From Stappia indica (GTDB lineage Bacteria > Pseudomonadota > Alphaproteobacteria > Rhizobiales > Stappiaceae): a stretch of 64,000 nt of DNA. Numbering within the stretch: position 1 is the stretch's first letter; each line of letters opens with the position of its first letter. The position numbers and the translations under genes are program-made. This document shows positions 1-64,000 of the stretch, piece after piece. The stretch covers positions 1,612,001-1,676,000 of the forward strand of contig NZ_CP046908.1 of assembly GCF_009789575.1 (NCBI RefSeq), in the 5' to 3' direction. Under the pieces are notes generated by a model, which saw only the letters and a program-made list of their open reading frames with translations, made no database searches and had not been told where the DNA came from.

Positions 1-340
1 GGTAGTTGCCGAGCAGCGTCTGGTGGAACAGCAGCTCCCACGCCAGCGACAGCGCCGGCATGATCACCAGGATCACCACGCCCATCCAGACGAGCCGCCC
101 GGCATTGTCGTCGAAGAAGGTCTCGCGATCCGCCGTCGACAGCCAGTTCACCAGGTCGCCGAGGAAGGAAAAGACCATGACCTCGAAGATGGCGACCGCC
201 GTTCCCAGCAGGCACACGGCCACCAGGATCGGCCAGATCGGCCGCGTGTAATGCCAGCAGAAGGCGAAAAGCCCGGCCGGGGGCGCCGTGATCGGCTGCT
301 CCCGGAACGGGTCGATGAGTTTTTCAAACCGGTCGAACAT
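1..340 (-). CDS. ABC exporter, fused permease/ATPase (N-terminal part, cut by window edge)
   Basis: Only the first 113 codons are present; the rest lies beyond the left edge. The fragment begins MFDRFEKLIDPF and holds two hydrophobic segments, WPILVAVCLLGTAVAIFEVM and a later LVWMGVVILVIMPALSLAW. This is the N-terminal layout of half-size multidrug/lipid ABC exporters. It resembles the N-terminus of the complete ABC exporter at 1453-3318 (both share an F-xGDLV motif after the first membrane helix), so the two are probably paralogues, perhaps a heterodimer. A GAGGA ribosome site lies about 9 bases upstream of the ATG. The gene overlaps the 3' end of the preceding small membrane protein gene by 17 bases, so the two are probably co-transcribed. 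No ATPase domain is visible here. Confidence 0.8.
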   Translation of the reverse strand, partial: MFDRFEKLIDPFREQPITAPPAGLFAFCWHYTRPIWPILVAVCLLGTAVAIFEVMVFSFLGDLVNWLSTADRETFFDDNAGRLVWMGVVILVIMPALSLAWELLFHQTLLGNY

Positions 341-782
341 GACGAAGATCCTCGTGAGACCTGCGGGTGCGATCCGACCGCCGCATCACCGCGTGCCGTC
401 CGGCGGGAAACACCGGACGCGGCGCTGCCGGTGTCATCAGCACCGACAGGATGAACGCGGAAACGGCGGCGGCAAGCACCGTCAGTCCCAGAAACAGGGT
501 GAACAGCCTTTCGGCGAACTCGGTTGCAGGCACGCTGGTGCCGGCGGAGACGACCGCGTCCAGGCGGTCGAACTCCTGCAAGGCCTGCGGCACGAACAGG
601 ACCAGCGCCAGCGACAGGGTCAGCCCGACGGCGGCACCGGCGACCAGCGCGGCATCGGTCAGGCGTCCCTTGCCAAAACCGGACCCGGAACCGGAATCGG
701 GGCTGCGATCGGAGGGACCGCCGACTTGCGGCAGCGGTGCTTGCGGCCGCGCGAACGGATCGAGCGGAAAACGGGAGTCCAT
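324..782 (-). CDS. Small membrane protein, two transmembrane helices
   Basis: A 152-aa protein that I do not recognise. After a Pro/Gly/Ser-rich N-terminus of about 45 residues there are two hydrophobic segments (DAALVAGAAVGLTLSLALVL and LFTLFLGLTVLAAAVSAFIL) separated by a short soluble loop, then a basic Arg-rich tail. I chose the ATG at 782 rather than a longer frame because AGGAG lies 7 bases upstream. The gene overlaps the start of the ABC exporter by 17 bases. That suggests translational coupling and a role linked to the transporter, for example an accessory subunit, but this is inference from position only. Confidence 0.6.
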   Translation of the reverse strand: MDSRFPLDPFARPQAPLPQVGGPSDRSPDSGSGSGFGKGRLTDAALVAGAAVGLTLSLALVLFVPQALQEFDRLDAVVSAGTSVPATEFAERLFTLFLGLTVLAAAVSAFILSVLMTPAAPRPVFPAGRHAVMRRSDRTRRSHEDLRHVRPV

Positions 783-1253
783 GGGTAAGCTCCTGCGGAA
801 CTCGGCATCGGACAGTCGCGCAACGGACACGGACGGAAAGACCAGTGCATTCGCCGCGGATCGGCGAATTGCGTGCGGGACGGGACAGGCAGGGAACCGG
901 CCAGGGCCGGATCGAAGGGGAAAACTAGACGGGCTGGAAAGGCTGGCGGCCTAAGCGCCGCGCACCGCAGATCCGGTCATTGGTGCCCCGGCAAGCGGAG
1001 CGAGGACGCACATGGAGGTGCGGATATTGATTGCGCCAAATGCCATCATGCACTCCCTCCTTAGCTGCTGCGACCTGGTATGACCTGCGGGTTCAAAGGC
1101 GGACGGGCGTCCGCCGGCCGGGTATCAGGCATCCGCGTTGCTGACGCTGGCGATGCCGGGACCCCGACACCCGGGACCATACACGATGACCGTCGGTTGC
1201 AAAGCGACAATTCGAACCCGAATGATTGAAGCCATGCGACTGTTGCGTTCATG
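783..1253. other. Intergenic region without a recognisable gene
   Basis: About 470 bases lie between the small membrane protein start and the 33-bp tandem repeat. Overlapping open frames exist in several phases but have Arg/Pro-rich compositions typical of shadow frames in GC-rich DNA. No tRNA-like cloverleaf was seen. The region probably carries the promoter of the 782-1 transcription unit; no convincing -35/-10 pair could be picked. Confidence 0.5.
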
Positions 1254-1442
1254 CAACGTTCTCGCGCCGGCCCTGCCTGCGCGGGGCAACGTTCTCGCGC
1301 CGGCCCTGCCAGCGCGGGGCAACGTTCTCGCGCCGGCCCTGCCAGCGCGGGGCAACGTTCTCGCGCCGGCCCTGCCTGCGCGGGGCAACGTTCTCGCGCT
1401 GGTCCTGCCAGCGCGGGGCAACGTTCTCGCGCTGGTCCTGCA
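1254..1442. repeat. 33-bp tandem repeat, about 5.7 copies
   Basis: Units start at 1254, 1287, 1320, 1353, 1386 and 1419, each beginning CAACGTTCTCGCGC. Copies differ at only a few positions (CCTGCC TG/AG, CGG/TGG), and the last copy decays into the 3' end of the ABC exporter gene. Each unit can fold into an imperfect hairpin (GTT-CTC-GCGC pairing with GCGC-GGG-AAC). The period is a multiple of three, so open frames run through it, but they read as simple repeats with no ribosome site. The array begins 10 bases beyond the stop of the 1453-3318 exporter gene, so it may act as a 3' untranslated structure or an array of pausing hairpins. Confidence 0.9.
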
Positions 1443-1452
1443 GCTGCGCAGC

Positions 1453-3318
1453 CTACACCACCTCTTGCGTGTCCTCGACGTCGACGGTCAGAAAACCGCC
1501 GGACTGGCGCGCCCACAGCTCGGCATAAAGCCCGCCGCGGGCCAGCAGTTCCTCATGCGTGCCGTCCTCGACGATCCGCCCCTCGTCCAGCACGATCAAC
1601 CGGTCCATCGCCGCGATGGTCGACAGCCTGTGGGCGATGGCGATCACCGTCTTGCCGGCCATCAGGTCGTTGAGGCTCTCCTGGATCGCCGCCTCCACTT
1701 CCGAATCGAGCGCCGAGGTCGCCTCGTCCAGCACCAGGATCGGCGCATTCTTCAAGAGCACCCGCGCAATGGCGATGCGCTGGCGCTGGCCGCCGGACAG
1801 TTTCACGCCCCGCTCGCCGACCCGCGCGTCGAAGCCGGTGCGGCCGCGGCTGTCGGCCAGCGCCTCGATGAACTCGAGCGCATGCGCCCGCCGCGCTGCC
1901 TCGCGGATTGCCGTCTCGTCCGCGTCCCTCGCCCCGAGGGCGATATTGTCGCGGATCGAGCGGTGCAGCAGCGAGGTGTCCTGTGTCACCATGCCGATCT
2001 GCGCGCGCAGGCTCGCCTGCGTCACGCCCGAAATGTCCTGCCCGTCGATCAGGATGCGCCCGCTCTCCACGTCGTAAAAGCGCAGCAGCAGGTTCACCAG
2101 CGTCGACTTGCCCGCGCCCGAACGGCCGACAAGGCCCACCCGTTCGCCCGGCCTGATCGTCGTTGTCAGGTCCTCGATCACCCCGCCCGTCTTGCCGTAG
2201 TGGAACCGCACGCCCTCGAAATCGATCTCGCCCTTGGACACGGCGAGCGACGGCGCGTTCGGCCGGTCGGTCACGGTCACCGGCCGGGTGATCGTCTCGG
2301 CGCTGTCCTGCAGCGTGCCCAGCGCCCGGAACAGCCCGTTGAGCTGGCCGAGCAGCCGGCCCAGCAGCACGTTGAGCCGCAGCACCAGGCCGAGCACCAG
2401 CGCCACGTCGCCGGTCGTCACTCGCCCCGCCTCCCAGGCGAAGACCGCCAGCACGCCGATGGCAGCGATCATCACGCCCGACAGCACGCTCATCACGCTG
2501 CGCACCGCCGTCAGCGTGCGGGTGAAGCGCCGGATCGCGGCAAGAAACGTCTCGTAGCTCTCGCGGGTGCCGATCCCCTCGCGCTGCGTGTCGCTGAACA
2601 GCTTGATCGTCTGGATGTTGCCGTAGGTGTCGACGAAGCGGCCCGTCACGCCGGACGAGGCATGGGCGCTTTCCTTCGCGGTCCGGCGAATGCGCGGCAC
2701 ATAGATGACCGCAAGCCCGGCAAAAATCGCGAGCCACAGAGCCACGACGAGGCCGAACCACGGATCGAGCGCGCTCACCAGCGCCAGCGTCGACACCGCG
2801 AAGACGACGATGAACCAGATCACCTGCAGCAGGCTGACCATGAAGTCGCCGGCCGCCTGTCCCGACTGCCAGACCTTCTGCGAGATGCGCCCCGCGAACT
2901 CGTCCTGGAAATAGGCCAGCGACTTGCCCACCACCTGCGCGTGGCCCTGCATGCGCACCAGGTTGAAGAAGCCAGGCACCACGACCTGCTCCTCCACCAG
3001 CGCGGTCAGCGCGGCGATGACCGGGCGCACCACCAGCACGGTCAGGCCCATCAGGATCAGGATCGTTGCGTTCTGCGCAAGGAAATCGGCCCGCGTGCCG
3101 GCCTGCATCATGTCGACCAGGTCGCCGACGAAGACGTAGAGCGCCGCCTCGATCAGGGCGGTGATGCCGCCGAGCACCAGCATGACGAGGAAGGTCACCC
3201 GCGCCTGCGAGACGAAGAACCACAGATAGCCGAAGCCCGTGCCCGGCACCGGGCGGTCGGGCAGCGGGGTCAGCGGATCGAGACGCCCTTCGAACCAGGC
3301 GAACAGTCTTTCGAGCAC
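1453..3318 (-). CDS. ABC exporter, fused permease/ATPase
   Basis: A 621-aa half transporter. An N-terminal six-helix export domain occupies about residues 25-320. A cytosolic ATPase domain follows, with Walker [10 protein letters not shown] near residue 400, the signature [13 protein letters not shown] near 507, and Walker [14 protein letters not shown]. The family pumps drugs, lipids or peptides out of the cell as dimers; no substrate can be read here. I place the start at the GTG at 3318 (preceded by AAAGGA) because longer frames would run into the divergent trmL gene and lack homologous sequence. The partial gene at 1-340 has a related N-terminus and may encode its partner. The minisatellite at 1254-1442 lies directly downstream. 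Confidence 0.88.
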
Positions 3319-3451
3319 GGGAAGCCGGGTCCTTTGCTGTTGCCGGAAGGGCGGGGCGCGGGCAAGAAGGGCGCCGAGGGGAATGCGGGCGCCGCCCGCA
3401 CCTGCATATGGGACACCCCGCCCCCCTTTTCCAAGCCCGGACCTCGCGCGC

Positions 3452-3943
3452 ATGCCCGACCTTGTGCTCTTCCAGCCCGACATTCCGCAGAACACCGGCA
3501 CCATCCTGCGGCTCAGTGCCTGCCTCGGCGTGACCGTGCATATGATCGAGCCGGCCGGCTTTCCCCTGTCCGATCACGCGCTGCGCCGCGCCGGCATGGA
3601 CTATCTGGAGCGCGCCGCCCTGGTCCGCCATGTCGACTTTGCCGCCTTCGAGGCCTGGCGCGCAGGGGAAGGCCGTCGCCTGGTGCTGCTGACCACCTCC
3701 GGAGCGGTCTCGCATCTCGATCACGGCTTCGCAGCGTCGGACCTGCTGATGTTGGGGCGCGAATCCTCCGGCGTCCCGCAGGATGTCCACGCCCTTGCCG
3801 ATGCCCGGATCACCGTGCCGATGGTTGCCGGCATGCGCTCGCTGAACGTTGCGGTCACCGCCGCCATCGTGCTCGGCGAAGCGCTGCGTCAAACCGGCGC
3901 CTTTCCCGCCCTTGCGCCCGCCTCCTCTTCCGCCGAGGGCTGA
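3452..3943 (+). CDS. trmL: tRNA (cytidine(34)-2'-O)-methyltransferase
   Basis: A 163-aa SPOUT-class methyltransferase, the usual length for TrmL. It begins [20 protein letters not shown], the family's N-terminal motif. It carries the trefoil-knot signatures [12 protein letters not shown] and the C-terminal IPM-like segment [20 protein letters not shown] that bind S-adenosylmethionine. TrmL methylates the 2'-hydroxyl of the wobble base in leucine tRNAs. The gene is divergent from the ABC exporter with about 130 bases between the starts, and hemF follows 53 bases downstream in the same direction. The start ATG matches the family N-terminus exactly. Confidence 0.93.
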
Positions 3944-3996
3944 GTTCTGCCATGAAGCGGGAACGGGACGCCCCATCACGGACGAGGAATGCAGGA

Positions 3997-4944
3997 ATGA
4001 GCGCAGCAACGACGGACACCAGCGGCGAGACGCGCGGGGGCGCCATTCCGGACGGGATCGACGACAAGAAGGTCCAGGCCGAGACCTGGTTCCGCAGCCT
4101 GCGCGACCGCATCTGCGCCGCCTTCGAAGCGATCGAGGACGACGCCGCCGAACATGCCGCCCTGCCGGGCGAGCTTGCAGACCAGCCGGCCGGCCGCTTC
4201 GAGCGCACGCCCTGGGAGCGCACCGATTCGACCGGGGCCAAGGGCGGCGGCGGCATCATGTCGATGATGAAGGGCCGGGTCTTCGAGAAGGTCGGCGTCC
4301 ACATCTCCACCGTCCACGGCGAGTTCTCGCCCGAGTTCCGCGGCCAGATCCCCGGCGCCTCGGAGGATCCGCGCTTCTGGGCCTCCGGCATCTCGCTGAT
4401 CGCCCACATGCACAATCCGCATGTGCCGGCGGTGCACATGAACACCCGCATGGTGGTCACCACCCGCCAGTGGTTCGGCGGCGGCGCCGACCTGACGCCG
4501 GTGCTGGATGCCCGCCGCACCCAGGAAGACGCCGACACGCTCGCCTTCCACGCCGCGATGCAGGGCGCCTGCGAGGCCCATGCGGTCGCCGATTATCCCC
4601 GCTACAAAAAGTGGTGCGACGAGTATTTCTTCCTCAAGCACCGCAACGAGGCGCGCGGCATCGGCGGCATCTTCTACGACTATCTGAACTCCGGCGACTG
4701 GGACGCGGATTTCGCCTTCACCCAGGAGGTCGGCCTCGCCTTCCTCGACATCTACCCCAAGCTCGTGCGCGCCAACTACCACAAGCCCTGGGGCGAGGCA
4801 GAGCGCGAGGAACAGCTGATCCGCCGCGGGCGCTACGTGGAGTACAACCTGCTCTACGACCGCGGCACGATCTTCGGCCTGAAGACCGGCGGAAATGTCG
4901 CCTCGATCCTGTCGTCCATGCCGCCCTTGGTGAAATGGCCGTGA
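3997..4944 (+). CDS. hemF: Oxygen-dependent coproporphyrinogen III oxidase
   Basis: A 315-aa enzyme that converts coproporphyrinogen III to protoporphyrinogen IX using O2, a late step of haem synthesis in the cytosol. Family motifs are easy to see: [59 protein letters not shown], and the C-terminal [20 protein letters not shown]. The start at 3997 is preceded by GAGGA at 9 bases. An in-frame ATG at 3952 would add 15 residues with no family support. It probably belongs to the same transcription unit as trmL. Confidence 0.95.
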
Positions 4945-4976
4945 GGCGGGGCTGATCCCAGGACGAGGCTGATCCC

Positions 4977-6098
4977 ATGTCGATGCCGCCGCTGACATCC
5001 CTGTCCGTCACCGGCTACCGCTCCTTGCGCGCGCTGCACATGCCGGTCGGCGCGCTCAATGTCTTCGTCGGCCGCAACGGCACCGGCAAGACCAACCTCT
5101 ACCGCGCCCTCTCGCTGCTGCAGCAGGCGGCCCTCGGCCGCATCACCCGCGCCATCGCCGAGGAAGGGGGCGTGGAGAGCGTGCTGTGGGCCGGCACCCG
5201 CAAGCGCGGCGCCCCGGTGCGGCTGATCCTCAAGGCCCGGCTCGGCGACATGACCTATTCCATCGAGGTCGGCCTGCCGAACAAGATCTCCGACGCGGCG
5301 CTGCCGCTGGAACCGCTGGTCAAGGAAGAGAGCCTGACGCTCGCCGCCGCCGGGCGCGAGGTGACGTTGATGCAGCGCGGCGGCCCCACCGCCTGGCTGC
5401 GCGCCGCCGACGGCACGAGGCTGACCTACGACAACGAGTTGCTCGGCTCGGAGACGGCGCTCGGCGCCTTTCGCGACGGCGCCCGCTTTCCCGAACTCGA
5501 CATCGTCCGCCGGACCTTCGCCGACTGGCGCTTCTACCATGGCTTTCGCACCGACGAGGCCTCGCCGCTGCGCCAGCCGGCGCTTGCGCTGACCACCCCG
5601 ACCCTTTCGTCCGACGGGTCGGACCTTGCCGCCGTCCTTGCGACGCTGACCATGGTGCGGGGCGATGCCCGCGACATGGAGGCCGCCATCGACGATGCCT
5701 TTCCCGGCGCCCGTCTCGGGGTCGAGGTCGTCGACGGCACGGCGCGCCTGTCGCTGCGCTTTGCCGACATGCCGCGCGACTTCTCGGCCCGCGAGCTCTC
5801 CGACGGCACGCTCAACTATCTGGCGCTTGCCGGGGCGCTGCTCGCCTACCGGCTGCCGGCCTTCGTCGCGCTGAACGAGCCGGAGGCGAGCCTGCATCCG
5901 GAGCTTCTGGCCCCGCTCGCCCGGGTCGTGGCGCGGGCCTGCGAGCGCACCCAGGTCTGGATCGTCACCCACTCGCAGGACTTCGCCGACGCGCTGGCGC
6001 GCGAGGCCGGCGCCGTGCCGCGCACGATCCTGAAGACCGAAGGCGCCACCGGCATCGAAGGGTTGAAGATCACGGGCGAATTCGCCGACGACGGGTAG
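4977..6098 (+). CDS. AAA family ATPase (RecF/OLD-like)
   Basis: A 373-aa SMC/RecF-type ATPase. Walker A is VGRNGTGKTNL near residues 30-40, an ABC-like signature ELSDGTLNYLAL lies near 275, and Walker B is VALNEPEASLHPELL near 300. A final conserved VTHSQDF switch segment follows. Such single-gene ATPases (sometimes called DUF2813-like) have no agreed function; some take part in DNA repair or overcoming-lysis-type defence when paired with a nuclease, but no nuclease partner is adjacent here. The stop codon TAG at 6096-6098 is supplied by the left end of the inverted-repeat element at 6096-6364, so the C-terminus may have been altered by that insertion. Confidence 0.85.
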   Translation: MSMPPLTSLSVTGYRSLRALHMPVGALNVFVGRNGTGKTNLYRALSLLQQAALGRITRAIAEEGGVESVLWAGTRKRGAPVRLILKARLGDMTYSIEVGLPNKISDAALPLEPLVKEESLTLAAAGREVTLMQRGGPTAWLRAADGTRLTYDNELLGSETALGAFRDGARFPELDIVRRTFADWRFYHGFRTDEASPLRQPALALTTPTLSSDGSDLAAVLATLTMVRGDARDMEAAIDDAFPGARLGVEVVDGTARLSLRFADMPRDFSARELSDGTLNYLALAGALLAYRLPAFVALNEPEASLHPELLAPLARVVARACERTQVWIVTHSQDFADALAREAGAVPRTILKTEGATGIEGLKITGEFADDG

Positions 6099-6364
6099 GT
6101 CGTGGACTCATAATTGTGCCGGAAACGGCGTTCGTTCGGGCAATGATATGCCAGGAGGAGCGCGATGGCCGGGGCAGGTCCCCCGGCCGAGCGATCCGAC
6201 GCCGCAGATCGAAGCTCGAACGGCGCCCTTCGGGTATGCCGGAACCCGCCGGCAACAGCGTCGCAAGTCCTTGAAAACCTGACGGGTTTCCTGCGGCCTT
6301 GCTCCTTGTATCCGATCGGGTTCGGGCATACCGTTTCTCGCCAGAATTATGAGTTCACGACCTA
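6096..6364. mobile_element. MITE-like element with 20-bp terminal inverted repeats
   Basis: The left end at 6096-6115 reads TAGGTCGTGGACTCATAATT. The right end at 6345-6364 is its reverse complement with one mismatch. Similarity continues inward imperfectly (an AAACGG block is shared). Both ends carry TA, which fits the TA target duplication of IS630/Tc1-mariner elements. The 269-bp body has no transposase and no credible gene. It sits between two convergent genes and contributes the stop codon of the upstream ATPase. It ends 7 bases before the stop of the CCA-adding enzyme gene. The assignment to a transposon family is inference. Confidence 0.75.
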
Positions 6365-6371
6365 AACCGTC

Positions 6372-7616
6372 TCAGTTCCGGCCGAGCACCGCCGAGACCA
6401 GCGCCGCCCGATCCAGCGAAAAGCCGCTCTCGATCCAGCGCGTCTCGGCGAGCCGCAATCCCTCGCCGACCTTCGGCCCCGGCGCGACGCCGGCCTTGGT
6501 CAGCTCGCCGCCCGAAAGCGGAAGCCGGGGAATGTCGAGTGTCGCCACCGCCGCCAGCAGCGCGCGCAAGGCCGCATCCTCCGCGGTCAGTCCCGCCTCG
6601 GCGGCGGCCAGCAGCACGCCGTCCGTCGCCGCCTCGCGGCCATGGCGATAGAGCAGTTCCAGCGCGGCAAGGTCCACGGCCTGGGGACCGGCGTCCCACG
6701 ACTTCATGCGCGCCGCGTCGGCAGCAAGCCGCGCCGCCTTCATCCGCCGCCGTTCCGCATTGGAGAGGCGCAGCCGGTCGGCCAGCGCGTCGAGCTCCGC
6801 CTCGCCCCCCTCGCTGAGCGCGGCTAGCGCCAGCGCCGGCGCGCGCGTGTTGGGGCAAAGCGCATCGAGCGCCCGCAGGGCCGCGAACGGCGCCAGCCCG
6901 ACGCGCGGCACCAAGACCTGCGGCATCACGCCGCTTGCCGCCATCGCCTCCAGCGTGGCGACCGCGCCGCGCGCGGCAACGAGCTTGCGCATTTCCGCGC
7001 CGATGCGCTCGGCCGAAAGCCCCGTAAGGCCATCCTTCAGCCGGGTCACGGCGGCAAGTCCCTCGGCGTCGGGTTCGCCCTCGCCGTATTGGGCATGGAA
7101 GCGGAAGAAACGCAGGATGCGCAGGTAGTCCTCGCGGATGCGCCGGTCCGCCTCGCCGATGAAGCGCACCCGCCGGGCGTGAAGGTCCGGCAGCCCGCCG
7201 ACAGGATCGAACAGGGTCCCGTCGCGTGCCGCATAGAGCGCGTTCATGGTGAAGTCGCGCCGGGCCGCATCGTGCTGCCAGTCGCGGCCGAAGCGCACGG
7301 TCGCATGCCGCCCATGCGTCTCCACGTCCTCGCGCAGGGTGGTCACTTCGAAGGCCCGGCCCTCGCTGACCACCGTCACCGTGCCGTGGTCGACGCCGGT
7401 CGGCACCGCCTTCAGCCCCGCCGCCTCGACACGCCGGATGACGGTTGCGGGCTCCGCCGTGGTGGCGATGTCGATATCGCTGACGGCAACGCCGAGCAGC
7501 GTGTTGCGCACCGCCCCGCCGACCACCCGTGCCGCATCGCCCTCCTGCTCGAGCGCGTCGAACACGGCCTGCAGGGCAGGCTCGCCCAGCCAGTCGGCCT
7601 TGATCGGATCGTGCAT
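6372..7616 (-). CDS. cca: CCA tRNA nucleotidyltransferase
   Basis: A 414-aa class II nucleotidyltransferase that adds or repairs the 3'-CCA end of tRNAs. The nucleotidyltransferase head shows RVVGGAVRNTLLG and the catalytic SDIDIAT motif (Asp-x-Asp near residue 45), then RRDFTMNALY and the LRFFRFHAQYG segment that opens the helical body. The length suits the short alphaproteobacterial form without an HD domain. It is the last gene of a four-gene block (DUF1285, NUDIX, DUF6111, cca), beginning 26 bases after the DUF6111 stop. The ATG at 7616 gives the family N-terminus. Confidence 0.92.
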   Translation of the reverse strand: MHDPIKADWLGEPALQAVFDALEQEGDAARVVGGAVRNTLLGVAVSDIDIATTAEPATVIRRVEAAGLKAVPTGVDHGTVTVVSEGRAFEVTTLREDVETHGRHATVRFGRDWQHDAARRDFTMNALYAARDGTLFDPVGGLPDLHARRVRFIGEADRRIREDYLRILRFFRFHAQYGEGEPDAEGLAAVTRLKDGLTGLSAERIGAEMRKLVAARGAVATLEAMAASGVMPQVLVPRVGLAPFAALRALDALCPNTRAPALALAALSEGGEAELDALADRLRLSNAERRRMKAARLAADAARMKSWDAGPQAVDLAALELLYRHGREAATDGVLLAAAEAGLTAEDAALRALLAAVATLDIPRLPLSGGELTKAGVAPGPKVGEGLRLAETRWIESGFSLDRAALVSAVLGRN

Positions 7617-7642
7617 GCGCCCCTCCCGGCGACTGCTGCCGG

Positions 7643-7903
7643 CTATTCGTAGCGGCCGGGGATGAACTGGCCGTCGCGCAGTTCCGCCGGCCGGTAGGTC
7701 ATTCCCTCGGGCAGCCCGCCATGCGTCGTCAGCATCACCAGCCCGCCGACGACCAATAGGCCGCCGGCAATGATCAGCCACAGCATCGGCCCCTTGCGCC
7801 AGTTCTCCGAGGTCTGGGCCTTCTTGTTGATGAACAGCCAGATCGCGAAGCCGATGAAGGGCAGCGAGAACAGCAGGAGTTGGGTGAGAATGATACGCAG
7901 CAT
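7643..7903 (-). CDS. DUF6111-type small membrane protein
   Basis: An 86-aa protein with two membrane helices (residues about 5-25 and 45-65) and a soluble tail ending in PGRYE. It matches what I know of the DUF6111 family, which in Hyphomicrobiales sits between a NUDIX gene and cca; its function is unknown. I chose the ATG at 7903 because it overlaps the stop of the NUDIX gene (TGATG), the usual sign of translational coupling. An alternative in-frame ATG three codons upstream is possible. Confidence 0.75.
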   Translation of the reverse strand: MLRIILTQLLLFSLPFIGFAIWLFINKKAQTSENWRKGPMLWLIIAGGLLVVGGLVMLTTHGGLPEGMTYRPAELRDGQFIPGRYE

Positions 7904-8589
7904 CAGCGGCACACCGTGTCATGGAGGAGACGGAGGATACCGGCGGTAACCCCCCAGATGTACCGTTCGCCATAGGGCATGGCGTAGAAATAACGGGGCT
8001 TTCCGGCGAAGATCCGGGACTGCCGGTGGTGGTTGACGTCGTTCATGAGGAAGCGCAGCGGAACCTCGAAGATCTCCGCCACCTCGTCCGGATTGGCGGA
8101 GATCGGCGCCTGCGGCGACACCAGGCCCAGCACCGGGGCGACCCGGTAGCCCGATCCGGTCAGATAGGTCGGCAACACGCCGATGGGGCGCACGGCCCTC
8201 GGTTCGAGGCCGATTTCCTCGTTCGCCTCGCGCAGCGCCGCGCCGATCGGGCCATCGTCCTCGGGGTCGATCTTGCCGCCCGGCAGCGAGATCTGGCCCG
8301 CATGGCTGGTCAGGTGGTCGGTGCGCCGGGTGAGGATGATCGAGGCCCCCGCCGGCCGGTCCACCACAGGGATCAGCACGGCCGCATCGCGCGGCGGACG
8401 CTTGGCGAAGGCGAAGGGGCCCATGTCGGGATTGAGGATGTGGTCGCCCACCTCGTCCATCGCCGCCAGCGCAAGGCGCAGCCGCGCCTGCTCGACAAAG
8501 GCTTCCGCGCTGTCCAGCACAGCTGCCATGTCCGACGACAGCTCCGGCGTTGTCCGCGCCTCGCGTTCCCGCTCGATCTCCAGGCTCAC
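7903..8589 (-). CDS. CoA pyrophosphatase (NUDIX hydrolase)
   Basis: A 228-aa NUDIX hydrolase. The sequence ILTRRTDHLTSHAGQISLPG is the UPF0035/NudL signature just before the Nudix box, and REANEEIGL is the box's catalytic core. This subfamily cleaves coenzyme A or its derivatives to 4'-phosphopantetheine and 3',5'-ADP. Translation starts at a GTG whose last two bases overlap the upstream DUF1285 stop (GTGA). The stop overlaps the DUF6111 start. Order and overlaps match the conserved rhizobial block that ends in cca. Confidence 0.88.
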   Translation of the reverse strand: MSLEIEREREARTTPELSSDMAAVLDSAEAFVEQARLRLALAAMDEVGDHILNPDMGPFAFAKRPPRDAAVLIPVVDRPAGASIILTRRTDHLTSHAGQISLPGGKIDPEDDGPIGAALREANEEIGLEPRAVRPIGVLPTYLTGSGYRVAPVLGLVSPQAPISANPDEVAEIFEVPLRFLMNDVNHHRQSRIFAGKPRYFYAMPYGERYIWGVTAGILRLLHDTVCR

Positions 8590-9260
8590 CCTGCCCCGCC
8601 TGTTTCCGTATCCGTCTCGCCGGCCGCAACCGCCGGAAAGAAGACGCCGCCGCTCCATACGCCGAGCATGGCGCGTCCCCCGCTCTCGTGGTCGACGTCG
8701 TGTTCCTCGAAAAGCTCGGCCAGCTGATAGAGCAGCGGCCGCGCCAGCAGCGCATCGAGTGCGCCGCGTACCCTGATATAGGGTTTCAGCCCGTCTGTGC
8801 CAGTTTCCCGCTCGAAGCGGAGCGGATGGTCTGCATCCGCCTTTACCACATCGCCGACATTGGTGCGCAGGGTCAGCAGCTGCTCGCGGCCCTCGCCTTG
8901 CGCATGCATCTCGACCGCGAGGAAGGGCGCATCCTCGACGGTGATGCCCACCCGCTCGACCGGCGTCACCAGATAATGCCGCCCGTCCTCGTCGCGCCGC
9001 AGCACCGAGGCGAACAGCCGCACCAATGCCTCGCGCCCGATGGGCGAGCCCATGTAGTACCAGCGGCCGTCGCTGGCGATCCGCATGTCGATGTCGCCGC
9101 AGAAAGGCGGGTTCCAGCGCTCCACCGGCGGCGTTCCGCGCGTCTTGCCGGCCCGGGCGACGAGATCGGCCAGCCCGGCGGGCATCTCGCCGGCGTCCTC
9201 GGCCTGCCTTTGCGTCATCCCTGTCGCATCTCCCATTGTCGCCGCCATCATTTGGCCCAT
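8586..9260 (-). CDS. DUF1285 domain protein
   Basis: An approximately 224-aa cytosolic protein with the DUF1285 pattern ERWNPPFCGDIDMRIASDGR, then YYMGSPIGREALVRLFASVL and LVTPVERVGI. The fold is known from structural genomics but no activity is established. It is the first gene of the NUDIX-DUF6111-cca block and is divergent from the MoxR ATPase gene. Several in-frame ATGs lie near the start (9260, 9251, 9236, 9218) and none has a clear ribosome site, so the N-terminus is uncertain by up to about 15 residues. Confidence 0.8.
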   Translation of the reverse strand: MGQMMAATMGDATGMTQRQAEDAGEMPAGLADLVARAGKTRGTPPVERWNPPFCGDIDMRIASDGRWYYMGSPIGREALVRLFASVLRRDEDGRHYLVTPVERVGITVEDAPFLAVEMHAQGEGREQLLTLRTNVGDVVKADADHPLRFERETGTDGLKPYIRVRGALDALLARPLLYQLAELFEEHDVDHESGGRAMLGVWSGGVFFPAVAAGETDTETGGAG

Positions 9261-9424
9261 ACCCTATCGTGACATGGGTTACCATCGCCGGATGGCAAAC
9301 TGAGTCCCGGGCCGTTTCCCGCCGCAAGACTGCAACGGCGAGACGGCGGATGGCAACCGCGGGCCGAGCCTGGCAGAACGAGCGATCTCGCAGCTGCCGC
9401 GTGATCAGGAGGTATGAAACGACC

Positions 9425-10429
9425 ATGAGCGCCGTCACTTCACCGGAAGTTGATCACGAGCAGGTCGCCCGCGATGCGGAAACGGCGATGGACAGGATCA
9501 CCGCCGCCCGCACCGAAATCGCCCGCATCATCTTCGGCCAGGAAAGCGTCGTCGAGCGCGCGCTGGTCACCTTGCTCGCCGGCGGCCACGGCCTGCTGGT
9601 CGGCGTGCCCGGCCTTGCCAAGACCAAGCTGGTGGAAACGCTCGGCACGGTGCTCGGCCTCGATGCCCGCCGTATCCAGTTCACGCCAGACCTGATGCCC
9701 TCCGACATTCTCGGCGCCGAGGTGATGGACCAGGCCCGCGACGGCAGCCGCGCCTTCCGCTTCATCAAGGGGCCGATCTTCTCGCAGGTCCTGATGGCCG
9801 ACGAGATCAACCGCGCCAGCCCGCGCACCCAGTCGGCGCTGCTGCAGGCGATGCAGGAATATCACGTCACCGTCGCCGGCCAGAGCTACGACCTGCCGCG
9901 TCCCTTCCATGTGCTCGCGACCCAGAACCCGCTGGAGCAGGAGGGCACCTATCCCCTGCCCGAGGCGCAGCTCGACCGCTTCCTGATGCAGATCGACGTG
10001 CATTATCCCGACCGCGAGGCGGAACGGCGCATCCTCATGGAGACGACCGGCGCCCTGGACGCGAAGGCGACCGCCGTCATGTCGGCAGAGGATCTCGTCA
10101 CCTGCCAGCAGCTCGTGCGCCGCATGCCGGTCGGCGAGAGCGTCGTCGAGGCGATCCTGGAACTCGTCCGCTCCGCCCGTCCCGGCGAGAGCGACGACGA
10201 GATCACCAGCCAGATCGCCTGGGGTCCGGGCCCGCGCGCCAGCCAGGCATTGATGCTCACCGTGCGCGCCCGCGCGCTGGTCGACGGCCGTCTTGCGCCG
10301 TCGGTGGACGACGTGCTGGCGCTGGCCGAGCCGGTGTTGCAGCACCGCATGGCGCTGACCTTCGGCGCGCGCGCCGACGGGCAGACGATCCGCGGGGTGA
10401 TCGGCCGCATCAAGAGCCGGATCGGATAA
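9425..10429 (+). CDS. MoxR-family AAA+ ATPase
   Basis: A 334-aa AAA+ chaperone-like ATPase. Walker A GVPGLAKTKL is near residues 57-66, Walker B VLMADEINRASPRTQSALL near 122, and sensor 1 FHVLATQNPLEQEGTYPLPE follows, all diagnostic for MoxR. MoxR proteins act with DUF58 and von Willebrand-A proteins in envelope maturation or metal insertion, and this gene is followed 6 bases later by a DUF58 gene. An AGGAGG lies 12 bases upstream of the ATG. An upstream ATG at 9414 is out of frame and terminates after four codons. Confidence 0.94.
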   Translation: MSAVTSPEVDHEQVARDAETAMDRITAARTEIARIIFGQESVVERALVTLLAGGHGLLVGVPGLAKTKLVETLGTVLGLDARRIQFTPDLMPSDILGAEVMDQARDGSRAFRFIKGPIFSQVLMADEINRASPRTQSALLQAMQEYHVTVAGQSYDLPRPFHVLATQNPLEQEGTYPLPEAQLDRFLMQIDVHYPDREAERRILMETTGALDAKATAVMSAEDLVTCQQLVRRMPVGESVVEAILELVRSARPGESDDEITSQIAWGPGPRASQALMLTVRARALVDGRLAPSVDDVLALAEPVLQHRMALTFGARADGQTIRGVIGRIKSRIG

Positions 10430-10435
10430 CGGCTC

Positions 10436-11392
10436 ATGAGCAGCCTGGGGCGCTTTTCTCTCTCCTCGCCGGGCTCCGCCGCGCAGGACGACCCCCAGGG
10501 GGCCCCCTGGCCGCAGGTTGTTGCCGGAGCGCGCTCGCTCGCCGAGGCCCTGCCCGATCTGCTGGTCGAAGCCCGCCAGGTGGCCATGACGATCAATGCC
10601 GGCTGGCACGGCCGCCGCCGCTCCGGCACCGGCGAGAATTTCTGGCAGTTCCGCCCCTTCATCGCCGGCGAGCCGGTGCGCCGCATCGACTGGCGCCGCT
10701 CGGCCCGCGACGACCATCTCTATGTCCGCGAGCGCGAGTGGGAGGCCGCCCATACCGTCTGGCTCTGGGCGGACCTGTCGCCCTCCATGGGCTTTCGCTC
10801 GCATCTGTCGCAGGCGCTGAAGCGCGACCGCGCCCTCGTGCTGCTGCTGGCGCTTGCCGATCTTCTCGCCGACACCGGCGAGCGCATCGGCCTGCCCGGC
10901 CTGCGCCGGCCCGCCGCCGACCGTCACGCGGCCGAGCGCATTGCCGATGCGCTGGGGCATCTCGCCGATCCGCTCAGCCTGCCGCCGACGGAGGATATCC
11001 GCCGCTTTTCGGAAGTGGTGCTGATCGGCGACCTGCTCGATCCGGTCGAGGAGACGCTGGCCTGGATGCGCAAGGTCGCCGCCACCGGCGCCCGCGCCCA
11101 TGTGGTGATGGTCCTCGATCCCATCGAGGAGACCTTCCCCTTCACCGGCCGCACCGAGTTCCGCGACCCCGAGACCGGCTTCAAGCTCACCAGCGGCAAG
11201 GCCGAGCAGTGGCGGCGCGCCTATCGCGACCGGCTGGAGGCGCACCGGCAGGCGCTGTCGGATGCCGCCCGCCGCGCCGGCTGGACCTTCGTCGTGCACC
11301 ATACCGACCGGCCCGCATCCGAGCCGATGCTGGTCCTGCACAGCCGCCTCAGCGGCATTCCGCTCCATGGACCGGGAGGCGCCGGACGATGA
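10436..11392 (+). CDS. DUF58 domain protein
   Basis: A 318-aa protein. The DUF58 core FWQFRPFIAGEPVRRIDWRR lies near residues 68-88 and is followed by LYVREREWE. The rest folds like a von Willebrand-A domain: the segment WLWADLSPSMGF resembles a degenerate MIDAS DxSxS. The protein works with the MoxR ATPase encoded just upstream. The 3' end overlaps the DUF4159 gene (ATGA), which indicates translational coupling. Confidence 0.92.
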   Translation: MSSLGRFSLSSPGSAAQDDPQGAPWPQVVAGARSLAEALPDLLVEARQVAMTINAGWHGRRRSGTGENFWQFRPFIAGEPVRRIDWRRSARDDHLYVREREWEAAHTVWLWADLSPSMGFRSHLSQALKRDRALVLLLALADLLADTGERIGLPGLRRPAADRHAAERIADALGHLADPLSLPPTEDIRRFSEVVLIGDLLDPVEETLAWMRKVAATGARAHVVMVLDPIEETFPFTGRTEFRDPETGFKLTSGKAEQWRRAYRDRLEAHRQALSDAARRAGWTFVVHHTDRPASEPMLVLHSRLSGIPLHGPGGAGR

Positions 11393-14223
11393 CCTCCTTC
11401 CTGCCGCTCGGCTTCACCGCGCCGCTGGTGCTCACCGCCCTGCTGCTGCTTCCGGTGATCTGGTGGCTGCTGCGCCTGATCCCGCCGAGCCCGCGCCGCG
11501 TCGCCTTTCCGCCGGCCCGCCTCCTCGCCGATATCGACAAGCGCGAGGAGACGCCGGACAACAGCCCGTGGTGGCTGACCCTTCTGCGCCTGCTGCTGGC
11601 CGCCGCGATCATCCTCGCCCTTGCCGGGCCGATCTGGCGCCCGCTGGCCGATGCCCCCGCCGGCTCCGGCCCCCTGTGGATCGTCCTCGACAACGGCTGG
11701 GCCTCTTCCTCGGGCTGGGAAACCCGCCGCCGCACCGCCGAGCAGCTGGTCGAGACCGCCGCCGACAGCGGCCGGCCGGTCCTGCTTGCGGCCACCGCAG
11801 AAGGTGCCGACCAGCCCCTCGTGCCGCAGAACGCCCGCCTCGCGCTGGAGCGGCTGCGCGTGCTGGAGCCGCGCGCCTGGCCGGCCAACCGGGGCGAGCT
11901 GACCCTCGGCCTGCGCAAGGCCGCGCAGGAGACCCGTCCCGGCTCCATCGTCTGGCTCGCCGAGGATGCGGCGGCGGCCGGAACGCCGCGCTTCGTGGAA
12001 GACCTGCGCGCCCTTGCCGGCGAGAGCGAGCTGACCGTCATGACTGGTCTCGGCCGCCCCGCCGTCCTCGCCGATGCCCGCAACGACATCGAGGCGTTGA
12101 CCGTCTCCGTGCTCGACGACGCCCCCTCGACCGCCCCGCGCACCATCCGCGCACTCGACATGCGCGGCCTCACCCTCGGCGAGGCGGACGCCACCTTCGA
12201 GGAGGACGGCGTCACCGGCGCGGCCCGGTTCGACTTCCCCGTCGAGCTGCGCAACGACGTCGCCCGGCTGGAGCTGGTCGGCCAGGACAGCGCCGCCGGC
12301 GTGCAGCTTCTCGACGACCGCTGGCAGCGCCGCACCGTCGGCATCGTCTCCGGCGCCTCCGCCGACCAGGCGCAGCCGCTGCTGTCGCCGCTCTACTATC
12401 TGGAGCGCGCGCTCTCGCCCTTTGCGGAGCTGCGCCGCCCGCGCGAGGAGAACCTCGCCGAAGCCCTGCCGGACCTCATCGAGCAGGGCGTCTCCGTCAT
12501 CGTGCTGGCCGATGTCGGCCGCCTGCCGGAAGGCGCAATGGAGGCCGTCGCCGCCTGGGTCGAGCAGGGCGGCGTGCTGCTGCGCTTCGCCGGCCCGCGC
12601 ATGGCCGGCGGCACCGACGACCTGGTGCCCGCCGCCCTTCGCGCCGGCGACCGGACGCTGGGCGGCAGCCTGTCCTGGGAGCAGCCGCAGCCGCTGGCAA
12701 GCTTTGCGGACGCCTCCCCCTTCGCCCGCCTCGACGTGCCGGCCGACGTCACCGTCAACCGGCAGGTGCTGGCCGAGCCGGGACCCGATCTTGCCGACCG
12801 CACCTGGGCCTCGCTCGCCGACGGCACGCCGCTCGTCACGGCCTCGCTCCGCGGACGCGGAACGCTGGTCCTCTTCCATGTCACCGCCGACACCGGCTGG
12901 TCGAACCTGCCGATCTCCGGCACCTTCGTCTCCATGCTGCGGCGGATCGTGGCGCTCTCCTCCGCGTCCGGCGCAAGGGGCGAGGGCACCGGGGCCGCCG
13001 CTGCCGCCGGCACCGTGCAGGAGCCGGCCGAGGTGCTGCTGCCCCCCGTGCGTGTCCTCGACGGGCGCGGCCGGCTCGGTCCGCCGCCGGCCTCCGCCCT
13101 GCCCGTTTCGGCGCGCCAGGGCGATGTCGCGGCCAGCCGCCGCCATCCGCCCGGCCTTTACGGCAGCGACGATGCCTTCCGCGCCATAAACCTCTTCGCC
13201 TCGCTCGACGAGGTCATGCCGCTCGATCTAGGCCCGCTCGACGGCGCTGCGACGGTCGCGACCTACCCCACCACGGAGGCAAGCGATCTGAGGCCGCTGC
13301 TCTTCCTCGCCGCCCTCTTGCTGCTCTTTGCCGATGCGATCGCGATGATGTGGCTGCGCGGCGATGCGCAAGGGCTGCGCGGCCGGCTTGCCCGCGGCAC
13401 GGCCGTGCTGCTTCTCGCCGGCATTGCCGCGGCGCTCGCCCTGCCGCAGACGGCACGGGCGCAGGAGACGTCCGACGATCTTGCAGCGCTGGAGGCGACG
13501 CTCGACACCCGCCTTGCCTATGTGCTCACCGGCCAGCCGGACCGCGATGCCACCAGCCGCCAGGGCCTTCTCGGCCTCACCCGCTATCTCTCCACCCGCA
13601 CGGCGCTGGAGCCGGAAGCCCCCGTCGGCGTCGACATTGCGACCGACGAGCTCGCCTTCTACCCCGTGCTTTACTGGCCGATCTCGGAGACGACGCCGGT
13701 TCCTTCCGCCGAGGCGCTCGCGCGCATCGACACCTATATGCGCAACGGCGGCACCATCCTGTTCGACACCGCCGACCAGCTCTCGGCCGGGATTTCCGGC
13801 TTCGGCACGTCGCCGGCGGTGCTGCGGCTGCGCCAGGTGCTCGACGGGCTCGACATCCCGCCGCTGGAGCCGGTGCCGGCCGACCACGTCCTGACCAAGG
13901 CCTTCTACCTGCTGGAGACCTTCCCCGGCCGCTATGCGGACGGCCCGCTCTGGGTCGAGGCGACGGAGACGCGGAACACCGGCGAACGCCCGGTGCGCGC
14001 CGGCGACGGCGTCTCGCCGCTGCTGATCACCGGCAACGATTTCGCCGCCGCCTGGGCGGTGGACGAGGCCGGCAACCCGCTGTTCCCGACCGTTCCCAAC
14101 GATGCCGTGCAGCGCGAATATGCCTACCGCTCCGGCGTCAACATCGTCATGTACGCCCTGACCGGCAACTACAAGGCCGACCAGGTGCACGTTCCGGCGC
14201 TGCTGGAACGGCTCGGCCAATAG
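11389..14223 (+). CDS. DUF4159 domain membrane protein with BatA-like N-terminus
   Basis: A 944-aa membrane protein. Two N-terminal helices (residues 8-30 and 60-83) flank the BatA-type double-transmembrane segment. A degenerate von Willebrand-A-like region follows, then a periplasmic stretch. Two more helices lie near residues 633-650 and 662-682, the second ending in ALPQTARAQ like a signal cleavage site. The C-terminal DUF4159 domain (about 690-940) has a GATase-like fold with ELAFYPVLYWPIS, MRNGGTILFDTAD and YRSGVNIVMYALTGNYKADQ. It overlaps the DUF58 gene by four bases. The AAA-DUF58-DUF4159 order is typical of Hyphomicrobiales, and the pathway is still undefined. Confidence 0.88.
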   Translation: MTSFLPLGFTAPLVLTALLLLPVIWWLLRLIPPSPRRVAFPPARLLADIDKREETPDNSPWWLTLLRLLLAAAIILALAGPIWRPLADAPAGSGPLWIVLDNGWASSSGWETRRRTAEQLVETAADSGRPVLLAATAEGADQPLVPQNARLALERLRVLEPRAWPANRGELTLGLRKAAQETRPGSIVWLAEDAAAAGTPRFVEDLRALAGESELTVMTGLGRPAVLADARNDIEALTVSVLDDAPSTAPRTIRALDMRGLTLGEADATFEEDGVTGAARFDFPVELRNDVARLELVGQDSAAGVQLLDDRWQRRTVGIVSGASADQAQPLLSPLYYLERALSPFAELRRPREENLAEALPDLIEQGVSVIVLADVGRLPEGAMEAVAAWVEQGGVLLRFAGPRMAGGTDDLVPAALRAGDRTLGGSLSWEQPQPLASFADASPFARLDVPADVTVNRQVLAEPGPDLADRTWASLADGTPLVTASLRGRGTLVLFHVTADTGWSNLPISGTFVSMLRRIVALSSASGARGEGTGAAAAAGTVQEPAEVLLPPVRVLDGRGRLGPPPASALPVSARQGDVAASRRHPPGLYGSDDAFRAINLFASLDEVMPLDLGPLDGAATVATYPTTEASDLRPLLFLAALLLLFADAIAMMWLRGDAQGLRGRLARGTAVLLLAGIAAALALPQTARAQETSDDLAALEATLDTRLAYVLTGQPDRDATSRQGLLGLTRYLSTRTALEPEAPVGVDIATDELAFYPVLYWPISETTPVPSAEALARIDTYMRNGGTILFDTADQLSAGISGFGTSPAVLRLRQVLDGLDIPPLEPVPADHVLTKAFYLLETFPGRYADGPLWVEATETRNTGERPVRAGDGVSPLLITGNDFAAAWAVDEAGNPLFPTVPNDAVQREYAYRSGVNIVMYALTGNYKADQVHVPALLERLGQ

Positions 14224-14233
14224 GAGCGATCCA

Positions 14234-16312
14234 TTGATCTGGTCCCTCTCCTTCGCCCCTCTCGTGCCGCTCTGGGCGCTCATTGCCGCCGCGGTGGTCG
14301 CCCTGTTGCTGGCCGTCGGCGCGCTTGTCCTGCGCCTGCCGGCCTGGCCCTTGCGGGCGCTCGCCATGGCGCTTCTGTTGCTCGCCCTGACCGGCCCGGC
14401 GCTGGAGCGCGAGGACCGCGAGCCGCTGTCCAGCGTCGTTTCCGTCATCGTCGACGAAAGCCAGAGCCAGCGCCTTGCCGACCGCACCAGCGCCGCCGCT
14501 GAGGCCTTGAGCGCGCTGGAGCAGCGCTTTGCCGGCCTGCCCGGCTACGAGGTCCGGGTGACGCGCGCCGGACGCGGCGACGGCGCCACCGCCGACGGCA
14601 CCGCCCTGTTCTCCGCGCTCGCCGACAGCCTGTCCGACGTGCCGCCGGACCGCATCGGCGGCGCCGTGATGATCACCGACGGCCAGGTCCACGACATTCC
14701 CGCCCGCGCCGCCGACCTTGGCTTCAACGCCCCGCTGCATGCGCTGATCACCGGGCGCGAGGACGAGATCGACCGCCGCCTTGCCATCGCCCGCGCCCCG
14801 AAATTCGCGCTGGTCGGCTCCGAGCAGGTCGTGACGCTGCAGCTGCAGGACCGCGGCGTGACAGGCGCCAGCGGCCGGGTGCCCATCGTGGTGCGGCGCG
14901 ACGGCGAGGTCGTCTCCCAGCAGATGGCCCAGCCCGGCGCCACCATCGACATTCCCGTCACCATCGCCCATGGCGGCAACAACATCTTCGAGTTCTCCGC
15001 CGAGGTGCTGGACGGCGAGCTGACCGACATCAACAACCGCGTCGTCGTCACCATCGAGGGCATTCGCGAGAACCTGCGCGTCCTGCTGGTCTCCGGCAGC
15101 CCGCATGCGGGCGAGCGCACCTGGCGCAACCTGCTGAAGTCCGACGCCTCCGTCGATCTCGTCCACTTCACCATCCTGCGCCCGCCCGACAAGCAGGACG
15201 GCACGCCGATCCACCAGCTGTCGCTGATCGCCTTCCCGACGCGCGAACTGTTCTCGGTGAAGATCGACGAGTTCGACCTGATCATCTTCGACCGCTACGA
15301 GCGGCGCGGCGTGCTGCCCCTGCTCTATTTCGACAACATCGCCCGCTATGTGCGCGAGGGCGGCGCCGTGCTCGTGGCCGGTGGCCCCGACTACGCGGAA
15401 GGCGGCAGCATCTACCGCACGCCGCTGTCGCCGGTCCTGCCGGCCGAGCCCAGCGGCATGATCTACGAGGAGCCGTTCCGCGCCGGCATCTCCGAGGTCG
15501 GCAACCGCCATCCGGTGACGCGCGACCTGCCCGGCTCGGCCTCTGAGCCGCCGGCCTGGAGCCGCTGGTTCCGCCTGGTCGACGCGGCCGTGCGCAACGG
15601 CGAAACCTTGATGACGGGCGCCGAGGACAAGCCGCTCCTGGTGCTCAGCCGCGAGGGCGAGGGCCGCGTCGCCGTGCTCCTGTCCGATCACGTCTGGCTG
15701 TGGGCCCGCGGCTACGAGGGCGGCGGCCCGCATGTCGACCTGCTGCGCCGTCTCGCCCACTGGCTGATGAAGGAGCCGGATCTGGAGGAGGAGGCCCTGC
15801 GCCTCACCTCGCGCGGGGCGGAAGTCGTCGCCGAACGCCAGACCATCGGCGAGGCCGTCGGCGACATGACGCTGACCCTGCCCGGCGGCGAGACGCGCAA
15901 CCTCACCCCGACCGAGGTCTCCCCCGGCCTGTGGCGCGCCACCGCGCCGGCGCCCGATCTCGGCCTTTATTCCGTCGACGACGGCACCCGCAAGGCGCTG
16001 GTCCATGTCGGCCCGCCGAACCCGCGCGAGTTCACCGACGTGCTGTCGACGGTGGAGACCCTTGCGCCGGTTGCCGGCGAAACCGGCGGCAGCGTCCGCC
16101 GCCTCGCCGGGGCGGACGACCGCATCGTCGTGCCGCGGGTGGTGCCGATGCGCCGGGCCACCAGCTTCGCCGGCGACGGCTGGATCGGCTTCCGCACGAC
16201 GGAGGCCAGCATCCTGCGCGGCATCGACCGCTATCCCTTGTTCCAGAGCCTGCTCGGTCTCGCCCTGCTGCTCGGCGGCGTGTCATTCCTGTGGTATCGC
16301 GAGGGACGCTGA
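14234..16312 (+). CDS. Membrane protein with glutamine-amidotransferase-like domain (MoxR cluster)
   Basis: A 692-aa protein. Two N-terminal membrane helices are followed by a von Willebrand-A-like domain (VVSVIVDESQSQRLADR; VMITDGQVHD), a beta-sandwich region (about 190-270), and a class I GATase-like domain (VLLVSGSPHAGERTWRN, FDLIIFDRYERRGVLP, VREGGAVLVAGGPDYA). A final C-terminal helix ends the protein. No catalytic Cys is evident at the GATase nucleophile position, so it is probably not an enzyme. It starts at TTG, with AGGAG 7 bases upstream and no better ATG. It is the last gene of the MoxR operon, 10 bases after DUF4159. Its final codons begin a 44-bp tandem repeat. Confidence 0.85.
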   Translation: MIWSLSFAPLVPLWALIAAAVVALLLAVGALVLRLPAWPLRALAMALLLLALTGPALEREDREPLSSVVSVIVDESQSQRLADRTSAAAEALSALEQRFAGLPGYEVRVTRAGRGDGATADGTALFSALADSLSDVPPDRIGGAVMITDGQVHDIPARAADLGFNAPLHALITGREDEIDRRLAIARAPKFALVGSEQVVTLQLQDRGVTGASGRVPIVVRRDGEVVSQQMAQPGATIDIPVTIAHGGNNIFEFSAEVLDGELTDINNRVVVTIEGIRENLRVLLVSGSPHAGERTWRNLLKSDASVDLVHFTILRPPDKQDGTPIHQLSLIAFPTRELFSVKIDEFDLIIFDRYERRGVLPLLYFDNIARYVREGGAVLVAGGPDYAEGGSIYRTPLSPVLPAEPSGMIYEEPFRAGISEVGNRHPVTRDLPGSASEPPAWSRWFRLVDAAVRNGETLMTGAEDKPLLVLSREGEGRVAVLLSDHVWLWARGYEGGGPHVDLLRRLAHWLMKEPDLEEEALRLTSRGAEVVAERQTIGEAVGDMTLTLPGGETRNLTPTEVSPGLWRATAPAPDLGLYSVDDGTRKALVHVGPPNPREFTDVLSTVETLAPVAGETGGSVRRLAGADDRIVVPRVVPMRRATSFAGDGWIGFRTTEASILRGIDRYPLFQSLLGLALLLGGVSFLWYREGR

Positions 16313-16395
16313 GCCGCTTCCCCTCGCGGGGCCTGTGGTATCGCGGGGGGCGCTGAGCCACTTCTCCTCGCAGGGCCTGTGGTATCGCGAGGGGA
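16289..16395. repeat. 44-bp tandem repeat over the 3' end of the MoxR operon
   Basis: Copies starting CTGTGGTATCGCG lie at 16289, 16333 and 16377, exactly 44 bases apart; the third is partial. The first copy contains the last codons and stop of the GATase-like gene. Within each copy CGCGAGGG and CCCTCGCG form an 8-bp stem with a loop of about 13 bases, so the repeat duplicates a terminator-like hairpin, though no T-run follows. The period is not a multiple of three. Confidence 0.85.
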
Positions 16396-16426
16396 GTCAA
16401 GCTGCGCTATCGGGCTTGAAGGCGCC

Positions 16427-16939
16427 TCAGGCCGCGACCGCGTCGCGGCCGCCGCGCACCTTGCCATGCGGCATCTCGCTGCCCGGCACCAGGTTGGCGA
16501 CCAGCAGCCGCGCCGGATCGACCGGCCCCGGCAGGGTGATCCGCCCCATCGGCACCGGCGCAAAGCCGAGCGGCCCGTAATAGGGCGCATCGCCGACCAG
16601 CAGCACGCTCTTCTCGCCCAGCGCCTGCGCGGTCTTCAGCGCCTGGTTGACCAGCAGCCGGCCCAGCCCCCGGTTCTTGAAGGCCGGGGCCACCGCCAGC
16701 GGGCCGAGCAGCTGCGAGGGCGCATCGCCGATGGTGATCGGCGTCAGCCACACCGAGCCTGCAAAGACGTCGCCGCTCATGCCCACGAAGCTCAGACGCC
16801 GGTCGTGCTCGATCCCCTCGCGCAGACGGAAGGCCGTCTTGGCGAAGCGGCCCGGGCCGAAGGCTTCGGCCTGCAGGTCGAGAATGGCGGGAAGGTCGGA
16901 AGGCAGTTCGTTCCGGATAAGCCAGGACAGTGCGAGCAT
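16427..16939 (-). CDS. GNAT N-acetyltransferase (YhbS-like)
   Basis: A 170-aa acetyltransferase. The acetyl-CoA site reads LAVAPAFKNRGLGRLLVNQAL (motif A), preceded by the beta-4 strand GPLAVAP. It is followed by VLLVGDAPYYGPLGFAP, the hallmark of YhbS/DUF1446-like small GNATs. The substrate is unknown. The gene is convergent with the MoxR operon, and the 44-bp repeat lies in the short gap between them. The ATG at 16939 is the first in frame and gives a normal family N-terminus (WLIRNELPSDLPAIL). Confidence 0.88.
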   Translation of the reverse strand: MLALSWLIRNELPSDLPAILDLQAEAFGPGRFAKTAFRLREGIEHDRRLSFVGMSGDVFAGSVWLTPITIGDAPSQLLGPLAVAPAFKNRGLGRLLVNQALKTAQALGEKSVLLVGDAPYYGPLGFAPVPMGRITLPGPVDPARLLVANLVPGSEMPHGKVRGGRDAVAA

Positions 16940-17363
16940 GGATCGGATCTCGGTGGTCGGTACGGTCAGGCGGAAACTTGTGCCTTCGATCCGCTCCGCC
17001 GGTTCACCCCCAACGCTCTAGCCGGATCTCAAGGCACACGTGTGACGACGCGCGAGGGCTGGCCTCGTCGCAAGTCTCGTCGTCGCTGCCGTTCGATCCT
17101 GTTCATCGCGTCCTGCTCTTGCGGCCCGCCTTTCGGCATCCGCGGCAACCGGTTCCGGTCCGACCCGCCTCTCGCAATCGGAAAGACTGTCATGACCGGA
17201 TGGGGTCGGTATCATGCAATGCCCGGACCGTAAAGCGATTTTGCGGCCCGGACCATCGTTCACTCTCCGTGAATGGTCCATTCGCGCGGTTGAAGGCGCG
17301 CGACCCGGTCCCATCTCCTATCGTGAACGACAGCGACACGAGACAAGACAAGGGAAACGCGAC
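16940..17363. other. Divergent intergenic region
   Basis: A 424-base region between the GNAT gene (minus) and the glutathionyl-hydroquinone reductase gene (plus). Open frames here look like shadows. The only structure I see is the interrupted palindrome at 17250-17279, annotated separately. Confidence 0.5.
17250..17279. promoter_or_regulatory. Palindromic operator-like site upstream of the glutathione transferase gene
   Basis: GGACCA and TGGTCC flank an inner TTCAC-TCTCC-GTGAA palindrome. The inner arms match the general size of TetR- or MarR-type operators. The site ends 85 bases upstream of the start at 17364. No regulator gene is adjacent. It could also fold as an RNA hairpin in the leader. 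Confidence 0.4.
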
Positions 17364-18371
17364 ATGGGCATGCTGGTGGACGGAGTGTGGAAGGACGTGT
17401 GGTACGATACCAGCTCGACCGGCGGGCGGTTCGAGCGCAAGGAGTCCTCCTTCCGCAACTGGGTCACCCGCGACGGCGCGCCCGGCCCCAGCGGCCAGGG
17501 CGGCTTTGCCGCCGAGACCAGCGGCAAGGGCGGCTTTGCCGCCGAAAGCGGCCGCTACCACCTGATGGTCTCGTTCGCCTGTCCCTGGGCGCACCGCACG
17601 CTGATCTTCCGCAAGCTCAAGGGCCTGGAGGACAAGATCTCGCTCTCCGCGGTCGAGCCCCTGATGCTGGAAAACGGCTGGACCTTCGCGAAGCCCGAAC
17701 CCGAGACGGGCGCGCAGACCGCCTGGCAGGTCTATGTGAAGGCCGACCCGGCCTATACCGGCCGCGCCACCGTGCCGATCCTCTGGGACCGCAAGACGCA
17801 GACCATCGTCTCCAACGAATCGGCGGAGATCATCCGCATGCTCAACTCCGCCTTCGACGACCTTCCCGGCGTCGAGAGCGGGCTGGACTTCTTCCCGCAA
17901 GGCCTGCGCCCCGAGATCGAGGAGGTCAACGCCCGCATCTACGACGAGGTCAACAACGGCGTCTACAAGGCCGGCTTCGCCACCACGCAGGAGGCCTACG
18001 AGGAGGCGGTGACCACCCTCTTCACCGCGCTCGACTGGCTGGAGGACCGCCTCTCGCGCCAGCGCTATCTCGTCGGCGGCCAGCTGACGGAGGCGGACTG
18101 GCGGCTGTTCACCACGCTTCTGCGCTTCGATCCGGTCTATGTCGGCCACTTCAAGTGCAACATCCGCCGCATTGCCGACTATCCGGCGCTCTCCGGCTAC
18201 CTGCGCGAGCTCTACCAGTATCCCGGCGTTGCGGACACCTGCGACTTCGCCACCATCAAGCAGCACTATTACGGCTCGCACGACACCATCAATCCGACCG
18301 GCATCGTGCCGCTCGGCCCGGTGCTGGACCTCGATCGCCCGCATGGCCGCGACGCGCTGCCGAAGGGGTGA
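17364..18371 (+). CDS. Glutathionyl-hydroquinone reductase (ECM4/YqjG-type glutathione transferase)
   Basis: A 335-aa Xi-class glutathione transferase that reduces glutathionyl-hydroquinones through a catalytic cysteine. The active-site motif SFACPWAHRTLIF is present (Cys near residue 71), followed by VPILWDRKTQTIVSNESAEI and the C-terminal YVGHFKCNIRRIADYPAL. The N-terminus carries an in-frame duplication, GQGGFAAETS then GKGGFAAESG, where relatives have a single F-x-AE-xGRYHL; the duplicated DNA unit is 30 bases. The catalytic core is intact, so the enzyme is probably active. A TetR/MarR-like palindrome lies upstream. Confidence 0.92.
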   Translation: MGMLVDGVWKDVWYDTSSTGGRFERKESSFRNWVTRDGAPGPSGQGGFAAETSGKGGFAAESGRYHLMVSFACPWAHRTLIFRKLKGLEDKISLSAVEPLMLENGWTFAKPEPETGAQTAWQVYVKADPAYTGRATVPILWDRKTQTIVSNESAEIIRMLNSAFDDLPGVESGLDFFPQGLRPEIEEVNARIYDEVNNGVYKAGFATTQEAYEEAVTTLFTALDWLEDRLSRQRYLVGGQLTEADWRLFTTLLRFDPVYVGHFKCNIRRIADYPALSGYLRELYQYPGVADTCDFATIKQHYYGSHDTINPTGIVPLGPVLDLDRPHGRDALPKG

Positions 18372-18380
18372 CGTGACGCC

Positions 18381-18854
18381 CTACCAGAACGGCGAGGGCG
18401 GGCTTTCGCCGGAAAGTTCCGCAATGCGCCTCAGCGTCGCCGGGCTGGTGTCCGGCGGCAGCGCATCCGGCGCGAAGAAGCCCGCCTCGCGGATCTCGCG
18501 ATTGGGCGCCAGCGCCCCGTCCGGCACCGCCTCCACCGCCACGCGGTAAAGCGCGACATGGTCGCGGATATGGTTGCGCCGGTTGTGATAGACGGCAAAG
18601 AGCGCCGGCTCGCCGCCGATCACGCCGGTCTCCTCGCGCAACTCGCGCAGCGCGGCCTCGGCCAGCGTCTCGCCTGCATCCACCGCCCCGCCCGGCATGT
18701 ACCAGCCGGCGAGATAGGTGTGGCGCACCAGCAGCAGCCGCCCCTCCCCGTCCGTTGCCGCAACGCGCACGCCGAGCGTCATCGCCCGCTGGTAGCGGGT
18801 GAGCGAGAGGACCAGCCGTCTCAGCGCCGTCATGCCCGGCAGGCTTCGCCTCAT
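18381..18854 (-). CDS. NUDIX hydrolase
   Basis: A 157-aa NUDIX protein. The box reads GGAVDAGETLAEAALREL-REETGVIGG and fits Gx5Ex7REUxEExGU fully, so metal binding and pyrophosphohydrolase chemistry are expected. It is preceded by LLLVRHTYLAGWYMPGG. The substrate cannot be told. It is convergent with the preceding transferase gene, whose stop is only 10 bases away. Alternative starts exist at 18833 (MTALRRL) and 18854; the first gives a slightly long basic N-terminus. Confidence 0.88.
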   Translation of the reverse strand: MRRSLPGMTALRRLVLSLTRYQRAMTLGVRVAATDGEGRLLLVRHTYLAGWYMPGGAVDAGETLAEAALRELREETGVIGGEPALFAVYHNRRNHIRDHVALYRVAVEAVPDGALAPNREIREAGFFAPDALPPDTSPATLRRIAELSGESPPSPFW

Positions 18855-19090
18855 GCCTCGCTATCCCCTTCCATGGCTCTCGTCCCCCATCCGGCCGGCT
18901 AAACCGCAAGTTTTGCTTAACCGACCATGCGCGCCCTGCATGGGAGCACTGTCCGAATCGCGCTTGTTCGCGCGCCCGATTCCGCCAATTGTGCCATCGC
19001 AGCCGAAGGAGCGGCACCCGGATGAAGAGCCCGCATCGCGCGCGCCGGGACGAAGCCCGTCTCCAAGCTGCCTTCTCGAAGGAGAGACCC

Positions 19091-19204
19091 ATGTTGTCGG
19101 CCCTGTTCCCGGCTTTCGCTCGTCGCCGCTATGTGTGGCGCCCGGCGGTCGACCTGACCAACCCGCGCATCGCCGCGGTGCTGACCACGTTCAGCAGCAA
19201 CTGA
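19091..19204 (+). CDS. Small 37-aa ORF with strong ribosome site (possible leader peptide)
   Basis: A 37-codon frame starting MLSALFPAFARRRYVW and ending in VLTTFSSN. It has an excellent Shine-Dalgarno (AAGGAGAG, 4 bases before the ATG) and is followed, after two stable hairpins, by an intrinsic terminator ending at 19305. I recognise no family. The arrangement of short ORF, stem-loops, terminator and then a gene start 38 bases later resembles a transcription attenuator for the metallophosphoesterase gene. An independent small mRNA is equally possible. There is no run of one codon type that would name a sensed amino acid. Confidence 0.5.
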   Translation: MLSALFPAFARRRYVWRPAVDLTNPRIAAVLTTFSSN

Positions 19205-19277
19205 CAGGACCCTCGGCAGGGCGCGCATCGCGCCGCCGAAGAGCCTTTGTGAGCACCGTCCGCATGGGACGGATGGA

Positions 19278-19305
19278 AGCGCCCGGACCCTCCGCGGCGC
19301 TTTTT
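19278..19305 (+). terminator. Intrinsic terminator after the 37-aa ORF
   Basis: AGCGCC (19278-19283) pairs with GGCGCT (19296-19301) around a 12-base loop and leads into a five-base T-run. Two further hairpins lie upstream, around GGCGCG-CAT-CGCGCC near 19222 and CCGTCC-GCAT-GGGACGG near 19258. Confidence 0.7.
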
Positions 19306-19342
19306 GCTTGACCGCTCGCCTTCCTGTTCCTGATGTGGGCGC

Positions 19343-20254
19343 ATGTTTCGTCTCGCCCACCTTTCCGATCCGCATCTGGGTCCCATGCCCGATGCCAGCT
19401 TTCGCGATCTCGTGTCCAAGCGGGTGCTCGGCTACGTCAACTGGCACCGCTCGCGCGCCCGCTCGATGACGGCCAGCTGGCTCGACCTGCTGCTCGACGA
19501 CCTGAAGGCACAGGCGCCGGACCACGTCACGGTCACCGGCGACCTCGTCAACATCGCCCTCGACATGGAGATTTCGGCGGCCCGCCACTGGCTCGACGAT
19601 CTCGGCCTTCCCGACGATCTCACGGTCGTGCCCGGCAATCACGACGCCTATGTGCCCGGCGCCCTGCGCCGCGCGGTGCATGCCTGGGGGCCGTACATGA
19701 CCGGCGACCTGCCGCTGCAGGACGGCTTTCCCTTCATCCGCCGCCGCGGCGGCGTGGCTCTGGTCGGCACGTCCAGCGCAAGAGCCAGCGGCCCGTGGTT
19801 CGCCACCGGCCGGCTCGGCAGCGGCCAGTCCCGCCGCCTGCGCGACGATCTCGGCCGCCTCGGCGAGGAAGGCGCCTTCCGCGTGCTGCTGATCCACCAT
19901 CCCCCGCAGCGCGGCGCCACCGCGTGGAACAAGCGGCTGACGGATGCCTCCCGCGTGCGCGCCGCCGTCAAGCGCGCCGGCTGCGAGCTGGTGCTGCACG
20001 GCCATACGCATCTCGCCACCCGCACCGAGATCGAGGGGCCGAACGGCCCCGTCCCGGTGATCGGCGTGCCCTCCGCCTCCAACGGTCCGGGCCGCAAGCG
20101 CCCGGCCGCCCGCTACAATCTCTTCTCGATTTCGGGAAGTCCCGGCGACTGGCACTGCGAGATGGAAGAACGCGGCATCCCCTCCTCCGCCATGCGCGAC
20201 GAGCCGGCCGAGGTCGAGGTCATCGCGCGGCACAAGCTGAAGATACCCGGCTGA
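19343..20254 (+). CDS. Calcineurin-like metallophosphoesterase
   Basis: A 303-aa metallophosphatase with all five metal-site blocks: LAHLSDPHLGP (residues 4-14), TVTGDLVNIALD near 65, VPGNHDAY near 95, LIHHPPQ near 185 and LHGHTHLATR near 217. The protein has no signal peptide, so it is cytosolic. The substrate is unknown; relatives include cyclic nucleotide phosphodiesterases and lipid A-type pyrophosphatases. It lies 38 bases downstream of the terminator that follows the 37-aa ORF, and convergent to the membrane protein gene at 20314. Confidence 0.88.
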   Translation: MFRLAHLSDPHLGPMPDASFRDLVSKRVLGYVNWHRSRARSMTASWLDLLLDDLKAQAPDHVTVTGDLVNIALDMEISAARHWLDDLGLPDDLTVVPGNHDAYVPGALRRAVHAWGPYMTGDLPLQDGFPFIRRRGGVALVGTSSARASGPWFATGRLGSGQSRRLRDDLGRLGEEGAFRVLLIHHPPQRGATAWNKRLTDASRVRAAVKRAGCELVLHGHTHLATRTEIEGPNGPVPVIGVPSASNGPGRKRPAARYNLFSISGSPGDWHCEMEERGIPSSAMRDEPAEVEVIARHKLKIPG

Positions 20255-20313
20255 CGCAAGGCTGCGTCCCGGGCATCGGCATTGCGCCGGAAGCTCTCAC
20301 TATTGAAGAAACG

Positions 20314-20931
20314 TCAGTTCAGGGGATTGGCGAACCAGGCATAGCCGATCAGCGCGGCAACGCCGACCATGATGCCGATGGCGAAGGCCGCGAACGGTCC
20401 CCACAGGCCCCGCACCGCCGGCAGCGTGGTTGCCGGCGCCGCCTGCTGCGGCTGCACGGCGGCCTCGGGCTGCGTCGTGCGCGGCGGCTCGCGCAGGCGC
20501 TTGTTCAGCCAGTCGCCCTCGACCGCCCGCTCGCGCTCCAGCACCCGCTCGGCGATGTATTCGGTGATGCAGTCGGCCATGTCGTCGAGCTCGGGCGTCT
20601 CGAGGATGACCGTGCGGCCGAGCCTGGTGTCCTTGACGAAGCGATAGGTGCGCTTGTCGCGGCCCATCGCCACGTGGCTGGTGATGTCGATCCACAGCCG
20701 CGGCAGGTTGCCCGGCACGATCTGGAAGGAGAACTGGTCGTCGTCCTCCGGCACTTCCTTGAAGACGTCCTGCAGCTCCTCGGCGAGGAGTTCCAGACGG
20801 GCCCGCTCCGATTCCTGCAACTCCACCACCACATCGGTGCGCTCGACTTCGGCGAACTTGACCTTCCGGATGGCGTCCCGAAGGCTGCGCACCTTGGCAT
20901 GCGGTACAACATTGTCACGCGGTCTGGTCAT
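20314..20931 (-). CDS. Conserved hypothetical protein with C-terminal membrane anchor
   Basis: A 205-aa protein, mostly soluble and acidic (residues 1-150), then a Pro/Gln/Ala-rich linker and one C-terminal helix (FAAFAIGIMVGVAALIGYAW). I do not recognise a named family, though the topology suggests a tail-anchored cytoplasmic protein. A CtrA-like box (TTAA-N7-TTTA on the minus strand) lies 24-38 bases upstream of the start. It matches the 3' half of the box upstream of fliF, so cell-cycle control is possible. It is divergent from the ybaK-type gene. Confidence 0.7.
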   Translation of the reverse strand: MTRPRDNVVPHAKVRSLRDAIRKVKFAEVERTDVVVELQESERARLELLAEELQDVFKEVPEDDDQFSFQIVPGNLPRLWIDITSHVAMGRDKRTYRFVKDTRLGRTVILETPELDDMADCITEYIAERVLERERAVEGDWLNKRLREPPRTTQPEAAVQPQQAAPATTLPAVRGLWGPFAAFAIGIMVGVAALIGYAWFANPLN

Positions 20932-20954
20932 GCATCATTCCGATTCGAGCGAGG

Positions 20955-20969
20955 TAAACGAACCCTTAA
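20955..20969 (-). promoter_or_regulatory. CtrA-like box
   Basis: On the minus strand this reads TTAA-GGGTTCG-TTTA, one mismatch from the CtrA consensus TTAA-N7-TTAA, and is followed by CC. The fliF-upstream box has the same 3' half (TCGTTTACC). It lies very close to the start codon at 20931, so either the true start is further downstream or the site represses. Confidence 0.4.
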
Positions 20970-21077
20970 TAAAATTTGTACCATAGACTCGCATTAACCG
21001 CAGCATCGCGGGCAGTCGTTCGCGAGTCGTCCACGGACAAACAACGAGTTATAGTTAACGGAGATTAAGACTTCTCC

Positions 21078-21551
21078 ATGGCAATCAGCAGTACAGACCG
21101 CGTCCGCCAGGCCGCCGCAGAAGCGGGCCTCACCATCGAGATCAGCGAGATGCCGTCGTCCACGCGCACGGCGGAGGATGCGGCCAATGCCTGCGGCTGC
21201 TCCGTCTCCGAAATCTGCAAGTCCCTCGTCTTCCTCGGCAAGTCCAGCGGCGAGATCGTCCTGCTGCTGGTCAGCGGTTCGAACCGGGTCGATGAGGCCG
21301 CCGTCGCGCAGCGCATCGGCGAGGAGCTCGGCCGGGCCGACGGACGCACCGTGCGCGAGCGCACGGGCTTTGCCATCGGCGGCGTCGCCCCGATCGGGCA
21401 TCTTGCCCCGGTCAAGGTCTATCTCGACGAGGACCTTACCCGATTCGAAGGCATCTGGGCGGCTGCAGGCGCCCCCAATGCGGTGTTTGCCACAACTGCG
21501 AGCGACCTTCTCAAGGCAACCGGCGCCGCCGTCATCCGCATGACGGCCTGA
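21078..21551 (+). CDS. YbaK/EbsC-family aminoacyl-tRNA deacylase
   Basis: A 157-aa YbaK/ProX-type editing domain protein. Conserved blocks are RTAEDAANACGCSVSEICKSLVF (with the catalytic Lys), LLLVSGSNRVD and the GFAIGGVAPIGH loop. The family hydrolyses mischarged tRNAs such as Cys-tRNA(Pro). Length and motifs are complete. It is divergent from the membrane protein gene, and the AT-rich spacer 20932-21077 probably holds both promoters. Confidence 0.88.
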   Translation: MAISSTDRVRQAAAEAGLTIEISEMPSSTRTAEDAANACGCSVSEICKSLVFLGKSSGEIVLLLVSGSNRVDEAAVAQRIGEELGRADGRTVRERTGFAIGGVAPIGHLAPVKVYLDEDLTRFEGIWAAAGAPNAVFATTASDLLKATGAAVIRMTA

Positions 21552-21582
21552 TCCGGGCGCCGCATCGCGCTTCGCCCCGGCC

Positions 21583-22206
21583 TCACTCGCCCTCGATCAC
21601 CGGCACATGGCCTGCCGCATCGCGCGGCAGCACGCCGGCAAGGCGCGGGTCGTCGGCGATCTCGATGGCCCGCTTGTAGGGCGTGAAGCCGCTCGCCCGG
21701 TAAAAGCCGAGCGCCTGCGGGCTGTCGGCAGTGCAGGTATGGACGAACAGCCGCTGCGTCTGCGGCCGCGACCACACCTGCGACAGCGCCTCGTTCATCA
21801 GCCAGCGCCCCGCACCATTGCCGATTTCCTCCGGCACGAGCCCGAAATAGGCCAGTTCCACATCCGCCGGGTCGGTGAAGTCCAGTTCCAGCAGGCCGAC
21901 CGGCTCGCCGCCGCGGCCCTTGCGGCAGAAATAGACCTCGTGCCCCGGCCGGGTCAGCGCCGCGACGAGATCCTGGTCGCTCACCGTCAGCCGCCCGAAC
22001 CACAGCCACTCGTCGCCGATCCGGCGGAACAGGGCGCGATATTCGACCGGGTCGGGCCGTTCGATCCGCTCCAGCGACAGGTCGGGCCGCTCGGCCCGGC
22101 GCGCCAGCGGCCGGGCCCGCATCTCCAGATAGGTGACGATGGTCGCGACCTTGCCGGCCGGCAGGTCGGTATAGCCCGACAGGTCAACGGTGATCGACGA
22201 CGTCAT
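21583..22206 (-). CDS. GNAT N-acetyltransferase
   Basis: A 207-aa acetyltransferase. The acetyl-CoA segment is AYFGLVPEEIGNGAGRWLMNEAL, with a later VHTCTADSPQALGFYRASGF, typical of small GNATs. The N-terminal 60 residues are longer than the minimal domain. The substrate is unknown. AAGGAG sits 6 bases before the ATG at 22206. It is convergent with ybaK and divergent from the agmatine deiminase gene. Confidence 0.87.
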   Translation of the reverse strand: MTSSITVDLSGYTDLPAGKVATIVTYLEMRARPLARRAERPDLSLERIERPDPVEYRALFRRIGDEWLWFGRLTVSDQDLVAALTRPGHEVYFCRKGRGGEPVGLLELDFTDPADVELAYFGLVPEEIGNGAGRWLMNEALSQVWSRPQTQRLFVHTCTADSPQALGFYRASGFTPYKRAIEIADDPRLAGVLPRDAAGHVPVIEGE

Positions 22207-22353
22207 TTTCGCTCCTTCCGCGCTGCGATGCGGCACGGCTTGAGGTAATCCGTCCAGCTCCCGCGATCAAGCGCCCCGCGTTGGCGCGCGCCCCGCCTTG
22301 CGCTAGGCTGAAACAAGTCCCTGCCCTGTCGCAGGAGTGCCACAGGAACCGTG

Positions 22354-23463
22354 ATGCCGCAGGCTCCCCTCGCCACCACCCTCGCCGCCACCCCCTCCGC
22401 AGAAGGCTTCCGCATGCCCGGCGAGTTCGAGCCCCATTCCGGTTGCTGGATGGCCTGGCCCGAACGGCCCGACAACTGGCGCGAGGGCGCCGGCCCCGCC
22501 CGCCGCGCCTTCGCCGCGGTTGCCGCCGCGATCCATGCCAGCGACCCGGTCACCGTGACCGTCTCCTCGGCTGAGGGCCGTGCCAGCGCGCAGGCCCTGC
22601 TGCCCGCCGGCATCCGCATCCTCGATATCCCCTCCGACGATTGCTGGATGCGCGATATCGGGCCGACCTTCCTCACGGGTCCGGGCGGCAAGATCCGCGC
22701 CGTCGACTGGCGCTTCAACGCCTGGGGCGGCGAGGCGAACGGCCTCTACGCGCCCTGGGACCTTGACGATGCCATGGCCGCGCGCATCGCCGAGGTCGAA
22801 GGGGTGGAGCGCTACCGCGCGCCCTTCGTGCTGGAGGGCGGCGCCATCCATGTCGACGGCGAGGGCACCGTCTTCACCACCGCCGAATGCCTGCTGTCGG
22901 CGGGCCGCAATCCGCAGATGACCAGGGCCGAGATCGAACAGGGGCTGAAGGACTGGCTTGGCGCGACCGCCGTCGTCTGGCTGCCGCGCGGCGTCCATCT
23001 CGACGAGACCGACGGCCATGTCGACAACCTGCTGCATGTCTGCGCGCCCGGCACCGTCGCGCTCACCTGGACGGACGACAAGGGCGACCCGCAATACGAG
23101 CGCTCAGCCGAGGCGCTGGAGCATCTTTCTGCCTGCCGCGATGCGCGCGGCCACCGCTTGCGCGTCGTGCGCCTGCCCATGCCCGGCCCGCTCCACATGA
23201 GCGCGCTGGAAGCCGCCGGCATCGCTGCCGGCGACAACGGCATGGCCCGCAGCGCCGGCGAGAGGCTCGCCGGCAGCTACGCCAATTTCTACATCGCCAA
23301 CACGCGCGTGGTGTTTCCCCTGCTCGACGAGCGGCACGACACTGAAGCCGCCGCCATTCTCGCCGGGCTTTTCCCGGGCCGCGAGATCGTCGGCGTGCCG
23401 GGGCGCGAGGTGCTGCTCGGCGGCGGCAACATCCATTGCATCACCCAGCAGGTTCCGGCCTGA
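22354..23463 (+). CDS. aguA: Agmatine deiminase
   Basis: A 369-aa peptidyl-arginine-deiminase-type enzyme that turns agmatine into N-carbamoylputrescine and ammonia, a step in putrescine synthesis from arginine. Motifs present are FRMPGEFEPHSGCWMAWPER, DDCWMRDIGPTF, AWGGEANGLY, LEGGAIHVDGEGT, and the catalytic GGGNIHCITQQ with Cys362. The ATG at 22354 is preceded by AGGA; the adjacent GTG at 22351 is a less likely start. No N-carbamoylputrescine amidohydrolase gene is nearby. Confidence 0.93.
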   Translation: MPQAPLATTLAATPSAEGFRMPGEFEPHSGCWMAWPERPDNWREGAGPARRAFAAVAAAIHASDPVTVTVSSAEGRASAQALLPAGIRILDIPSDDCWMRDIGPTFLTGPGGKIRAVDWRFNAWGGEANGLYAPWDLDDAMAARIAEVEGVERYRAPFVLEGGAIHVDGEGTVFTTAECLLSAGRNPQMTRAEIEQGLKDWLGATAVVWLPRGVHLDETDGHVDNLLHVCAPGTVALTWTDDKGDPQYERSAEALEHLSACRDARGHRLRVVRLPMPGPLHMSALEAAGIAAGDNGMARSAGERLAGSYANFYIANTRVVFPLLDERHDTEAAAILAGLFPGREIVGVPGREVLLGGGNIHCITQQVPA

Positions 23464-23612
23464 GGCCGGGGCCGCCCCCCGGCCTTGTCGCATTCCGCAA
23501 CAAGCTGCCGTTACGGCAGTTTTGCCCGATAAGGATTTGTTAACCCGTTTGCGGCGACACTGGCTCCGAATATCCGGCAACCCCGCAGCATCAGGGACCT
23601 CGTTCCACCGCC

Positions 23613-23957
23613 ATGGCTCTCATCGGAAAATCTTTTGGCGGCGGCTATGGCAGCACCAAGAAGGTGTCCGGCTATCAGCAGATCCAGCAGTGGAAGGCCA
23701 AGCAGAAGGCCCATTCCGAGAAGTTCCTGAATCAGCAGGCCGTTGCGAGCAACGTCTTCTCCGTCGGCGTCAGCGAGACCCAGACCGCGACCGAGATGCT
23801 GTTCAACAACGTCGCGGCCCGGGTGAAGAAGGCGGCCCAGGCCAAGATCGCCGAGCAGAACGAGGGCATCGACAAGGCCATCGAAAGCCTGGACAGCGCC
23901 AAGTCCGACATCAAGACAGACGAGAAGAAGACCGAAGGCGTCGACGTCACTGTCTGA
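23613..23957 (+). CDS. Conserved hypothetical protein next to flhA
   Basis: A 114-aa hydrophilic protein, rich in Lys, Ala and Gln, largely helical after a Gly-rich N-terminus (MALIGKSFGGGYGSTKKVSG). I do not recognise a named domain. It is followed by a good terminator and is convergent with flhA, so a flagellar link is only positional. GC content and codon use look like the neighbours'. Confidence 0.75.
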   Translation: MALIGKSFGGGYGSTKKVSGYQQIQQWKAKQKAHSEKFLNQQAVASNVFSVGVSETQTATEMLFNNVAARVKKAAQAKIAEQNEGIDKAIESLDSAKSDIKTDEKKTEGVDVTV

Positions 23958-23991
23958 GCGCCCGTTCTTCAGGCCATCGATCGCGTTTCCG

Positions 23992-24016
23992 GCGCTCCGC
24001 TTGCGGGGCGCTTTTT
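23992..24016 (+). terminator. Intrinsic terminator between the hypothetical gene and flhA
   Basis: GCGCTCCGC and GCGGGGCGC form a nine-pair stem with one G-T wobble, followed by TTTTT. It serves the plus-strand gene ending at 23957. The flhA stop begins 3 bases beyond it. Confidence 0.75.
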
Positions 24017-24018
24017 CG

Positions 24019-26226
24019 TTACACCGATCCGACCGTCTTCAGCCTTGCGCGCGGATGCACCTCGTTCTGGCTCATCACGGTCGTGTGCGCGCGGAACCGC
24101 TCGACGATGGAGCGCACGAAGGGCCGCGTTTGCGGCGAGGTCAGCAGCACCGGCACCTCGCCCAGCTGCGCCGCCTGCTCGAAGGCATCGCGCACCAGGC
24201 GGACGAATTCCTGCAGCTTCGACGGCGCCATGGCCAGCGAGCGCTCCTCGCCGTCGCCGACGATCGACTCGATGAAGGCCTGCTCCCATTGCGGCGACAG
24301 GGCGATCAAGGGCAGGTAGCCGCCCGGCGCCTGGTTCGACGCGGTGATCTGGCGCGCCAGCCGCGAGCGCACATGCTCGGCGATGGTGGCCGGGTTGCGG
24401 GTGAAGCCGGTCGCCTCGGCGATGCCTTCCAGGATGGTGCCCAGGTCGCGGATCGAGATCCGCTCGGCCAGCAGCGCCTGCAGCACGCGCTGGATGCCGG
24501 AGACGGTGATCTGCGAGGGCACGATGTCCTCCACCAGCTTCGCCTGCTCGCCGGGGATTTCCTTCAGCAGCTTCTGCACGTCCGCATAGGTCAAGAGCTC
24601 GGAGACGTTGCCGCGGATCGTCTCGGTCAGGTGCGTCGCCAGCACCGTCGCCGGATCGACCACCGTGTAGCCGCGCAGCGCCGCATCCTCGCGGTACTGC
24701 CCCTCCACCCAGGTCGCCGGCAGGCCGAAGGTCGGCTCCGTCGTGTGGGTGCCCGGCAGCTTCACCTGATTGCCGCTCGGGTCCATCACCATGTAGTGGT
24801 TCGGGTAGAGCTGGCCGCTGCCGGCCGGCACTTCCTTGACCTTGATGACATAGTCGTTGGCGCCCAGCTGGATGTTGTCGAGGATGCGCACCGGCGGCAT
24901 CAGGATGCCGAGATCGGCCGCCAGCTGGCGGCGCAGCGCCTTGATCTGCTCGGTCAGCTGGTCGCCTTCCGCGCTCTGGTTGATCAGGGCCAGCAGCGCA
25001 TAGCCGAGCTCGATGCGCAGCTCGTCCATCTTCAGCGAATCCGTCACCGGCGGCTCGGACGGCTTCGGCGGCGCGGCCGCCGCCACCTCGGCGACGCGCA
25101 CCTGTTCGGCCACTTCCTTGTGCGACCTGCTGGAGCGATAGGCGAGATAGCCGGCAAGACCCGCAAGGCTCAGGAACGGGATCATCGGGATGCCCGGCAG
25201 CAGCGCCAGCGTCACCATGACGAAGGACGACATGCCGAGCGCCTTGGGATAGCCCGACAGCTGCTGGCCGAGCGCCTTGTCGGCCGAACCGGCGACACCC
25301 GCCTTCGACACCAGCAGGCCCGCCGCGGTGGAGACGATCAGCGCCGGGATCTGCGAGACGAGGCCGTCGCCGACCGTCAGCAGCGTGTAGGAGGCCGCGG
25401 CCTGCGAGAAGCTCAGCTCCATCTGCGCGACGCCGATGATGATGCCGCCGATGACGTTGATGAAGGTGATCAGCAGGCCGGCGATGGCATCGCCGCGCAC
25501 GAATTTCGAGGCACCGTCCATGGCGCCAAAGAACGAGCTTTCGTCTTCCAGCTCGCGGCGGCGCTGACGAGCGGTCCCCTCGTCGATCAGGCCGGCCGAA
25601 AGGTCCGCGTCGATGGCCATCTGCTTGCCCGGCATCGCATCGAGGGTGAAGCGCGCCGCCACTTCCGCGATACGGCCCGAACCCTTGGTGATGACGACGA
25701 AGTTCACGATCACCAGGATCGCGAAGACGATGATGCCGATGACGAAATTGCCGCCCATCACGAAGTTGCCGAAGGCCTGGATGACCTCGCCGGCGGCATC
25801 CGTGCCCTCGTGGCCGTTGGCCAGGATCAGGCGCGTGGAGGCAAGGTTCAGCGCCAGCCGCAGCATGGTGGCGATCAGCAGCACCGTGGGAAACGACGAG
25901 AATTCCAGCGGCTTCTGGATGAACAGGCCGGTCATCAGGATCAAGACGGAGAAGATGATCGAGATCGCCAGGAACAGGTCGAGCATCATCGCCGGCATCG
26001 GCAGGATGAGCACCACCAGGATGACCATGACGCCGAGCGCCAGCGCGATGTCGCCGCGCCGGATCGTGTCCCAGGCAGAGGCAAGGCTCAGCCCGCCGAT
26101 GGACGTGCGGAAACCGCTGCCGCCACCCGCAGCCGGGCCCGCTGCCGGCACCGCCGCCGCAACCGGGGCCAACCCTTGGGAAAGCCCCGTGGCGCCCTTG
26201 CCCTCGCCTGCCGTCACATCGCTCAT
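24019..26226 (-). CDS. flhA: Flagellar biosynthesis protein FlhA
   Basis: A 735-aa inner-membrane gate of the flagellar type III export apparatus. About eight N-terminal membrane helices are visible. The FHIPEP segment (MLRLALNLASTRLILANGHEG, FGNFVMGGNFVIGIIVFAIL, ARFTLDAMPGKQMAIDADL) lies in the first 260 residues. A cytosolic domain follows, with QLGANDYVIKVKEVPAG and the conserved TYADVQKLLKE and IRDLGTILEGIAE. It is the last gene of the fliF operon, 65 bases after flbD. The N-terminal extension of about 40 Ala/Gly/Pro residues is common in alphaproteobacteria. Confidence 0.96.
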   Translation of the reverse strand: MSDVTAGEGKGATGLSQGLAPVAAAVPAAGPAAGGGSGFRTSIGGLSLASAWDTIRRGDIALALGVMVILVVLILPMPAMMLDLFLAISIIFSVLILMTGLFIQKPLEFSSFPTVLLIATMLRLALNLASTRLILANGHEGTDAAGEVIQAFGNFVMGGNFVIGIIVFAILVIVNFVVITKGSGRIAEVAARFTLDAMPGKQMAIDADLSAGLIDEGTARQRRRELEDESSFFGAMDGASKFVRGDAIAGLLITFINVIGGIIIGVAQMELSFSQAAASYTLLTVGDGLVSQIPALIVSTAAGLLVSKAGVAGSADKALGQQLSGYPKALGMSSFVMVTLALLPGIPMIPFLSLAGLAGYLAYRSSRSHKEVAEQVRVAEVAAAAPPKPSEPPVTDSLKMDELRIELGYALLALINQSAEGDQLTEQIKALRRQLAADLGILMPPVRILDNIQLGANDYVIKVKEVPAGSGQLYPNHYMVMDPSGNQVKLPGTHTTEPTFGLPATWVEGQYREDAALRGYTVVDPATVLATHLTETIRGNVSELLTYADVQKLLKEIPGEQAKLVEDIVPSQITVSGIQRVLQALLAERISIRDLGTILEGIAEATGFTRNPATIAEHVRSRLARQITASNQAPGGYLPLIALSPQWEQAFIESIVGDGEERSLAMAPSKLQEFVRLVRDAFEQAAQLGEVPVLLTSPQTRPFVRSIVERFRAHTTVMSQNEVHPRARLKTVGSV

Positions 26227-26291
26227 GCCGCGCCCTTCGTCACACTCTTCGGCCCGCCCGGACCGTCAACCGAACCGTTCGCCCGCCACCC

Positions 26292-27665
26292 TCAGGCGAC
26301 GGCGACCCGCGCCTCGCCCGGTCCGGGGACGTCGACCCCTTCGTCGGTATACTGATTCAGCTTGTTGCGCAGCGTGCGAATGGAGATCCCGAGGATCTTC
26401 GCCGCATGGGTGCGGTTGCCGAGGCAATGGTCCAGCGTGTCGAGGATCAGGTCCCGCTCCACGTCCGCGACCGTACGCCCGACGAGCGCCCGGCTGACCG
26501 CCTCGGCGGTGGCCGCGACATCGGCGGCAAGCCGCGCATCGGGGCTGCGGCCGGGGGCGATCGGGCTGCCGTCCGGCATGCGGATGGCATCGACGTCGAT
26601 CTCCTCGCCGCTCGCCAGCAGCACCGCCCGGTGCATGGTGTTTTCCAGCTCGCGCACATTGCCCGGCCAGGGATTGGCCAGCAGCATCCGCCGCGCCTCT
26701 TCCGAGATCGGGCGGCGGCGCACGCCGTTCTCGCGGGCATAGCGCTCGACGAAATGCGAGGCCAGCTCGACGATGTCCGTCGGCCGCTCGCGCAGCGGCG
26801 GCAGCTTCAGGTTCACGACGTTGAGGCGGTAGAGCAGGTCCTCGCGGAACGTGCCGGTGCGCACCGCCTCGGCAAGGTCGCGGTTCGACGTGGCGATGAT
26901 CCGGATGTCGACGGGCACCGGCTTGCCGCCGCCGACCCGGTCGATCACCCGCTCCTGGATCGCGCGCAAGAGCTTGGCCTGCAGCCGCACGTCCATTTCC
27001 GAGATCTCGTCGAGCAGCAGCGTGCCGCCATTGGCTTCCTCGAACTTGCCGACGCGCCGGGCGATGGCGCCGGTGAAGGCGCCCTTCTCATGACCGAACA
27101 GCTCCGATTCCAGCAGCTGCTCGGGGATCGCCGCGCAGTTGATGGAGATGAACGGGCGGTTTGCGCGGGACGAGCGGGCATGCACGTAGCGGGAGATCAC
27201 CTCCTTGCCCGAGCCGCTCTCGCCGGTCACCAGCACCGAGGCGTCGGACGGGGCGATCTGCTCGGCCAGCCGCACCACGGAGGCCATGGCGGCGTCGCGG
27301 TAGATGATGCTCGACTGGTCGCGCGCCACCGCCGCCAGCACGGCGGCGATCATCTCCGGATCCGGCGGCAGCGGGATGTATTCCTTGGCGCCGGCGCGGA
27401 TCGCCCCGACCGCAGCGCTCGCGTCCGTCTTGACGCCGCAGGCGACCACCGGCAGGTGGAAGCGCTCGCCCTCCAGCCGCTCGATCAGGTCGGCGATGTC
27501 CAGCCCGACATCCGCCATCACCAGGTCGGCGCCGCGCCCGGCGCGCAGCACCTTCAGCATCTCCTCGATCGTCGCCGCATGGGTGACGGAGGCGCCGCGG
27601 TCCATGGCGATCTTCGAGGCGGTGATCAGCTGGCCTTCCAGCGTGCCGACGATCAACAGTCGCAT
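26292..27665 (-). CDS. flbD: FlbD-type sigma-54-dependent flagellar regulator
   Basis: A 457-aa NtrC-family activator. It has an N-terminal receiver-like domain (about 1-115), an AAA+ domain with Walker [15 protein letters not shown] near residue 195 that contacts sigma-54, and Walker [12 protein letters not shown]-terminal Fis-type helix-turn-helix follows ([20 protein letters not shown]). In Caulobacter FlbD activates late flagellar genes and represses fliF. Its place in a fliF-fliG-flbE-fliN-flbD operon is identical to Caulobacter. AAGGAG precedes the ATG at 27665. The receiver lacks the standard acidic cluster, as in Caulobacter FlbD. Confidence 0.92.
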
Positions 27666-27682
27666 GGGTCTTCTCCTTCCGA

Positions 27683-28030
27683 TCAGCGATCGGACTTGAT
27701 GATTTCCGTCATGGTCACGCCGAGCTTGTCCTCGACGAGGACGACTTCGCCGCGTGCCACCAGCCGGTCGTTCACATAGATGTCGATGGCCTCGCCGACC
27801 TTGCGGTCGAGCTTCAGCACCGTGCCCGGCGCCAGCCGCAGCAGCTCCGACACATGCATGCGCGAGTGTCCGAGCACGGCCGAGATCTGCACCGGAACGT
27901 CGAACACCGCTTCCAGGTCGGCTGCGCTGCGGGCCTGCGAATGGTCGCGCTCGCCCTCGCGGGGCGCGTCCTGCGCTTCCATGTCGGTGAGCTGGAAGCC
28001 GGTTTCCTGCACTTCGTTGGTATCGCTCAT
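27683..28030 (-). CDS. fliN: Flagellar motor switch protein FliN
   Basis: A 115-aa C-ring subunit. The SpoA domain occupies about residues 38-112, with FDVPVQISAVLGHSRMHVSELLRLAPGTV split by the canonical SxLL-LxPG turn, then EAIDIYVNDRLVARGEVVLVEDKLGVTMTEI. An acidic, flexible N-terminus precedes it. The start overlaps the fliH stop (ATGA). No fliM is adjacent, as is usual in this operon type. Confidence 0.94.
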   Translation of the reverse strand: MSDTNEVQETGFQLTDMEAQDAPREGERDHSQARSAADLEAVFDVPVQISAVLGHSRMHVSELLRLAPGTVLKLDRKVGEAIDIYVNDRLVARGEVVLVEDKLGVTMTEIIKSDR

Positions 28031-28758
28031 CCGTCACTCCGCTCCTCGGCGGTCTCCTGGTTGAGGGACGCTTTGTGTCCCTTGCCGGCGCGCCGGCCCT
28101 CGAAATAGCGCTTGGCGGCCTGGTCGACCTGCCGCTCGATCGCCTTGCGGTCGCGCACGATGCCGCCGTCCGCCCATTCGATGCGGCAGTCGCCGGCGGC
28201 GATGTCCGGCTCGCCGAGCAGCACCAGCCGCCCGTCGAAGCCCTTTTCCGCGACCAGCGGGTCGAGCCGCGGCTTCAGCTCGGCCAGGTCGCTGTCGCGC
28301 ACCCGGATCACCAGATGCGGCGCCCGCCGCAGCGGCCCGAGACACTCCGAGATCAAGGCGATGATCTCGCCGAGCGGCTCGCGGGCGATCAGGTGGGCGC
28401 AGATCCGCCGCGCCACCAGGAAGGCCAGCGCAACGGCGTCCTTCTCGTGCCGCGCCTGCTCCACGTCGAGCTGGCCGATCAGCGCCGAGACGGATTCGGC
28501 CAGCCGCGCCGCCTCGTCGGCCAGCCGGCCTTCCTCGCTCGTCTGCTGCTCGCCCAGCGCCTCGACGCGCCCGCGCTGGAACGCCGCCTGCTCGGCGATG
28601 GCCAGCAGCGCCTTGTGCTCGGCCAGCGTGATCGTCGGCTCCACCGGCTCGACAACCTCTTCGATCTCTTCCTCTTGCGGAAGCTCGACGGCCGCGAAAT
28701 TGCGATCGAAGAGGAAACGGTGAACCTTCATGTGCGCGCTCGCCATTCTTGTCGTCAT
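28027..28758 (-). CDS. fliH: Flagellar assembly protein FliH/FlbE
   Basis: A 243-aa protein between fliG and fliN, the position of flbE (FliH orthologue) in Caulobacter. The acidic N-terminal third (EEEIEEVVEPVEPTITLAEH) is followed by a long helical segment, then a FliH-like C-terminal domain (LVIRVRDSDLAELKPRL, LLGEPDIAAGDCRIEWADGG). FliH controls the export ATPase FliI. The stop overlaps fliN by four bases. The start could be 28758, 28746 or 28731 (MKVHRFLFD); the last is closest to the homologous N-terminus. Confidence 0.85.
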   Translation of the reverse strand: MTTRMASAHMKVHRFLFDRNFAAVELPQEEEIEEVVEPVEPTITLAEHKALLAIAEQAAFQRGRVEALGEQQTSEEGRLADEAARLAESVSALIGQLDVEQARHEKDAVALAFLVARRICAHLIAREPLGEIIALISECLGPLRRAPHLVIRVRDSDLAELKPRLDPLVAEKGFDGRLVLLGEPDIAAGDCRIEWADGGIVRDRKAIERQVDQAAKRYFEGRRAGKGHKASLNQETAEERSDG

Positions 28759-28770
28759 TCCTCAGGCCGC

Positions 28771-29835
28771 TCAGTAGATGATCTCGTCGTCGCCCTTGCT
28801 CTTGGAGAGCATCAGCTCTCCCTTCGCGGCGAGATCCTTGGCCGTTGCGACCATGCCCGACTGGGCCTCGTCGACATCGCGCAGGCGGATCGGCCCCAGC
28901 GCTTCCATGTCGTCCTGCATCATCTTCGCCGCGCGCGACGACATGTTGGAGAAGAAGAACTCCCGCACCGATTCCGAGGCGCCCTTGAGCGCGATGGCGA
29001 GGCGGTCCTTCTCCACGTTGCGCAGGAGGGTCTGGCAGCTGCCGGCGTCGAGCTTCATCAGGTCGTCGAAGGTGAACATCAGCGTCTTGATGCGCTCGGC
29101 CGAGTCGCGGTTCTCTTCCTCGAGCGCGGCCAGGAAGCGCGCCTCGGTCTGGCGGTCGAAATTGTTGAAGATCTCGGCCATCATCTCGTGGCTGTCGCGC
29201 CGCGAGGTGTTGGTGAGGTTCGACATGAACTCGACGCGCAGCGTCTGCTCGACCTTCTCCAGCACTTCCTTCTGGATCGCTTCCATCTTCAGCATGCGCG
29301 AGATCACCTCCAGCGCCAGCTCCTCCGGCAGGATGCCGAGGACCTTGGCGGCATGGTCGGGGTCGATCTTCGACAGCACCACGGCGACGGTCTGCGGGTA
29401 TTCGTTCTTCAGGTAGTTGGCGAGAACGTTCTCCTGCACGTTGGAGAGCTTCTCCCACATGTTGCGGCCGGCCGGCCCGCGGATCTCTTCCATGATCAGC
29501 GACACCCGGTCGCGCGGCAGGAAGCTCGACAGCAACCGCTCGGTCACGTCGACATTGCCGTTCAGCGCGCCGTTGCTGGAGATCTTGCGCACGAAGTCGA
29601 CGAACAGTTCGTCGAGCATGTTCGGCGTCACCGGGCCCAGCCGCGACATCGCCGCGGAGACCTCGCGCACCTCCATCTCGTCCAGCTGCTCCCAGATGCG
29701 CCGGCCGTGCTTTTCGCCGAGCGCCAGCAGCAGAACGGCGACGCGCTCGACGCCGCGCAGATCGCGCTCCTTCTCGGTCGCGCTGATCGTCAGATGGGTG
29801 CCCGGAGCGGCCTGGATGCTGCCTGCGATGCTCAT
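28771..29835 (-). CDS. fliG: Flagellar motor switch protein FliG
   Basis: A 354-aa rotor protein that carries torque from the stator. Three domains are visible: the N-terminal FliF-binding domain ([20 protein letters not shown]), the middle EHPQ-like segment ([20 protein letters not shown]), and the C-terminal charged torque helix ([38 protein letters not shown]). The start overlaps the fliF stop by four bases (ATGA). It is the second gene of the fliF operon. Confidence 0.96.
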
Positions 29836-31460
29836 GCTGCCTCATTCATCCAGCCGCGGATGATCCCCACTGCCTCGTTCGGATACTCGTCGATCAGGGC
29901 GCCCACCTTGGCGATGGTGGCGACCTGCACGGCGCCCTGCGCCTGCGCCTCTTCCAGCCACTCGATGCGCGGCATGCCGTCGCCCTCGTCCTCGCCGGCG
30001 CCCGCCGAATGGTCGGCGAGCAGCGCCGGCTCCAGCGGCTGGCCGTCGGCGCCCAGCAGCACGGGAGCTGCCTGCTCTTCCTTGGCCAGGATCCGCTTGA
30101 TCAGCGGGCGCACCGCGAAGAGCGTCAGCAGCAGGGCGATCAGGAACAGGACGCCCAGCTCGACGAAGCGCATCAGGTCGGCGCGGGTGAACTCGAACAG
30201 GCCGGCTTCTTCCTCGCCCAGCAGCGCGTTCGGCGCCTGGGCGAAGCGCAGGTTGACCACCTCGACCGTGTCGCCGCGCCGGTCGTTGAAGCCGACGGCC
30301 GACTGCACCAGGGTCTGGATGCGCGCCAGTTCGTCGTCGGTGCGCGGGGTGTAGACCATGTCGCCGCCCGCATCCGGCGCGTAGACGCCGTCGACCAGCA
30401 CCGCGACGGAGAGCCGGCGGATGCCGCCCGCTTCCACAACCTCGGTCTTCACCGACTTGGAGATCTCGTAATTGACGATTTCCTCGGACTGGTTGGCGAT
30501 GTCGCGGTCGCCGCCCTCGCCCGTCTGCTGCTCGCCGCCCGGCACCTGGTTGCCGGCGGTGACGCCGCCCTGCCGCCCCTGCGTCGAGGAGTTTTCCTCG
30601 CGCGACTGGGTCGAGCGGACCACCTGGCCTTCCGGATCGAAGGTCTCCTGGGTCTCGGAAATGCGCGTGTGGTCGAGTTCGAGCGCCACCCGCACCCGCG
30701 ACCGGCCGACGCCGACCACCGAGTTCAGGATCTCCTCGATCTGGTTGCGCAGCCGCGCTTCCATCGACTGGGTGCGCTCCTGCAGCGAGGAGGCAAGGTA
30801 GCCCTCGCCCTCGTCGCCCGCGCCGCTGGCCAGCAACCGGCCGGTCTCGTCGACGATGGACACGAAATTCGGCTGCAGCCCCTCGACGGCGGTCGCCACC
30901 AGGTGCTGGATCGCGCGGATCTGGCCCGGGTCCAGGTCGCCGCGCACCGACAGCGCGATCGAGGCCGACGGCGGCTGCGAATCGCGCTGGAACAGGCGGC
31001 GCTCGGGAAGCACGAGATGCACGCGGGCCGACTTGATGCGGCCGATGGAACGGATCGTGCGGGCCAGCTCGCCTTCGAGCGCCCGCGTCCGGTTGATGTT
31101 CTGCACGAAGCTGGTGGAGCCCAGCGTGTCGGCCTTGTCGAAGATCTCGTAGCCGACGGAACCGCCGAGCGGCAGGCCCTGCTCGGCCAACCGCATGCGG
31201 GTGCGGAACACGTCGGCCTCCGGGACCAGCAGCGTCGCCCCCTCGTTCTGGATCTGGTAGGGGATCGCCAGGCTGTCGAGCTGGGAAATGATCGCCGAGG
31301 AATCCTCGAACGTCAGGTCCGTATAGAGCGGCGTCATCTGCGGCGTCGTCACCCGCAGCATGATGAAGGCGAAGACGCCCACCAGGATCGCCGCCACCGC
31401 GCCCATGGCGCCGAGTCGCGCCGGGCCGAGTGTCTTCACAAGATCCGCAAGTCCGTTCAC
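29832..31460 (-). CDS. fliF: Flagellar MS-ring protein FliF
   Basis: A 542-aa inner-membrane MS-ring subunit. The first helix ([20 protein letters not shown]) is followed by the ring-building motifs [20 protein letters not shown] and [20 protein letters not shown], the periplasmic domain, and a second helix near residue 435 ([19 protein letters not shown]). An acidic C-terminal tail that binds FliG completes it. I place the start at the GTG at 31460 ([11 protein letters not shown] follows, the family N-terminus); the upstream GTG at 31511 would add 17 residues without homology. It is the first gene of the operon, with a CtrA-like box 131 bases upstream. Confidence 0.94.
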
Positions 31461-31590
31461 GTGTCCACCCGTCGATGCTGTCGCGGAAACCCTTTGGCGA
31501 GACCGGGCCACCCAGGGCAGCTTCTGGGGATGAGGGGGATGGAAAAAGCCACCCCGGATGGCCGGTAGGCAATTTTTGCCCGCCAGATGG

Positions 31591-31605
31591 TAAACGAGTG
31601 GTTAA
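31591..31605 (-). promoter_or_regulatory. CtrA-like box upstream of fliF
   Basis: The minus strand reads TTAA-CCACTCG-TTTA, one mismatch from TTAA-N7-TTAA. It lies 131 bases upstream of the fliF start, and in Caulobacter class II flagellar operons are switched on by CtrA. A second imperfect TTAA pair with a six-base spacer overlaps it. Confidence 0.5.
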
Positions 31606-31743
31606 CGCGCGTTAGGAAAGGGTAAATATCTCGGGATTTCCATCGGTTATCGTCGCGAAATGCGATAGGGAACCGGCAAAATCGACCGGGTTGCGTTAAC
31701 CTTTCGCCAAGCGTGATGAGTCGCGGCCACCACCCCCTCGACC

Positions 31744-32061
31744 GTCACCCCGGCCAAGCGAAGCGCGCGCCGGGACCGGAGAGCCGAGGGCGTATGACGA
31801 GCGCTTCGGAACCATGCCACGACCACGGTGCCTCCCCGATCCCGGCTCTTCGGCCTTCGGCCTCCTCCGGGAAGACACCACGCGGAGGCCTCCCGCCACA
31901 CGCCGGCTGAGGGCACCCATGGTTCCCGGCTCTCCGGCTGCGCCTGCGGCCGGGATGACGTCCGAGGGGGAGGCTGGACCGGGATAACAGCCTGAGAATG
32001 ACGCACCCGCCCCGCATCCCCTCTGCCGTCACCCCGGGCAAGCGCAGCGCGACCCGGGGCC
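31744..32061. repeat. REP-like palindromic repeats (three units)
   Basis: Units at 31744-31780, 31922-31959 and 32028-32061 share the core GTCA(C/T)CCCGG(C/G)C and a reverse-complement partner. The second is inverted relative to the others, so the first pair forms a BIME-like arrangement around a GC-rich stretch (CGGCTCTTCGGCCTTCGGCC). No protein-coding gene is supported here; the open frames are translations of the palindromes. The rest of the 31461-32256 gap holds the fliF promoter. Confidence 0.7.
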
Positions 32062-32165
32062 TATTCGTTCCCAGAGCGGCGGCGAATTACGCAGGCGGAG
32101 CAACGGGCTCCCCCTTTCCGCGTCCTCCCACACGGCGCACAGCAGCGTCGTCCTGCAAACGCCGA

Positions 32166-32189
32166 AAGGCCGGCGTTGCGGCCGGCCTT
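32166..32189 (-). terminator. Hairpin downstream of sciP
   Basis: AAGGCCGG and CCGGCCTT form a perfect eight-pair stem with an eight-base loop, 68 bases beyond the sciP stop. The T-tract on the minus strand is only TTTC, so termination would be weak. Confidence 0.45.
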
Positions 32190-32256
32190 CTGGAAACGTC
32201 TTGGGACTTGATCTGCGTTGCGGGCCGATGCGGGGAAGCGAGCCGGCCGGATCCGT

Positions 32257-32532
32257 TCAGTTCCGGTATTGCTGGACGCGCGTCGCGCGCAGTCCGGCAA
32301 GGCCGTGACGGTCGATGGAACTCTGCCAGGACAGGAATTCCTCCACGGTCAGCGTATACCGCTTGCAGGCCTCGTCGAGGGACAGCAATCCGCCACGGAC
32401 GGCAGCCACCACCTCGGCCTTTCGCCGGATCACCCAGCGCCGGGTTGTCGCCGGCGGAAGATCGGCGATCGTCAACGGCGAACCGTCGGGGCCGATTACA
32501 TATTTGACACGCGCACTCGCTCGGTCGGTCAT
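32257..32532 (-). CDS. sciP: CtrA inhibitor SciP (DUF1153)
   Basis: A 91-aa DNA- and CtrA-binding protein. KYVIGPDGSPLTIADLPP and TTRRWVIRRKAEVVAAVRGG, then LLSLDEACKRYTLTVEEFLS and the ending GLRATRVQQYRN, are near-invariant in SciP orthologues. It contains a helix-turn-helix at about residues 40-70. In Caulobacter it binds CtrA and prevents it recruiting RNA polymerase, closing the CtrA wave in swarmer cells. Its position between flgD and fliF puts it inside the flagellar region. The CtrA-like box at 32586-32600, 54 bases upstream, suggests negative feedback. Confidence 0.95.
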   Translation of the reverse strand: MTDRASARVKYVIGPDGSPLTIADLPPATTRRWVIRRKAEVVAAVRGGLLSLDEACKRYTLTVEEFLSWQSSIDRHGLAGLRATRVQQYRN

Positions 32533-32585
32533 TGTACACTCACACTCAACATGACCACGTTGACTATGAATGTAACGGTTTGCCT

Positions 32586-32600
32586 TTAAAAATTACCTAA
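32586..32600 (-). promoter_or_regulatory. CtrA-like box upstream of sciP
   Basis: The minus strand reads TTAG-GTAATTT-TTAA, one mismatch from the CtrA consensus with the right seven-base spacer. It is 54 bases upstream of the sciP start, a normal distance for an activating site. The remaining 32601-32851 sequence shows no gene. Confidence 0.5.
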
Positions 32601-32851
32601 GCGACAAGCAACAATTCGGTAAGAATTTGAACGACTCGTGACCCGCAAAACATGCCGCGAGCCGAGGAAAACCCTGCCCTCCGGGCATGAACGGCACCAG
32701 TCGCAAAATGAGAAGGACGGCGGGCGGGCGAAAATTTCTCAAGCCATCGCAAGATTTCGCCGGATATGGAATCGCCGGGCCGGCATGTGCTGCCGACCCG
32801 GAATCGGGCGAGAAAGAAGCACTGAAAGAACCACTGGGGGGGAAAGTCCGC

Positions 32852-33514
32852 TCAGTTGCGGTTGACCGAAAGCACCGAGCCTGCCGACACATAGACGCCG
32901 CCGATCTGCAGCACCGCGCCGGACGAGGTGAACTCGATGCCGTCGACGGTGCCGGAGATTTCGGTCGCCACCGGCACGGTCGGCCGGTTGTTGGCGTCGT
33001 AGCGGGCGATGGAGATGGTGTATTCGCCTTCCGGCGCGGTCGATCCCGCCGTCGTGCGCCCGTCCCAGCTGTAGCTGTTGCGCCCGTAGGACAGGTCCGC
33101 ATCCTCGGCAAACACCACCGCTCCGAGATTGTTGCGCACTTCCACGCGCGCCTTGCCCGCTTCCGGCGTGTCGTAGGTCCACTCCGCCTCGCCGTCCTTC
33201 AGGCTGGTGGTGTTGCCGGAGGCGGTGACGTTCGTGCCGAGATAGCTGACATAGCCGGAGGCAGTCGTCGCGGCCATCACCGACAGCAGGTCGCCCAGCT
33301 GGTCGTTGGTCTTGATCTGCTGCTCGACCGAGGAATACTGAACCAGCTGCTCGGTATACTGCGCGGACTCCATCGGATTGAGCGGATCCTGGTTCTGGAT
33401 CTGCGTCGTCAGGATCGACAGGAACAACTCGTAATTGTTCGACAGCGCCGTCAGCGACGAGGAGGTCGTCGCCCCGCCGCTCGTGCCGCTTCCACTGATG
33501 CTGCTCGTCGTCAT
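32852..33514 (-). CDS. flgD: Flagellar hook-assembly scaffold FlgD
   Basis: A 220-aa hook cap. The N-terminal block FLSILTTQIQNQDPLNPMES is the FlgD signature, followed by YTEQLVQYSSVEQQIKTND. The second half carries the FlgD Ig/tudor-like domain (SYSWDGRTTAGSTAPEGEYT, GTVDGIEFTSSGAVLQIGG). It caps the growing hook and is discarded later. It is transcribed 59 bases after fliK, probably in the same unit. Confidence 0.94.
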   Translation of the reverse strand: MTTSSISGSGTSGGATTSSSLTALSNNYELFLSILTTQIQNQDPLNPMESAQYTEQLVQYSSVEQQIKTNDQLGDLLSVMAATTASGYVSYLGTNVTASGNTTSLKDGEAEWTYDTPEAGKARVEVRNNLGAVVFAEDADLSYGRNSYSWDGRTTAGSTAPEGEYTISIARYDANNRPTVPVATEISGTVDGIEFTSSGAVLQIGGVYVSAGSVLSVNRN

Positions 33515-33573
33515 GTCGTCTCACTCCTGTCGCCGCCCAGCCCGAAGCTGCGGCGCCGCCGTTCGAGCGCTTT

Positions 33574-36210
33574 TTAGATCTGTATGTCGAGGGCGCCGCT
33601 CGCGCCGCTCACATAGGCCCGTGCCGCTGCCATCGGCAGCGTGTCGCCGTCCTCCTTCTGGAGGCCGCCGCCCTCGCCCGGCGCAAAGCGGTCGTTGCCG
33701 CCCTCGCCACGCTCGAATCCGGCGAAACCATTCTGGTTTTTCAGCGACATTTCGAGTCCTCCGCTGTCCAGCTTGAGGCCGGCGGCATCCAGTGCCCTCT
33801 CCAGCCCGCGCTGGTCGCGCAGGAACATGTCCAGCGTCTCGCTCCGCTCCACGGTAAGGTGCGCCCTCACCGTGCCATCGCGCGAGACCTTCAGTTCGAC
33901 GTCCACCCGGCCGAGTTCCGGCGGGTCCATACGGATCTGGAAGCGCGTTTGCCCCTTCTGGGCAAACCTGGCGACTTCCGTCGCCAGATGAGCGCTTGCC
34001 ACTGCCACGTTCTGTGGCAGCGCCGCCGTCGATCCGCGCAAGGCGGCGGTTGAAACGTGGGCCTGCGCCTCGGCGCGGCCGATCTCCATGCGTCCGTCGA
34101 AGCTGCCGTCGAGCGGCGCCTCGTTGCGTCCCGTCTCGCCGGCGCCGTCGCTCATCGCCGCCGCGAAGGCGAGCGCCGCAGCGCTCACGCCCGGCCGCTG
34201 CGTGTCGGCAGCCGCCGTGCCCTGCGTCGCCTGGGCCTGCGGCTTGGCGCCGGGCAGCGGCGCGTCGCCGTCCCCGTCGCCGCCATTCGAAAGGCTCGCG
34301 CTGAGGTCGGCAGCTGCAAGGCTGTCCGCCTCGCCCATCGCCACGGTCCGGGCCTCGGCCGAGGCCGTCCCGCGTGGCAGGGTCGCGGCTGCGGCAGCTT
34401 CCACGGCCGGCATTTGCGCCTGGGTTGCAGCCGCCTGCGGCCGCGCCGCCGACGTCTCCGTCTTTGCCGCAACGGCCTCGTCGCCGGCCTCGATCGTCAC
34501 CGAAGCCCTGGCATCGGCGGGGATTTCCGCCGCCGGCGTGCTCACTGCCGCACGGGCCGCGACAGCTGCACCCGCAGCACGCGCCGCTGCATCGGCGACG
34601 CTCACGGCGACAGGTCCCGGCTTCGCCTGCTGGCCGGCCTCGCGGGCGGCCGTCGTTCCGGTCGCGGCCTGGTCATCGGCCGCAACGGTTGCCGCGATGT
34701 CTGACGCTGCCCCTGCGGACGCTGCCACGCCGGACCCTACCGGACGCGCGGCCCCTGCCGGCGACGCCCCCGATGATGTGGCGGGCGATACGGCCGTGGC
34801 GGTCGCGCTTGCCGTCTCCGGCGAGGAGGTGGAAGCCGATGGGGACGCGACGGGCGCCCGCCCTGCCGCCGCCAGGGAGGCCTCGGCCTGTGCCTGCGCC
34901 GATTCAGATGCAGATACGGCTGCCGGCGAACCCTGGGCCGCGGCCTGCTCGCGGCGCATCCGCGCCACATCGGCCTGCACCTGGCTCGGGGTCACCTGGC
35001 CTGCGCCGCCCGCGGCCAGAACCTTGCCGGCCTGGGCCGAAACTGCCGGATCGACGGTCCCGGCCTGCGCCGTCGCAGTGCCGGGCTGCGCCGCCGTCTC
35101 GCCCTTGCCGGAAAGCTGCAACGGAAGGGCCGTCTCGCCCTCCGGGTCCGCCGCCGCGCCTGCGGCAAGGCCGGCCGCGACCGTCGCCGGCCCGGCCTGC
35201 GTCTCGCGCTTGGCCGCCGCTTCGCCCGCCTGCTGGCCGCTTGCGACCGGCTGCGGGCTCGTTTCGCTGGTGGCGATGGTCTCGCCGCCGCGCTTTGCCG
35301 CCAGCGCCAGCTGCAGCGCCTGCGAGGCGGCGTCGCCTTCGCCTTCGCTGCTGCCCGATGCGCTCGCCGCGGCAGTATCGATGCCGGCCCCGGCGCCCGC
35401 CGTCTTGCCGTCAGCCTTGCCGGCCGAAGTCAGGTCCAGATCCAGTTCGCTGCCCGCACCCGGCAGCGTCGCGGCGAGCGAAACCGCCCCGCCATCCGCC
35501 TTGCCGGCTCCGGCAGTTCCGTCTTGCGTGCCGGGCACCGCAGCGGCCTCGCCGCCGGCGACAGCCGCACCAGCGCCTGCACCCTGGGCGATCTCACCAT
35601 CCGCCGCCGCGCCAGCCCCCTGGCCGGCCGGCGTCGTCGGCAACACCTCGGCCGCCTTGCCGTTCTGGGCGATCAGCCCGGAGAGAATGCCGGCAATCCC
35701 GGTCGCGCTACCGTCCTTCGCCTTGCCCCGCCCCAGACCCTGGCCGGAGATGGCCTGATCCGCAGCAACCGCATCCGCCTCGATCCCGACGCTCACCTCG
35801 CCGCCCGCGGCAAGGCCCGCCGGCAGTTCGGCGCCGGTTCCCGCGATCAGGCGCTGGAGAAAGTCGAGCGGCAGCAGGCTGCCCGTCTCGCCGAAGTCGA
35901 CACGGCCGGCCAGATCGCTGGAGATCGCCCGCCCGGCCGAGACCGGGACGCTGCCCGCGCCGGCCTTGCCGGTGCTGCCCGTTGCCCCGCCGCCCGTTGC
36001 CCCGCCGCCCGTCGCCCCGCCGAGCGCCGTCCCGGCCGCCTGCAGCACGCCCTGCACCGCCGTCCCGCCAGGCACCGCGCCCAGCAGCGCCGCAAACGCC
36101 GACATCGCGCCGGGCGCACCATTGGCACTGTCGCCGCCGCCGGCAAGGCCGGAGCGGGCAGCCGCCATGACGCCTGTCGCTATCGTCGGGATGTGGCCTG
36201 CGAGGTTCAC
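33574..36210 (-). CDS. fliK: Flagellar hook-length control protein FliK
   Basis: An 878-aa protein. The C-terminal FliK/Flg_hook domain is clear: EVARFAQKGQTRFQIRMDPP, ELGRVDVELKVSRDGTVRAH, then LDMFLRDQRGLERALDAAG. The preceding 700 residues are a low-complexity Ala/Gly/Thr/Gln ruler that measures hook length, about twice the length of many FliK rulers. I start at the GTG at 36210 because GGAG lies 6 bases upstream and the frame before it is a shadow of non-coding sequence. It lies upstream of flgD. Confidence 0.88.
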   Translation of the reverse strand: MNLAGHIPTIATGVMAAARSGLAGGGDSANGAPGAMSAFAALLGAVPGGTAVQGVLQAAGTALGGATGGGATGGGATGSTGKAGAGSVPVSAGRAISSDLAGRVDFGETGSLLPLDFLQRLIAGTGAELPAGLAAGGEVSVGIEADAVAADQAISGQGLGRGKAKDGSATGIAGILSGLIAQNGKAAEVLPTTPAGQGAGAAADGEIAQGAGAGAAVAGGEAAAVPGTQDGTAGAGKADGGAVSLAATLPGAGSELDLDLTSAGKADGKTAGAGAGIDTAAASASGSSEGEGDAASQALQLALAAKRGGETIATSETSPQPVASGQQAGEAAAKRETQAGPATVAAGLAAGAAADPEGETALPLQLSGKGETAAQPGTATAQAGTVDPAVSAQAGKVLAAGGAGQVTPSQVQADVARMRREQAAAQGSPAAVSASESAQAQAEASLAAAGRAPVASPSASTSSPETASATATAVSPATSSGASPAGAARPVGSGVAASAGAASDIAATVAADDQAATGTTAAREAGQQAKPGPVAVSVADAAARAAGAAVAARAAVSTPAAEIPADARASVTIEAGDEAVAAKTETSAARPQAAATQAQMPAVEAAAAATLPRGTASAEARTVAMGEADSLAAADLSASLSNGGDGDGDAPLPGAKPQAQATQGTAAADTQRPGVSAAALAFAAAMSDGAGETGRNEAPLDGSFDGRMEIGRAEAQAHVSTAALRGSTAALPQNVAVASAHLATEVARFAQKGQTRFQIRMDPPELGRVDVELKVSRDGTVRAHLTVERSETLDMFLRDQRGLERALDAAGLKLDSGGLEMSLKNQNGFAGFERGEGGNDRFAPGEGGGLQKEDGDTLPMAAARAYVSGASGALDIQI

Positions 36211-36614
36211 GCGTGTCTCCGCAACTCTCCGGCGCCGGCAGGGGGATTTCCCGCCTCGCGCCATCTTTCGCAAGGAAGGAGAGCAAATGCCGGGCCAGAT
36301 TGGAAAAGTCGCGGAAATCCTCGCCTTTTCGGTGAACGACCTCTTGCGGACTCGCCGCATGCGCCTCACATGCCGGGTAAAGTTTGCCGGGTATGGCAAG
36401 CTTTGCCGGGCCGAAGGGGCGAAAACCGCCCTGCCGCGCGTCGGCGTCCCCTTTCCCATGGGCCGGGTGATCCGCTATAGTCGCCGGCAACAGAAGCGGG
36501 CCGCCAGATACAGAGACCTCACGCGCGTCCTCCAGCGACCGTCCGCGCAGAGCCCGACCGCCGCCGCGCAGCGGCTGCCGGCCCGCATTCCGACAGGACC
36601 GCAAGGTGACATTC
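36211..36614. other. Divergent intergenic region between fliK and mnmA
   Basis: About 400 bases without a supported gene. Near 36369-36415 a TTTGCCGGG motif recurs at irregular spacing (GGTAAAGTTTGCCGGG, GGCAAGCTTTGCCGGG). No sigma-54 site with the required ten-base GG-to-GC spacing was found. Promoters of fliK and mnmA should be here. Confidence 0.5.
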
Positions 36615-37799
36615 ATGCTCAACAGTCTCGACATCCCGAAGCGACCGGAGGACACCCGCGTCGTCGTTGCCATGTCCGGCGGCGTCGACTCGTCCGTCGT
36701 CGCCGGGCTGATGCAGCGCGAAGGCTACGACGTCATCGGCGTCACGCTGCAGCTCTACGACCACGGCGAGGCGGTGCACCGCGCCGGTGCCTGCTGCGCC
36801 GGCCAGGACATCCAGGACGCCCGCCGCGTCGCCGAGCGCCTCGGCATCCCGCATTACGTGCTCGACTACGAGGACCGCTTCCGCGAGAAGGTGATCGAGC
36901 GCTTCGCCGAGAGCTACATCGCCGGCGAGACGCCGATCCCCTGCGTCGCCTGCAACCAGACGGTCAAGTTCTCCGACCTGCTGGAGACCGCGCGCACCCT
37001 CGGCGCCGACGTGCTGGCCACCGGCCACTACGTCCGCTCCCGCCTCCTCGACGGTCACCGCGCGATGTTCCGCCCGGTCGATCTAGACCGCGACCAGAGC
37101 TACTTCCTCTTTGCCACCACCCAGGAGCAGCTCGACTTCCTGCGCTTCCCGCTCGGCGGGCTGACCAAGCCGCAGACGCGCGAGCTCGCTCGCGAGTTCG
37201 GCCTCACCGTCGCCGAGAAGCAGGACAGCCAGGACATCTGCTTCGTGCCGCAGGGCCGCTATGCCGACGTCATCGAGCGGCTGAAGCCGAACGCCGCCGA
37301 GCCGGGCGACATCGTCCATGTCGACGGCCGGGTGCTCGGCACCCACCAGGGCATCATCCACTACACGATCGGCCAGCGCCGCGGCATCGGCATCGCCACC
37401 GGCGAGCCGCTCTACGTCGTGCGTCTGGAGGCGGAAGGCCGCCGCGTCGTCGTCGGCCCGCGCGAGGCGCTCGGCACCCGCGAGATCGTGCTGCGCGAGG
37501 TCAACTGGATCGGCCCCGGCAGCCTTTCCGACATCCCGCCCGAAGGCATCGAGCTGCACGCCAAGGTGCGCTCCACCCGTCCGCCCAAGCCTGCCGTGCT
37601 GCGCCTCGTCGAGGGCCGCGCGGTGATCGATCTCGTCGACGGCGAGACCGGCGTCGCGCCGGGCCAGGCCTGCGTCTTCTTCGACGACGACGGCGACGGC
37701 GCCCGCGTTCTCGGCGGCGGCTGGATCGAGCGCACCATTCCCGTCAACTCCGGCCTCAGTGCCTCGCGCGCCGAGCCCGCCACCGCGGTATCCCTGTAA
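36615..37799 (+). CDS. mnmA: tRNA-specific 2-thiouridylase
   Basis: A 394-aa ATP-pyrophosphatase that installs sulphur at U34 of Lys, Glu and Gln tRNAs. The PP-loop [13 protein letters not shown] lies near residue 19, the first active Cys is in [13 protein letters not shown] near 114, and the second Cys is in [10 protein letters not shown] near 210. [17 protein letters not shown] marks the adenylation-linked domain. I chose the ATG at 36615; an in-frame GTG at 36606 is also possible. The stop codon overlaps the pmtA start. Confidence 0.95.
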
Positions 37800-38503
37800 T
37801 GAGTGTCGAGTTCTTCCCCGTCAGCCGCCTGCGCCGCCTTGCCGAGCGCGTTGCCAAGCGCCTCGGCCTTGCCCGCGTCGCCGGCCTGTCCACCGGGTCG
37901 GTGGAAAGCGCCTATGCCCGCTGGGCGCCGGTCTACGACTGGGTCTTCACCGCGCCGCTGGTCTTCGGCCAGCGCGCCGCCGCGCGCGAGGCCAACCGGC
38001 TGAGCGGCGAGTTGGTGGAAGTCGGCGTCGGCACGGGCCTGTCCCTGCCGCTCTACGGGGAGACCCTGACCGTGACCGGCATCGACCTGTCGAAGCCGAT
38101 GCTCGAGCGCGCCCGCGAGCGCGTCCGCCGCAAGAAGCTGAAGAACGTCGCCACCTTGCGGGCGATGGACGCGTCCGAGATGGATTTCGACGCGGCCCGC
38201 TTCGACATCGCCACCGTCATGTATGTGATGACCGTGGTGCCCGACCCCTCCGCCGTGCTCCAGGAGCTGGAGCGGGTGGTCAGGCCCGGCGGCACGGTGA
38301 TCATCGTCAACCATTTCGCCGCCGACAAAGGTCTGCTTGCGCTGATCGAGCGCGGCCTTGCCCGCTTCGCCTCGACCCTCGGCTGGGACCCGCTGTTCCG
38401 CCGCGAGACGGTGCTCGACAACACCTCGATGGAACTGGTCCTCGAAGAACGCCTCGGCCCGCTCGGCCTCTTCACCATGATGGTCTTCCGCCGCCAGGAC
38501 TGA
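37799..38503 (+). CDS. pmtA: Phosphatidylethanolamine N-methyltransferase (PmtA type)
   Basis: A 234-aa soluble SAM-dependent methyltransferase that converts phosphatidylethanolamine stepwise to phosphatidylcholine. Family marks are YARWAPVYDWVFTAPLVFGQ, the SAM loop LVEVGVGTGLSLPLYG near residue 64, and VTGIDLSKPMLERAR. RVVRPGGTVIIVNHFAADKG follows. This matches Rhodobacter/Agrobacterium PmtA. The start overlaps the mnmA stop by one base (TAATG). A general methyltransferase annotation would be the fallback. Confidence 0.85.
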   Translation: MSVEFFPVSRLRRLAERVAKRLGLARVAGLSTGSVESAYARWAPVYDWVFTAPLVFGQRAAAREANRLSGELVEVGVGTGLSLPLYGETLTVTGIDLSKPMLERARERVRRKKLKNVATLRAMDASEMDFDAARFDIATVMYVMTVVPDPSAVLQELERVVRPGGTVIIVNHFAADKGLLALIERGLARFASTLGWDPLFRRETVLDNTSMELVLEERLGPLGLFTMMVFRRQD

Positions 38504-38583
38504 CCGGCGACACCATCAGATCGGCAACCGCTGAGCGCTCCCGCCGCCGCCTTATCGGGCGACGGCGGCAGGTCCGTGTCGTG

Positions 38584-40755
38584 TCACATCTTGCCGGTGG
38601 AGAAGAACAGCGTCTCGCCGTTGCTGTCGTCGACGCCGTCATTGTCGGTGACCGCATAGCCGGTGCCCGAGGCATCGACCGCAAAGCCCTCGATCTTGTC
38701 GACCACATAGCCGCCGGTCGCCTTCAGGTCCGGGATGAAGTCGCGCACCTCTTCCTTGGCAACGAGCGGCAGCTCGCCGCCGAGCGGGGCCGGCACCAGC
38801 GCCGACACCGGCACGCGGTAGAGCTTCTTCAGCCGGGCATTGTCGCCGATCTGGTTGTCCCGCTCGATGATGTAGACGTGCTCGCCATGGAGCGCGATCT
38901 CCGACAGGCCGACCCAGCCCGTCTCCGCGCCCTCCAGCGGATAGCGCACCGCGCCCCATTCCTTCGTCGCGGTGTTGTAGGAAACCAGCTTCACCGTGCC
39001 CTTCGGATCGTCCTTCCACGGGCGCTGGATCGCGATCCACAGCGTGTCGCCGATCAGCGTCACGCCTTCGGCGCCGAAGCGGGTCTCCACCGCCAGCAGC
39101 TCCGGCGGGAAGGCGACCTGCGCCTTGATCTCGCCCTTGCCGTCGACGCGGTAGAGCGCATGCGGCACCAGCTTGTCGGAGCGCCCCTCGGAGGCGAGCC
39201 AGAACCCGCCCTTGCCGTCGGCGACGATGCCTTCCAGGTCGAGCAGCTGCGCCGGCTGGCCGGCCCGCGTCACGCGGATCGCATCGGTGATGCGGGCAGG
39301 ATGGCCGCTCGCATCGATGCGGAAGATCGTCGGCTGCATGCCGTAGGCGCTGTCGCTGACAGCATAAAGGATGCCGGGCGCGCTCGGGTCGGCGGCAAGG
39401 CCCGACAGGGCGCCGAAGCCGATCGGCCGGCCCGCGTCATCCATCCGCGACACGATCATCGGATAGGCGGCAACCCCTTCCGCCCGCTCATAGAGCGTCA
39501 CATGCGAGCGCAGCCCCGTCTCCTCGACGAGGTCCGCCTCGTTGGAAACGGCGAAGAGGTTGCGTCCCGGAATGGCGACCGCCCCTTCCGGCGCAACGCC
39601 GGTCGGCAGCAGCTGGACGAACTCCGGCGCCGCGCCGGTATCGCGATAGACGCCGATGGCCGACCCGCGCTCGGACAGCACGAAGATCAGCGTTTCCTCG
39701 CCGAAGCGGCCGACCTCGAGCCCCTCGGGCTCGGCGCCCTTGTTGCCCGAGCGCTTCTCCGGATAGTGGCCGGCCGTCGCGACGCGGTATTCGAAGTCGA
39801 GACCGCTCTCGTGGAGCACCTCGCCGGACTTCGAGAAGATCGTGAAGCCGCGCGAGCCGCCCTCGTAGTCGCCCTCGTTGGCAACGACCAGCCGCTCGCC
39901 GTCCAGCCACTGCACCGCATCGGGCTCGCGGGCAACGCCGGTCAGCGTGCCGTCGAAGGTCAGCGCGCCCTCTTCCTCGACGTCGACATTCTCCAGATCG
40001 ACGGTCCCTGCGGAGAAATGCGAGAGGATCTCGCCGCTGGCGCCATCGACGACGACGATGTGGTTGTTTTCCTGCAGCGTCACCACGACCTCGTTGGCCG
40101 CGTTGATGTCGACGAATTCCGGCTCCGGGTCCTCAGGGGCGATGGCCGCCAGACCGGTCAGGTCGACCTTGCGGGCCTTGGCGCAGTCGGGCAGGCCGTC
40201 GACCACCGGCAGCAGCACCAGGAAGCCCGCCGGCATCTGCGGCAGCGCGCCGTCGTTCAGGTCCTCGTCGCGCTCGTTCTCGATTGCCACCGCCATGAGA
40301 TCGCCGGACGGCGACAGGGCGACGGAATCGGGCTGGCCGCCGAGATCGCAGGAGGCTCCGATCTCGCGCGAGGCGATGTCGATCACCGCCAGCCGGCCGG
40401 ACGGCGCGGTGTAGCTCGTCGAGGTGTTGACGCCGGCGAAGACCTTGCCGCCCAGCACCGTCACCGAGGTCGGTTCGCCGTCGAGGCCGACGAAGCCGGC
40501 CGGCTTGGGCGACGCCGCATCCGTGATGTCGATGAAGCCGACCCCGCCCAGCGGGCTGTCGGAATAGACCAGCATCGACCCGTCGGCGGTCGCCGTGATG
40601 ATCTCGGCCGAGGTTTCGCTCTTGCCGTCCGTGCCGGCCGGCAGGTTGGTGTTGACCGGGAAGGAGGCGACCCGGTTGAACACCGGATCGGCGGAGGCCG
40701 CGACGGTCGAGCCGAGAAGCGCGGCGGCAAGCGCGCCGAGCACCGAGAATTTCAT
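38584..40755 (-). CDS. Secreted esterase/phytase-like beta-propeller protein
   Basis: A 723-aa protein with a clear signal peptide (MKFSVLGALAAALLGSTVAASA), so it is periplasmic or secreted. The first half is a beta-propeller-like repeat region (VASFPVNTNLPAGTDGKSET; a phytase-like FVDINAANEVVVTLQENNHI). The second half carries the esterase-like phytase domain (PF13449-type: GFGALSGLAADPSAPGILYA, LLDLEGIVADGKGGFWLASE, DKIEGFAVDASGTGYAVTDN). The substrate is probably a phosphate ester. A PHO-box match lies 64 bases upstream, suggesting phosphate-starvation control. A short decayed copy of its 5' part lies at 42657-42740. Confidence 0.85.
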   Translation of the reverse strand: MKFSVLGALAAALLGSTVAASADPVFNRVASFPVNTNLPAGTDGKSETSAEIITATADGSMLVYSDSPLGGVGFIDITDAASPKPAGFVGLDGEPTSVTVLGGKVFAGVNTSTSYTAPSGRLAVIDIASREIGASCDLGGQPDSVALSPSGDLMAVAIENERDEDLNDGALPQMPAGFLVLLPVVDGLPDCAKARKVDLTGLAAIAPEDPEPEFVDINAANEVVVTLQENNHIVVVDGASGEILSHFSAGTVDLENVDVEEEGALTFDGTLTGVAREPDAVQWLDGERLVVANEGDYEGGSRGFTIFSKSGEVLHESGLDFEYRVATAGHYPEKRSGNKGAEPEGLEVGRFGEETLIFVLSERGSAIGVYRDTGAAPEFVQLLPTGVAPEGAVAIPGRNLFAVSNEADLVEETGLRSHVTLYERAEGVAAYPMIVSRMDDAGRPIGFGALSGLAADPSAPGILYAVSDSAYGMQPTIFRIDASGHPARITDAIRVTRAGQPAQLLDLEGIVADGKGGFWLASEGRSDKLVPHALYRVDGKGEIKAQVAFPPELLAVETRFGAEGVTLIGDTLWIAIQRPWKDDPKGTVKLVSYNTATKEWGAVRYPLEGAETGWVGLSEIALHGEHVYIIERDNQIGDNARLKKLYRVPVSALVPAPLGGELPLVAKEEVRDFIPDLKATGGYVVDKIEGFAVDASGTGYAVTDNDGVDDSNGETLFFSTGKM

Positions 40756-40818
40756 GGATGTTTCCCCCGAAGATGGCAGGCGGCACACGGGCCGATCCGG
40801 CAGTGTTACGGGGTGGAC

Positions 40819-40836
40819 ATGACATCTGCTTGACAG
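40819..40836 (-). promoter_or_regulatory. PHO-box-like site
   Basis: The minus strand reads CTGTCAAGCAGATGTCAT, that is CTGTCAA-GCAG-ATGTCAT. Two TGTCA half-sites sit 11 bases apart, as in the PhoB consensus CTGTCAT-N4-CTGTCAT. It ends 64 bases upstream of the phytase-like start. Confidence 0.55.
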
Positions 40837-40860
40837 CCGGGGCGGGCCGTCAAACTGCTT

Positions 40861-41682
40861 TTACGCCAGAGGCTTGCGGTAACGGCGGGCAAGATAGACG
40901 ACGCCGCCGGACTGCAGGTTGCGATAGAGCAGCGAGCCCTTGGCGCCGGAAAATTCCTTCAGGAACCGCCGCATCAGCGCGCTCTTCTGGATGCGGCTCA
41001 TCTTGCGCTCGTTGACCGCGTCGAGCGCGCTGACCACGCCCGGCGACAGGTTGGTCTCGCTCTCCAGCACCAGGCCCGAGGCGCCGAGATCCCGGTCCAG
41101 CCCCTCGATCATCGTTGCCGCGCGCATGTCGGCCCAGGTGAAGCAGCCGCCCGGCGCCAGCACCCGCGCCACTTCCCGGGCGAAGGCCGGCACATCGGCG
41201 TAGCAGTGGGAGGACTCGATGTTGACGACGATGTCGAAGCTTCCATCGGCAAAGGGCAGCGCCTCTGCGTCGCCCACCTCGAAGGCAAGGTTCGGCGTGT
41301 CGTCGTTGAGCTGCCGCGCCCGGCGCACCGTCTCCGGCGAATAGTCGAGGCCGGTCACCGCGGCCGGCGCCATGTAGCGGGCGATGTAGCGCGCCCCGCC
41401 GCCGCGGCCCGAGCCCACTTCGAGCACGCGCGCGCCCTCGACCGCGAGCCCGGCCATCGCCTGGTGGTAGAGGCCGATGAACGCGCGCTCCGGCTCGTCC
41501 TCCGCCGTCAGGGCAAAGGCATCGCCCGCCGGCAGGTAGCCGTAGTTCATGAAGCGCCAGTCGCTGTCGCGCCACAGTCGCGACAGCATGTTGTAGAGCC
41601 GCTTCCATGCCCATTTGCGGCTCTTCGGGAAGGCGCCGCGCTCGACCGCACGCAGGATGTATCCGAAGGCGCGGCTGGTCAT
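40861..41682 (-). CDS. Class I SAM-dependent methyltransferase
   Basis: A 273-aa methyltransferase. The SAM motif I is RVLEVGSGRGGGARYIARY near residue 86, followed by VTGLDYSPETVRRAR, AFEVGDAEALPFADGSFDIV and EVARVLAPGGCFTWADMR. It most resembles UbiE/phthiotriol methyltransferase-type enzymes that act on lipids or quinones; the substrate is unknown. It overlaps the metal-dependent hydrolase gene upstream (ATGA), so the two are probably co-translated. Confidence 0.85.
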   Translation of the reverse strand: MTSRAFGYILRAVERGAFPKSRKWAWKRLYNMLSRLWRDSDWRFMNYGYLPAGDAFALTAEDEPERAFIGLYHQAMAGLAVEGARVLEVGSGRGGGARYIARYMAPAAVTGLDYSPETVRRARQLNDDTPNLAFEVGDAEALPFADGSFDIVVNIESSHCYADVPAFAREVARVLAPGGCFTWADMRAATMIEGLDRDLGASGLVLESETNLSPGVVSALDAVNERKMSRIQKSALMRRFLKEFSGAKGSLLYRNLQSGGVVYLARRYRKPLA

Positions 41683-42569
41683 CGGGCGGGGGTCTCCTTG
41701 GCCGGGTCGCCGGCGGCATATTCGTTGGCGAGCCAGGCCCGCCCCTTGCGGATCAGGTCGCTGTCGTCGACCTTGCGCGGATCGTAGCCCGGCTTGTAGT
41801 AGCGCAGGAAAGCCAGCAGGCTCAACCGCGTGTAGCCGGGCCGCACCAGCAGCAGCCAGGCGAAGCGCGACCAGAAGCGGAAGCCCGTGCGAATGCCGTC
41901 GGCCTGCGCGTACAGGCGGACGTTGCGCAGGAGGATGCGGCTGAAGTGGAAGGCGGTGCCGTTCATCGCCGAGACCCGCAGCCCGTAGCGCTTCCAGGCC
42001 GGCATCCCGGCCGCCGCGCGCTTGTAGACGTCGAGCGCCACCGCCTTATGTTCCAGCTCCTCCAGCGCGTGCCACATCCATAGCCGCCGATAGGCCGGAT
42101 TGGCATCGGCGAAAATCTCCTGGTGGCGCAGCGTCATGGTCGAGAAATTGGCCGTCATGTGCTCGATGGCACAGGTCACCGCCAGCCGGATCAGCGGCAC
42201 GGAGACATTGCCGAGCACGTATTTGATCGGCCGTTCCATCTCCTCGACATCGTAGCCGAGCCTTGCAATCGTCCGGTTGTAGTCTTCGTGCTCGCGGGTA
42301 TGAAACGCCTCCTGCACCGCGTAGCCGTTGATTTCCTTGATCAACTCCGGATCGCCGAGCTTCGACGCATAGTGCTTCAGCGAACGGATGAAGAAGCGCT
42401 CGCCCTCGGGCAGGAAGATCGAGAACCCGTCGACCATCGCCGTGCGCAGCGGATCGCCGCCGAACCAGTGCCGTTCCGCATTGCCGGAAATGTCGAAACG
42501 AATGTCGCGCGGCACGATCTCGTCGTCGGCGTGCTCGCCGGCCCAGCTGGGCATGGAAGCGCTGGTCAT
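41679..42569 (-). CDS. Metal-dependent hydrolase (PF10118 type)
   Basis: A 296-aa protein of the putative metal-dependent hydrolase family. It shows a ferritin-like metal set: EAFHTREHEDYN near residue 90, CAIEHMTANFS near 134, and WHALEELEHKAVALDVY near 168. The family has no settled substrate. It is the first gene of a pair with the methyltransferase at 40861, which may act on the same compound. Upstream lies 467 bases of mostly non-coding DNA. Confidence 0.83.
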   Translation of the reverse strand: MTSASMPSWAGEHADDEIVPRDIRFDISGNAERHWFGGDPLRTAMVDGFSIFLPEGERFFIRSLKHYASKLGDPELIKEINGYAVQEAFHTREHEDYNRTIARLGYDVEEMERPIKYVLGNVSVPLIRLAVTCAIEHMTANFSTMTLRHQEIFADANPAYRRLWMWHALEELEHKAVALDVYKRAAAGMPAWKRYGLRVSAMNGTAFHFSRILLRNVRLYAQADGIRTGFRFWSRFAWLLLVRPGYTRLSLLAFLRYYKPGYDPRKVDDSDLIRKGRAWLANEYAAGDPAKETPAR

Positions 42570-43036
42570 TTATACGGATCCTCTGATCGGGTGGCCGCAG
42601 CGTAATTTGGACAATGGATCCTGACAAGCAAGGGCTTCATCGTCACACAGGTGAGTCGGAGCGGCGGTGATCTTGGCTGTGGTTTCGCTCTTGCCACCCT
42701 TGCCGGCCGGCAGCTTGGTGCTGCCCGAAAAGGAGAAGAGCATTGGAGAACGAGGGGCCGCATCAGGGGCGACCTTCACCTCTTCATGTTCGGCATGGGC
42801 TTCTGCGCCGTCGCCCAGGCGACTGTCTTGAAGATCGATCTCAAGACCGAATGAGCTTGCACGCAGTCGCAGGGATGGCGATCCTCTGAAATCCAGTCGA
42901 TCTGACACCTGTCTTGGCTGTGAGGCATGATCCGACACGCGTCTCCGTCACACGCATGAGACCTCTCCGGGCTAGGAAATGGCAGTCGACGGCGGGATGC
43001 CGTCTCGCGTCTAGCCAGCCTGAGGGAGTGCCAGCG
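42570..43036. other. Intergenic region with a decayed gene fragment
   Basis: A 467-base gap between divergent genes. It contains a phytase-like remnant (42657-42740, listed separately) and otherwise no supported gene. The GC content drops near 42560-42620. Promoters for the hydrolase and the PhoX-family gene are expected here. Confidence 0.5.
42657..42740 (-). pseudogene. Remnant of the phytase-like gene (5' part)
   Basis: The minus-strand frame reads LFSFSGSTKLPAGKGGKSET followed by TAKITAAP. The N-terminus of the intact protein at 38584-40755 reads VASFPVNTNLPAGTDGKSET followed by SAEIITAT. At DNA level the plus strand shares GGTTTCGCTCTTGCC and TGCCGGCCGGCAG with 40610-40660. About 80 bases align with roughly three-quarters identity by eye. 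No start, no signal peptide and no downstream domain remain, so this is a degenerate duplicate. Confidence 0.7.
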
Positions 43037-44944
43037 ATGGATCGCAACGACCGCCAGCATATCGATTTCGAGGACTTTTCCTTCGACGCGTTCGACGAGG
43101 CCCGCCGGCCCGCGCCGCAGTCGACCGGCTTCGACCAGGTGGTCGAGCGCGCGTTGAGCCGCCGCGGCTTTCTCGGTGTCCTGGCCTATGGCTCGGGCGC
43201 GGCCGCCATGGGGCTCGGGACCGGTGTGACCGGCCTGCTGTCGTCCGTCTCCGCCGAGGCCGCCACCTCGCGCTTCGCCTTCGCGCCCATTCCGATCGCC
43301 ACCGACGCCACCGTCCATGTGCCGGACGGCTACACCTGGCAGGTGCTGGCGCGCTGGGGCGACCCGCTGTTTTCCGATGCCGCCGAGTTCGACCACGCGA
43401 CCGGCGGCGATGCCGCCACCTCCAACCGCATCTTCGGCGAAAACACCGACGGCATGGAGCTGTTCACCGTCGGAAGCCGCCAGGTGATCGCGGTCAACCA
43501 CGAATACGTCAACCCGAAGCTCAACCTGCCGCAGAACGACAAGGGCACGCCGGCCAGCAGCGAGGACGTGCGCAAGCTGCAGAACCTGCAGGGCGTCACC
43601 GTCATGGAAGTGGCGGAAGGCGAAGACGGCTGGCGGATCGTCGTCGACAGCCCGCTCAACCGGCGCATCGACCACAACACGCAAATGCGCCTGTCGGGTC
43701 CGGCCGCCGGCCACGACCTCCTGAAGACCGAAGCCGATCCGACCGGCACCGCCTCGCTCGGCACCTTCAACAATTGCGGTGCGGGCCGCACGCCCTGGGG
43801 CACCTACCTGACCTGCGAGGAGAACTTCAACGGCTATTTCGGCTCGACGGACGAGGCCTTCGCCCTGCCCGAGCACTTCAAGCGCTACGGCATCGGCGCC
43901 AAGAGCGTCTATTCCTACGAGAAGTTCGATCCGCGCTTCGACGTCTCGAAGAACCCGAACGAGCCGCACCGCGCCGGCTACATCGTCGAGATCGATCCCT
44001 CCGACCCGGCCTCCGTGCCGGTCAAGCGCACCGCCCTCGGCCGCTTCAAGCACGAGAACGCGGCGTTGGTGATCGCCCGTGACGGCCGCGTCGTCGTCTA
44101 TATGGGCGACGACGAGCGCGGCGAGTTTCTCTATCGCTTCGTCTCGAGCGGCATCTACACGCCGGGCGCCGACACCTCGGCTCTGCTCGACGAGGGCACG
44201 CTCTCCGTCGCCCGCTTCGCCGACGACGGCAAGGGCGAGTGGGTCGCGCTGACGCCGGAGGCGACAGGCATGTCGGCGGCCGAGATCGCCGTCTTCACGC
44301 GCGTTGCCGCCTCCAAGGTCGGCGCCACCACCATGGACCGGCCGGAATGGGTCGCGGTCAACCCGGTCGCGGTCGAGGCCTATTGCGCGCTGACCAACAA
44401 CACGCGCCGCGGCGTCAAGCCGAATGCCGGCGGCGACGAGACGCCGGTCGGCGGGCCCAACCCGCGCGCCGAGAACAAGTACGGCCAGATCGTGCGCTGG
44501 TATCCCGAAAACGACGACCACGCCGCCGACACCTTCGCCTGGGACCTCTTCGTCATGGCCGGCAACCCGACCGTGCACAAGGACGCCTATGGCGGCTCGG
44601 ACAACGTCAACGAGGGCAACATGTTCAATTCGCCCGACGGGATGATGTTCGATACGACCGGCCTTCTGTGGATCCAGACCGACGGCGACGACGACAACGA
44701 GGGCGACTTCGCCGGCCAGGGCAACAACCAGATGCTGGCGGGCGACCCGGCGACGGGACGCATCGAGCGCTTCCTGACCGGCCCGAACGGGTCGGAGGTG
44801 ACCGGCCTCACCTGGTCGGCCGACCGGCGCACCATGTTCGTCGGCATCCAGCATCCGAAGGCGCCCTTCCCGGACGGCGAGGGCACGCTCGGCCGCTCGA
44901 GCATCATCGCGGTGAAGCGGGCGGACAACGCGCCGGTCGGCTGA
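43037..44944 (+). CDS. PhoX-family phosphatase (DUF839), Tat-exported
   Basis: A 635-aa protein. The twin-arginine signal SRRGFLGVLAYGSGAAAMGL begins at residue 41, so it is exported folded to the periplasm. PhoX motifs follow: ENTDGMELFTVGSRQVIAVN with HEYVNP, FNNCGAGRTPWGTYLTCEEN, RFKHENAALVIARDG, and FNSPDGMMFDTTGLLWIQTD. PhoX enzymes are calcium- and iron-dependent alkaline phosphatases. GAGGGAG lies upstream of the ATG. A full PHO box was not found upstream. Confidence 0.88.
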   Translation: MDRNDRQHIDFEDFSFDAFDEARRPAPQSTGFDQVVERALSRRGFLGVLAYGSGAAAMGLGTGVTGLLSSVSAEAATSRFAFAPIPIATDATVHVPDGYTWQVLARWGDPLFSDAAEFDHATGGDAATSNRIFGENTDGMELFTVGSRQVIAVNHEYVNPKLNLPQNDKGTPASSEDVRKLQNLQGVTVMEVAEGEDGWRIVVDSPLNRRIDHNTQMRLSGPAAGHDLLKTEADPTGTASLGTFNNCGAGRTPWGTYLTCEENFNGYFGSTDEAFALPEHFKRYGIGAKSVYSYEKFDPRFDVSKNPNEPHRAGYIVEIDPSDPASVPVKRTALGRFKHENAALVIARDGRVVVYMGDDERGEFLYRFVSSGIYTPGADTSALLDEGTLSVARFADDGKGEWVALTPEATGMSAAEIAVFTRVAASKVGATTMDRPEWVAVNPVAVEAYCALTNNTRRGVKPNAGGDETPVGGPNPRAENKYGQIVRWYPENDDHAADTFAWDLFVMAGNPTVHKDAYGGSDNVNEGNMFNSPDGMMFDTTGLLWIQTDGDDDNEGDFAGQGNNQMLAGDPATGRIERFLTGPNGSEVTGLTWSADRRTMFVGIQHPKAPFPDGEGTLGRSSIIAVKRADNAPVG

Positions 44945-45324
44945 GACCGCACGCCCCCCTTATCCCCGCCCTATCCCCGCCCCATCCCGGCCCCATCCCG
45001 GCATGAGGAGGGCACGACAAGCTCCGGCGCGCTGCGAAAGCGGCGCGCCGCATTTTTGAGACGATTGAGAGAGTTTGGGAGGCCGATTCTCGAAATTTCG
45101 CAAAATCTTGCAAAATCCTGCAAGAGCGGTTTCAGGGCACGTCGCGAGCCCGATTTTCCGGCCGCACCATAATTCGTGAAAGACGAACATTATCTCTAAA
45201 TCAATCGCTATATTCGATTGATGACATCCACCCATGGCGCTTGCACCGACCCATGCCTAGCTGACAGGATCGCGAAGCGGCCCGCCCGCAAATGGCAGCT
45301 TTCGGCCGATCAAGGAGACAGACG
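44945..45324. other. Intergenic region with short repeats and a palindrome
   Basis: 380 bases with no supported gene. At 44955-45003 a C-rich motif of about 12 bases (TATCCCCGCCC, then CATCCCGGCCC) recurs four times. A TTGCAAAATC-type direct repeat lies near 45098-45123. The AT-rich end carries the palindrome at 45200-45222. Confidence 0.5.
45200..45222. promoter_or_regulatory. Palindromic site ATCAATCG-N7-CGATTGAT
   Basis: A perfect 8-bp inverted repeat around CTATATT, in AT-rich DNA 103 bases upstream of the small GNAT gene. The geometry fits a LysR-, LacI- or MarR-type dimer site. No matching regulator gene is in view. Confidence 0.4.
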
Positions 45325-45624
45325 ATGACCGACGCGATCACCATCGAGCTCGAGCAGTCCGGCAGCAAGGGGCGCTACGTCGCCCGCGTCGCGGGCCGCG
45401 ACGGCGAGGCGGAACTGACCTTCTCGGTCGCCAGCGACAAGCTCGTCATCGCCGATCACACCGGCGTGCCGGAGAGCATGCGCGGCACCGGCGTCGGCCT
45501 CGCTCTGGTCGAGCGCCTGGTCGCCGACGCCCGCGAGAAGGGCTTCCGCATCATGCCGCTCTGCCCCTTCGTCAACGCCCAGCGCAAGAAGCATCCGGAG
45601 TGGGCGGACGCCTTCAACGTCTGA
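45325..45624 (+). CDS. Small GNAT-like N-acetyltransferase (YjdJ type)
   Basis: A 99-aa GCN5-related protein of the minimal PF14542 type. The core is ADHTGVPESMRGTGVGLALV, followed by ERLVADAREKGFRIMPLCPF and VNAQRKKHPEWADAF. The last motif holds the conserved Cys and His of the family. The substrate is unknown. AAGGAG lies 8 bases upstream of the ATG. The dienelactone hydrolase gene follows 150 bases later. Confidence 0.88.
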   Translation: MTDAITIELEQSGSKGRYVARVAGRDGEAELTFSVASDKLVIADHTGVPESMRGTGVGLALVERLVADAREKGFRIMPLCPFVNAQRKKHPEWADAFNV

Positions 45625-45774
45625 TTGCCGGACACGCGCACAACTCGTCATCCCGTCGAAAACACCGATGGAATTGGCCTTTTTTCCGCCGCGCTCCATG
45701 TCATAGTCTGCAGCCTCACCACTTCATGGGAGTCGGCGGCGCTGGACGGAGCCTCGCACGACGGAGGAGAACCG

Positions 45775-46695
45775 ATGGACGAGATGTCTGGCATCGACGG
45801 TGCGCCGGCGCGGCGGAAGACCGCGAAGGACTTTCCGCAGGAGCTGCTGGAGCTCTACGATTTCTACGCGCACGGCCGGATCGACCGCCGCGAATTTCTC
45901 GACCGCGCCGCCAAGTTCGCCGTCGGCGGCGTGACCGCGCTGGCCCTGCTTCGGCAGCTCTCGCCCGATTACGCGCTCGCCCGGCAGGTCGCCCCGGACG
46001 ACCCCGCCATCGAGACGTCGCGGATCGCCTACGCCTCGCCCAACGGCCACGGCACCGTGAACGCCTATCTGGTGCGCCCGGCCGGCACTGCCGAAAAGCT
46101 GCCCGCCGTGCTGGTGGTGCACGAGAATCGCGGCCTCAACCCGTATATCGAGGACGTCGCCCGGCGCATGGCCAAGGCCGGCTTCATGGCGCTGGCACCC
46201 GACGGGCTGACCTCTGTCGGCGGCTATCCGGGAGACGACGACCGCGGCCGCGAGCTGCAGCGCACGGTCGATGCGACCAAGCTGCTGAATGACTTCTTTG
46301 CCGGTTTCGAGCATCTCGCCGCCCGCGACGACTGCACCGGCAAGGTCGGCGCCGTCGGCTTCTGCTATGGCGGCGGCGTGGTCAACGCACTGGCGGTCGC
46401 CTATCCGGAACTGGGCGCCGGCGCGCCCTTCTACGGCCGTCAGGCCCCGGCCGGCGGCGTGCCGTCGATCGAGGCGCCGCTGCAGCTTCACTATGCCGGG
46501 CTCGACGAGCGCATCAACACCGGCTGGCCGGCCTACGAGGCTGCGCTGCAGCAGCACGGCAAGAGCTACGAGGTGCATTTCTATCCGGGCGTCAACCACG
46601 GCTTCCACAACGACACGACGCCGCGCTACGACGAGACGGCGGCACGGCTCGCGGAAGAGCGGACCATCGCCTTCTTCCGCAAGCACCTGATCTGA
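45775..46695 (+). CDS. Dienelactone hydrolase family protein
   Basis: A 306-aa alpha/beta hydrolase. The nucleophile elbow is [13 protein letters not shown] with Cys near residue 202, the Glu of the family is in [12 protein letters not shown] near 122, and the acid/base residues lie in LDERINTGW and VNHGFHN. The N-terminus ([20 protein letters not shown], then LALL) looks like an export signal, possibly a Tat type, so the protein may be periplasmic. The substrate need not be dienelactone. GGAGGAG lies 5 bases upstream of the start. Confidence 0.87.
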
Positions 46696-46701
46696 AACGC
46701 G

Positions 46702-46729
46702 AAAACGGGCGAGCTTCCGCTCCGCCCGT
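46702..46729 (-). terminator. Terminator hairpin for the 46793-54842 operon
   Basis: ACGGGCG-AGC and GCT-(C)-CGCCCGT pair with a TTCC loop and one bulge; on the minus strand the stem is followed by TTTTC. It lies between convergent ends and could act in both directions. Confidence 0.55.
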
Positions 46730-46792
46730 CCGCATCGAAGGGTCCGGGAGAAGGGCGCCGCCCCTCCTCCCGGACCGCCGCCAAGCGCCGTC

Positions 46793-49700
46793 TCACTCGT
46801 CCTTCACCACTTCCGTGAGTTCCCAGACGGCGACGCCGGCGGAGCCGAGATTGCCGACGACGATCAGCGCCTCGCCGATGATCGCCGGGATGTAATAGGT
46901 CGCTTCCTGGATATCGGGAACGAACAGGAAGCGGGTGGCCTGACCGGGAATGACATTGGTCAGCGCCCGCGACAGGCCGAGCTTGGCGAGCTTGTCCTTT
47001 TTCGGGCTCGCCGCGTAATTCCATGAAATCATTCCGATATTGGCAAAGCCCCACAGCGTGATGGTCAGCTCCGCCGTGTAGGTGCGCGCCTTGCCGCCGG
47101 GAAACGCCAGGATCAGCAGTCCGCGCGTCGGTCCTGCGATGACCTGGCAGATCCAGATGACGCCGGCAAAACCGGGATCGCCGGCCGGACAGCTCGGCGC
47201 CGGCGAGCCGGGCCGGATCAGCCAGGGCATGGTGGCGAAGGTGGTGACGTAGCGCATCAGGACGGCGGCAAGGCCGGCAAGGTTCTTGCCCTTCGGCGTC
47301 CAGCTCTTCGAGTAGTTCTTAAGTCCCTCCGGCACCTTGCTGCCCTGGTCGGGGATCGCGCCGGTGGAGCTGAGGAACCCGGTGAGCCCGTCGGTGAAGA
47401 TGCGCACGACCATGGCGGCGGCGTAGATGCCGAGCGAGACGCCGGCCACCACCTTTTCGGAGGTGCTGTCGAACAGCACCTGCTTGTCCGTCGTCATGCC
47501 GAACTTCGACTTCACCCAGTCGACGGTGACATAGTTCTTGTAGGCGTCGAGCGAAGCCTCGTCCGGGAACGGCGCCTTGCCGGTCGCCAGCTTGTAGATC
47601 AGCGTTGCCGGGATCGCGACCAGCCACGAGGCGATCTGGCTGACGCGGATCGACAGGCTCCTGCCGGTGAAGAACTTGTAGAGCTGCGACAGGACCGGGA
47701 TTTCCCATTCCGAGAACAGCACGTCGCGGAAGGATTCCACCACCTCGCGAACCAGGTCCATCAGCGTCGCGATGACGCCCTTGGCCGCGTCCAGCGCGAA
47801 AAGGGCGACGCTTTCCATCAGCTTGATGACGCCGCTCATCAACAGGTTGAGGGCGTTATTGGGATCATCGCCAATGGCGGTGAAGAAGGTCAGCGCCTCG
47901 TTGAACGCCTCCTTGCCGTCGCCGAACTGGAAGTTGTTGGCAAGGTCCTCCATCATCGCAATCAGCCCGTCGAGCGAACTCGACAGGGCGCTGGAACTCA
48001 TCAGGCTGACCGCGCCGCTGCCGCCCCGTTCGTCGGCCTTTCCGCCATTCTGCTCGTAGGCATTGGCGAAGAGATTGTGTTCCATCTCATAGGCTTGGTT
48101 GTCGGTCATCTCCTGCTGCGACGAGAACTGGTCGTAGGTCGGATTGTCGTCCTTGTTGAGCTCGTCGATCATCGTGTCGACGACCGACTGGAGCGACTCC
48201 TTCAGCGTGTCGATGCCCGACAGGATCATGTCCTTGACGTGGTCGACGCCGGCCGCCGTGAAGTCGAGCAGCACCCGTGTGTTGTGTTCCACCGCCTCGG
48301 CCATGCGCTGGAAGTCGCCGAGGTTGAACAGGAAGGCGAGCCATTCGAAAAGCTGGCGCAGCTTGACCTTCAGCCAGTTCCAGACCCCTTGCACGAAGTC
48401 GAAGGCCTGCTGCACGAACTCGATGATCGCCTCGAACACCTTGCCGGCGATCTCGAACAGCACCCGGCCGATGCCGTCGATGATCTCGACGACGATCTTG
48501 GTCAGCCCGTCGATGACGAAGTTCGCCGCGTTCTTGATGCCGTTCCACACATCGCCCCAGTCGATGCCGAGGAAACCGGCGACTTTGGCGCCGTCGTCAT
48601 TGGCCGCCGAGGCGCGCATGGCGGCAAGGCGCTCGCCCTTCCAGTCGGCGACCTGCGCGAGCGTCATCGGCTGGTACTGCGGAAAGCCGGAGGTGAAGTC
48701 GATGGACCAGGCGGTTCCCGACATGGCGCGCAAGTCCAGCCGCGGATCGAAGCCGCGCGCCGCCTTGCGCCGGGAGACCGTGTGATAGACGACCCGCGCG
48801 GCCCGCGTCTCGCGCTGGCCGGCGATCTCCATCGAGGCCTGAGTGATCTGCTGCAGGCTCTGCGCATACTCGTCGCTGGAGCGATACTCAGCAGGCAGCA
48901 GGTAGTTGCCGGCCGCATCCTTGGCGTTCTTGATGTCCGCGACCGAAAGGGCGGCCAGCTTTTCCTGCAGCTGCAGGTTCGGCTCTACCACGATGGGCGT
49001 GCCGGCCAGCGTTCCCGGCGTCTCGATATAGATCGTCGCCGCCGCCAGCGCCGTTGCCTGCTGGTAGATCACCAGCTTGCCGCCCGGTCCGGTCTGCGCC
49101 GCGACCCGGTTGAGCTGGCTGCAGCGATAGGAGCGCCCGTCGACGAACAGGGTGATGAGGAACGAGGCCTGGATCGAGACCGGCGCGAAGGACAGCGGCA
49201 TGCCGTCTTCGTCCAGCACCACCACTTCCAGCGCATGGGTCTCGACCGGCACCATGTCGTTGTCCTGGCGCAGCAGGTCGATGCGCTGGTCGAACCACTG
49301 GCGCGAGGTCGGCGACTGCCAGAAGCGGGTGAGGTCGCCGGCCGCCGACACCGTATAGGCCTCGGCATAGCCCGCCCGGTCGCGCCCGACGGTGAAGATC
49401 GTCGCCTTGGAGCCCGGATCGGACGGGATCTCGTTGCCGAGCGGAAACAGCGTCTGCCATACCGGATCGGCGCTGCGCCCGCTGCCCGGCGCCTGCCCGG
49501 CGCGCCACAGCCGCCCGTCGGTGCCGATGCCGAAGACCTGCAACAGGTCGTCGAAGGTGACGGAGGCGTAGATCTCGGTCAGCGGCACACTCTGCGGGGG
49601 ATCGACCTGGATCCAGTCGTCGAACTGCTTCACCGTGCCTGACTGGTACTTTTTCTCCTTTTTCAGCAACAGCTTGCCGGTGCCCTGCTCGACCGCGAAG

Positions 49701-50467
49701 ATCGCCAGCCGATCGTTGGCATCCGCCACCACATAGAGCGCCGTCGCCTTCTTCGGCCCGAGCGTGCGCAGCGCCGAGGTGCGGTCGCTGGTCTCGCTGA
49801 ACAGGACGGAATTGTCCTTGCCGATGGCGAAGATCGCCGATTGCACGGCGCTGTTGGCCACCATGGCGATGCTCTTGACCTGGGCCTGTGTGCCGCCAGG
49901 TCCCATCACCGGCGCCCAGACCGGCCCGGCCCATTCGCTGGTGCCCGGCTTGAAGAAATTGTTGGCGAGCAGGCCGTAGTCTTCGCCCGGCACATCCAGC
50001 ATGACGTTGATATAGACATTGCCGGTGATGCCGCGCGCGCCGCGGAACTGGCGGATGGTCTCGCCCGCATCGCGCGGCTTGGTCTCGCGCTGGTAGTAGC
50101 TGCTGGTGGTCGCCTGGTATTCGGCAAGCGACAGCTGGCCGCTGTCGCCCAGCGTCATGATGTTGGGTGTGTCGCTGCCTTCCGTACCGGAGGTGTAGAG
50201 AAACAGCTGCCGCCCGCGGATGTGCAGGTCGGTGTCGTCATAGGGCGCCATCGACTTCTCGCCCCGGCGCAGGCGGTAGATCTCGCCTCCCGTACCGATG
50301 GTGTAGAGGTCGAGATCGCCGGCGCCATTCGCATAGGTAACGATGTCGGTGCCGCCGAGCGCGGGCCGGGAGAGCTGGAAGGTCTCCATGTATTTGGTGC
50401 TGGCGCGCGCCGCCGGGCGCTCGCCGGCATCGAGTTCAGCAAGGACGGACCTGGGCATCGCAATCAT
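46793..50467 (-). CDS. Large protein: beta-propeller, amphipathic helix block, C-terminal membrane segments (unrecognised)
   Basis: A 1224-aa protein without a signal peptide; I do not recognise a family. Residues 1-400 have repeated beta-strand units of propeller type (IVTYANGAGDLDLYTIGTGG, IFAIGKDNSVLFSE, LYVVADANDRLAIFAVEQGT, TVGRDRAGYAEAYTVSAAGD). Residues 412-485 look like an Ig/carboxypeptidase-regulatory-like domain. Residues 640-770 are a long amphipathic helical block (IDGLTKIVVEIIDGIGRVLF and on). Hydrophobic segments lie near 1003-1025, 1062-1083, 1102-1122 and 1190-1213. Such a mix suggests membrane insertion or pore formation, which is inference. GGAGG precedes the ATG. The start overlaps the previous gene by 32 bases. 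It is the last gene of a four-gene operon. Confidence 0.75.
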   Translation of the reverse strand: MIAMPRSVLAELDAGERPAARASTKYMETFQLSRPALGGTDIVTYANGAGDLDLYTIGTGGEIYRLRRGEKSMAPYDDTDLHIRGRQLFLYTSGTEGSDTPNIMTLGDSGQLSLAEYQATTSSYYQRETKPRDAGETIRQFRGARGITGNVYINVMLDVPGEDYGLLANNFFKPGTSEWAGPVWAPVMGPGGTQAQVKSIAMVANSAVQSAIFAIGKDNSVLFSETSDRTSALRTLGPKKATALYVVADANDRLAIFAVEQGTGKLLLKKEKKYQSGTVKQFDDWIQVDPPQSVPLTEIYASVTFDDLLQVFGIGTDGRLWRAGQAPGSGRSADPVWQTLFPLGNEIPSDPGSKATIFTVGRDRAGYAEAYTVSAAGDLTRFWQSPTSRQWFDQRIDLLRQDNDMVPVETHALEVVVLDEDGMPLSFAPVSIQASFLITLFVDGRSYRCSQLNRVAAQTGPGGKLVIYQQATALAAATIYIETPGTLAGTPIVVEPNLQLQEKLAALSVADIKNAKDAAGNYLLPAEYRSSDEYAQSLQQITQASMEIAGQRETRAARVVYHTVSRRKAARGFDPRLDLRAMSGTAWSIDFTSGFPQYQPMTLAQVADWKGERLAAMRASAANDDGAKVAGFLGIDWGDVWNGIKNAANFVIDGLTKIVVEIIDGIGRVLFEIAGKVFEAIIEFVQQAFDFVQGVWNWLKVKLRQLFEWLAFLFNLGDFQRMAEAVEHNTRVLLDFTAAGVDHVKDMILSGIDTLKESLQSVVDTMIDELNKDDNPTYDQFSSQQEMTDNQAYEMEHNLFANAYEQNGGKADERGGSGAVSLMSSSALSSSLDGLIAMMEDLANNFQFGDGKEAFNEALTFFTAIGDDPNNALNLLMSGVIKLMESVALFALDAAKGVIATLMDLVREVVESFRDVLFSEWEIPVLSQLYKFFTGRSLSIRVSQIASWLVAIPATLIYKLATGKAPFPDEASLDAYKNYVTVDWVKSKFGMTTDKQVLFDSTSEKVVAGVSLGIYAAAMVVRIFTDGLTGFLSSTGAIPDQGSKVPEGLKNYSKSWTPKGKNLAGLAAVLMRYVTTFATMPWLIRPGSPAPSCPAGDPGFAGVIWICQVIAGPTRGLLILAFPGGKARTYTAELTITLWGFANIGMISWNYAASPKKDKLAKLGLSRALTNVIPGQATRFLFVPDIQEATYYIPAIIGEALIVVGNLGSAGVAVWELTEVVKDE

Positions 50468-51395
50468 GGAAACCTCCCGAAAATCTGGCCGGTGAAAGAG
50501 ACGGGTCGAAAGGGGTCGTTGCCCGGTCGGCAAGCTGCCGGGCGAGTTGCAGGGCCGGGGCACGCCAGAGCGGGCGGCCATGGGCATTGCAATAGAGGGG
50601 ACGGTCGTGCGGGCGGCGGGCGGCGCGGTCGCGTGCGTCCACCGGCGCGAGCGATGCGGCAAGACCGTCGAGGCCGGGGACGCCGCAGGCCCGCGCCCGC
50701 AGCGCGGCGATCGCCAGTTCCGCCGGGTGGGCGTAGTAGGGACTGAGCACGCGCATCGCCGAACGGCTGGGCGCATGCTGGGAGACGGCTGCGGAAACGC
50801 GCCCGGCCAGCCGCGGCATCAGGACGGAAAGCGAACAGCCCGAGCGCCCTGCACCGCAAGCGGCAAGCGCCGCCAGCACGTTGAGATTGACCGTCAGGTC
50901 GACGGGGCCGGGATCGCTTTCGTGAAACCAGGTGCGCAACAACGGTGCCCGCGCGAACGGCGGATCGCCGCGGCGCAGCGGCCCGCAGGCAAGGCGCGGC
51001 AACAGGCCGGCAAGCCGGACCAGCCCTTCGCGTGCCTCGCGGCGGCGGCCGCCGACCAGCGCCATCCAGGCGAGCGCCGTATCGTCCGCATCCGGCGGCA
51101 GCCCGTCGACCAGGCGCGGCCCGCGTCCCCCTTGCGGATAGAAGCGGAACGCGCCCGGCAGGCCCCCATCCTCGCACGTCTCCAGAAAATCGAGCGCCCG
51201 CCCGTGGGCGTGGATCGCCGCCTCGCTTCGGCCGAGCGCGGCAAGCAGCAGCGCCGCCTGTGCCGTGACGAAGCAGCTCTCGTCGGCGACACACCCGGCC
51301 GGCGTTTCCACCTGCGAGGGGAACGCCCCGGACGAGGCCTGCAAGGCCAGAAGATCGGCCAGAAGATCAGCCAGACGCGGGGCGGGCTCAGCCAT
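50436..51395 (-). CDS. Helical protein with DxDDT motif, terpene-cyclase/prenyltransferase-like
   Basis: A 319-aa, almost all-helical protein. LLALQASSGAFPSQVE and VTAQAALLLAALGRSEAAIH are of the type seen in alpha/alpha-toroid prenyltransferase-squalene cyclase repeats. Residues 102-106 read DADDT in LPPDADDTALAWMALVGG, close to the DxDDTA acid motif of class II terpene cyclases. The protein is much shorter than full cyclases (600+ aa), so it may be a single-domain cyclase-like enzyme or only share the fold. It overlaps its upstream neighbour by 8 bases and its downstream neighbour by 32. Function is not established. Confidence 0.65.
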   Translation of the reverse strand: MAEPAPRLADLLADLLALQASSGAFPSQVETPAGCVADESCFVTAQAALLLAALGRSEAAIHAHGRALDFLETCEDGGLPGAFRFYPQGGRGPRLVDGLPPDADDTALAWMALVGGRRREAREGLVRLAGLLPRLACGPLRRGDPPFARAPLLRTWFHESDPGPVDLTVNLNVLAALAACGAGRSGCSLSVLMPRLAGRVSAAVSQHAPSRSAMRVLSPYYAHPAELAIAALRARACGVPGLDGLAASLAPVDARDRAARRPHDRPLYCNAHGRPLWRAPALQLARQLADRATTPFDPSLSPARFSGGFHDCDAQVRPC

Positions 51396-52497
51396 GGCAG
51401 GCCTCCCGGCTCCGCCCGGAGGCGGCGAGCGTTGCCGTCACGCGCAGCGGAGCCGTGCCGGCCAGCACCAGACCGACCAGCCCGTGCCGCTGCAGCGGGG
51501 CGTCGCTCTCGCCGTGCGGCGCACCGGAACAGACGAGGGCCTGTCGATAGGTTGTCATGTCCCAGCCGCGCGCCGCGCCCTCGGCAAGCAGCGCGTCGGT
51601 CACGCGCGCATCCGGCCCGAGCAGGGCGGCGGCATTGGAGTAGAAGGTGAAGGCCACCGCATGGGCGCGCCGCGCCCGCCCCTCGCCCGCCATCTGGAAG
51701 GCGACGGAAAAGCCGACATCGCTGGAGGGGATCTCGAAGCGGACGCTGCGCCCGGTCAGCCGCTCCACCAGCCGGCGGACCTCCTGCCCGCGCGGGATGA
51801 GGCCGAACCGGCGCATCAAGGTATCGAGATCGCCGGGAAACAGCGGGTCGGTGCGATAATAGAGCTCCAACAGGCCGCCATCCGGCGTGACACCCAGCAT
51901 CGTCGGCCGGACGTTCCGCCCCGTCAGCACCGGCGGCGCGCCGGCAAGGCGCTGCTCGAAACCGGCCCCGAGCGGGCGACCTGCGGCATCCGTCGCGGGC
52001 GCCAGCTCCAGATAGAGCTTGGCCGCGAGGCGACCCGCTGCGCCTTGGCGCAGGCCCGCCCAGGCGCCATAGCGCCCGCCCGCCTGCCGCTGCCAGCAGG
52101 ACAGCCGCGCGGCCAGCCGAAGCACCTCTGGCGACGGCTCGGAGCCCGCGACCGCCCGGCAGAGCGACAGCGCGGCCTCAAGCCGGATCCCGGGCAGCGC
52201 GCCGGGCGCCGGATCGAGACTGACGCGGGGATCGCAACCCGGCTCGCCGTCGGCCCAGACGAAGGCCGCCTCCATCGGCGCGCCGGACGGCGTCAGGTCG
52301 CTCGGTGGACGGCCGGGCGCAAGCACTGCCGGCGGCAACAGCGGACGGACCGCTGCCAGCAGGCTGTCGAGCGGCGAGACGGCCGCAGCCGGGCCGGCTC
52401 CCACCCGCAAGGAAGGGAGCGGTACCGGGGGTGCGCCCCCCGGCCCCTGCTGCAACCGCGCGCTCCCGGAGGGGATCGGCGGGGACATTGCGATCAC
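51388..52497 (-). CDS. Unrecognised 369-aa protein of the 46793-54842 operon
   Basis: A 369-aa soluble protein, no signal peptide. The Pro/Ala-rich N-terminus (1-60) is followed by an alpha/beta region with strand-like segments LAAKLYLELAPAT, MLGVTPDGGLLELYYRTD, VGFSVAFQMAG and AVAFTFYSNAAALLG. The alternating strands with a K-L-Y-x-E element faintly recall ABBA-fold aromatic prenyltransferases; I hold this loosely. Translation starts at a GTG that overlaps the upstream stop (GTGA), with an ATG three codons later as an alternative. The stop is inside the next gene. Confidence 0.6.
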   Translation of the reverse strand: MIAMSPPIPSGSARLQQGPGGAPPVPLPSLRVGAGPAAAVSPLDSLLAAVRPLLPPAVLAPGRPPSDLTPSGAPMEAAFVWADGEPGCDPRVSLDPAPGALPGIRLEAALSLCRAVAGSEPSPEVLRLAARLSCWQRQAGGRYGAWAGLRQGAAGRLAAKLYLELAPATDAAGRPLGAGFEQRLAGAPPVLTGRNVRPTMLGVTPDGGLLELYYRTDPLFPGDLDTLMRRFGLIPRGQEVRRLVERLTGRSVRFEIPSSDVGFSVAFQMAGEGRARRAHAVAFTFYSNAAALLGPDARVTDALLAEGAARGWDMTTYRQALVCSGAPHGESDAPLQRHGLVGLVLAGTAPLRVTATLAASGRSREACHG

Positions 52498-54842
52498 CCG
52501 CCCTGGCGCATCCGCGCGGCCAGCGCACCGGGCTCCATCACCTGGCGCACGAGGCCCGGCGTGACGGTCGCGGGCGGCAAGGCCGGCAGTTCCACCGACA
52601 GGCGGCCCGAGACTTCCTGGCTTTCGAGCTCGCGGGTCGTGCCGTCCTTCAGCACATAGACCGCCGTGTAGTAGAACTCGATGGTCGGCTCGGCAATCGG
52701 CCGCTGGATGCCGTAGAACCGCTCCAGGCTGTCGACGACGACGCCGGACGGCGCACCCAGCAGGCTGAACAGCATCACATTCTGCTGCGAGGCCTCTGCC
52801 TCGATCCGCTGCGCGGTCGTCATCTCGTGGCGCGGCCGCGACAGGAAGGCCGGCACGTCCTTGCCGAACTTATCGCGGACCTGTGGCTTGAGTTGGAACA
52901 TGGTCAGGTTGACGCTCGCCACCTGCGTCCAGTCGACGAGGCTGCTGTCGACCTTCACGCTGTAGTTCTGCACCGTGTTGGTGACCGTCATGGTCTTGTA
53001 TTCGCTCGACTGGCGATAGCCGTCGAGGGTGAAGCTCTCGCCGTTCGAGTAGAAGATCGTCCCCGAAAGGTTGAAATAGGCGTTGTTGGTGTTGTCGACG
53101 GCCTGGAAGTTCCAGCGCGGCTCGGCAAAGCTCAGGAGCCCTGTCGGCTGCCAGTTCGACCAGGTGTTCTCGGCGATCCATTTGTCGCCATTGTTGACCG
53201 GATCGAAATACTGGGCGTTGACGTCCACCAGCAGCAGCGTCGTGGTTTCCGTCGTGTAGTTGAACGCGCGCAGCGTGAACTGGGTGAACAGTCCCTTCGG
53301 ATCGGCCACGAAGACGATGTCCGCATTGCCCGAGCCCGTATAGTCGGGCGCCGACGACAGGGCTCCGGGCGGCTCGGACACGATCTCGCTGTTGTCGGCC
53401 ATCTGGTAGCGCAGCCGGTAGCTGTAGTTCTGGCCGATGGGCAGATTGTAGAAGCTGTCGAAGCGGACCCCGTTCTCCGCACCGTTGGCGGTGAGGGTCT
53501 TGGTCTGGACGATGGCCGGGTTGCCCGCCGGCGGCGCGAAGAAGAAGTCGATATTGACCTCCCGCACCCCGGTCGGACCCGAAAACGGGATATTCTGGCC
53601 GATGAAGGTCACTTGCCGCGTTCCGAAGACGTTCGGCGTGATGTTGACCAGCGTATCCGTCGTTGTGATCGGATCGCTCTTGAAGGTCTTGCCGTCCTTG
53701 AAGTTGATCACATAGGTATAGCTGAATTCCGGATTGTAGCGGCTGCCGGAAAAATCGCCCGGCGCCTCGAAGATCTTCGAGGACTTGTCGCCGTTGGTGA
53801 CGATCAAGGTGAACGTGTTGTCGGTCGGCCGCGTCGGATAGGTGACGGTGACCGCCACCGTCTCGGCAACCGGATCGTCGGTGCCGGAGCGGTTGAGCTC
53901 GCCGATCAGGTTGAACACCACCGACAGCTTGCGGTTGTCGACCCTGGTGAAGACCTGGCGCCACTCCTCGGAGCTGAAGCGGCGCATGAAGCTGCTCACC
54001 GGCGTCGACCAGTCGATCACCGTGTCTTCCTGGTAGGTCTGGTTGAACGAGGTCGTCGCCGAGACCGGATTGGGACCCGTCGCCATGACGGCGGCCGCCG
54101 CCACCGTGTTGGCGACCTGGTTCTCCAGCGTCGTCCAGCCCCAGTCGCGCACCCGCTGGGCCAGCTCGTCGCTGCTGCCCGGCCCGAGCTCGACCTTGAC
54201 TTCGCCCGCGCCCGACTGGCGCAGCACCTGCTTGACCTCCTGCAGCACCTGCTTCTGGTTGCCCCAGGTGTCGCGGACGGTCTTGTATTTCTTCTCGTAT
54301 TCGATGGCCGCCTCGGCGGTGTAGATCACCGTCGCCTTGGCGCCGAGCAGCTTGGTCAGCACCTGCATCTCGTATTCGACGCGGAAGGTGGAGGCACCGC
54401 CCTCGTCGCCGCTGAAGGCGTTCTTGAAGCTGTTGACCGCCTCGGCCGTTTCGAGCTCGATCTGGAAGGCGGCGACATTGGTGCCGTAGAGCGTCGGCTC
54501 GACCGCCAGCACCTGGTTCTCGCCGGCGATGTCATAGTAGAAATAGGCGGTCCCGCCGACCCAGACGAAGCCGCCCCAGGAGATGTCGGAGCCGAGGATC
54601 TCTTCGGCCGCGCGGCGCGCCTCCAGCGGCTGCACCAGCTCCATCTCGAAGGTGCAAAGGCCGGCGATGCCGCCGCCATTGGAGGTGTATTCGGTCATCC
54701 CGAAGGACGGTGCCCCGTCCAGCGTCCGCAGCCGCGGCACCGGCACCATGTACCAGAGCTTGGGATTGTCGTGGTCCTGGTAGACATAGGTGACGCCGCT
54801 GGCGCCGTACTCGATCTCGCGAACGCTCGAGACGTCGAACAT
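52494..54842 (-). CDS. Unrecognised 782-aa beta-rich protein, first gene of the operon
   Basis: A 782-aa protein with no signal peptide and no membrane helix. Residues 1-125 are strand-rich (GVTYVYQDHDNPKLWYMVPV, MTEYTSNGGGIAGLCTFEME). Residues 170-250 are helical (AAIEYEKKYKTVRDTWGNQK). Residues 320-640 look like several tandem beta-sandwich units rich in Thr, Asn, Tyr and Phe. A C-terminal acidic tail follows. GC content is visibly lower than in flanking genes (about half near 53040-53100), which hints at transfer or relaxed codon use. GGAGGG lies 5 bases upstream of the ATG. The AT-rich leader 54843-55091 presumably carries the operon promoter. Confidence 0.7.
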   Translation of the reverse strand: MFDVSSVREIEYGASGVTYVYQDHDNPKLWYMVPVPRLRTLDGAPSFGMTEYTSNGGGIAGLCTFEMELVQPLEARRAAEEILGSDISWGGFVWVGGTAYFYYDIAGENQVLAVEPTLYGTNVAAFQIELETAEAVNSFKNAFSGDEGGASTFRVEYEMQVLTKLLGAKATVIYTAEAAIEYEKKYKTVRDTWGNQKQVLQEVKQVLRQSGAGEVKVELGPGSSDELAQRVRDWGWTTLENQVANTVAAAAVMATGPNPVSATTSFNQTYQEDTVIDWSTPVSSFMRRFSSEEWRQVFTRVDNRKLSVVFNLIGELNRSGTDDPVAETVAVTVTYPTRPTDNTFTLIVTNGDKSSKIFEAPGDFSGSRYNPEFSYTYVINFKDGKTFKSDPITTTDTLVNITPNVFGTRQVTFIGQNIPFSGPTGVREVNIDFFFAPPAGNPAIVQTKTLTANGAENGVRFDSFYNLPIGQNYSYRLRYQMADNSEIVSEPPGALSSAPDYTGSGNADIVFVADPKGLFTQFTLRAFNYTTETTTLLLVDVNAQYFDPVNNGDKWIAENTWSNWQPTGLLSFAEPRWNFQAVDNTNNAYFNLSGTIFYSNGESFTLDGYRQSSEYKTMTVTNTVQNYSVKVDSSLVDWTQVASVNLTMFQLKPQVRDKFGKDVPAFLSRPRHEMTTAQRIEAEASQQNVMLFSLLGAPSGVVVDSLERFYGIQRPIAEPTIEFYYTAVYVLKDGTTRELESQEVSGRLSVELPALPPATVTPGLVRQVMEPGALAARMRQGG

Positions 54843-55091
54843 CACAGCCCTCCATCGAAAAAATTGAATGAATTCCAATCACACTCTATGCGCGAACTTT
54901 CGCACCGAGGACAGGCTCACACAATCGATAGAAGCTGCAATATTGATCCTATTTTCGACATTGAACGGGCAATTCAAGTCGAAATTGAAATTACAACTTT
55001 CTCAAAACTGTCATAGTTACGCAGAGTAATTTGATAAAAATGATCAAATACATTGAAATAAAGGCGCAAATCGCAATCACTGGTGAAAATA
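54843..55091. promoter_or_regulatory. AT-rich leader upstream of the 782-aa gene
   Basis: About 250 bases, far more AT-rich than the rest of the window, between the sitD stop and the first gene of the unknown operon (both minus strand). It contains the inverted repeat ATTTGAT-N7-ATCAAAT at 55029-55049. No clear -35/-10 hexamers or terminator could be fixed. No gene is supported in it. Confidence 0.5.
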
Positions 55092-56015
55092 TCAGGCCAC
55101 AGGCTGGCCGACGCGCCGACGATGCGGAGCAAAAAGGCAGGCAATGGCCAGGATGACGCCGGACACGGTGGCGATCATGCCGGCGGCGCTGACGGCGTTG
55201 ACGGCGCCGAACCACTGCGGTCCATACCCGGCCAGCACATAGCCGAGCACCGCGGAGAGCGCGGCGAAGATCGCGCTCCAGGCGACCTGTCGCTCCAGAC
55301 GCTCGGTCATCAGCCGCGCCGTCGCCGGCGGGCAGATGAACATGGCAATGACGATGATCGAGCCGACCGCGTCGAAGGCCGCAACCGCGGCCACCGCGGA
55401 GGCCGCAACCAGCCCCAGGCCGATCAGCCGCACCGGCAGTCCGAGCGTCGCGGCGAAGCCCTCGTCGAAGGTAGAGAGTTTCAGCGGCCGCCAGAACACC
55501 AGCATCAGCGCGGTCATCGCGGCGGCGACCAGTGCGATGCGCGGCAGCTCGGGCGGCAGGCCGGCAAGCGCTGCCGGATCCAGCAGCGAGCCCCAGCCGG
55601 TCGCATCGAACCAGATCAGGCTTTCCAGATTGCCCATGAGCGCGTGCTCGACATCCAGATGAACCCCGCTGGTGTCGCTCTGCTCCAGCAGCAGAACGCC
55701 GCCGGCAAACATCGCCGTGAAGACGACGCCCATCGCGGCCCCCGGCTCGATGCGGCCGAGCCGGCGGATGGTCTCGATGAGGAGGACCGCGACCAGCGCA
55801 GCGCCTGCCGCCCCCGCGAGCATCGGCAGGCTGGCCAGGCTGCCGGTGACGAGGAAGGCAACGACGATGCCCGGCAGCACCACATGGCTGATCGCATCGC
55901 CGATCAGCGCCTGCCGGCGCAGGATCAGGAAGTTGCCCGGCAGTGCGCAGGCAATCGCCGAGAGCACGCCGATGAGGATCGGCGTCAGCGACAGCTGGAC
56001 GAACTCGGCACCCAT
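55092..56015 (-). CDS. sitD: Manganese/zinc ABC transporter permease (SitD-like)
   Basis: A 307-aa ABC-3 family permease with about eight helices. The family motif ILRRQALIGDAISHVVLPGI is near residue 30, and GFAATLGLPVRLIGLGLVAA lies in the coupling region. The ATG overlaps the upstream permease stop (TGATG). It is the last gene of an operon ordered binding protein, ATPase, permease, permease, as in sitABCD. The metal is inferred from the binding protein and the upstream sites. Confidence 0.87.
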   Translation of the reverse strand: MGAEFVQLSLTPILIGVLSAIACALPGNFLILRRQALIGDAISHVVLPGIVVAFLVTGSLASLPMLAGAAGAALVAVLLIETIRRLGRIEPGAAMGVVFTAMFAGGVLLLEQSDTSGVHLDVEHALMGNLESLIWFDATGWGSLLDPAALAGLPPELPRIALVAAAMTALMLVFWRPLKLSTFDEGFAATLGLPVRLIGLGLVAASAVAAVAAFDAVGSIIVIAMFICPPATARLMTERLERQVAWSAIFAALSAVLGYVLAGYGPQWFGAVNAVSAAGMIATVSGVILAIACLFAPHRRRVGQPVA

Positions 56016-57262
56016 CAGCTTGCCTCCCCGCGCCGCAGCGTCGCCGAAGCGGCAAGCATGCGGTCGATCTCGGCGATCTCGTCGCCCGTCATCACGGCCG
56101 TAATCGGCGTCAGCCCGTCGTAGCGGTGGCTGAGCGGATCGTCCCGGTGGATCCGGCGCGCCACCTCGAAACGGCGCTCGTCGACCAGCGCGCGGCCCGC
56201 CTCGATGCGTCCGGCCTCGGTCGGCACCCGGTCGGGGCGGATCAGCCCCTCGCGGCGCAGGACCTTCAGCGTCAGCGGATCGAAGATCGGCTCGCCCCGG
56301 GCCAGCGACAGCAGGCCCTGGCGGCGGTGCAGGCGCAGCTGGAAGCGGCGATGGCGGATGGCGGCGGCCAGCACGCCGCGACCGGGCGCGAAGGCCAGGG
56401 ACAGAAGAAACAGCGAGAAGGCGACGAGCACGATGATCGGCCCTGTCGGCAGGCCCGGCGCGGCGGCGGACATGGCCGCGCCCGCATAGCCCGATACGCC
56501 GCCGATAGCGCCGGCGATCAGCACCACATGGTCGGTCCGCTCGCTCCACAGCCGGGCGGCGACCGGGGGGATGATCAGCAGCGCCACCACCAGCACCAGC
56601 CCGACGATCTTCAGCCCCGTCACGGTGACGGCCAGTACCAGCAGCATCATGGCAAGATCGATGCGGCGGGTGTTGAGCCCGAGGGCGGCCGCAAAGCCCG
56701 GATCGAAAGACACCAGCGTCATCGGCCGGCGCAGCGCGACCAGCGCGAGCACGGCGAGCACGCCGCCGAGCGCGATCACCACCGCATCGGAATAGAGCAT
56801 ACCCGCCGTCGAGCCGAGCAGGAAGCCTTCCAGCCCCGCCTGCCGCCCTTGCGACAGGGTCTGGATCACCGTCAGCAGCACGATGCCGAAGCCGAAGAAG
56901 ACGGAGAGCACCGCGCCGATCGCCGTATCCTCGGCAAGACGGGTGCGGCGAGTGATCCACTCGACGCACAGAAGACCGAGCGCGGCCGACAGGGCGGAGC
57001 CGGCCAGCAGCCCCACGAGGCTGCGCCCGTCGAGCCCGAGGCCGACCATGACGAGAAAGGCGATGCCGACGCCCGGCAGCGTCGCATGGGCGATGGCGTC
57101 GCTGACCAGCGCCCGCTTGCGCAGGAACAGGAAGGTGCCCCCCGCCCCGGCGGCGATGCCGAGCAGCCCCGCGCCGATGGCGACCAGCGCCGCATTGTAG
57201 CCGGCCTGCAGCAGGAGCGCGGAAACGAAGGCTTCCAGCGGGGAACCCGACACCGGCATCAC
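56015..57262 (-). CDS. sitC: Manganese/zinc ABC transporter permease with C-terminal regulator-like domain (SitC-like)
   Basis: A 415-aa permease. Residues 1-293 form the ABC-3 membrane domain ([40 protein letters not shown]). Residues 294-415 are a soluble extension with a winged-helix-like segment ([40 protein letters not shown]) reminiscent of DtxR/MntR regulators, ending in an acidic helix. Bacillus MntC has a similar long form. Start GTG at 57262, overlapping the ATPase stop. The tail may sense metal or gate the channel. Confidence 0.86.
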
Positions 57263-58089
57263 CCCTGCTCCGACAAACGCAGCTGGTCGATATGCGCAGA
57301 GGCCAGCCGTCCGCCATAGGTCGCCTGCAGGTTCTCGGCCGTGAAGACCTCGGCGACCGGCCCTTCCGCGATGCGGCGGGTATTGATCAGCAGCACCCGG
57401 TCGAAATAGTCGGCGACGGTCGCAAGGTCATGATGCACGCAAACGACCGTGCGCCCCTCCCCCTTCAGCTCCTTCAGCACGTCGATGATGGCCTTCTCGG
57501 TCGCCGCATCGACGCCTGCAAAGGGCTCGTCCAGCAGATAGAGATCAGCCCCTTGCGCCAGCGCGCGGGCAAGAAACACCCGCTGCTGCTGCCCGCCGGA
57601 CAGCTGGCCGATCTGGCGCGTGGCGAAATCGGTCATGCCGACACGGGCAAGACAGGCAAGCGCCCGCTCGCGGTGGCTGGCCCGCACCAGGCCCAGCAGA
57701 CCGAGCTCCCGGTAAAGCCCCATCATGACCACATCGATGACGCGGGTCGGGAAGTCCCAATCGACCGACGCGCGCTGCGGAACATAGGCCACCCGCTCGC
57801 GCGCCCGCTCCAGCGGCGTGCCGAAGACGGTGACGGTGCCCGACAGGCGCGGCACGACGCCGAGCGCGGCCTTCAGCAGGGTCGACTTGCCGGCTCCGTT
57901 CGGGCCAACGATGGCGACGAGGCTGTCGCGCGGAAACGTGGCGTCGACGGAGAAGACCGCCGGGCTTTCGCCGTAGGAGACCGTGATCTCCCGCAGGGCC
58001 ATCGCCGCCCGCGCGGCCTCTGCCCGTGCCGCCGCCTCGGCCTCTCGGCCTTGCACCAGTTCGATCCTGTCCCGCGCCTGCATGGCCAT
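57259..58089 (-). CDS. sitB: Manganese/zinc ABC transporter ATPase (SitB-like)
   Basis: A 276-aa ATP-binding subunit. Walker [10 protein letters not shown] is near residue 62, the Q-loop is YVPQR, the signature is [17 protein letters not shown] and Walker B is [30 protein letters not shown] is typical of metal-type ATPases. The N-terminal 30 residues ([20 protein letters not shown]) are an extra charged helix. It follows the binding-protein gene by 8 bases and overlaps the next permease by four. Confidence 0.92.
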
Positions 58090-58097
58090 CGTGCTCC

Positions 58098-59084
58098 TCA
58101 GCTTCCTGCCGCCAGCCGTCCGGCCATGCCCCGCTCGGGCGCTTCGCCGCCAAGGGCACGGGAAATGATCGTGGCGTTGTGGTCGATCATGCCCGGATAG
58201 GTGCCCTCATAGGTACCCTCCGCCCCCATCGCGTCGGAAAAAAGCTCGCCGCCGATGACGACCGTGTGCCCTCTGGACGCAGCACCCTCGATCAAGGCCC
58301 GCACCGACCGGTCGGAGACCGAACTTTCCACGAAGACCGCGCCGATCTTGCGCTGCACCAGGATATCGACGAGTTCCGCCACCCGCTGCAGCCCGGCCTC
58401 GCTCTGGGTCGAGATGCCCTGGATGCCGAGCACCTCGAAGCCCTGGGCGCGACCAAAATAGCTGAAGGCATCGTGTGCGGTGACCAGAACCCGCGCAGTT
58501 TCGGGCACGCTAGCGAAGACCGTGTCCGAATAGTCGGCAAGGCGCGCCAACTCGTCCTGATAGGCCTTGGCATTGGCGGCGAAGACCTCCGCATCCTCGG
58601 GCCGGGCCGCGGCGAGCGCCTCGTGCACCGTCTCGACGACCCGCGACCACAGGCGCGGATCCATCCACACATGCGGGTCGAACTTGTCGGAATAGTCGAC
58701 ATGGGAGATCAGCAGCTCGCGCGGCAGGCTCTCGGCCACCGCGACGACCGGCTTGCGGGCGCCGAGCTCCTTCATGAACTCCTCCATCTGCGCCTCGAGA
58801 TAGAGCCCGTGCCACAGGACGAGATCGGCGCGGACCATGGCGGCGATGTCGGAGCGCGTCTGGCGATAGGCATGCGGATCGACGCCCGGCCCCATCAGCG
58901 CGCGCACGCTCACCCGGTCGCCGCCGATCTGCCGGGCCGCATCGGCGATCATGCCGGTGGTCGCGACGACCGACAGCGGCGGCTCGGCCCGCGCCCCGGC
59001 GGGCGAAAGGACGCCCAAGGCCGCAAGCGCGAGCGTGCCCGCCATTGCGATCCGTCGAAGCCTGCTGAAGACCGTGCTGCACAT
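58098..59084 (-). CDS. sitA: Manganese/zinc ABC transporter substrate-binding protein (SitA-like)
   Basis: A 328-aa periplasmic cluster A-I binding protein. The signal peptide [20 protein letters not shown] ends near AGARA. The four metal ligands can be read: His in [10 protein letters not shown], His in FDPHVWMDP, Glu in [10 protein letters not shown], Asp in [11 protein letters not shown] His-His-Glu-Asp set without a His-rich loop favours manganese (SitA/MntC/PsaA) over the zinc carrier ZnuA, though zinc cannot be excluded. Two Fur-family palindromes lie 70-120 bases upstream. Confidence 0.9.
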
Positions 59085-59153
59085 GCGCTGCCATCCCGTG
59101 GTTCTGGTGTCGCTGCCATGCTGGATGCGGGTCGGCAGCCTTCTTCCTTTTAA

Positions 59154-59174
59154 TGATTATGAGAACCATTTGCA
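59154..59174. promoter_or_regulatory. Fur/Mur-like palindrome, copy 1 (sitA side)
   Basis: TGATTATGAGAACCATTTGC followed by A, a 21-bp imperfect palindrome. The second half GAACCATTTGCA is identical to that of the copy centred 30 bases away. In rhizobia Mur/Fur sites upstream of sitA have the same length and A/T-rich arms. Confidence 0.6.
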
Positions 59175-59183
59175 GTTTGTCAA

Positions 59184-59204
59184 TGCAATTGCGAACCATT
59201 TGCA
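59184..59204. promoter_or_regulatory. Fur/Mur-like palindrome, copy 2
   Basis: TGCAATTGCGAACCATTTGC followed by A, with outer arms TGCAA and TTGCA, close to the rhizobial Mur-responsive sequence that controls sitABCD by manganese. The two copies are spaced about three helical turns apart, so two dimers could bind the same face. Confidence 0.65.
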
Positions 59205-59291
59205 AAAACAGACACCGCCGACCCGCCGCGGTGCGGCCTGCCGGGCACGGCGAGACCCCAATTTCCACCAAGGTGAATTCTGTCATTGTAT

Positions 59292-59303
59292 GTTCATATG
59301 AAC
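59292..59303. promoter_or_regulatory. GlpR-like operator, copy 1
   Basis: A perfect 12-bp palindrome GTTCATATGAAC preceded by AT. It matches the ATGTTC arm of the E. coli GlpR operator. An identical copy starts 22 bases downstream. Confidence 0.65.
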
Positions 59304-59313
59304 GTTGTGCTAT

Positions 59314-59325
59314 GTTCATATGAAC
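59314..59325. promoter_or_regulatory. GlpR-like operator, copy 2
   Basis: The same 12-bp palindrome GTTCATATGAAC, 22 bases (two helical turns) from the first and 46 bases upstream of the glpR start. The pair fits cooperative repression by a tetrameric DeoR-family protein. Confidence 0.65.
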
Positions 59326-59370
59326 GAAGTAGAGACGGAACGTCCGCATTCGGGAGGAAGACAGTCGCTC

Positions 59371-60162
59371 ATGACCAGCGACCTGGCCATAACTGCGCGC
59401 CAGCGCGAGATCGCCGATCTGGTGCAGTCGAACGGCTTCGCCTCGGTGGAGGCACTGGCCGAGCGGTTCGAGGTGACCACGCAGACGATCCGGCGTGATC
59501 TCACCCGGCTGTGCGAGCACGGCATTCTGCGGCGCACCCATGGCGGTGTCGAGCCCCCCGCGCCCGCCGGCAACCTTCATTACGCACGCCGGCAGATCCT
59601 GAACCTGCCGCAGAAGCGGGCGATCGCGGAGGCGGTGGCGCGCGAGGTTCCCGACGGGGCCTCGCTTGCCTTCTCCATCGGCACGACGCCGGAAATCGTG
59701 ATGCAGGCGCTCGGCCGCCACCAGGGGCTGCGCGTGTTCACCAACAACCTGCATGTCGCCTTCTCCGCATCGCAGAACCCGGACTTCGAAGTGACCATCG
59801 CCGGCGGACGGCTGCGCCACGGCGACCGCGACATCCTGGGCGCCGAGACCGAGCGCTTCTTCTCCGCCTACAAGGTCGACATCGGGATCTTCGGCGTTGC
59901 CGGCGTCGATGCCGACGGCACGCTGCTCGACTTCCATGAGGACGAGGTCGCCGCGCGACAGGCGATCCTCGCCAATTGCCGGCGCGCCTTCCTGGTGCTC
60001 GACGCCAGCAAGTTCGGCCGCCCCGCGCATGTGCGCGGCGGCCATATCACCGACGTTGCCGCGGTCTTCTGCGACGCCGCCCTGCCCGCCTCCGTCGAGG
60101 CGCTGCTGACGGCGGCCGGACGCAAGAGCTTGGTGTGCACCAACAACAACGAGGAGCGCTGA
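59371..60162 (+). CDS. glpR: DeoR/GlpR-family transcriptional regulator
   Basis: A 263-aa repressor. The N-terminal helix-turn-helix is RQREIADLVQSNGFASVEAL and ERFEVTTQTIRRDLTRLCEH, followed by GILRRTHGGV, the DeoR signature. The C-terminal sugar-phosphate-binding domain follows (SIGTTPEIVMQALGRHQGLR, FTNNLHVA, DASKFGRPAHVRGGHITDV). In GlpR the effector is glycerol-3-phosphate. Two identical operators lie just upstream and an Ugp-type transporter follows, so it probably controls both itself and the transporter. The stop overlaps the next gene by one base. Confidence 0.85.
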   Translation: MTSDLAITARQREIADLVQSNGFASVEALAERFEVTTQTIRRDLTRLCEHGILRRTHGGVEPPAPAGNLHYARRQILNLPQKRAIAEAVAREVPDGASLAFSIGTTPEIVMQALGRHQGLRVFTNNLHVAFSASQNPDFEVTIAGGRLRHGDRDILGAETERFFSAYKVDIGIFGVAGVDADGTLLDFHEDEVAARQAILANCRRAFLVLDASKFGRPAHVRGGHITDVAAVFCDAALPASVEALLTAAGRKSLVCTNNNEER

Positions 60163-61241
60163 TGAACACGCCCGCGACAGACGGCCGCCCGGGGGGCCAG
60201 GAAATCCTGCTTGAAAACGTCTCGAAGGTCTGGGGCGCCCACAAGGCGGTCGACGACCTGTCGATCCGCGTGCCAGCCGGCACGTTCACCGTCCTGCTGG
60301 GTCCGTCGGGCTGCGGCAAGTCGACGACGCTGCGGATGATCGCCGGCCTGGAAAGCTCCGATGCGGGACGCATCCTGATCGGCGGGCGGGACGTCACCCA
60401 CCTGCCGGCGGCCGAACGCGATCTTGCGATGGTGTTCCAGTCCTATGCGCTGTTTCCCCATCTCGACGTTGCCGAGAACATCGTCTTCGGCCTGAAGGTG
60501 CGCCGTGTGGCCAGGGACGAGCGCGAGGCGCGGCTGAAGCGCGTGGCCGAGCTCCTGGGCCTGTCCGCCCTGCTCGGCCGCAAGCCTTCGCAGTTGTCGG
60601 GCGGCCAGCAGCAGCGCGTGGCGCTGGGGCGCGCCATCATCGCCGAGCGGCCCGTCTGCCTGATGGACGAGCCGCTGTCCAATCTCGACGCCAAGCTGCG
60701 CCACGAGATGCGGGTGGAGATCCGCGCGCTGCAGAAGAAGCTCGGCTTCACCATGGTCTATGTCACCCACGATCAGGTCGAGGCCATCACCATGGCCGAC
60801 CAGGTGGTGCTGCTGAACGGCGGCCGGCTGGAACAGGCGAGCGATCCGCGCGCCCTCTACCAGCGGCCCGAGACGCCGTTCGCCGCCCGTTTCATCGGCG
60901 TTCCGCCGATGAACGTGCTGCCGGGCGCGCTGCTGGCCGACCTGGACGCAGGTCTTGCCGCCCACAAGGTCGGGCTGCGCCCCGAGGCCTTGACCCTGGC
61001 GGACCGCGGCCCGCTCGCCGCGCGGGTGGCGAGCCTGGAATATCTCGGCGCCGACATGCTGATCGACTGCGAGGCCGGCGGAAGCATCTTCACCGTCCGC
61101 CTGCCGGGCGACCACGACATCGCCGCCGGCACGGACATCCGCCTCGGCTTCGCGCCGCAGGACCTGCACGTCTTCGACGGCGCCACCGGCCATCGCCGCG
61201 ACGATCTCGCGGCGGCCACGGGAGCCCGCATCGCCGGTTGA
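60162..61241 (+). CDS. ugpC: sn-glycerol-3-phosphate-type ABC transporter ATPase (UgpC-like)
   Basis: A 359-aa CUT1-family ATPase. Walker A LLGPSGCGKSTTLRMIAGLE lies near residue 45, the Q-loop MVFQSYALFPHLDVAENIVF near 90, the signature [20 protein letters not shown] near 145, and Walker B is VCLMDEPLSNLDAKLR. A C-terminal regulatory TOBE-like domain starts near residue 240 (GVPPMNVLPGALLADL). It overlaps glpR (TGATG). Order here is regulator, ATPase, binding protein, permease, permease, unlike ugpBAEC of E. coli. Confidence 0.88.
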   Translation: MNTPATDGRPGGQEILLENVSKVWGAHKAVDDLSIRVPAGTFTVLLGPSGCGKSTTLRMIAGLESSDAGRILIGGRDVTHLPAAERDLAMVFQSYALFPHLDVAENIVFGLKVRRVARDEREARLKRVAELLGLSALLGRKPSQLSGGQQQRVALGRAIIAERPVCLMDEPLSNLDAKLRHEMRVEIRALQKKLGFTMVYVTHDQVEAITMADQVVLLNGGRLEQASDPRALYQRPETPFAARFIGVPPMNVLPGALLADLDAGLAAHKVGLRPEALTLADRGPLAARVASLEYLGADMLIDCEAGGSIFTVRLPGDHDIAAGTDIRLGFAPQDLHVFDGATGHRRDDLAAATGARIAG

Positions 61242-61367
61242 GGCGAGGGACCACGTCAACAGGAGCCGGAAACGGCCTCCGCAAGGAAACGCTTCCGCGC
61301 CGCGCGCGGGACGTCAAGCCGGCAAAGCCAGCGCAAAGCGGCCGGCACAACATGAGGGAAGGCAGAC

Positions 61368-62663
61368 ATGTTGAAATCGATGCTGATGAAGGCCGTCGCC
61401 ACGGCGACCCTTTCGACCGGACTGGCACTCGGCACATGGGCCTCCGCCCAGGCCGTCGAGCTGCAGTTCTTCTTTCCGGTGGCTGTCGGTGGCAAGGCCG
61501 CCGATACCATCCAGTCCCTGACCGACGAATATGTCGCGAACAACCCGGACGTGAAGATCGACGCCGTCTATTCCGGCTCCTACCAGGACACCATCGCCAA
61601 GGTGATCACCGCCTCGCGCGGCGGCACCCCGCCGCAGCTGTCCATGGCCCTGTCGGCCGACATGTTCACGCTGATCGACGAGGACCTGATCGTCCCCTTC
61701 GACGACTACCTGAAGAGCGATGAGGACAAGGCCTGGCTCCAGGGCTTCTATCCCGCCTTCATGGAAAACAGCCAGACCGGCGGCAAGACCTACGGCATCC
61801 CGTTCCAGCGCTCCACCCCGGTGATGTACTGGAACAAGGAAGCCTTCAAGGAAGCGGGTCTCGACCCCGAGACGCCGCCGGCGACCTGGGAAGAACTGGT
61901 CGAGTTCGGCAAGAAGCTGACCAAGAAGGACGCCAACGGCAACGTCACCCAGTGGGGCGTGCGCATCCCGAGCTCCGGCTTCCCCTACTGGCTGTTCCAG
62001 GGCCTGACGACGCAGAACGACGTCATCCTGGCCAACAGCGAGGGCAACAAGACCAATTTCGACGACCCGAAGGTCGCCGAGGCGCTGCAGTACATGGTCG
62101 ACCTGTCGACCAAGCACGGCGTGATGGAGCCGGGCATCATCGAGTGGGGCGCAACGCCGAAGGCCTTCTTCGAGCGCCAGACCGCGATCATGTGGACCAC
62201 CACCGGCAACCTGACCAACGTGCGTGACAACGCGCCGTTCGAGTTCGGCGTCGGCATGCTGCCCGCCAACAAGCGCCGCGGCGCCCCGACCGGCGGCGGC
62301 AACTTCTACCTGTTCAAGGGCGCGTCCGAAGAGCAGCTGACCGCGGCCGCCGACTTCGTGAAGTGGATCACCGGTCCCGAGCAGGCCGCCAAGTGGACCA
62401 TCGCCACGGGCTATGTCGCGCCGCGTCCGGACGCCTGGGAGACCGAGGCGATGAAGACCTACGCCGCCGACTTCCCGCCGGCCACCGTTGCCCGCGACCA
62501 GCTCGAGTTCGCCGTCGCGGAGCTGTCCACCTACCAGAACCAGCGCGTGACGACGATCTTCAACGATGCGCTCGCCGCCGCCATCACCGGCCAGAAGGAC
62601 GCGGCGACCGCTCTGAAGGACGCGCAGGCCCAGGCCGACGCGATCCTCGCCGAGTATCGCTGA
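61368..62663 (+). CDS. ugpB: Extracellular substrate-binding protein (UgpB-like)
   Basis: A 431-aa family 1 binding protein with a signal peptide (MLKSMLMKAVATATLSTGLA, cleaved after ASAQA). Motifs include YVANNPDVKIDAVYSGSYQD, GIPFQRSTPVMYWNKEAFKE and AGLDPETPPATWEELVEFGK. A later GAPTGGGNFYLFKGASEEQL and EYR terminus fit the UgpB branch. The ligand, glycerol-3-phosphate or its diester, is inferred from the glpR and ugp neighbours. GAGGGAAGG precedes the ATG. The 126-base gap from ugpC may hold a weak internal promoter. Confidence 0.83.
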   Translation: MLKSMLMKAVATATLSTGLALGTWASAQAVELQFFFPVAVGGKAADTIQSLTDEYVANNPDVKIDAVYSGSYQDTIAKVITASRGGTPPQLSMALSADMFTLIDEDLIVPFDDYLKSDEDKAWLQGFYPAFMENSQTGGKTYGIPFQRSTPVMYWNKEAFKEAGLDPETPPATWEELVEFGKKLTKKDANGNVTQWGVRIPSSGFPYWLFQGLTTQNDVILANSEGNKTNFDDPKVAEALQYMVDLSTKHGVMEPGIIEWGATPKAFFERQTAIMWTTTGNLTNVRDNAPFEFGVGMLPANKRRGAPTGGGNFYLFKGASEEQLTAAADFVKWITGPEQAAKWTIATGYVAPRPDAWETEAMKTYAADFPPATVARDQLEFAVAELSTYQNQRVTTIFNDALAAAITGQKDAATALKDAQAQADAILAEYR

Positions 62664-62713
62664 CGCCTGACGGCAGGCCGGGAAACCGGCTCACGCCAAA
62701 AACCAAGGGGATC

Positions 62714-62757
62714 GGCAGCTGTCGCTGCCGGTCCCCGACCCGGTCCGGGGCAGGACG
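62714..62757 (+). other. Intercistronic hairpins between ugpB and ugpA
   Basis: GGCAGC-TGTC-GCTGCC forms a six-pair hairpin at 62714-62729, followed by CCCCG-N8-CGGGG. No T-run follows, so they are more likely stability elements that keep binding-protein mRNA in excess, a common arrangement in ABC operons. Confidence 0.45.
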
Positions 62758-62793
62758 GGCCGACAGGGATGCGAGGGAAGGACCAAGGGCAAG

Positions 62794-63708
62794 ATGACGA
62801 CCGCGACAGGCCGCACGAGAGTGCCGATGCTGATACGCAGCCGCGAGTGGATACACGCGTGGCTGTTGCTGCTTCCCGCGCTCTTCTTCCTTTTCGCCTT
62901 CACCCATGTGCCGGCGGTGATGACGCTGTGGAACAGTTTCCACTCGACCCCGCGCGGCCGGCGACCGGCCCGGTTCATCGGCCTCGACAATTACGAGCGG
63001 ATGATGGGCGATCCCATCTTCTGGAAAGTGCTGGGCAACAATCTGTGGTTCGCCTTCGGCACGATCCCGCTCTCCGTCGGCATCGCCATCGTCATGGCCC
63101 TTTGGGTCAATGACCGCCTCGCGGGGCGCGGCTTCGTGCGCATGGCCTATTTCACCCCGACCGTGCTGCCGCTGATCGCCGTCGCCAATATCTGGCTGTT
63201 CTTCTACACGCCCGGCTTCGGCCTGATCGACCAGGTCGGCTCGGCCCTGTTCGGCTGGCCGCAGACCAACTGGCTCGGCGACCCGTCGACCGCCCTCAAC
63301 GCCGTCATCGTCGTCACGGTGTGGAAGGAGGCCGGCTTCTTCATGATCTTCTATCTTGCGGCCCTGCAGGCGATCCCGCCCTCCCTGGTGGAAGCTGCGA
63401 AGATCGAGGGCGCCGGCCGCTGGACGATCTTCTGGCGCATCACCTTCCCCTTGATGATGCCGACCACGCTCTTCGTGTCGATCAACGCGGTGATCAACTC
63501 CTTCCGCCTGGTCGATCACATCTTCATCCTGACCAATGGCGGCCCGGACAACGCCTCCTCGCTGCTGCTGTTCCACATCTACGAGACGGCCTTCAAGTAC
63601 TGGGAGACCGGCTACGGCGCGACGCTGACCGTCGCGATGCTGGCGATCCTGTGTGCGCTCGCCATCGGCCAGTTCTTCTTCTTCGACCGCAGGGTGCACT
63701 ACAAATGA
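62794..63708 (+). CDS. ugpA: Carbohydrate/G3P ABC transporter permease (UgpA-like)
   Basis: A 304-aa inner-membrane permease with six helices. The EAA loop is EAAKIEGAGRWTIFWRITFP near residue 205, then LMMPTTLFVSINAVINSFRL, typical of CUT1/UgpA proteins. NGGPDNASSLLLFHIYETAF is also a family mark. The stop overlaps the next permease (ATGA). Confidence 0.87.
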   Translation: MTTATGRTRVPMLIRSREWIHAWLLLLPALFFLFAFTHVPAVMTLWNSFHSTPRGRRPARFIGLDNYERMMGDPIFWKVLGNNLWFAFGTIPLSVGIAIVMALWVNDRLAGRGFVRMAYFTPTVLPLIAVANIWLFFYTPGFGLIDQVGSALFGWPQTNWLGDPSTALNAVIVVTVWKEAGFFMIFYLAALQAIPPSLVEAAKIEGAGRWTIFWRITFPLMMPTTLFVSINAVINSFRLVDHIFILTNGGPDNASSLLLFHIYETAFKYWETGYGATLTVAMLAILCALAIGQFFFFDRRVHYK

Positions 63709-64000
63709 CCGCCGCAGCCGACGCTCCCGCCCGCCCGCGCCGCCGGCGCTTCGACCTCGACCGGACGCTCAACACGCTCGCCGCCTGGGTGCTGGCCCTG
63801 ATGTGGATCCTGCCGCTCGCCTTCGCGATCTGGACGGCGATCCACCCCTCCGCCTACGAGGCCCGCTTCGAGCTGCTGGCGCCGCTGACTTTCGAGAATT
63901 TCGAGAAGGCCTGGGGTGCCGCACCCTTCGCGCGCTACTTCCTCAACACCTTCATGCTGGTCACGCTGATCCTCGCCGGCCAGTTCCTGCTGTGCACGCT
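63705..64000 (+). CDS. ugpE: Carbohydrate/G3P ABC transporter permease (UgpE-like), cut by window edge
   Basis: The first 98 codons of a second permease; the rest is outside. The N-terminus is basic (MTAAADAPARPRRRRFDLDR), then a helix AAWVLALMWILPLAFAIWTA and an ENFEKAWGAAPFARYFLNTF segment that precedes the second helix in UgpE/MalG-type proteins. The start overlaps the ugpA stop by four bases. Confidence 0.83.
   Translation, partial: MTAAADAPARPRRRRFDLDRTLNTLAAWVLALMWILPLAFAIWTAIHPSAYEARFELLAPLTFENFEKAWGAAPFARYFLNTFMLVTLILAGQFLLCT

Follow-up and report, generated by a model that had tools for sequence, protein, structure and literature searches.

A conserved four-gene operon of Stappia indica joins distant relatives of aromatic prenyltransferases and terpene cyclases to a possible toxin- or lectin-type protein system

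Four overlapping genes of Stappia indica, here called A to D, are kept together and in the same order across the genus, and the evidence leans towards a toxin- or lectin-type protein system that would carry its own prenyl-tailoring enzymes. This view is built on the gene overlaps, the conserved linkage, the profile similarities that tie B, C and the front part of D to known superfamilies, and a small set of kept motifs. In the reading that we favour, tentatively and in full awareness that it may well prove wrong, the operon would encode a toxin- or lectin-like, sugar- and membrane-directed protein system together with two dedicated tailoring enzymes (B and C), which would put a cyclised prenyl group on A. 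A literature search found no description of an A-B-C-D cluster.

Results

The operon and its conservation in Stappia

The window, the whole stretch of 64,000 nucleotides analysed here, lies within a complete chromosome of 5.12 Mb. The open reading frames of A (782 aa, 52494-54842), B (369 aa, 51388-52497), C (319 aa, 50436-51395) and D (1224 aa, 46793-50467), all on the minus strand, were confirmed where an earlier note on this DNA had placed them, with overlaps of 4, 8 and 32 bp for A/B, B/C and C/D, respectively. The same note had credited the genes with ribosome sites or coupled starts, and purine-rich Shine-Dalgarno-like stretches are indeed found 5' of A (GGAGGG), C (GGGAGG) and D (GGGAGG); B, which starts with GTG, has no clear one, and its translation would be coupled. 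The AT-rich leader also described there is real: it separates A from the metal ABC transporter genes (54843-55091, minus strand) and has 37.8% GC, a value reached or undercut in only 1 of 1276 equal-sized stretches of the window. Short ORFs overlap this leader, there is no intergenic room among the four overlapping genes, and a consensus scan of 46600-55200 gave no sigma-70-type promoter. The shared terminator, on the other hand, was not borne out, since the strong hairpin after D (46741-46776, minus strand; 15-bp stem; MFE of -38.3 for the folded 58 nt, z of -3.4) is not followed by a T-run and has no entry in the terminator scan; as a possible transcript end, it would fit a shared one. As for base composition, A (63.9% GC) lies below 98% of the equal-sized stretches of the window, as had been claimed for the first gene, but D is similarly low (64.7%), with B at 75.0%, C at 72.4% and the window as a whole at 68.4%. 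No prenyl diphosphate synthase was found among the six flanking proteins scanned. The ABC-3 metal permease encoded nearby (56018-57262) carries about 120 extra C-terminal residues, which look like part of a DtxR-type regulator by eye and for which Pfam gives no such match.

Each of the four genes is present in 12 of the 13 other Stappia genomes searched, and the genome in which all four are missing (G001) is an assembly of 89% completeness and 7% contamination; the remaining relatives searched (47 for A and 27 each for B, C and D) gave no matches. The genes are co-located in the same order in all 12 relatives having them, which rules out a chance cluster. If starts are chosen to agree with those of the window, C and D overlap by 32 bp in all 12 relatives and B and C by 8 bp in nine (the others giving -26, +76 and +82, depending on the start chosen), while A and B overlap by 4 bp in two relatives and are separated by a gap of 4-9 bp in ten. 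The dN/dS ratios (NG86, window against 4 of the 12 relatives) range from 0.10 to 0.65 over the four genes, being tighter for A and D (0.10-0.34) than for B and C (0.28-0.65), so that B and C diverge faster. A spurious cluster of chance ORFs was therefore rejected, given the conserved order and ratios below 1. A recent genomic island in Stappia was also rejected, because a metal ABC transporter (PF00950 permeases) adjoins the operon upstream in 11 of the 12 relatives and a dienelactone hydrolase lies beside it in 8.

The joint conservation that the earlier note had proposed looking for in other genomes was thus found, both in Stappia and in an alphaproteobacterium of another family (G729), whose locus also reads A-B-C-D. 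The note had named two grounds for abandoning its view, a lack of such conservation or the membership of each gene in an unrelated characterised family, and neither situation was encountered. Its proposal that the parts act together holds in the form of conserved linkage (A-B-C-D in all 12 Stappia relatives having the genes and in G729, A-B-C in five more loci). Its suggestion of a specialised-metabolite, toxin or surface-structure system is very broad, and of these the findings lean towards a toxin- or lectin-type protein system equipped with enzymes for prenyl tailoring.

Loci outside Stappia

Genomes were sampled rather than exhausted, and the loci outside Stappia were read with profiles of A, B, C and D. 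The genes A, B and C are adjacent in 19 loci: 13 in Stappia (the window and 12 relatives), one in G729, one on the Azospirillum plasmid AZO_p5, one on Calothrix plasmid3, and three in genomes of a further genus (G099, G324 and G800). In the regions read, the two plasmids and the three genomes of the further genus have A-B-C without D. Outside Stappia, A was found in 2 of the 384 other genomes of a class sample (G099 and G324) and on three plasmid records (Azospirillum lipoferum, Calothrix and Bradyrhizobium, the last with a fragment among transposases), and D in 1 of the 397 other genomes of a phylum sample (G729). B occurs in 4 of 10 genomes of the family of G099 (G099 included) and in 2 of 218 of the family of G729, one being G729 and the other a piece of 61 codons interrupted by stops. 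The linkage of A and D was seen only in Stappia and G729, and the D profile had no match in the fetched regions of G099, G800, G324, Azospirillum and Calothrix except for a chance-level piece (E 0.7), the search reaching 13 kb beyond C in G099 and the contig of G324 ending 0.6 kb after C.

In none of the 19 loci are B and C fused, and they adjoin A in 19 of the 20 loci that have a complete B. The one that differs holds an orphan B in G227 (L105 9117-10073), which lacks A and retains of C just a 33-residue remnant within the 19.9 kb fetched; this B reads K-L-H for K-L-Y, and it looks as if B decays there after the loss of its partners. The composition of the A-B-C loci varies around this core. 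In Calothrix, A-B-C is followed by a short protein consisting only of the N-terminal module of A (A-N, see below); the G099 and G800 loci have a short A-N protein, three A-type genes, B and C; and the G324 locus has a short A-N protein, A, B and C. The Azospirillum locus has a gene of the MakA family (430 bits, above the curated cut-off of 320) two positions upstream of A; it is read in the same direction, a gap of 33 bp precedes A, and the MakA-type gene has on each side one gene with weak coiled-coil or HBL-like matches only. Further on in Calothrix, the region after A-B-C holds a distant relative of MnuA-like nucleases (L077 11594-12634) and a 1494-aa protein (L077 12698-17182) that is similar in its C-terminal part to the middle of A.

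B and C, two putative tailoring enzymes

B is, by profile similarity, a distant and divergent relative of the DMATS/ABBA-type aromatic prenyltransferases, from which its fold and catalysis may be presumed. Searched alone against three libraries, the B protein of the window had no convincing match. PF11991 (Trp_DMAT) matches 2 of 14 B members, with a best E of 0.0072, and TIGR03429 (DMATS) matches the one B relative scanned with E 0.0071, both below the curated cut-offs. When a 14-row B profile was compared with the PDB, the best match was a DMATS enzyme (E 6.8e-4) and 2 of the 4 matches at E<=10 were DMATS enzymes, the single-stretch value (i-E 0.16) not being significant alone. A profile of distant members (five distant relatives and one Stappia row), searched against 177,635 PDB sequences, returned DMATS-type enzymes as its top three matches and as 5 of 9 matches at E<=10, again with single stretches that are not significant alone (i-E 1.6 and 11). 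A Stappia-only profile found no DMATS enzyme in the PDB, one B relative searched alone found none either, and a fragment query gave nothing useful. In the opposite direction, PF11991 had no match in searches of 15 and 398 genomes, for which 1 of 14 control genomes was flagged in the first search (not over the cut-off) and none in the second.

The matched stretches of B are collinear with the DMATS enzymes (PDB 6zrx, 4yzj, 3i4x) and place E76 (codon at 52270-52272, minus strand), R91 and K160-x-Y162 (52012-52020, minus strand) on the corresponding conserved Glu, Arg and first K-x-Y. The residues E76, R91, K160 and Y162 are invariant in all 14 aligned B proteins, the G227 orphan lying outside the alignment. 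We take these Glu, Arg and K-x-Y positions to be catalytic residues in the DMATS enzymes. The second K-x-Y of the DMATS barrel differs, reading E-x-Y in 14 of 14 B proteins, and for this reason we class B as a divergent relative and not as a member, one in which donor binding may differ or be lost. A second difference from the DMATS enzymes is that no metabolite gene context was recognised around B.

C appears to be a single-barrel, class II terpene-cyclase-like protein, for which an alpha/alpha barrel and cyclase activity would be expected from motif and profile similarity. The C protein of the window had no convincing match in three libraries, and Pfam terpene cyclase models had none in 14 C proteins. 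The D-x-DD motif, which in the window reads D-A-D-D (residues 102-105; 51081-51092, minus strand), is present in 18 of the 19 loci. A 14-row C profile weakly finds six ORFs of 647-720 aa in the class sample (12 of 385 genomes matched, its own included), which by size and motif are probably squalene-hopene cyclases, and in the alignments printed the motif of C sits on their DVDD. The three PDB matches of the C profile are all squalene-hopene cyclase (best E 0.047). A profile-profile comparison (hhalign) of C with the six ORFs gave 82.5% (E 9.8e-6), motif on motif, against 4.1% and 0.8% for B and A as controls. Nearer to C (98.5%) is a third group, of three proteins of 312-373 aa, whose neighbouring genes are housekeeping or unmatched and give no functional hint. 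The exception to the kept motif is the C of the Stappia genome G013 (L071 9035-9850), which is without about 50 residues, in frame and including D-x-DD, while the frames of A, B and D are open; this is either a real loss or an assembly collapse.

A and D, a family of its own and a lectin-propeller-like protein

A, which by eye is beta-rich, forms a family of its own: three library scans of the window protein, as well as scans of A relatives, gave no convincing known family. Matches of single A relatives to Trypan_PARP and SslE were set aside as uninformative. The most widely shared part of A is the A-N module (about residues 1-195; 54258-54842, minus strand), also found elsewhere as a stand-alone protein of about 210 aa. 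Near its end lies the candidate acceptor tryptophan W193 (codon at 54264-54266, minus strand), kept in 13 of 15 aligned A-N modules. Since all 15 modules have D23, P36, F126 and Y157, conservation does not single out W193, the role of which may possibly be structural.

The stand-alone A-N proteins deserve separate mention. The Calothrix one (L077 9953-10582) ends in KWVRS at the tryptophan equivalent to W193. Three loci of a single genus encode A-N-only proteins (215-217 aa, with starts chosen by ourselves) that make up the C-terminal part of longer ORFs (L084 10594-11496, L106 18462-19601 and L107 4676-6655) and end in DAADW plus four residues; the W193 position itself reads C, W and W in the three (by eye). 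All four stand-alone proteins thus have a C-terminal tryptophan followed by three or four residues (DAADWAAAR, DAADWESVA, DAADWTTAR and KWVRS). They lie in gene groups that also hold B and C, and resemble small precursors of a protein type. At the operon of the window itself, no small precursor peptide of the kind used by NctPC (see below) was recognised.

D combines a lectin-propeller-like front with a helical, partly hydrophobic rear half. The propeller-like part (approximately 49268-50350, minus strand) is of PLL/CV39L type: residues about 100-385 of the window D match NF052348 (E 1.7e-5, 24 bits against a cut-off of 200), and the D of G729 matches the CV39L lectin model NF052350 (E 6e-10, 39 bits against a cut-off of 350). 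D differs from these lectins in lying far under the curated cut-offs and in having about 800 additional residues of beta and helical sequence. The helical core (residues about 634-967; 47567-48568, minus strand) is shared with plasmid proteins of cyanobacteria, Undibacterium and Streptomyces (in pieces). Residues 636-708, 730-768 and 890-923 are amphipathic, and TM-like stretches occur at 424 and, three in number, after 1000; the D profile had no match in the PDB. The core relatives lie on four plasmids (Stanieria, Streptomyces, Undibacterium and Kovacikia) with no A-B-C in the regions read. They are proteins of 1072-1696 aa (L079 11089-14682, L081 8402-11875, L082 5778-8996 and L080 7742-12832), of which that of Stanieria alone matches lectin propeller models; the annotation of the Undibacterium protein includes LamG, and the Kovacikia protein has a PQQ-propeller protein in its vicinity.

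A phage origin was not supported, A having no matches in phage records and the profiles of D, A and B no relatives in viral contigs (pattern scans); the similarity of D to tape measure proteins is confined to helical stretches. Matches to PF09755, Pizza6 chains, the 'peptidase' phrog_15561 and TED_complement were set aside as uninformative.

The earlier description of the four proteins as belonging to no known family is therefore accurate for A, for which nothing convincing was found, and too strict for B, C and the front of D, which fall distantly, below curated cut-offs, in known superfamilies. Its labels fared better: 'cyclase-like' for C agrees with the D-x-DD and with the similarity to squalene-hopene-cyclase-sized ORFs, and 'propeller' for D with the lectin model matches.

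Discussion

A is the sole constant partner of the B and C pair across loci, and on this ground we propose A as the acceptor. In the mechanism that we favour, B would take the prenyl chain of a prenyl diphosphate and attach it to an aromatic residue of A, most likely a tryptophan, with the A-N module as its recognition domain, and C would then fold the A-bound chain into a polycyclic terpene, protonating it from D-x-DD; the order B then C is itself deduced from the putative activities. The modified A might serve as a hydrophobic anchor or as a partner of D, whose propeller would bind glycans and whose helices would touch membranes, and elsewhere A could serve other partners, such as a MakA-type alpha-pore-former. 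We hypothesise that A receives the prenyl group, with W193 as the site, that A and D cooperate, and that there is a target cell and a toxic action in Stappia.

Several known systems offer parts of this picture. A review (PMC13290415) describes NctPC (a RiPP maturase; Hubrich et al. 2024) as a fusion of an ABBA prenyltransferase with an MstE-like cyclase, which attaches a geranylgeranyl chain to a tryptophan of a peptide before cyclising it. The likeness lies in an ABBA-fold prenyltransferase of low similarity to known ones together with a single-domain cyclase, in the order of B then C; the difference is that NctPC is one fused protein acting on a peptide, whereas here B and C are separate and have a large constant partner, A. 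PLL lectins have been suggested to act in host interaction (PMC12203525), and MakA/B/E of V. cholerae are described as a tripartite cytolysin (PMC8617504). The resemblance to Mak/HBL alpha-pore-forming toxins consists in the MakA-type neighbour of A-B-C in Azospirillum, but the A and D of the window match no such family and no such gene lies in the Stappia operon.

Prenyltransferases and cyclases of the B and C types act on small molecules in most known cases. We have accordingly to consider that B and C make a free meroterpenoid, B prenylating a small aromatic compound and C cyclising it, with A and D as carriers, receptors or an unrelated co-expressed toxin. The substrate could be a metabolite made elsewhere in the cell, and there is a precedent in MstE, a one-domain class II cyclase that cyclises geranylgeranylated dihydroxybenzoate (PMC9401909). 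MstE resembles C in its single-domain class II cyclisation by protonation (C being of single-domain size with D-x-DD) and differs in its small aromatic substrate. Against this explanation, the constant neighbours of B and C are A-family proteins, and those genes beside A-B-C that are annotated or were scanned include none recognised as making a metabolite scaffold, oxidising it or transporting it; we consider this explanation unlikely.

It is also rather improbable that B and C have ceased to be enzymes and are retained to help A and D in binding or assembly (as a chaperone or a self-protection factor holding a lipid or hydrophobic segment), as the invariant Lys to Glu change in the second barrel motif of B, the loss of D-x-DD from one C and the faster divergence of both proteins might suggest; the Glu, Arg and K-x-Y of B and the D-x-DD of C persist in loci that have diverged widely, and binding alone need not select for them in this way. 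Least probable is a surface or adhesion apparatus made of A and D that plays no part as a toxin and is lipidated by B and C for anchoring in the cell's own outer membrane, an idea to which the lectin-like propeller, the beta-rich modules and an occurrence more like that of a core trait than that of a weapon (12 of 13 Stappia relatives, beside the metal ABC transporter in 11 of 12) would be congenial, and which is opposed by operon proteins with no signal peptide-like start (by eye), by an operon with no transporter gene within it, and by the position of A-B-C behind a MakA-type pore-former gene in Azospirillum.

Returning to the modification of A by B and C, a more far-reaching version, which we regard as doubtful, is that the pair attaches and cyclises a long prenyl chain on a tryptophan of whole large proteins of the A family, with A-N as a protein-sized recognition leader, and that in two or more phyla it so arms systems of the lectin and pore-forming types. 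In the literature consulted, the modification of a polypeptide with a cyclised terpene is described for a peptide system, NctPC (PMC13290415). If our proposal is true, the present cassette would extend it to whole proteins and provide a new type of membrane anchor, the A-N module would be a family with which such modification could be tracked, and four hypothetical genes kept across Stappia would become testable enzymes and substrates.
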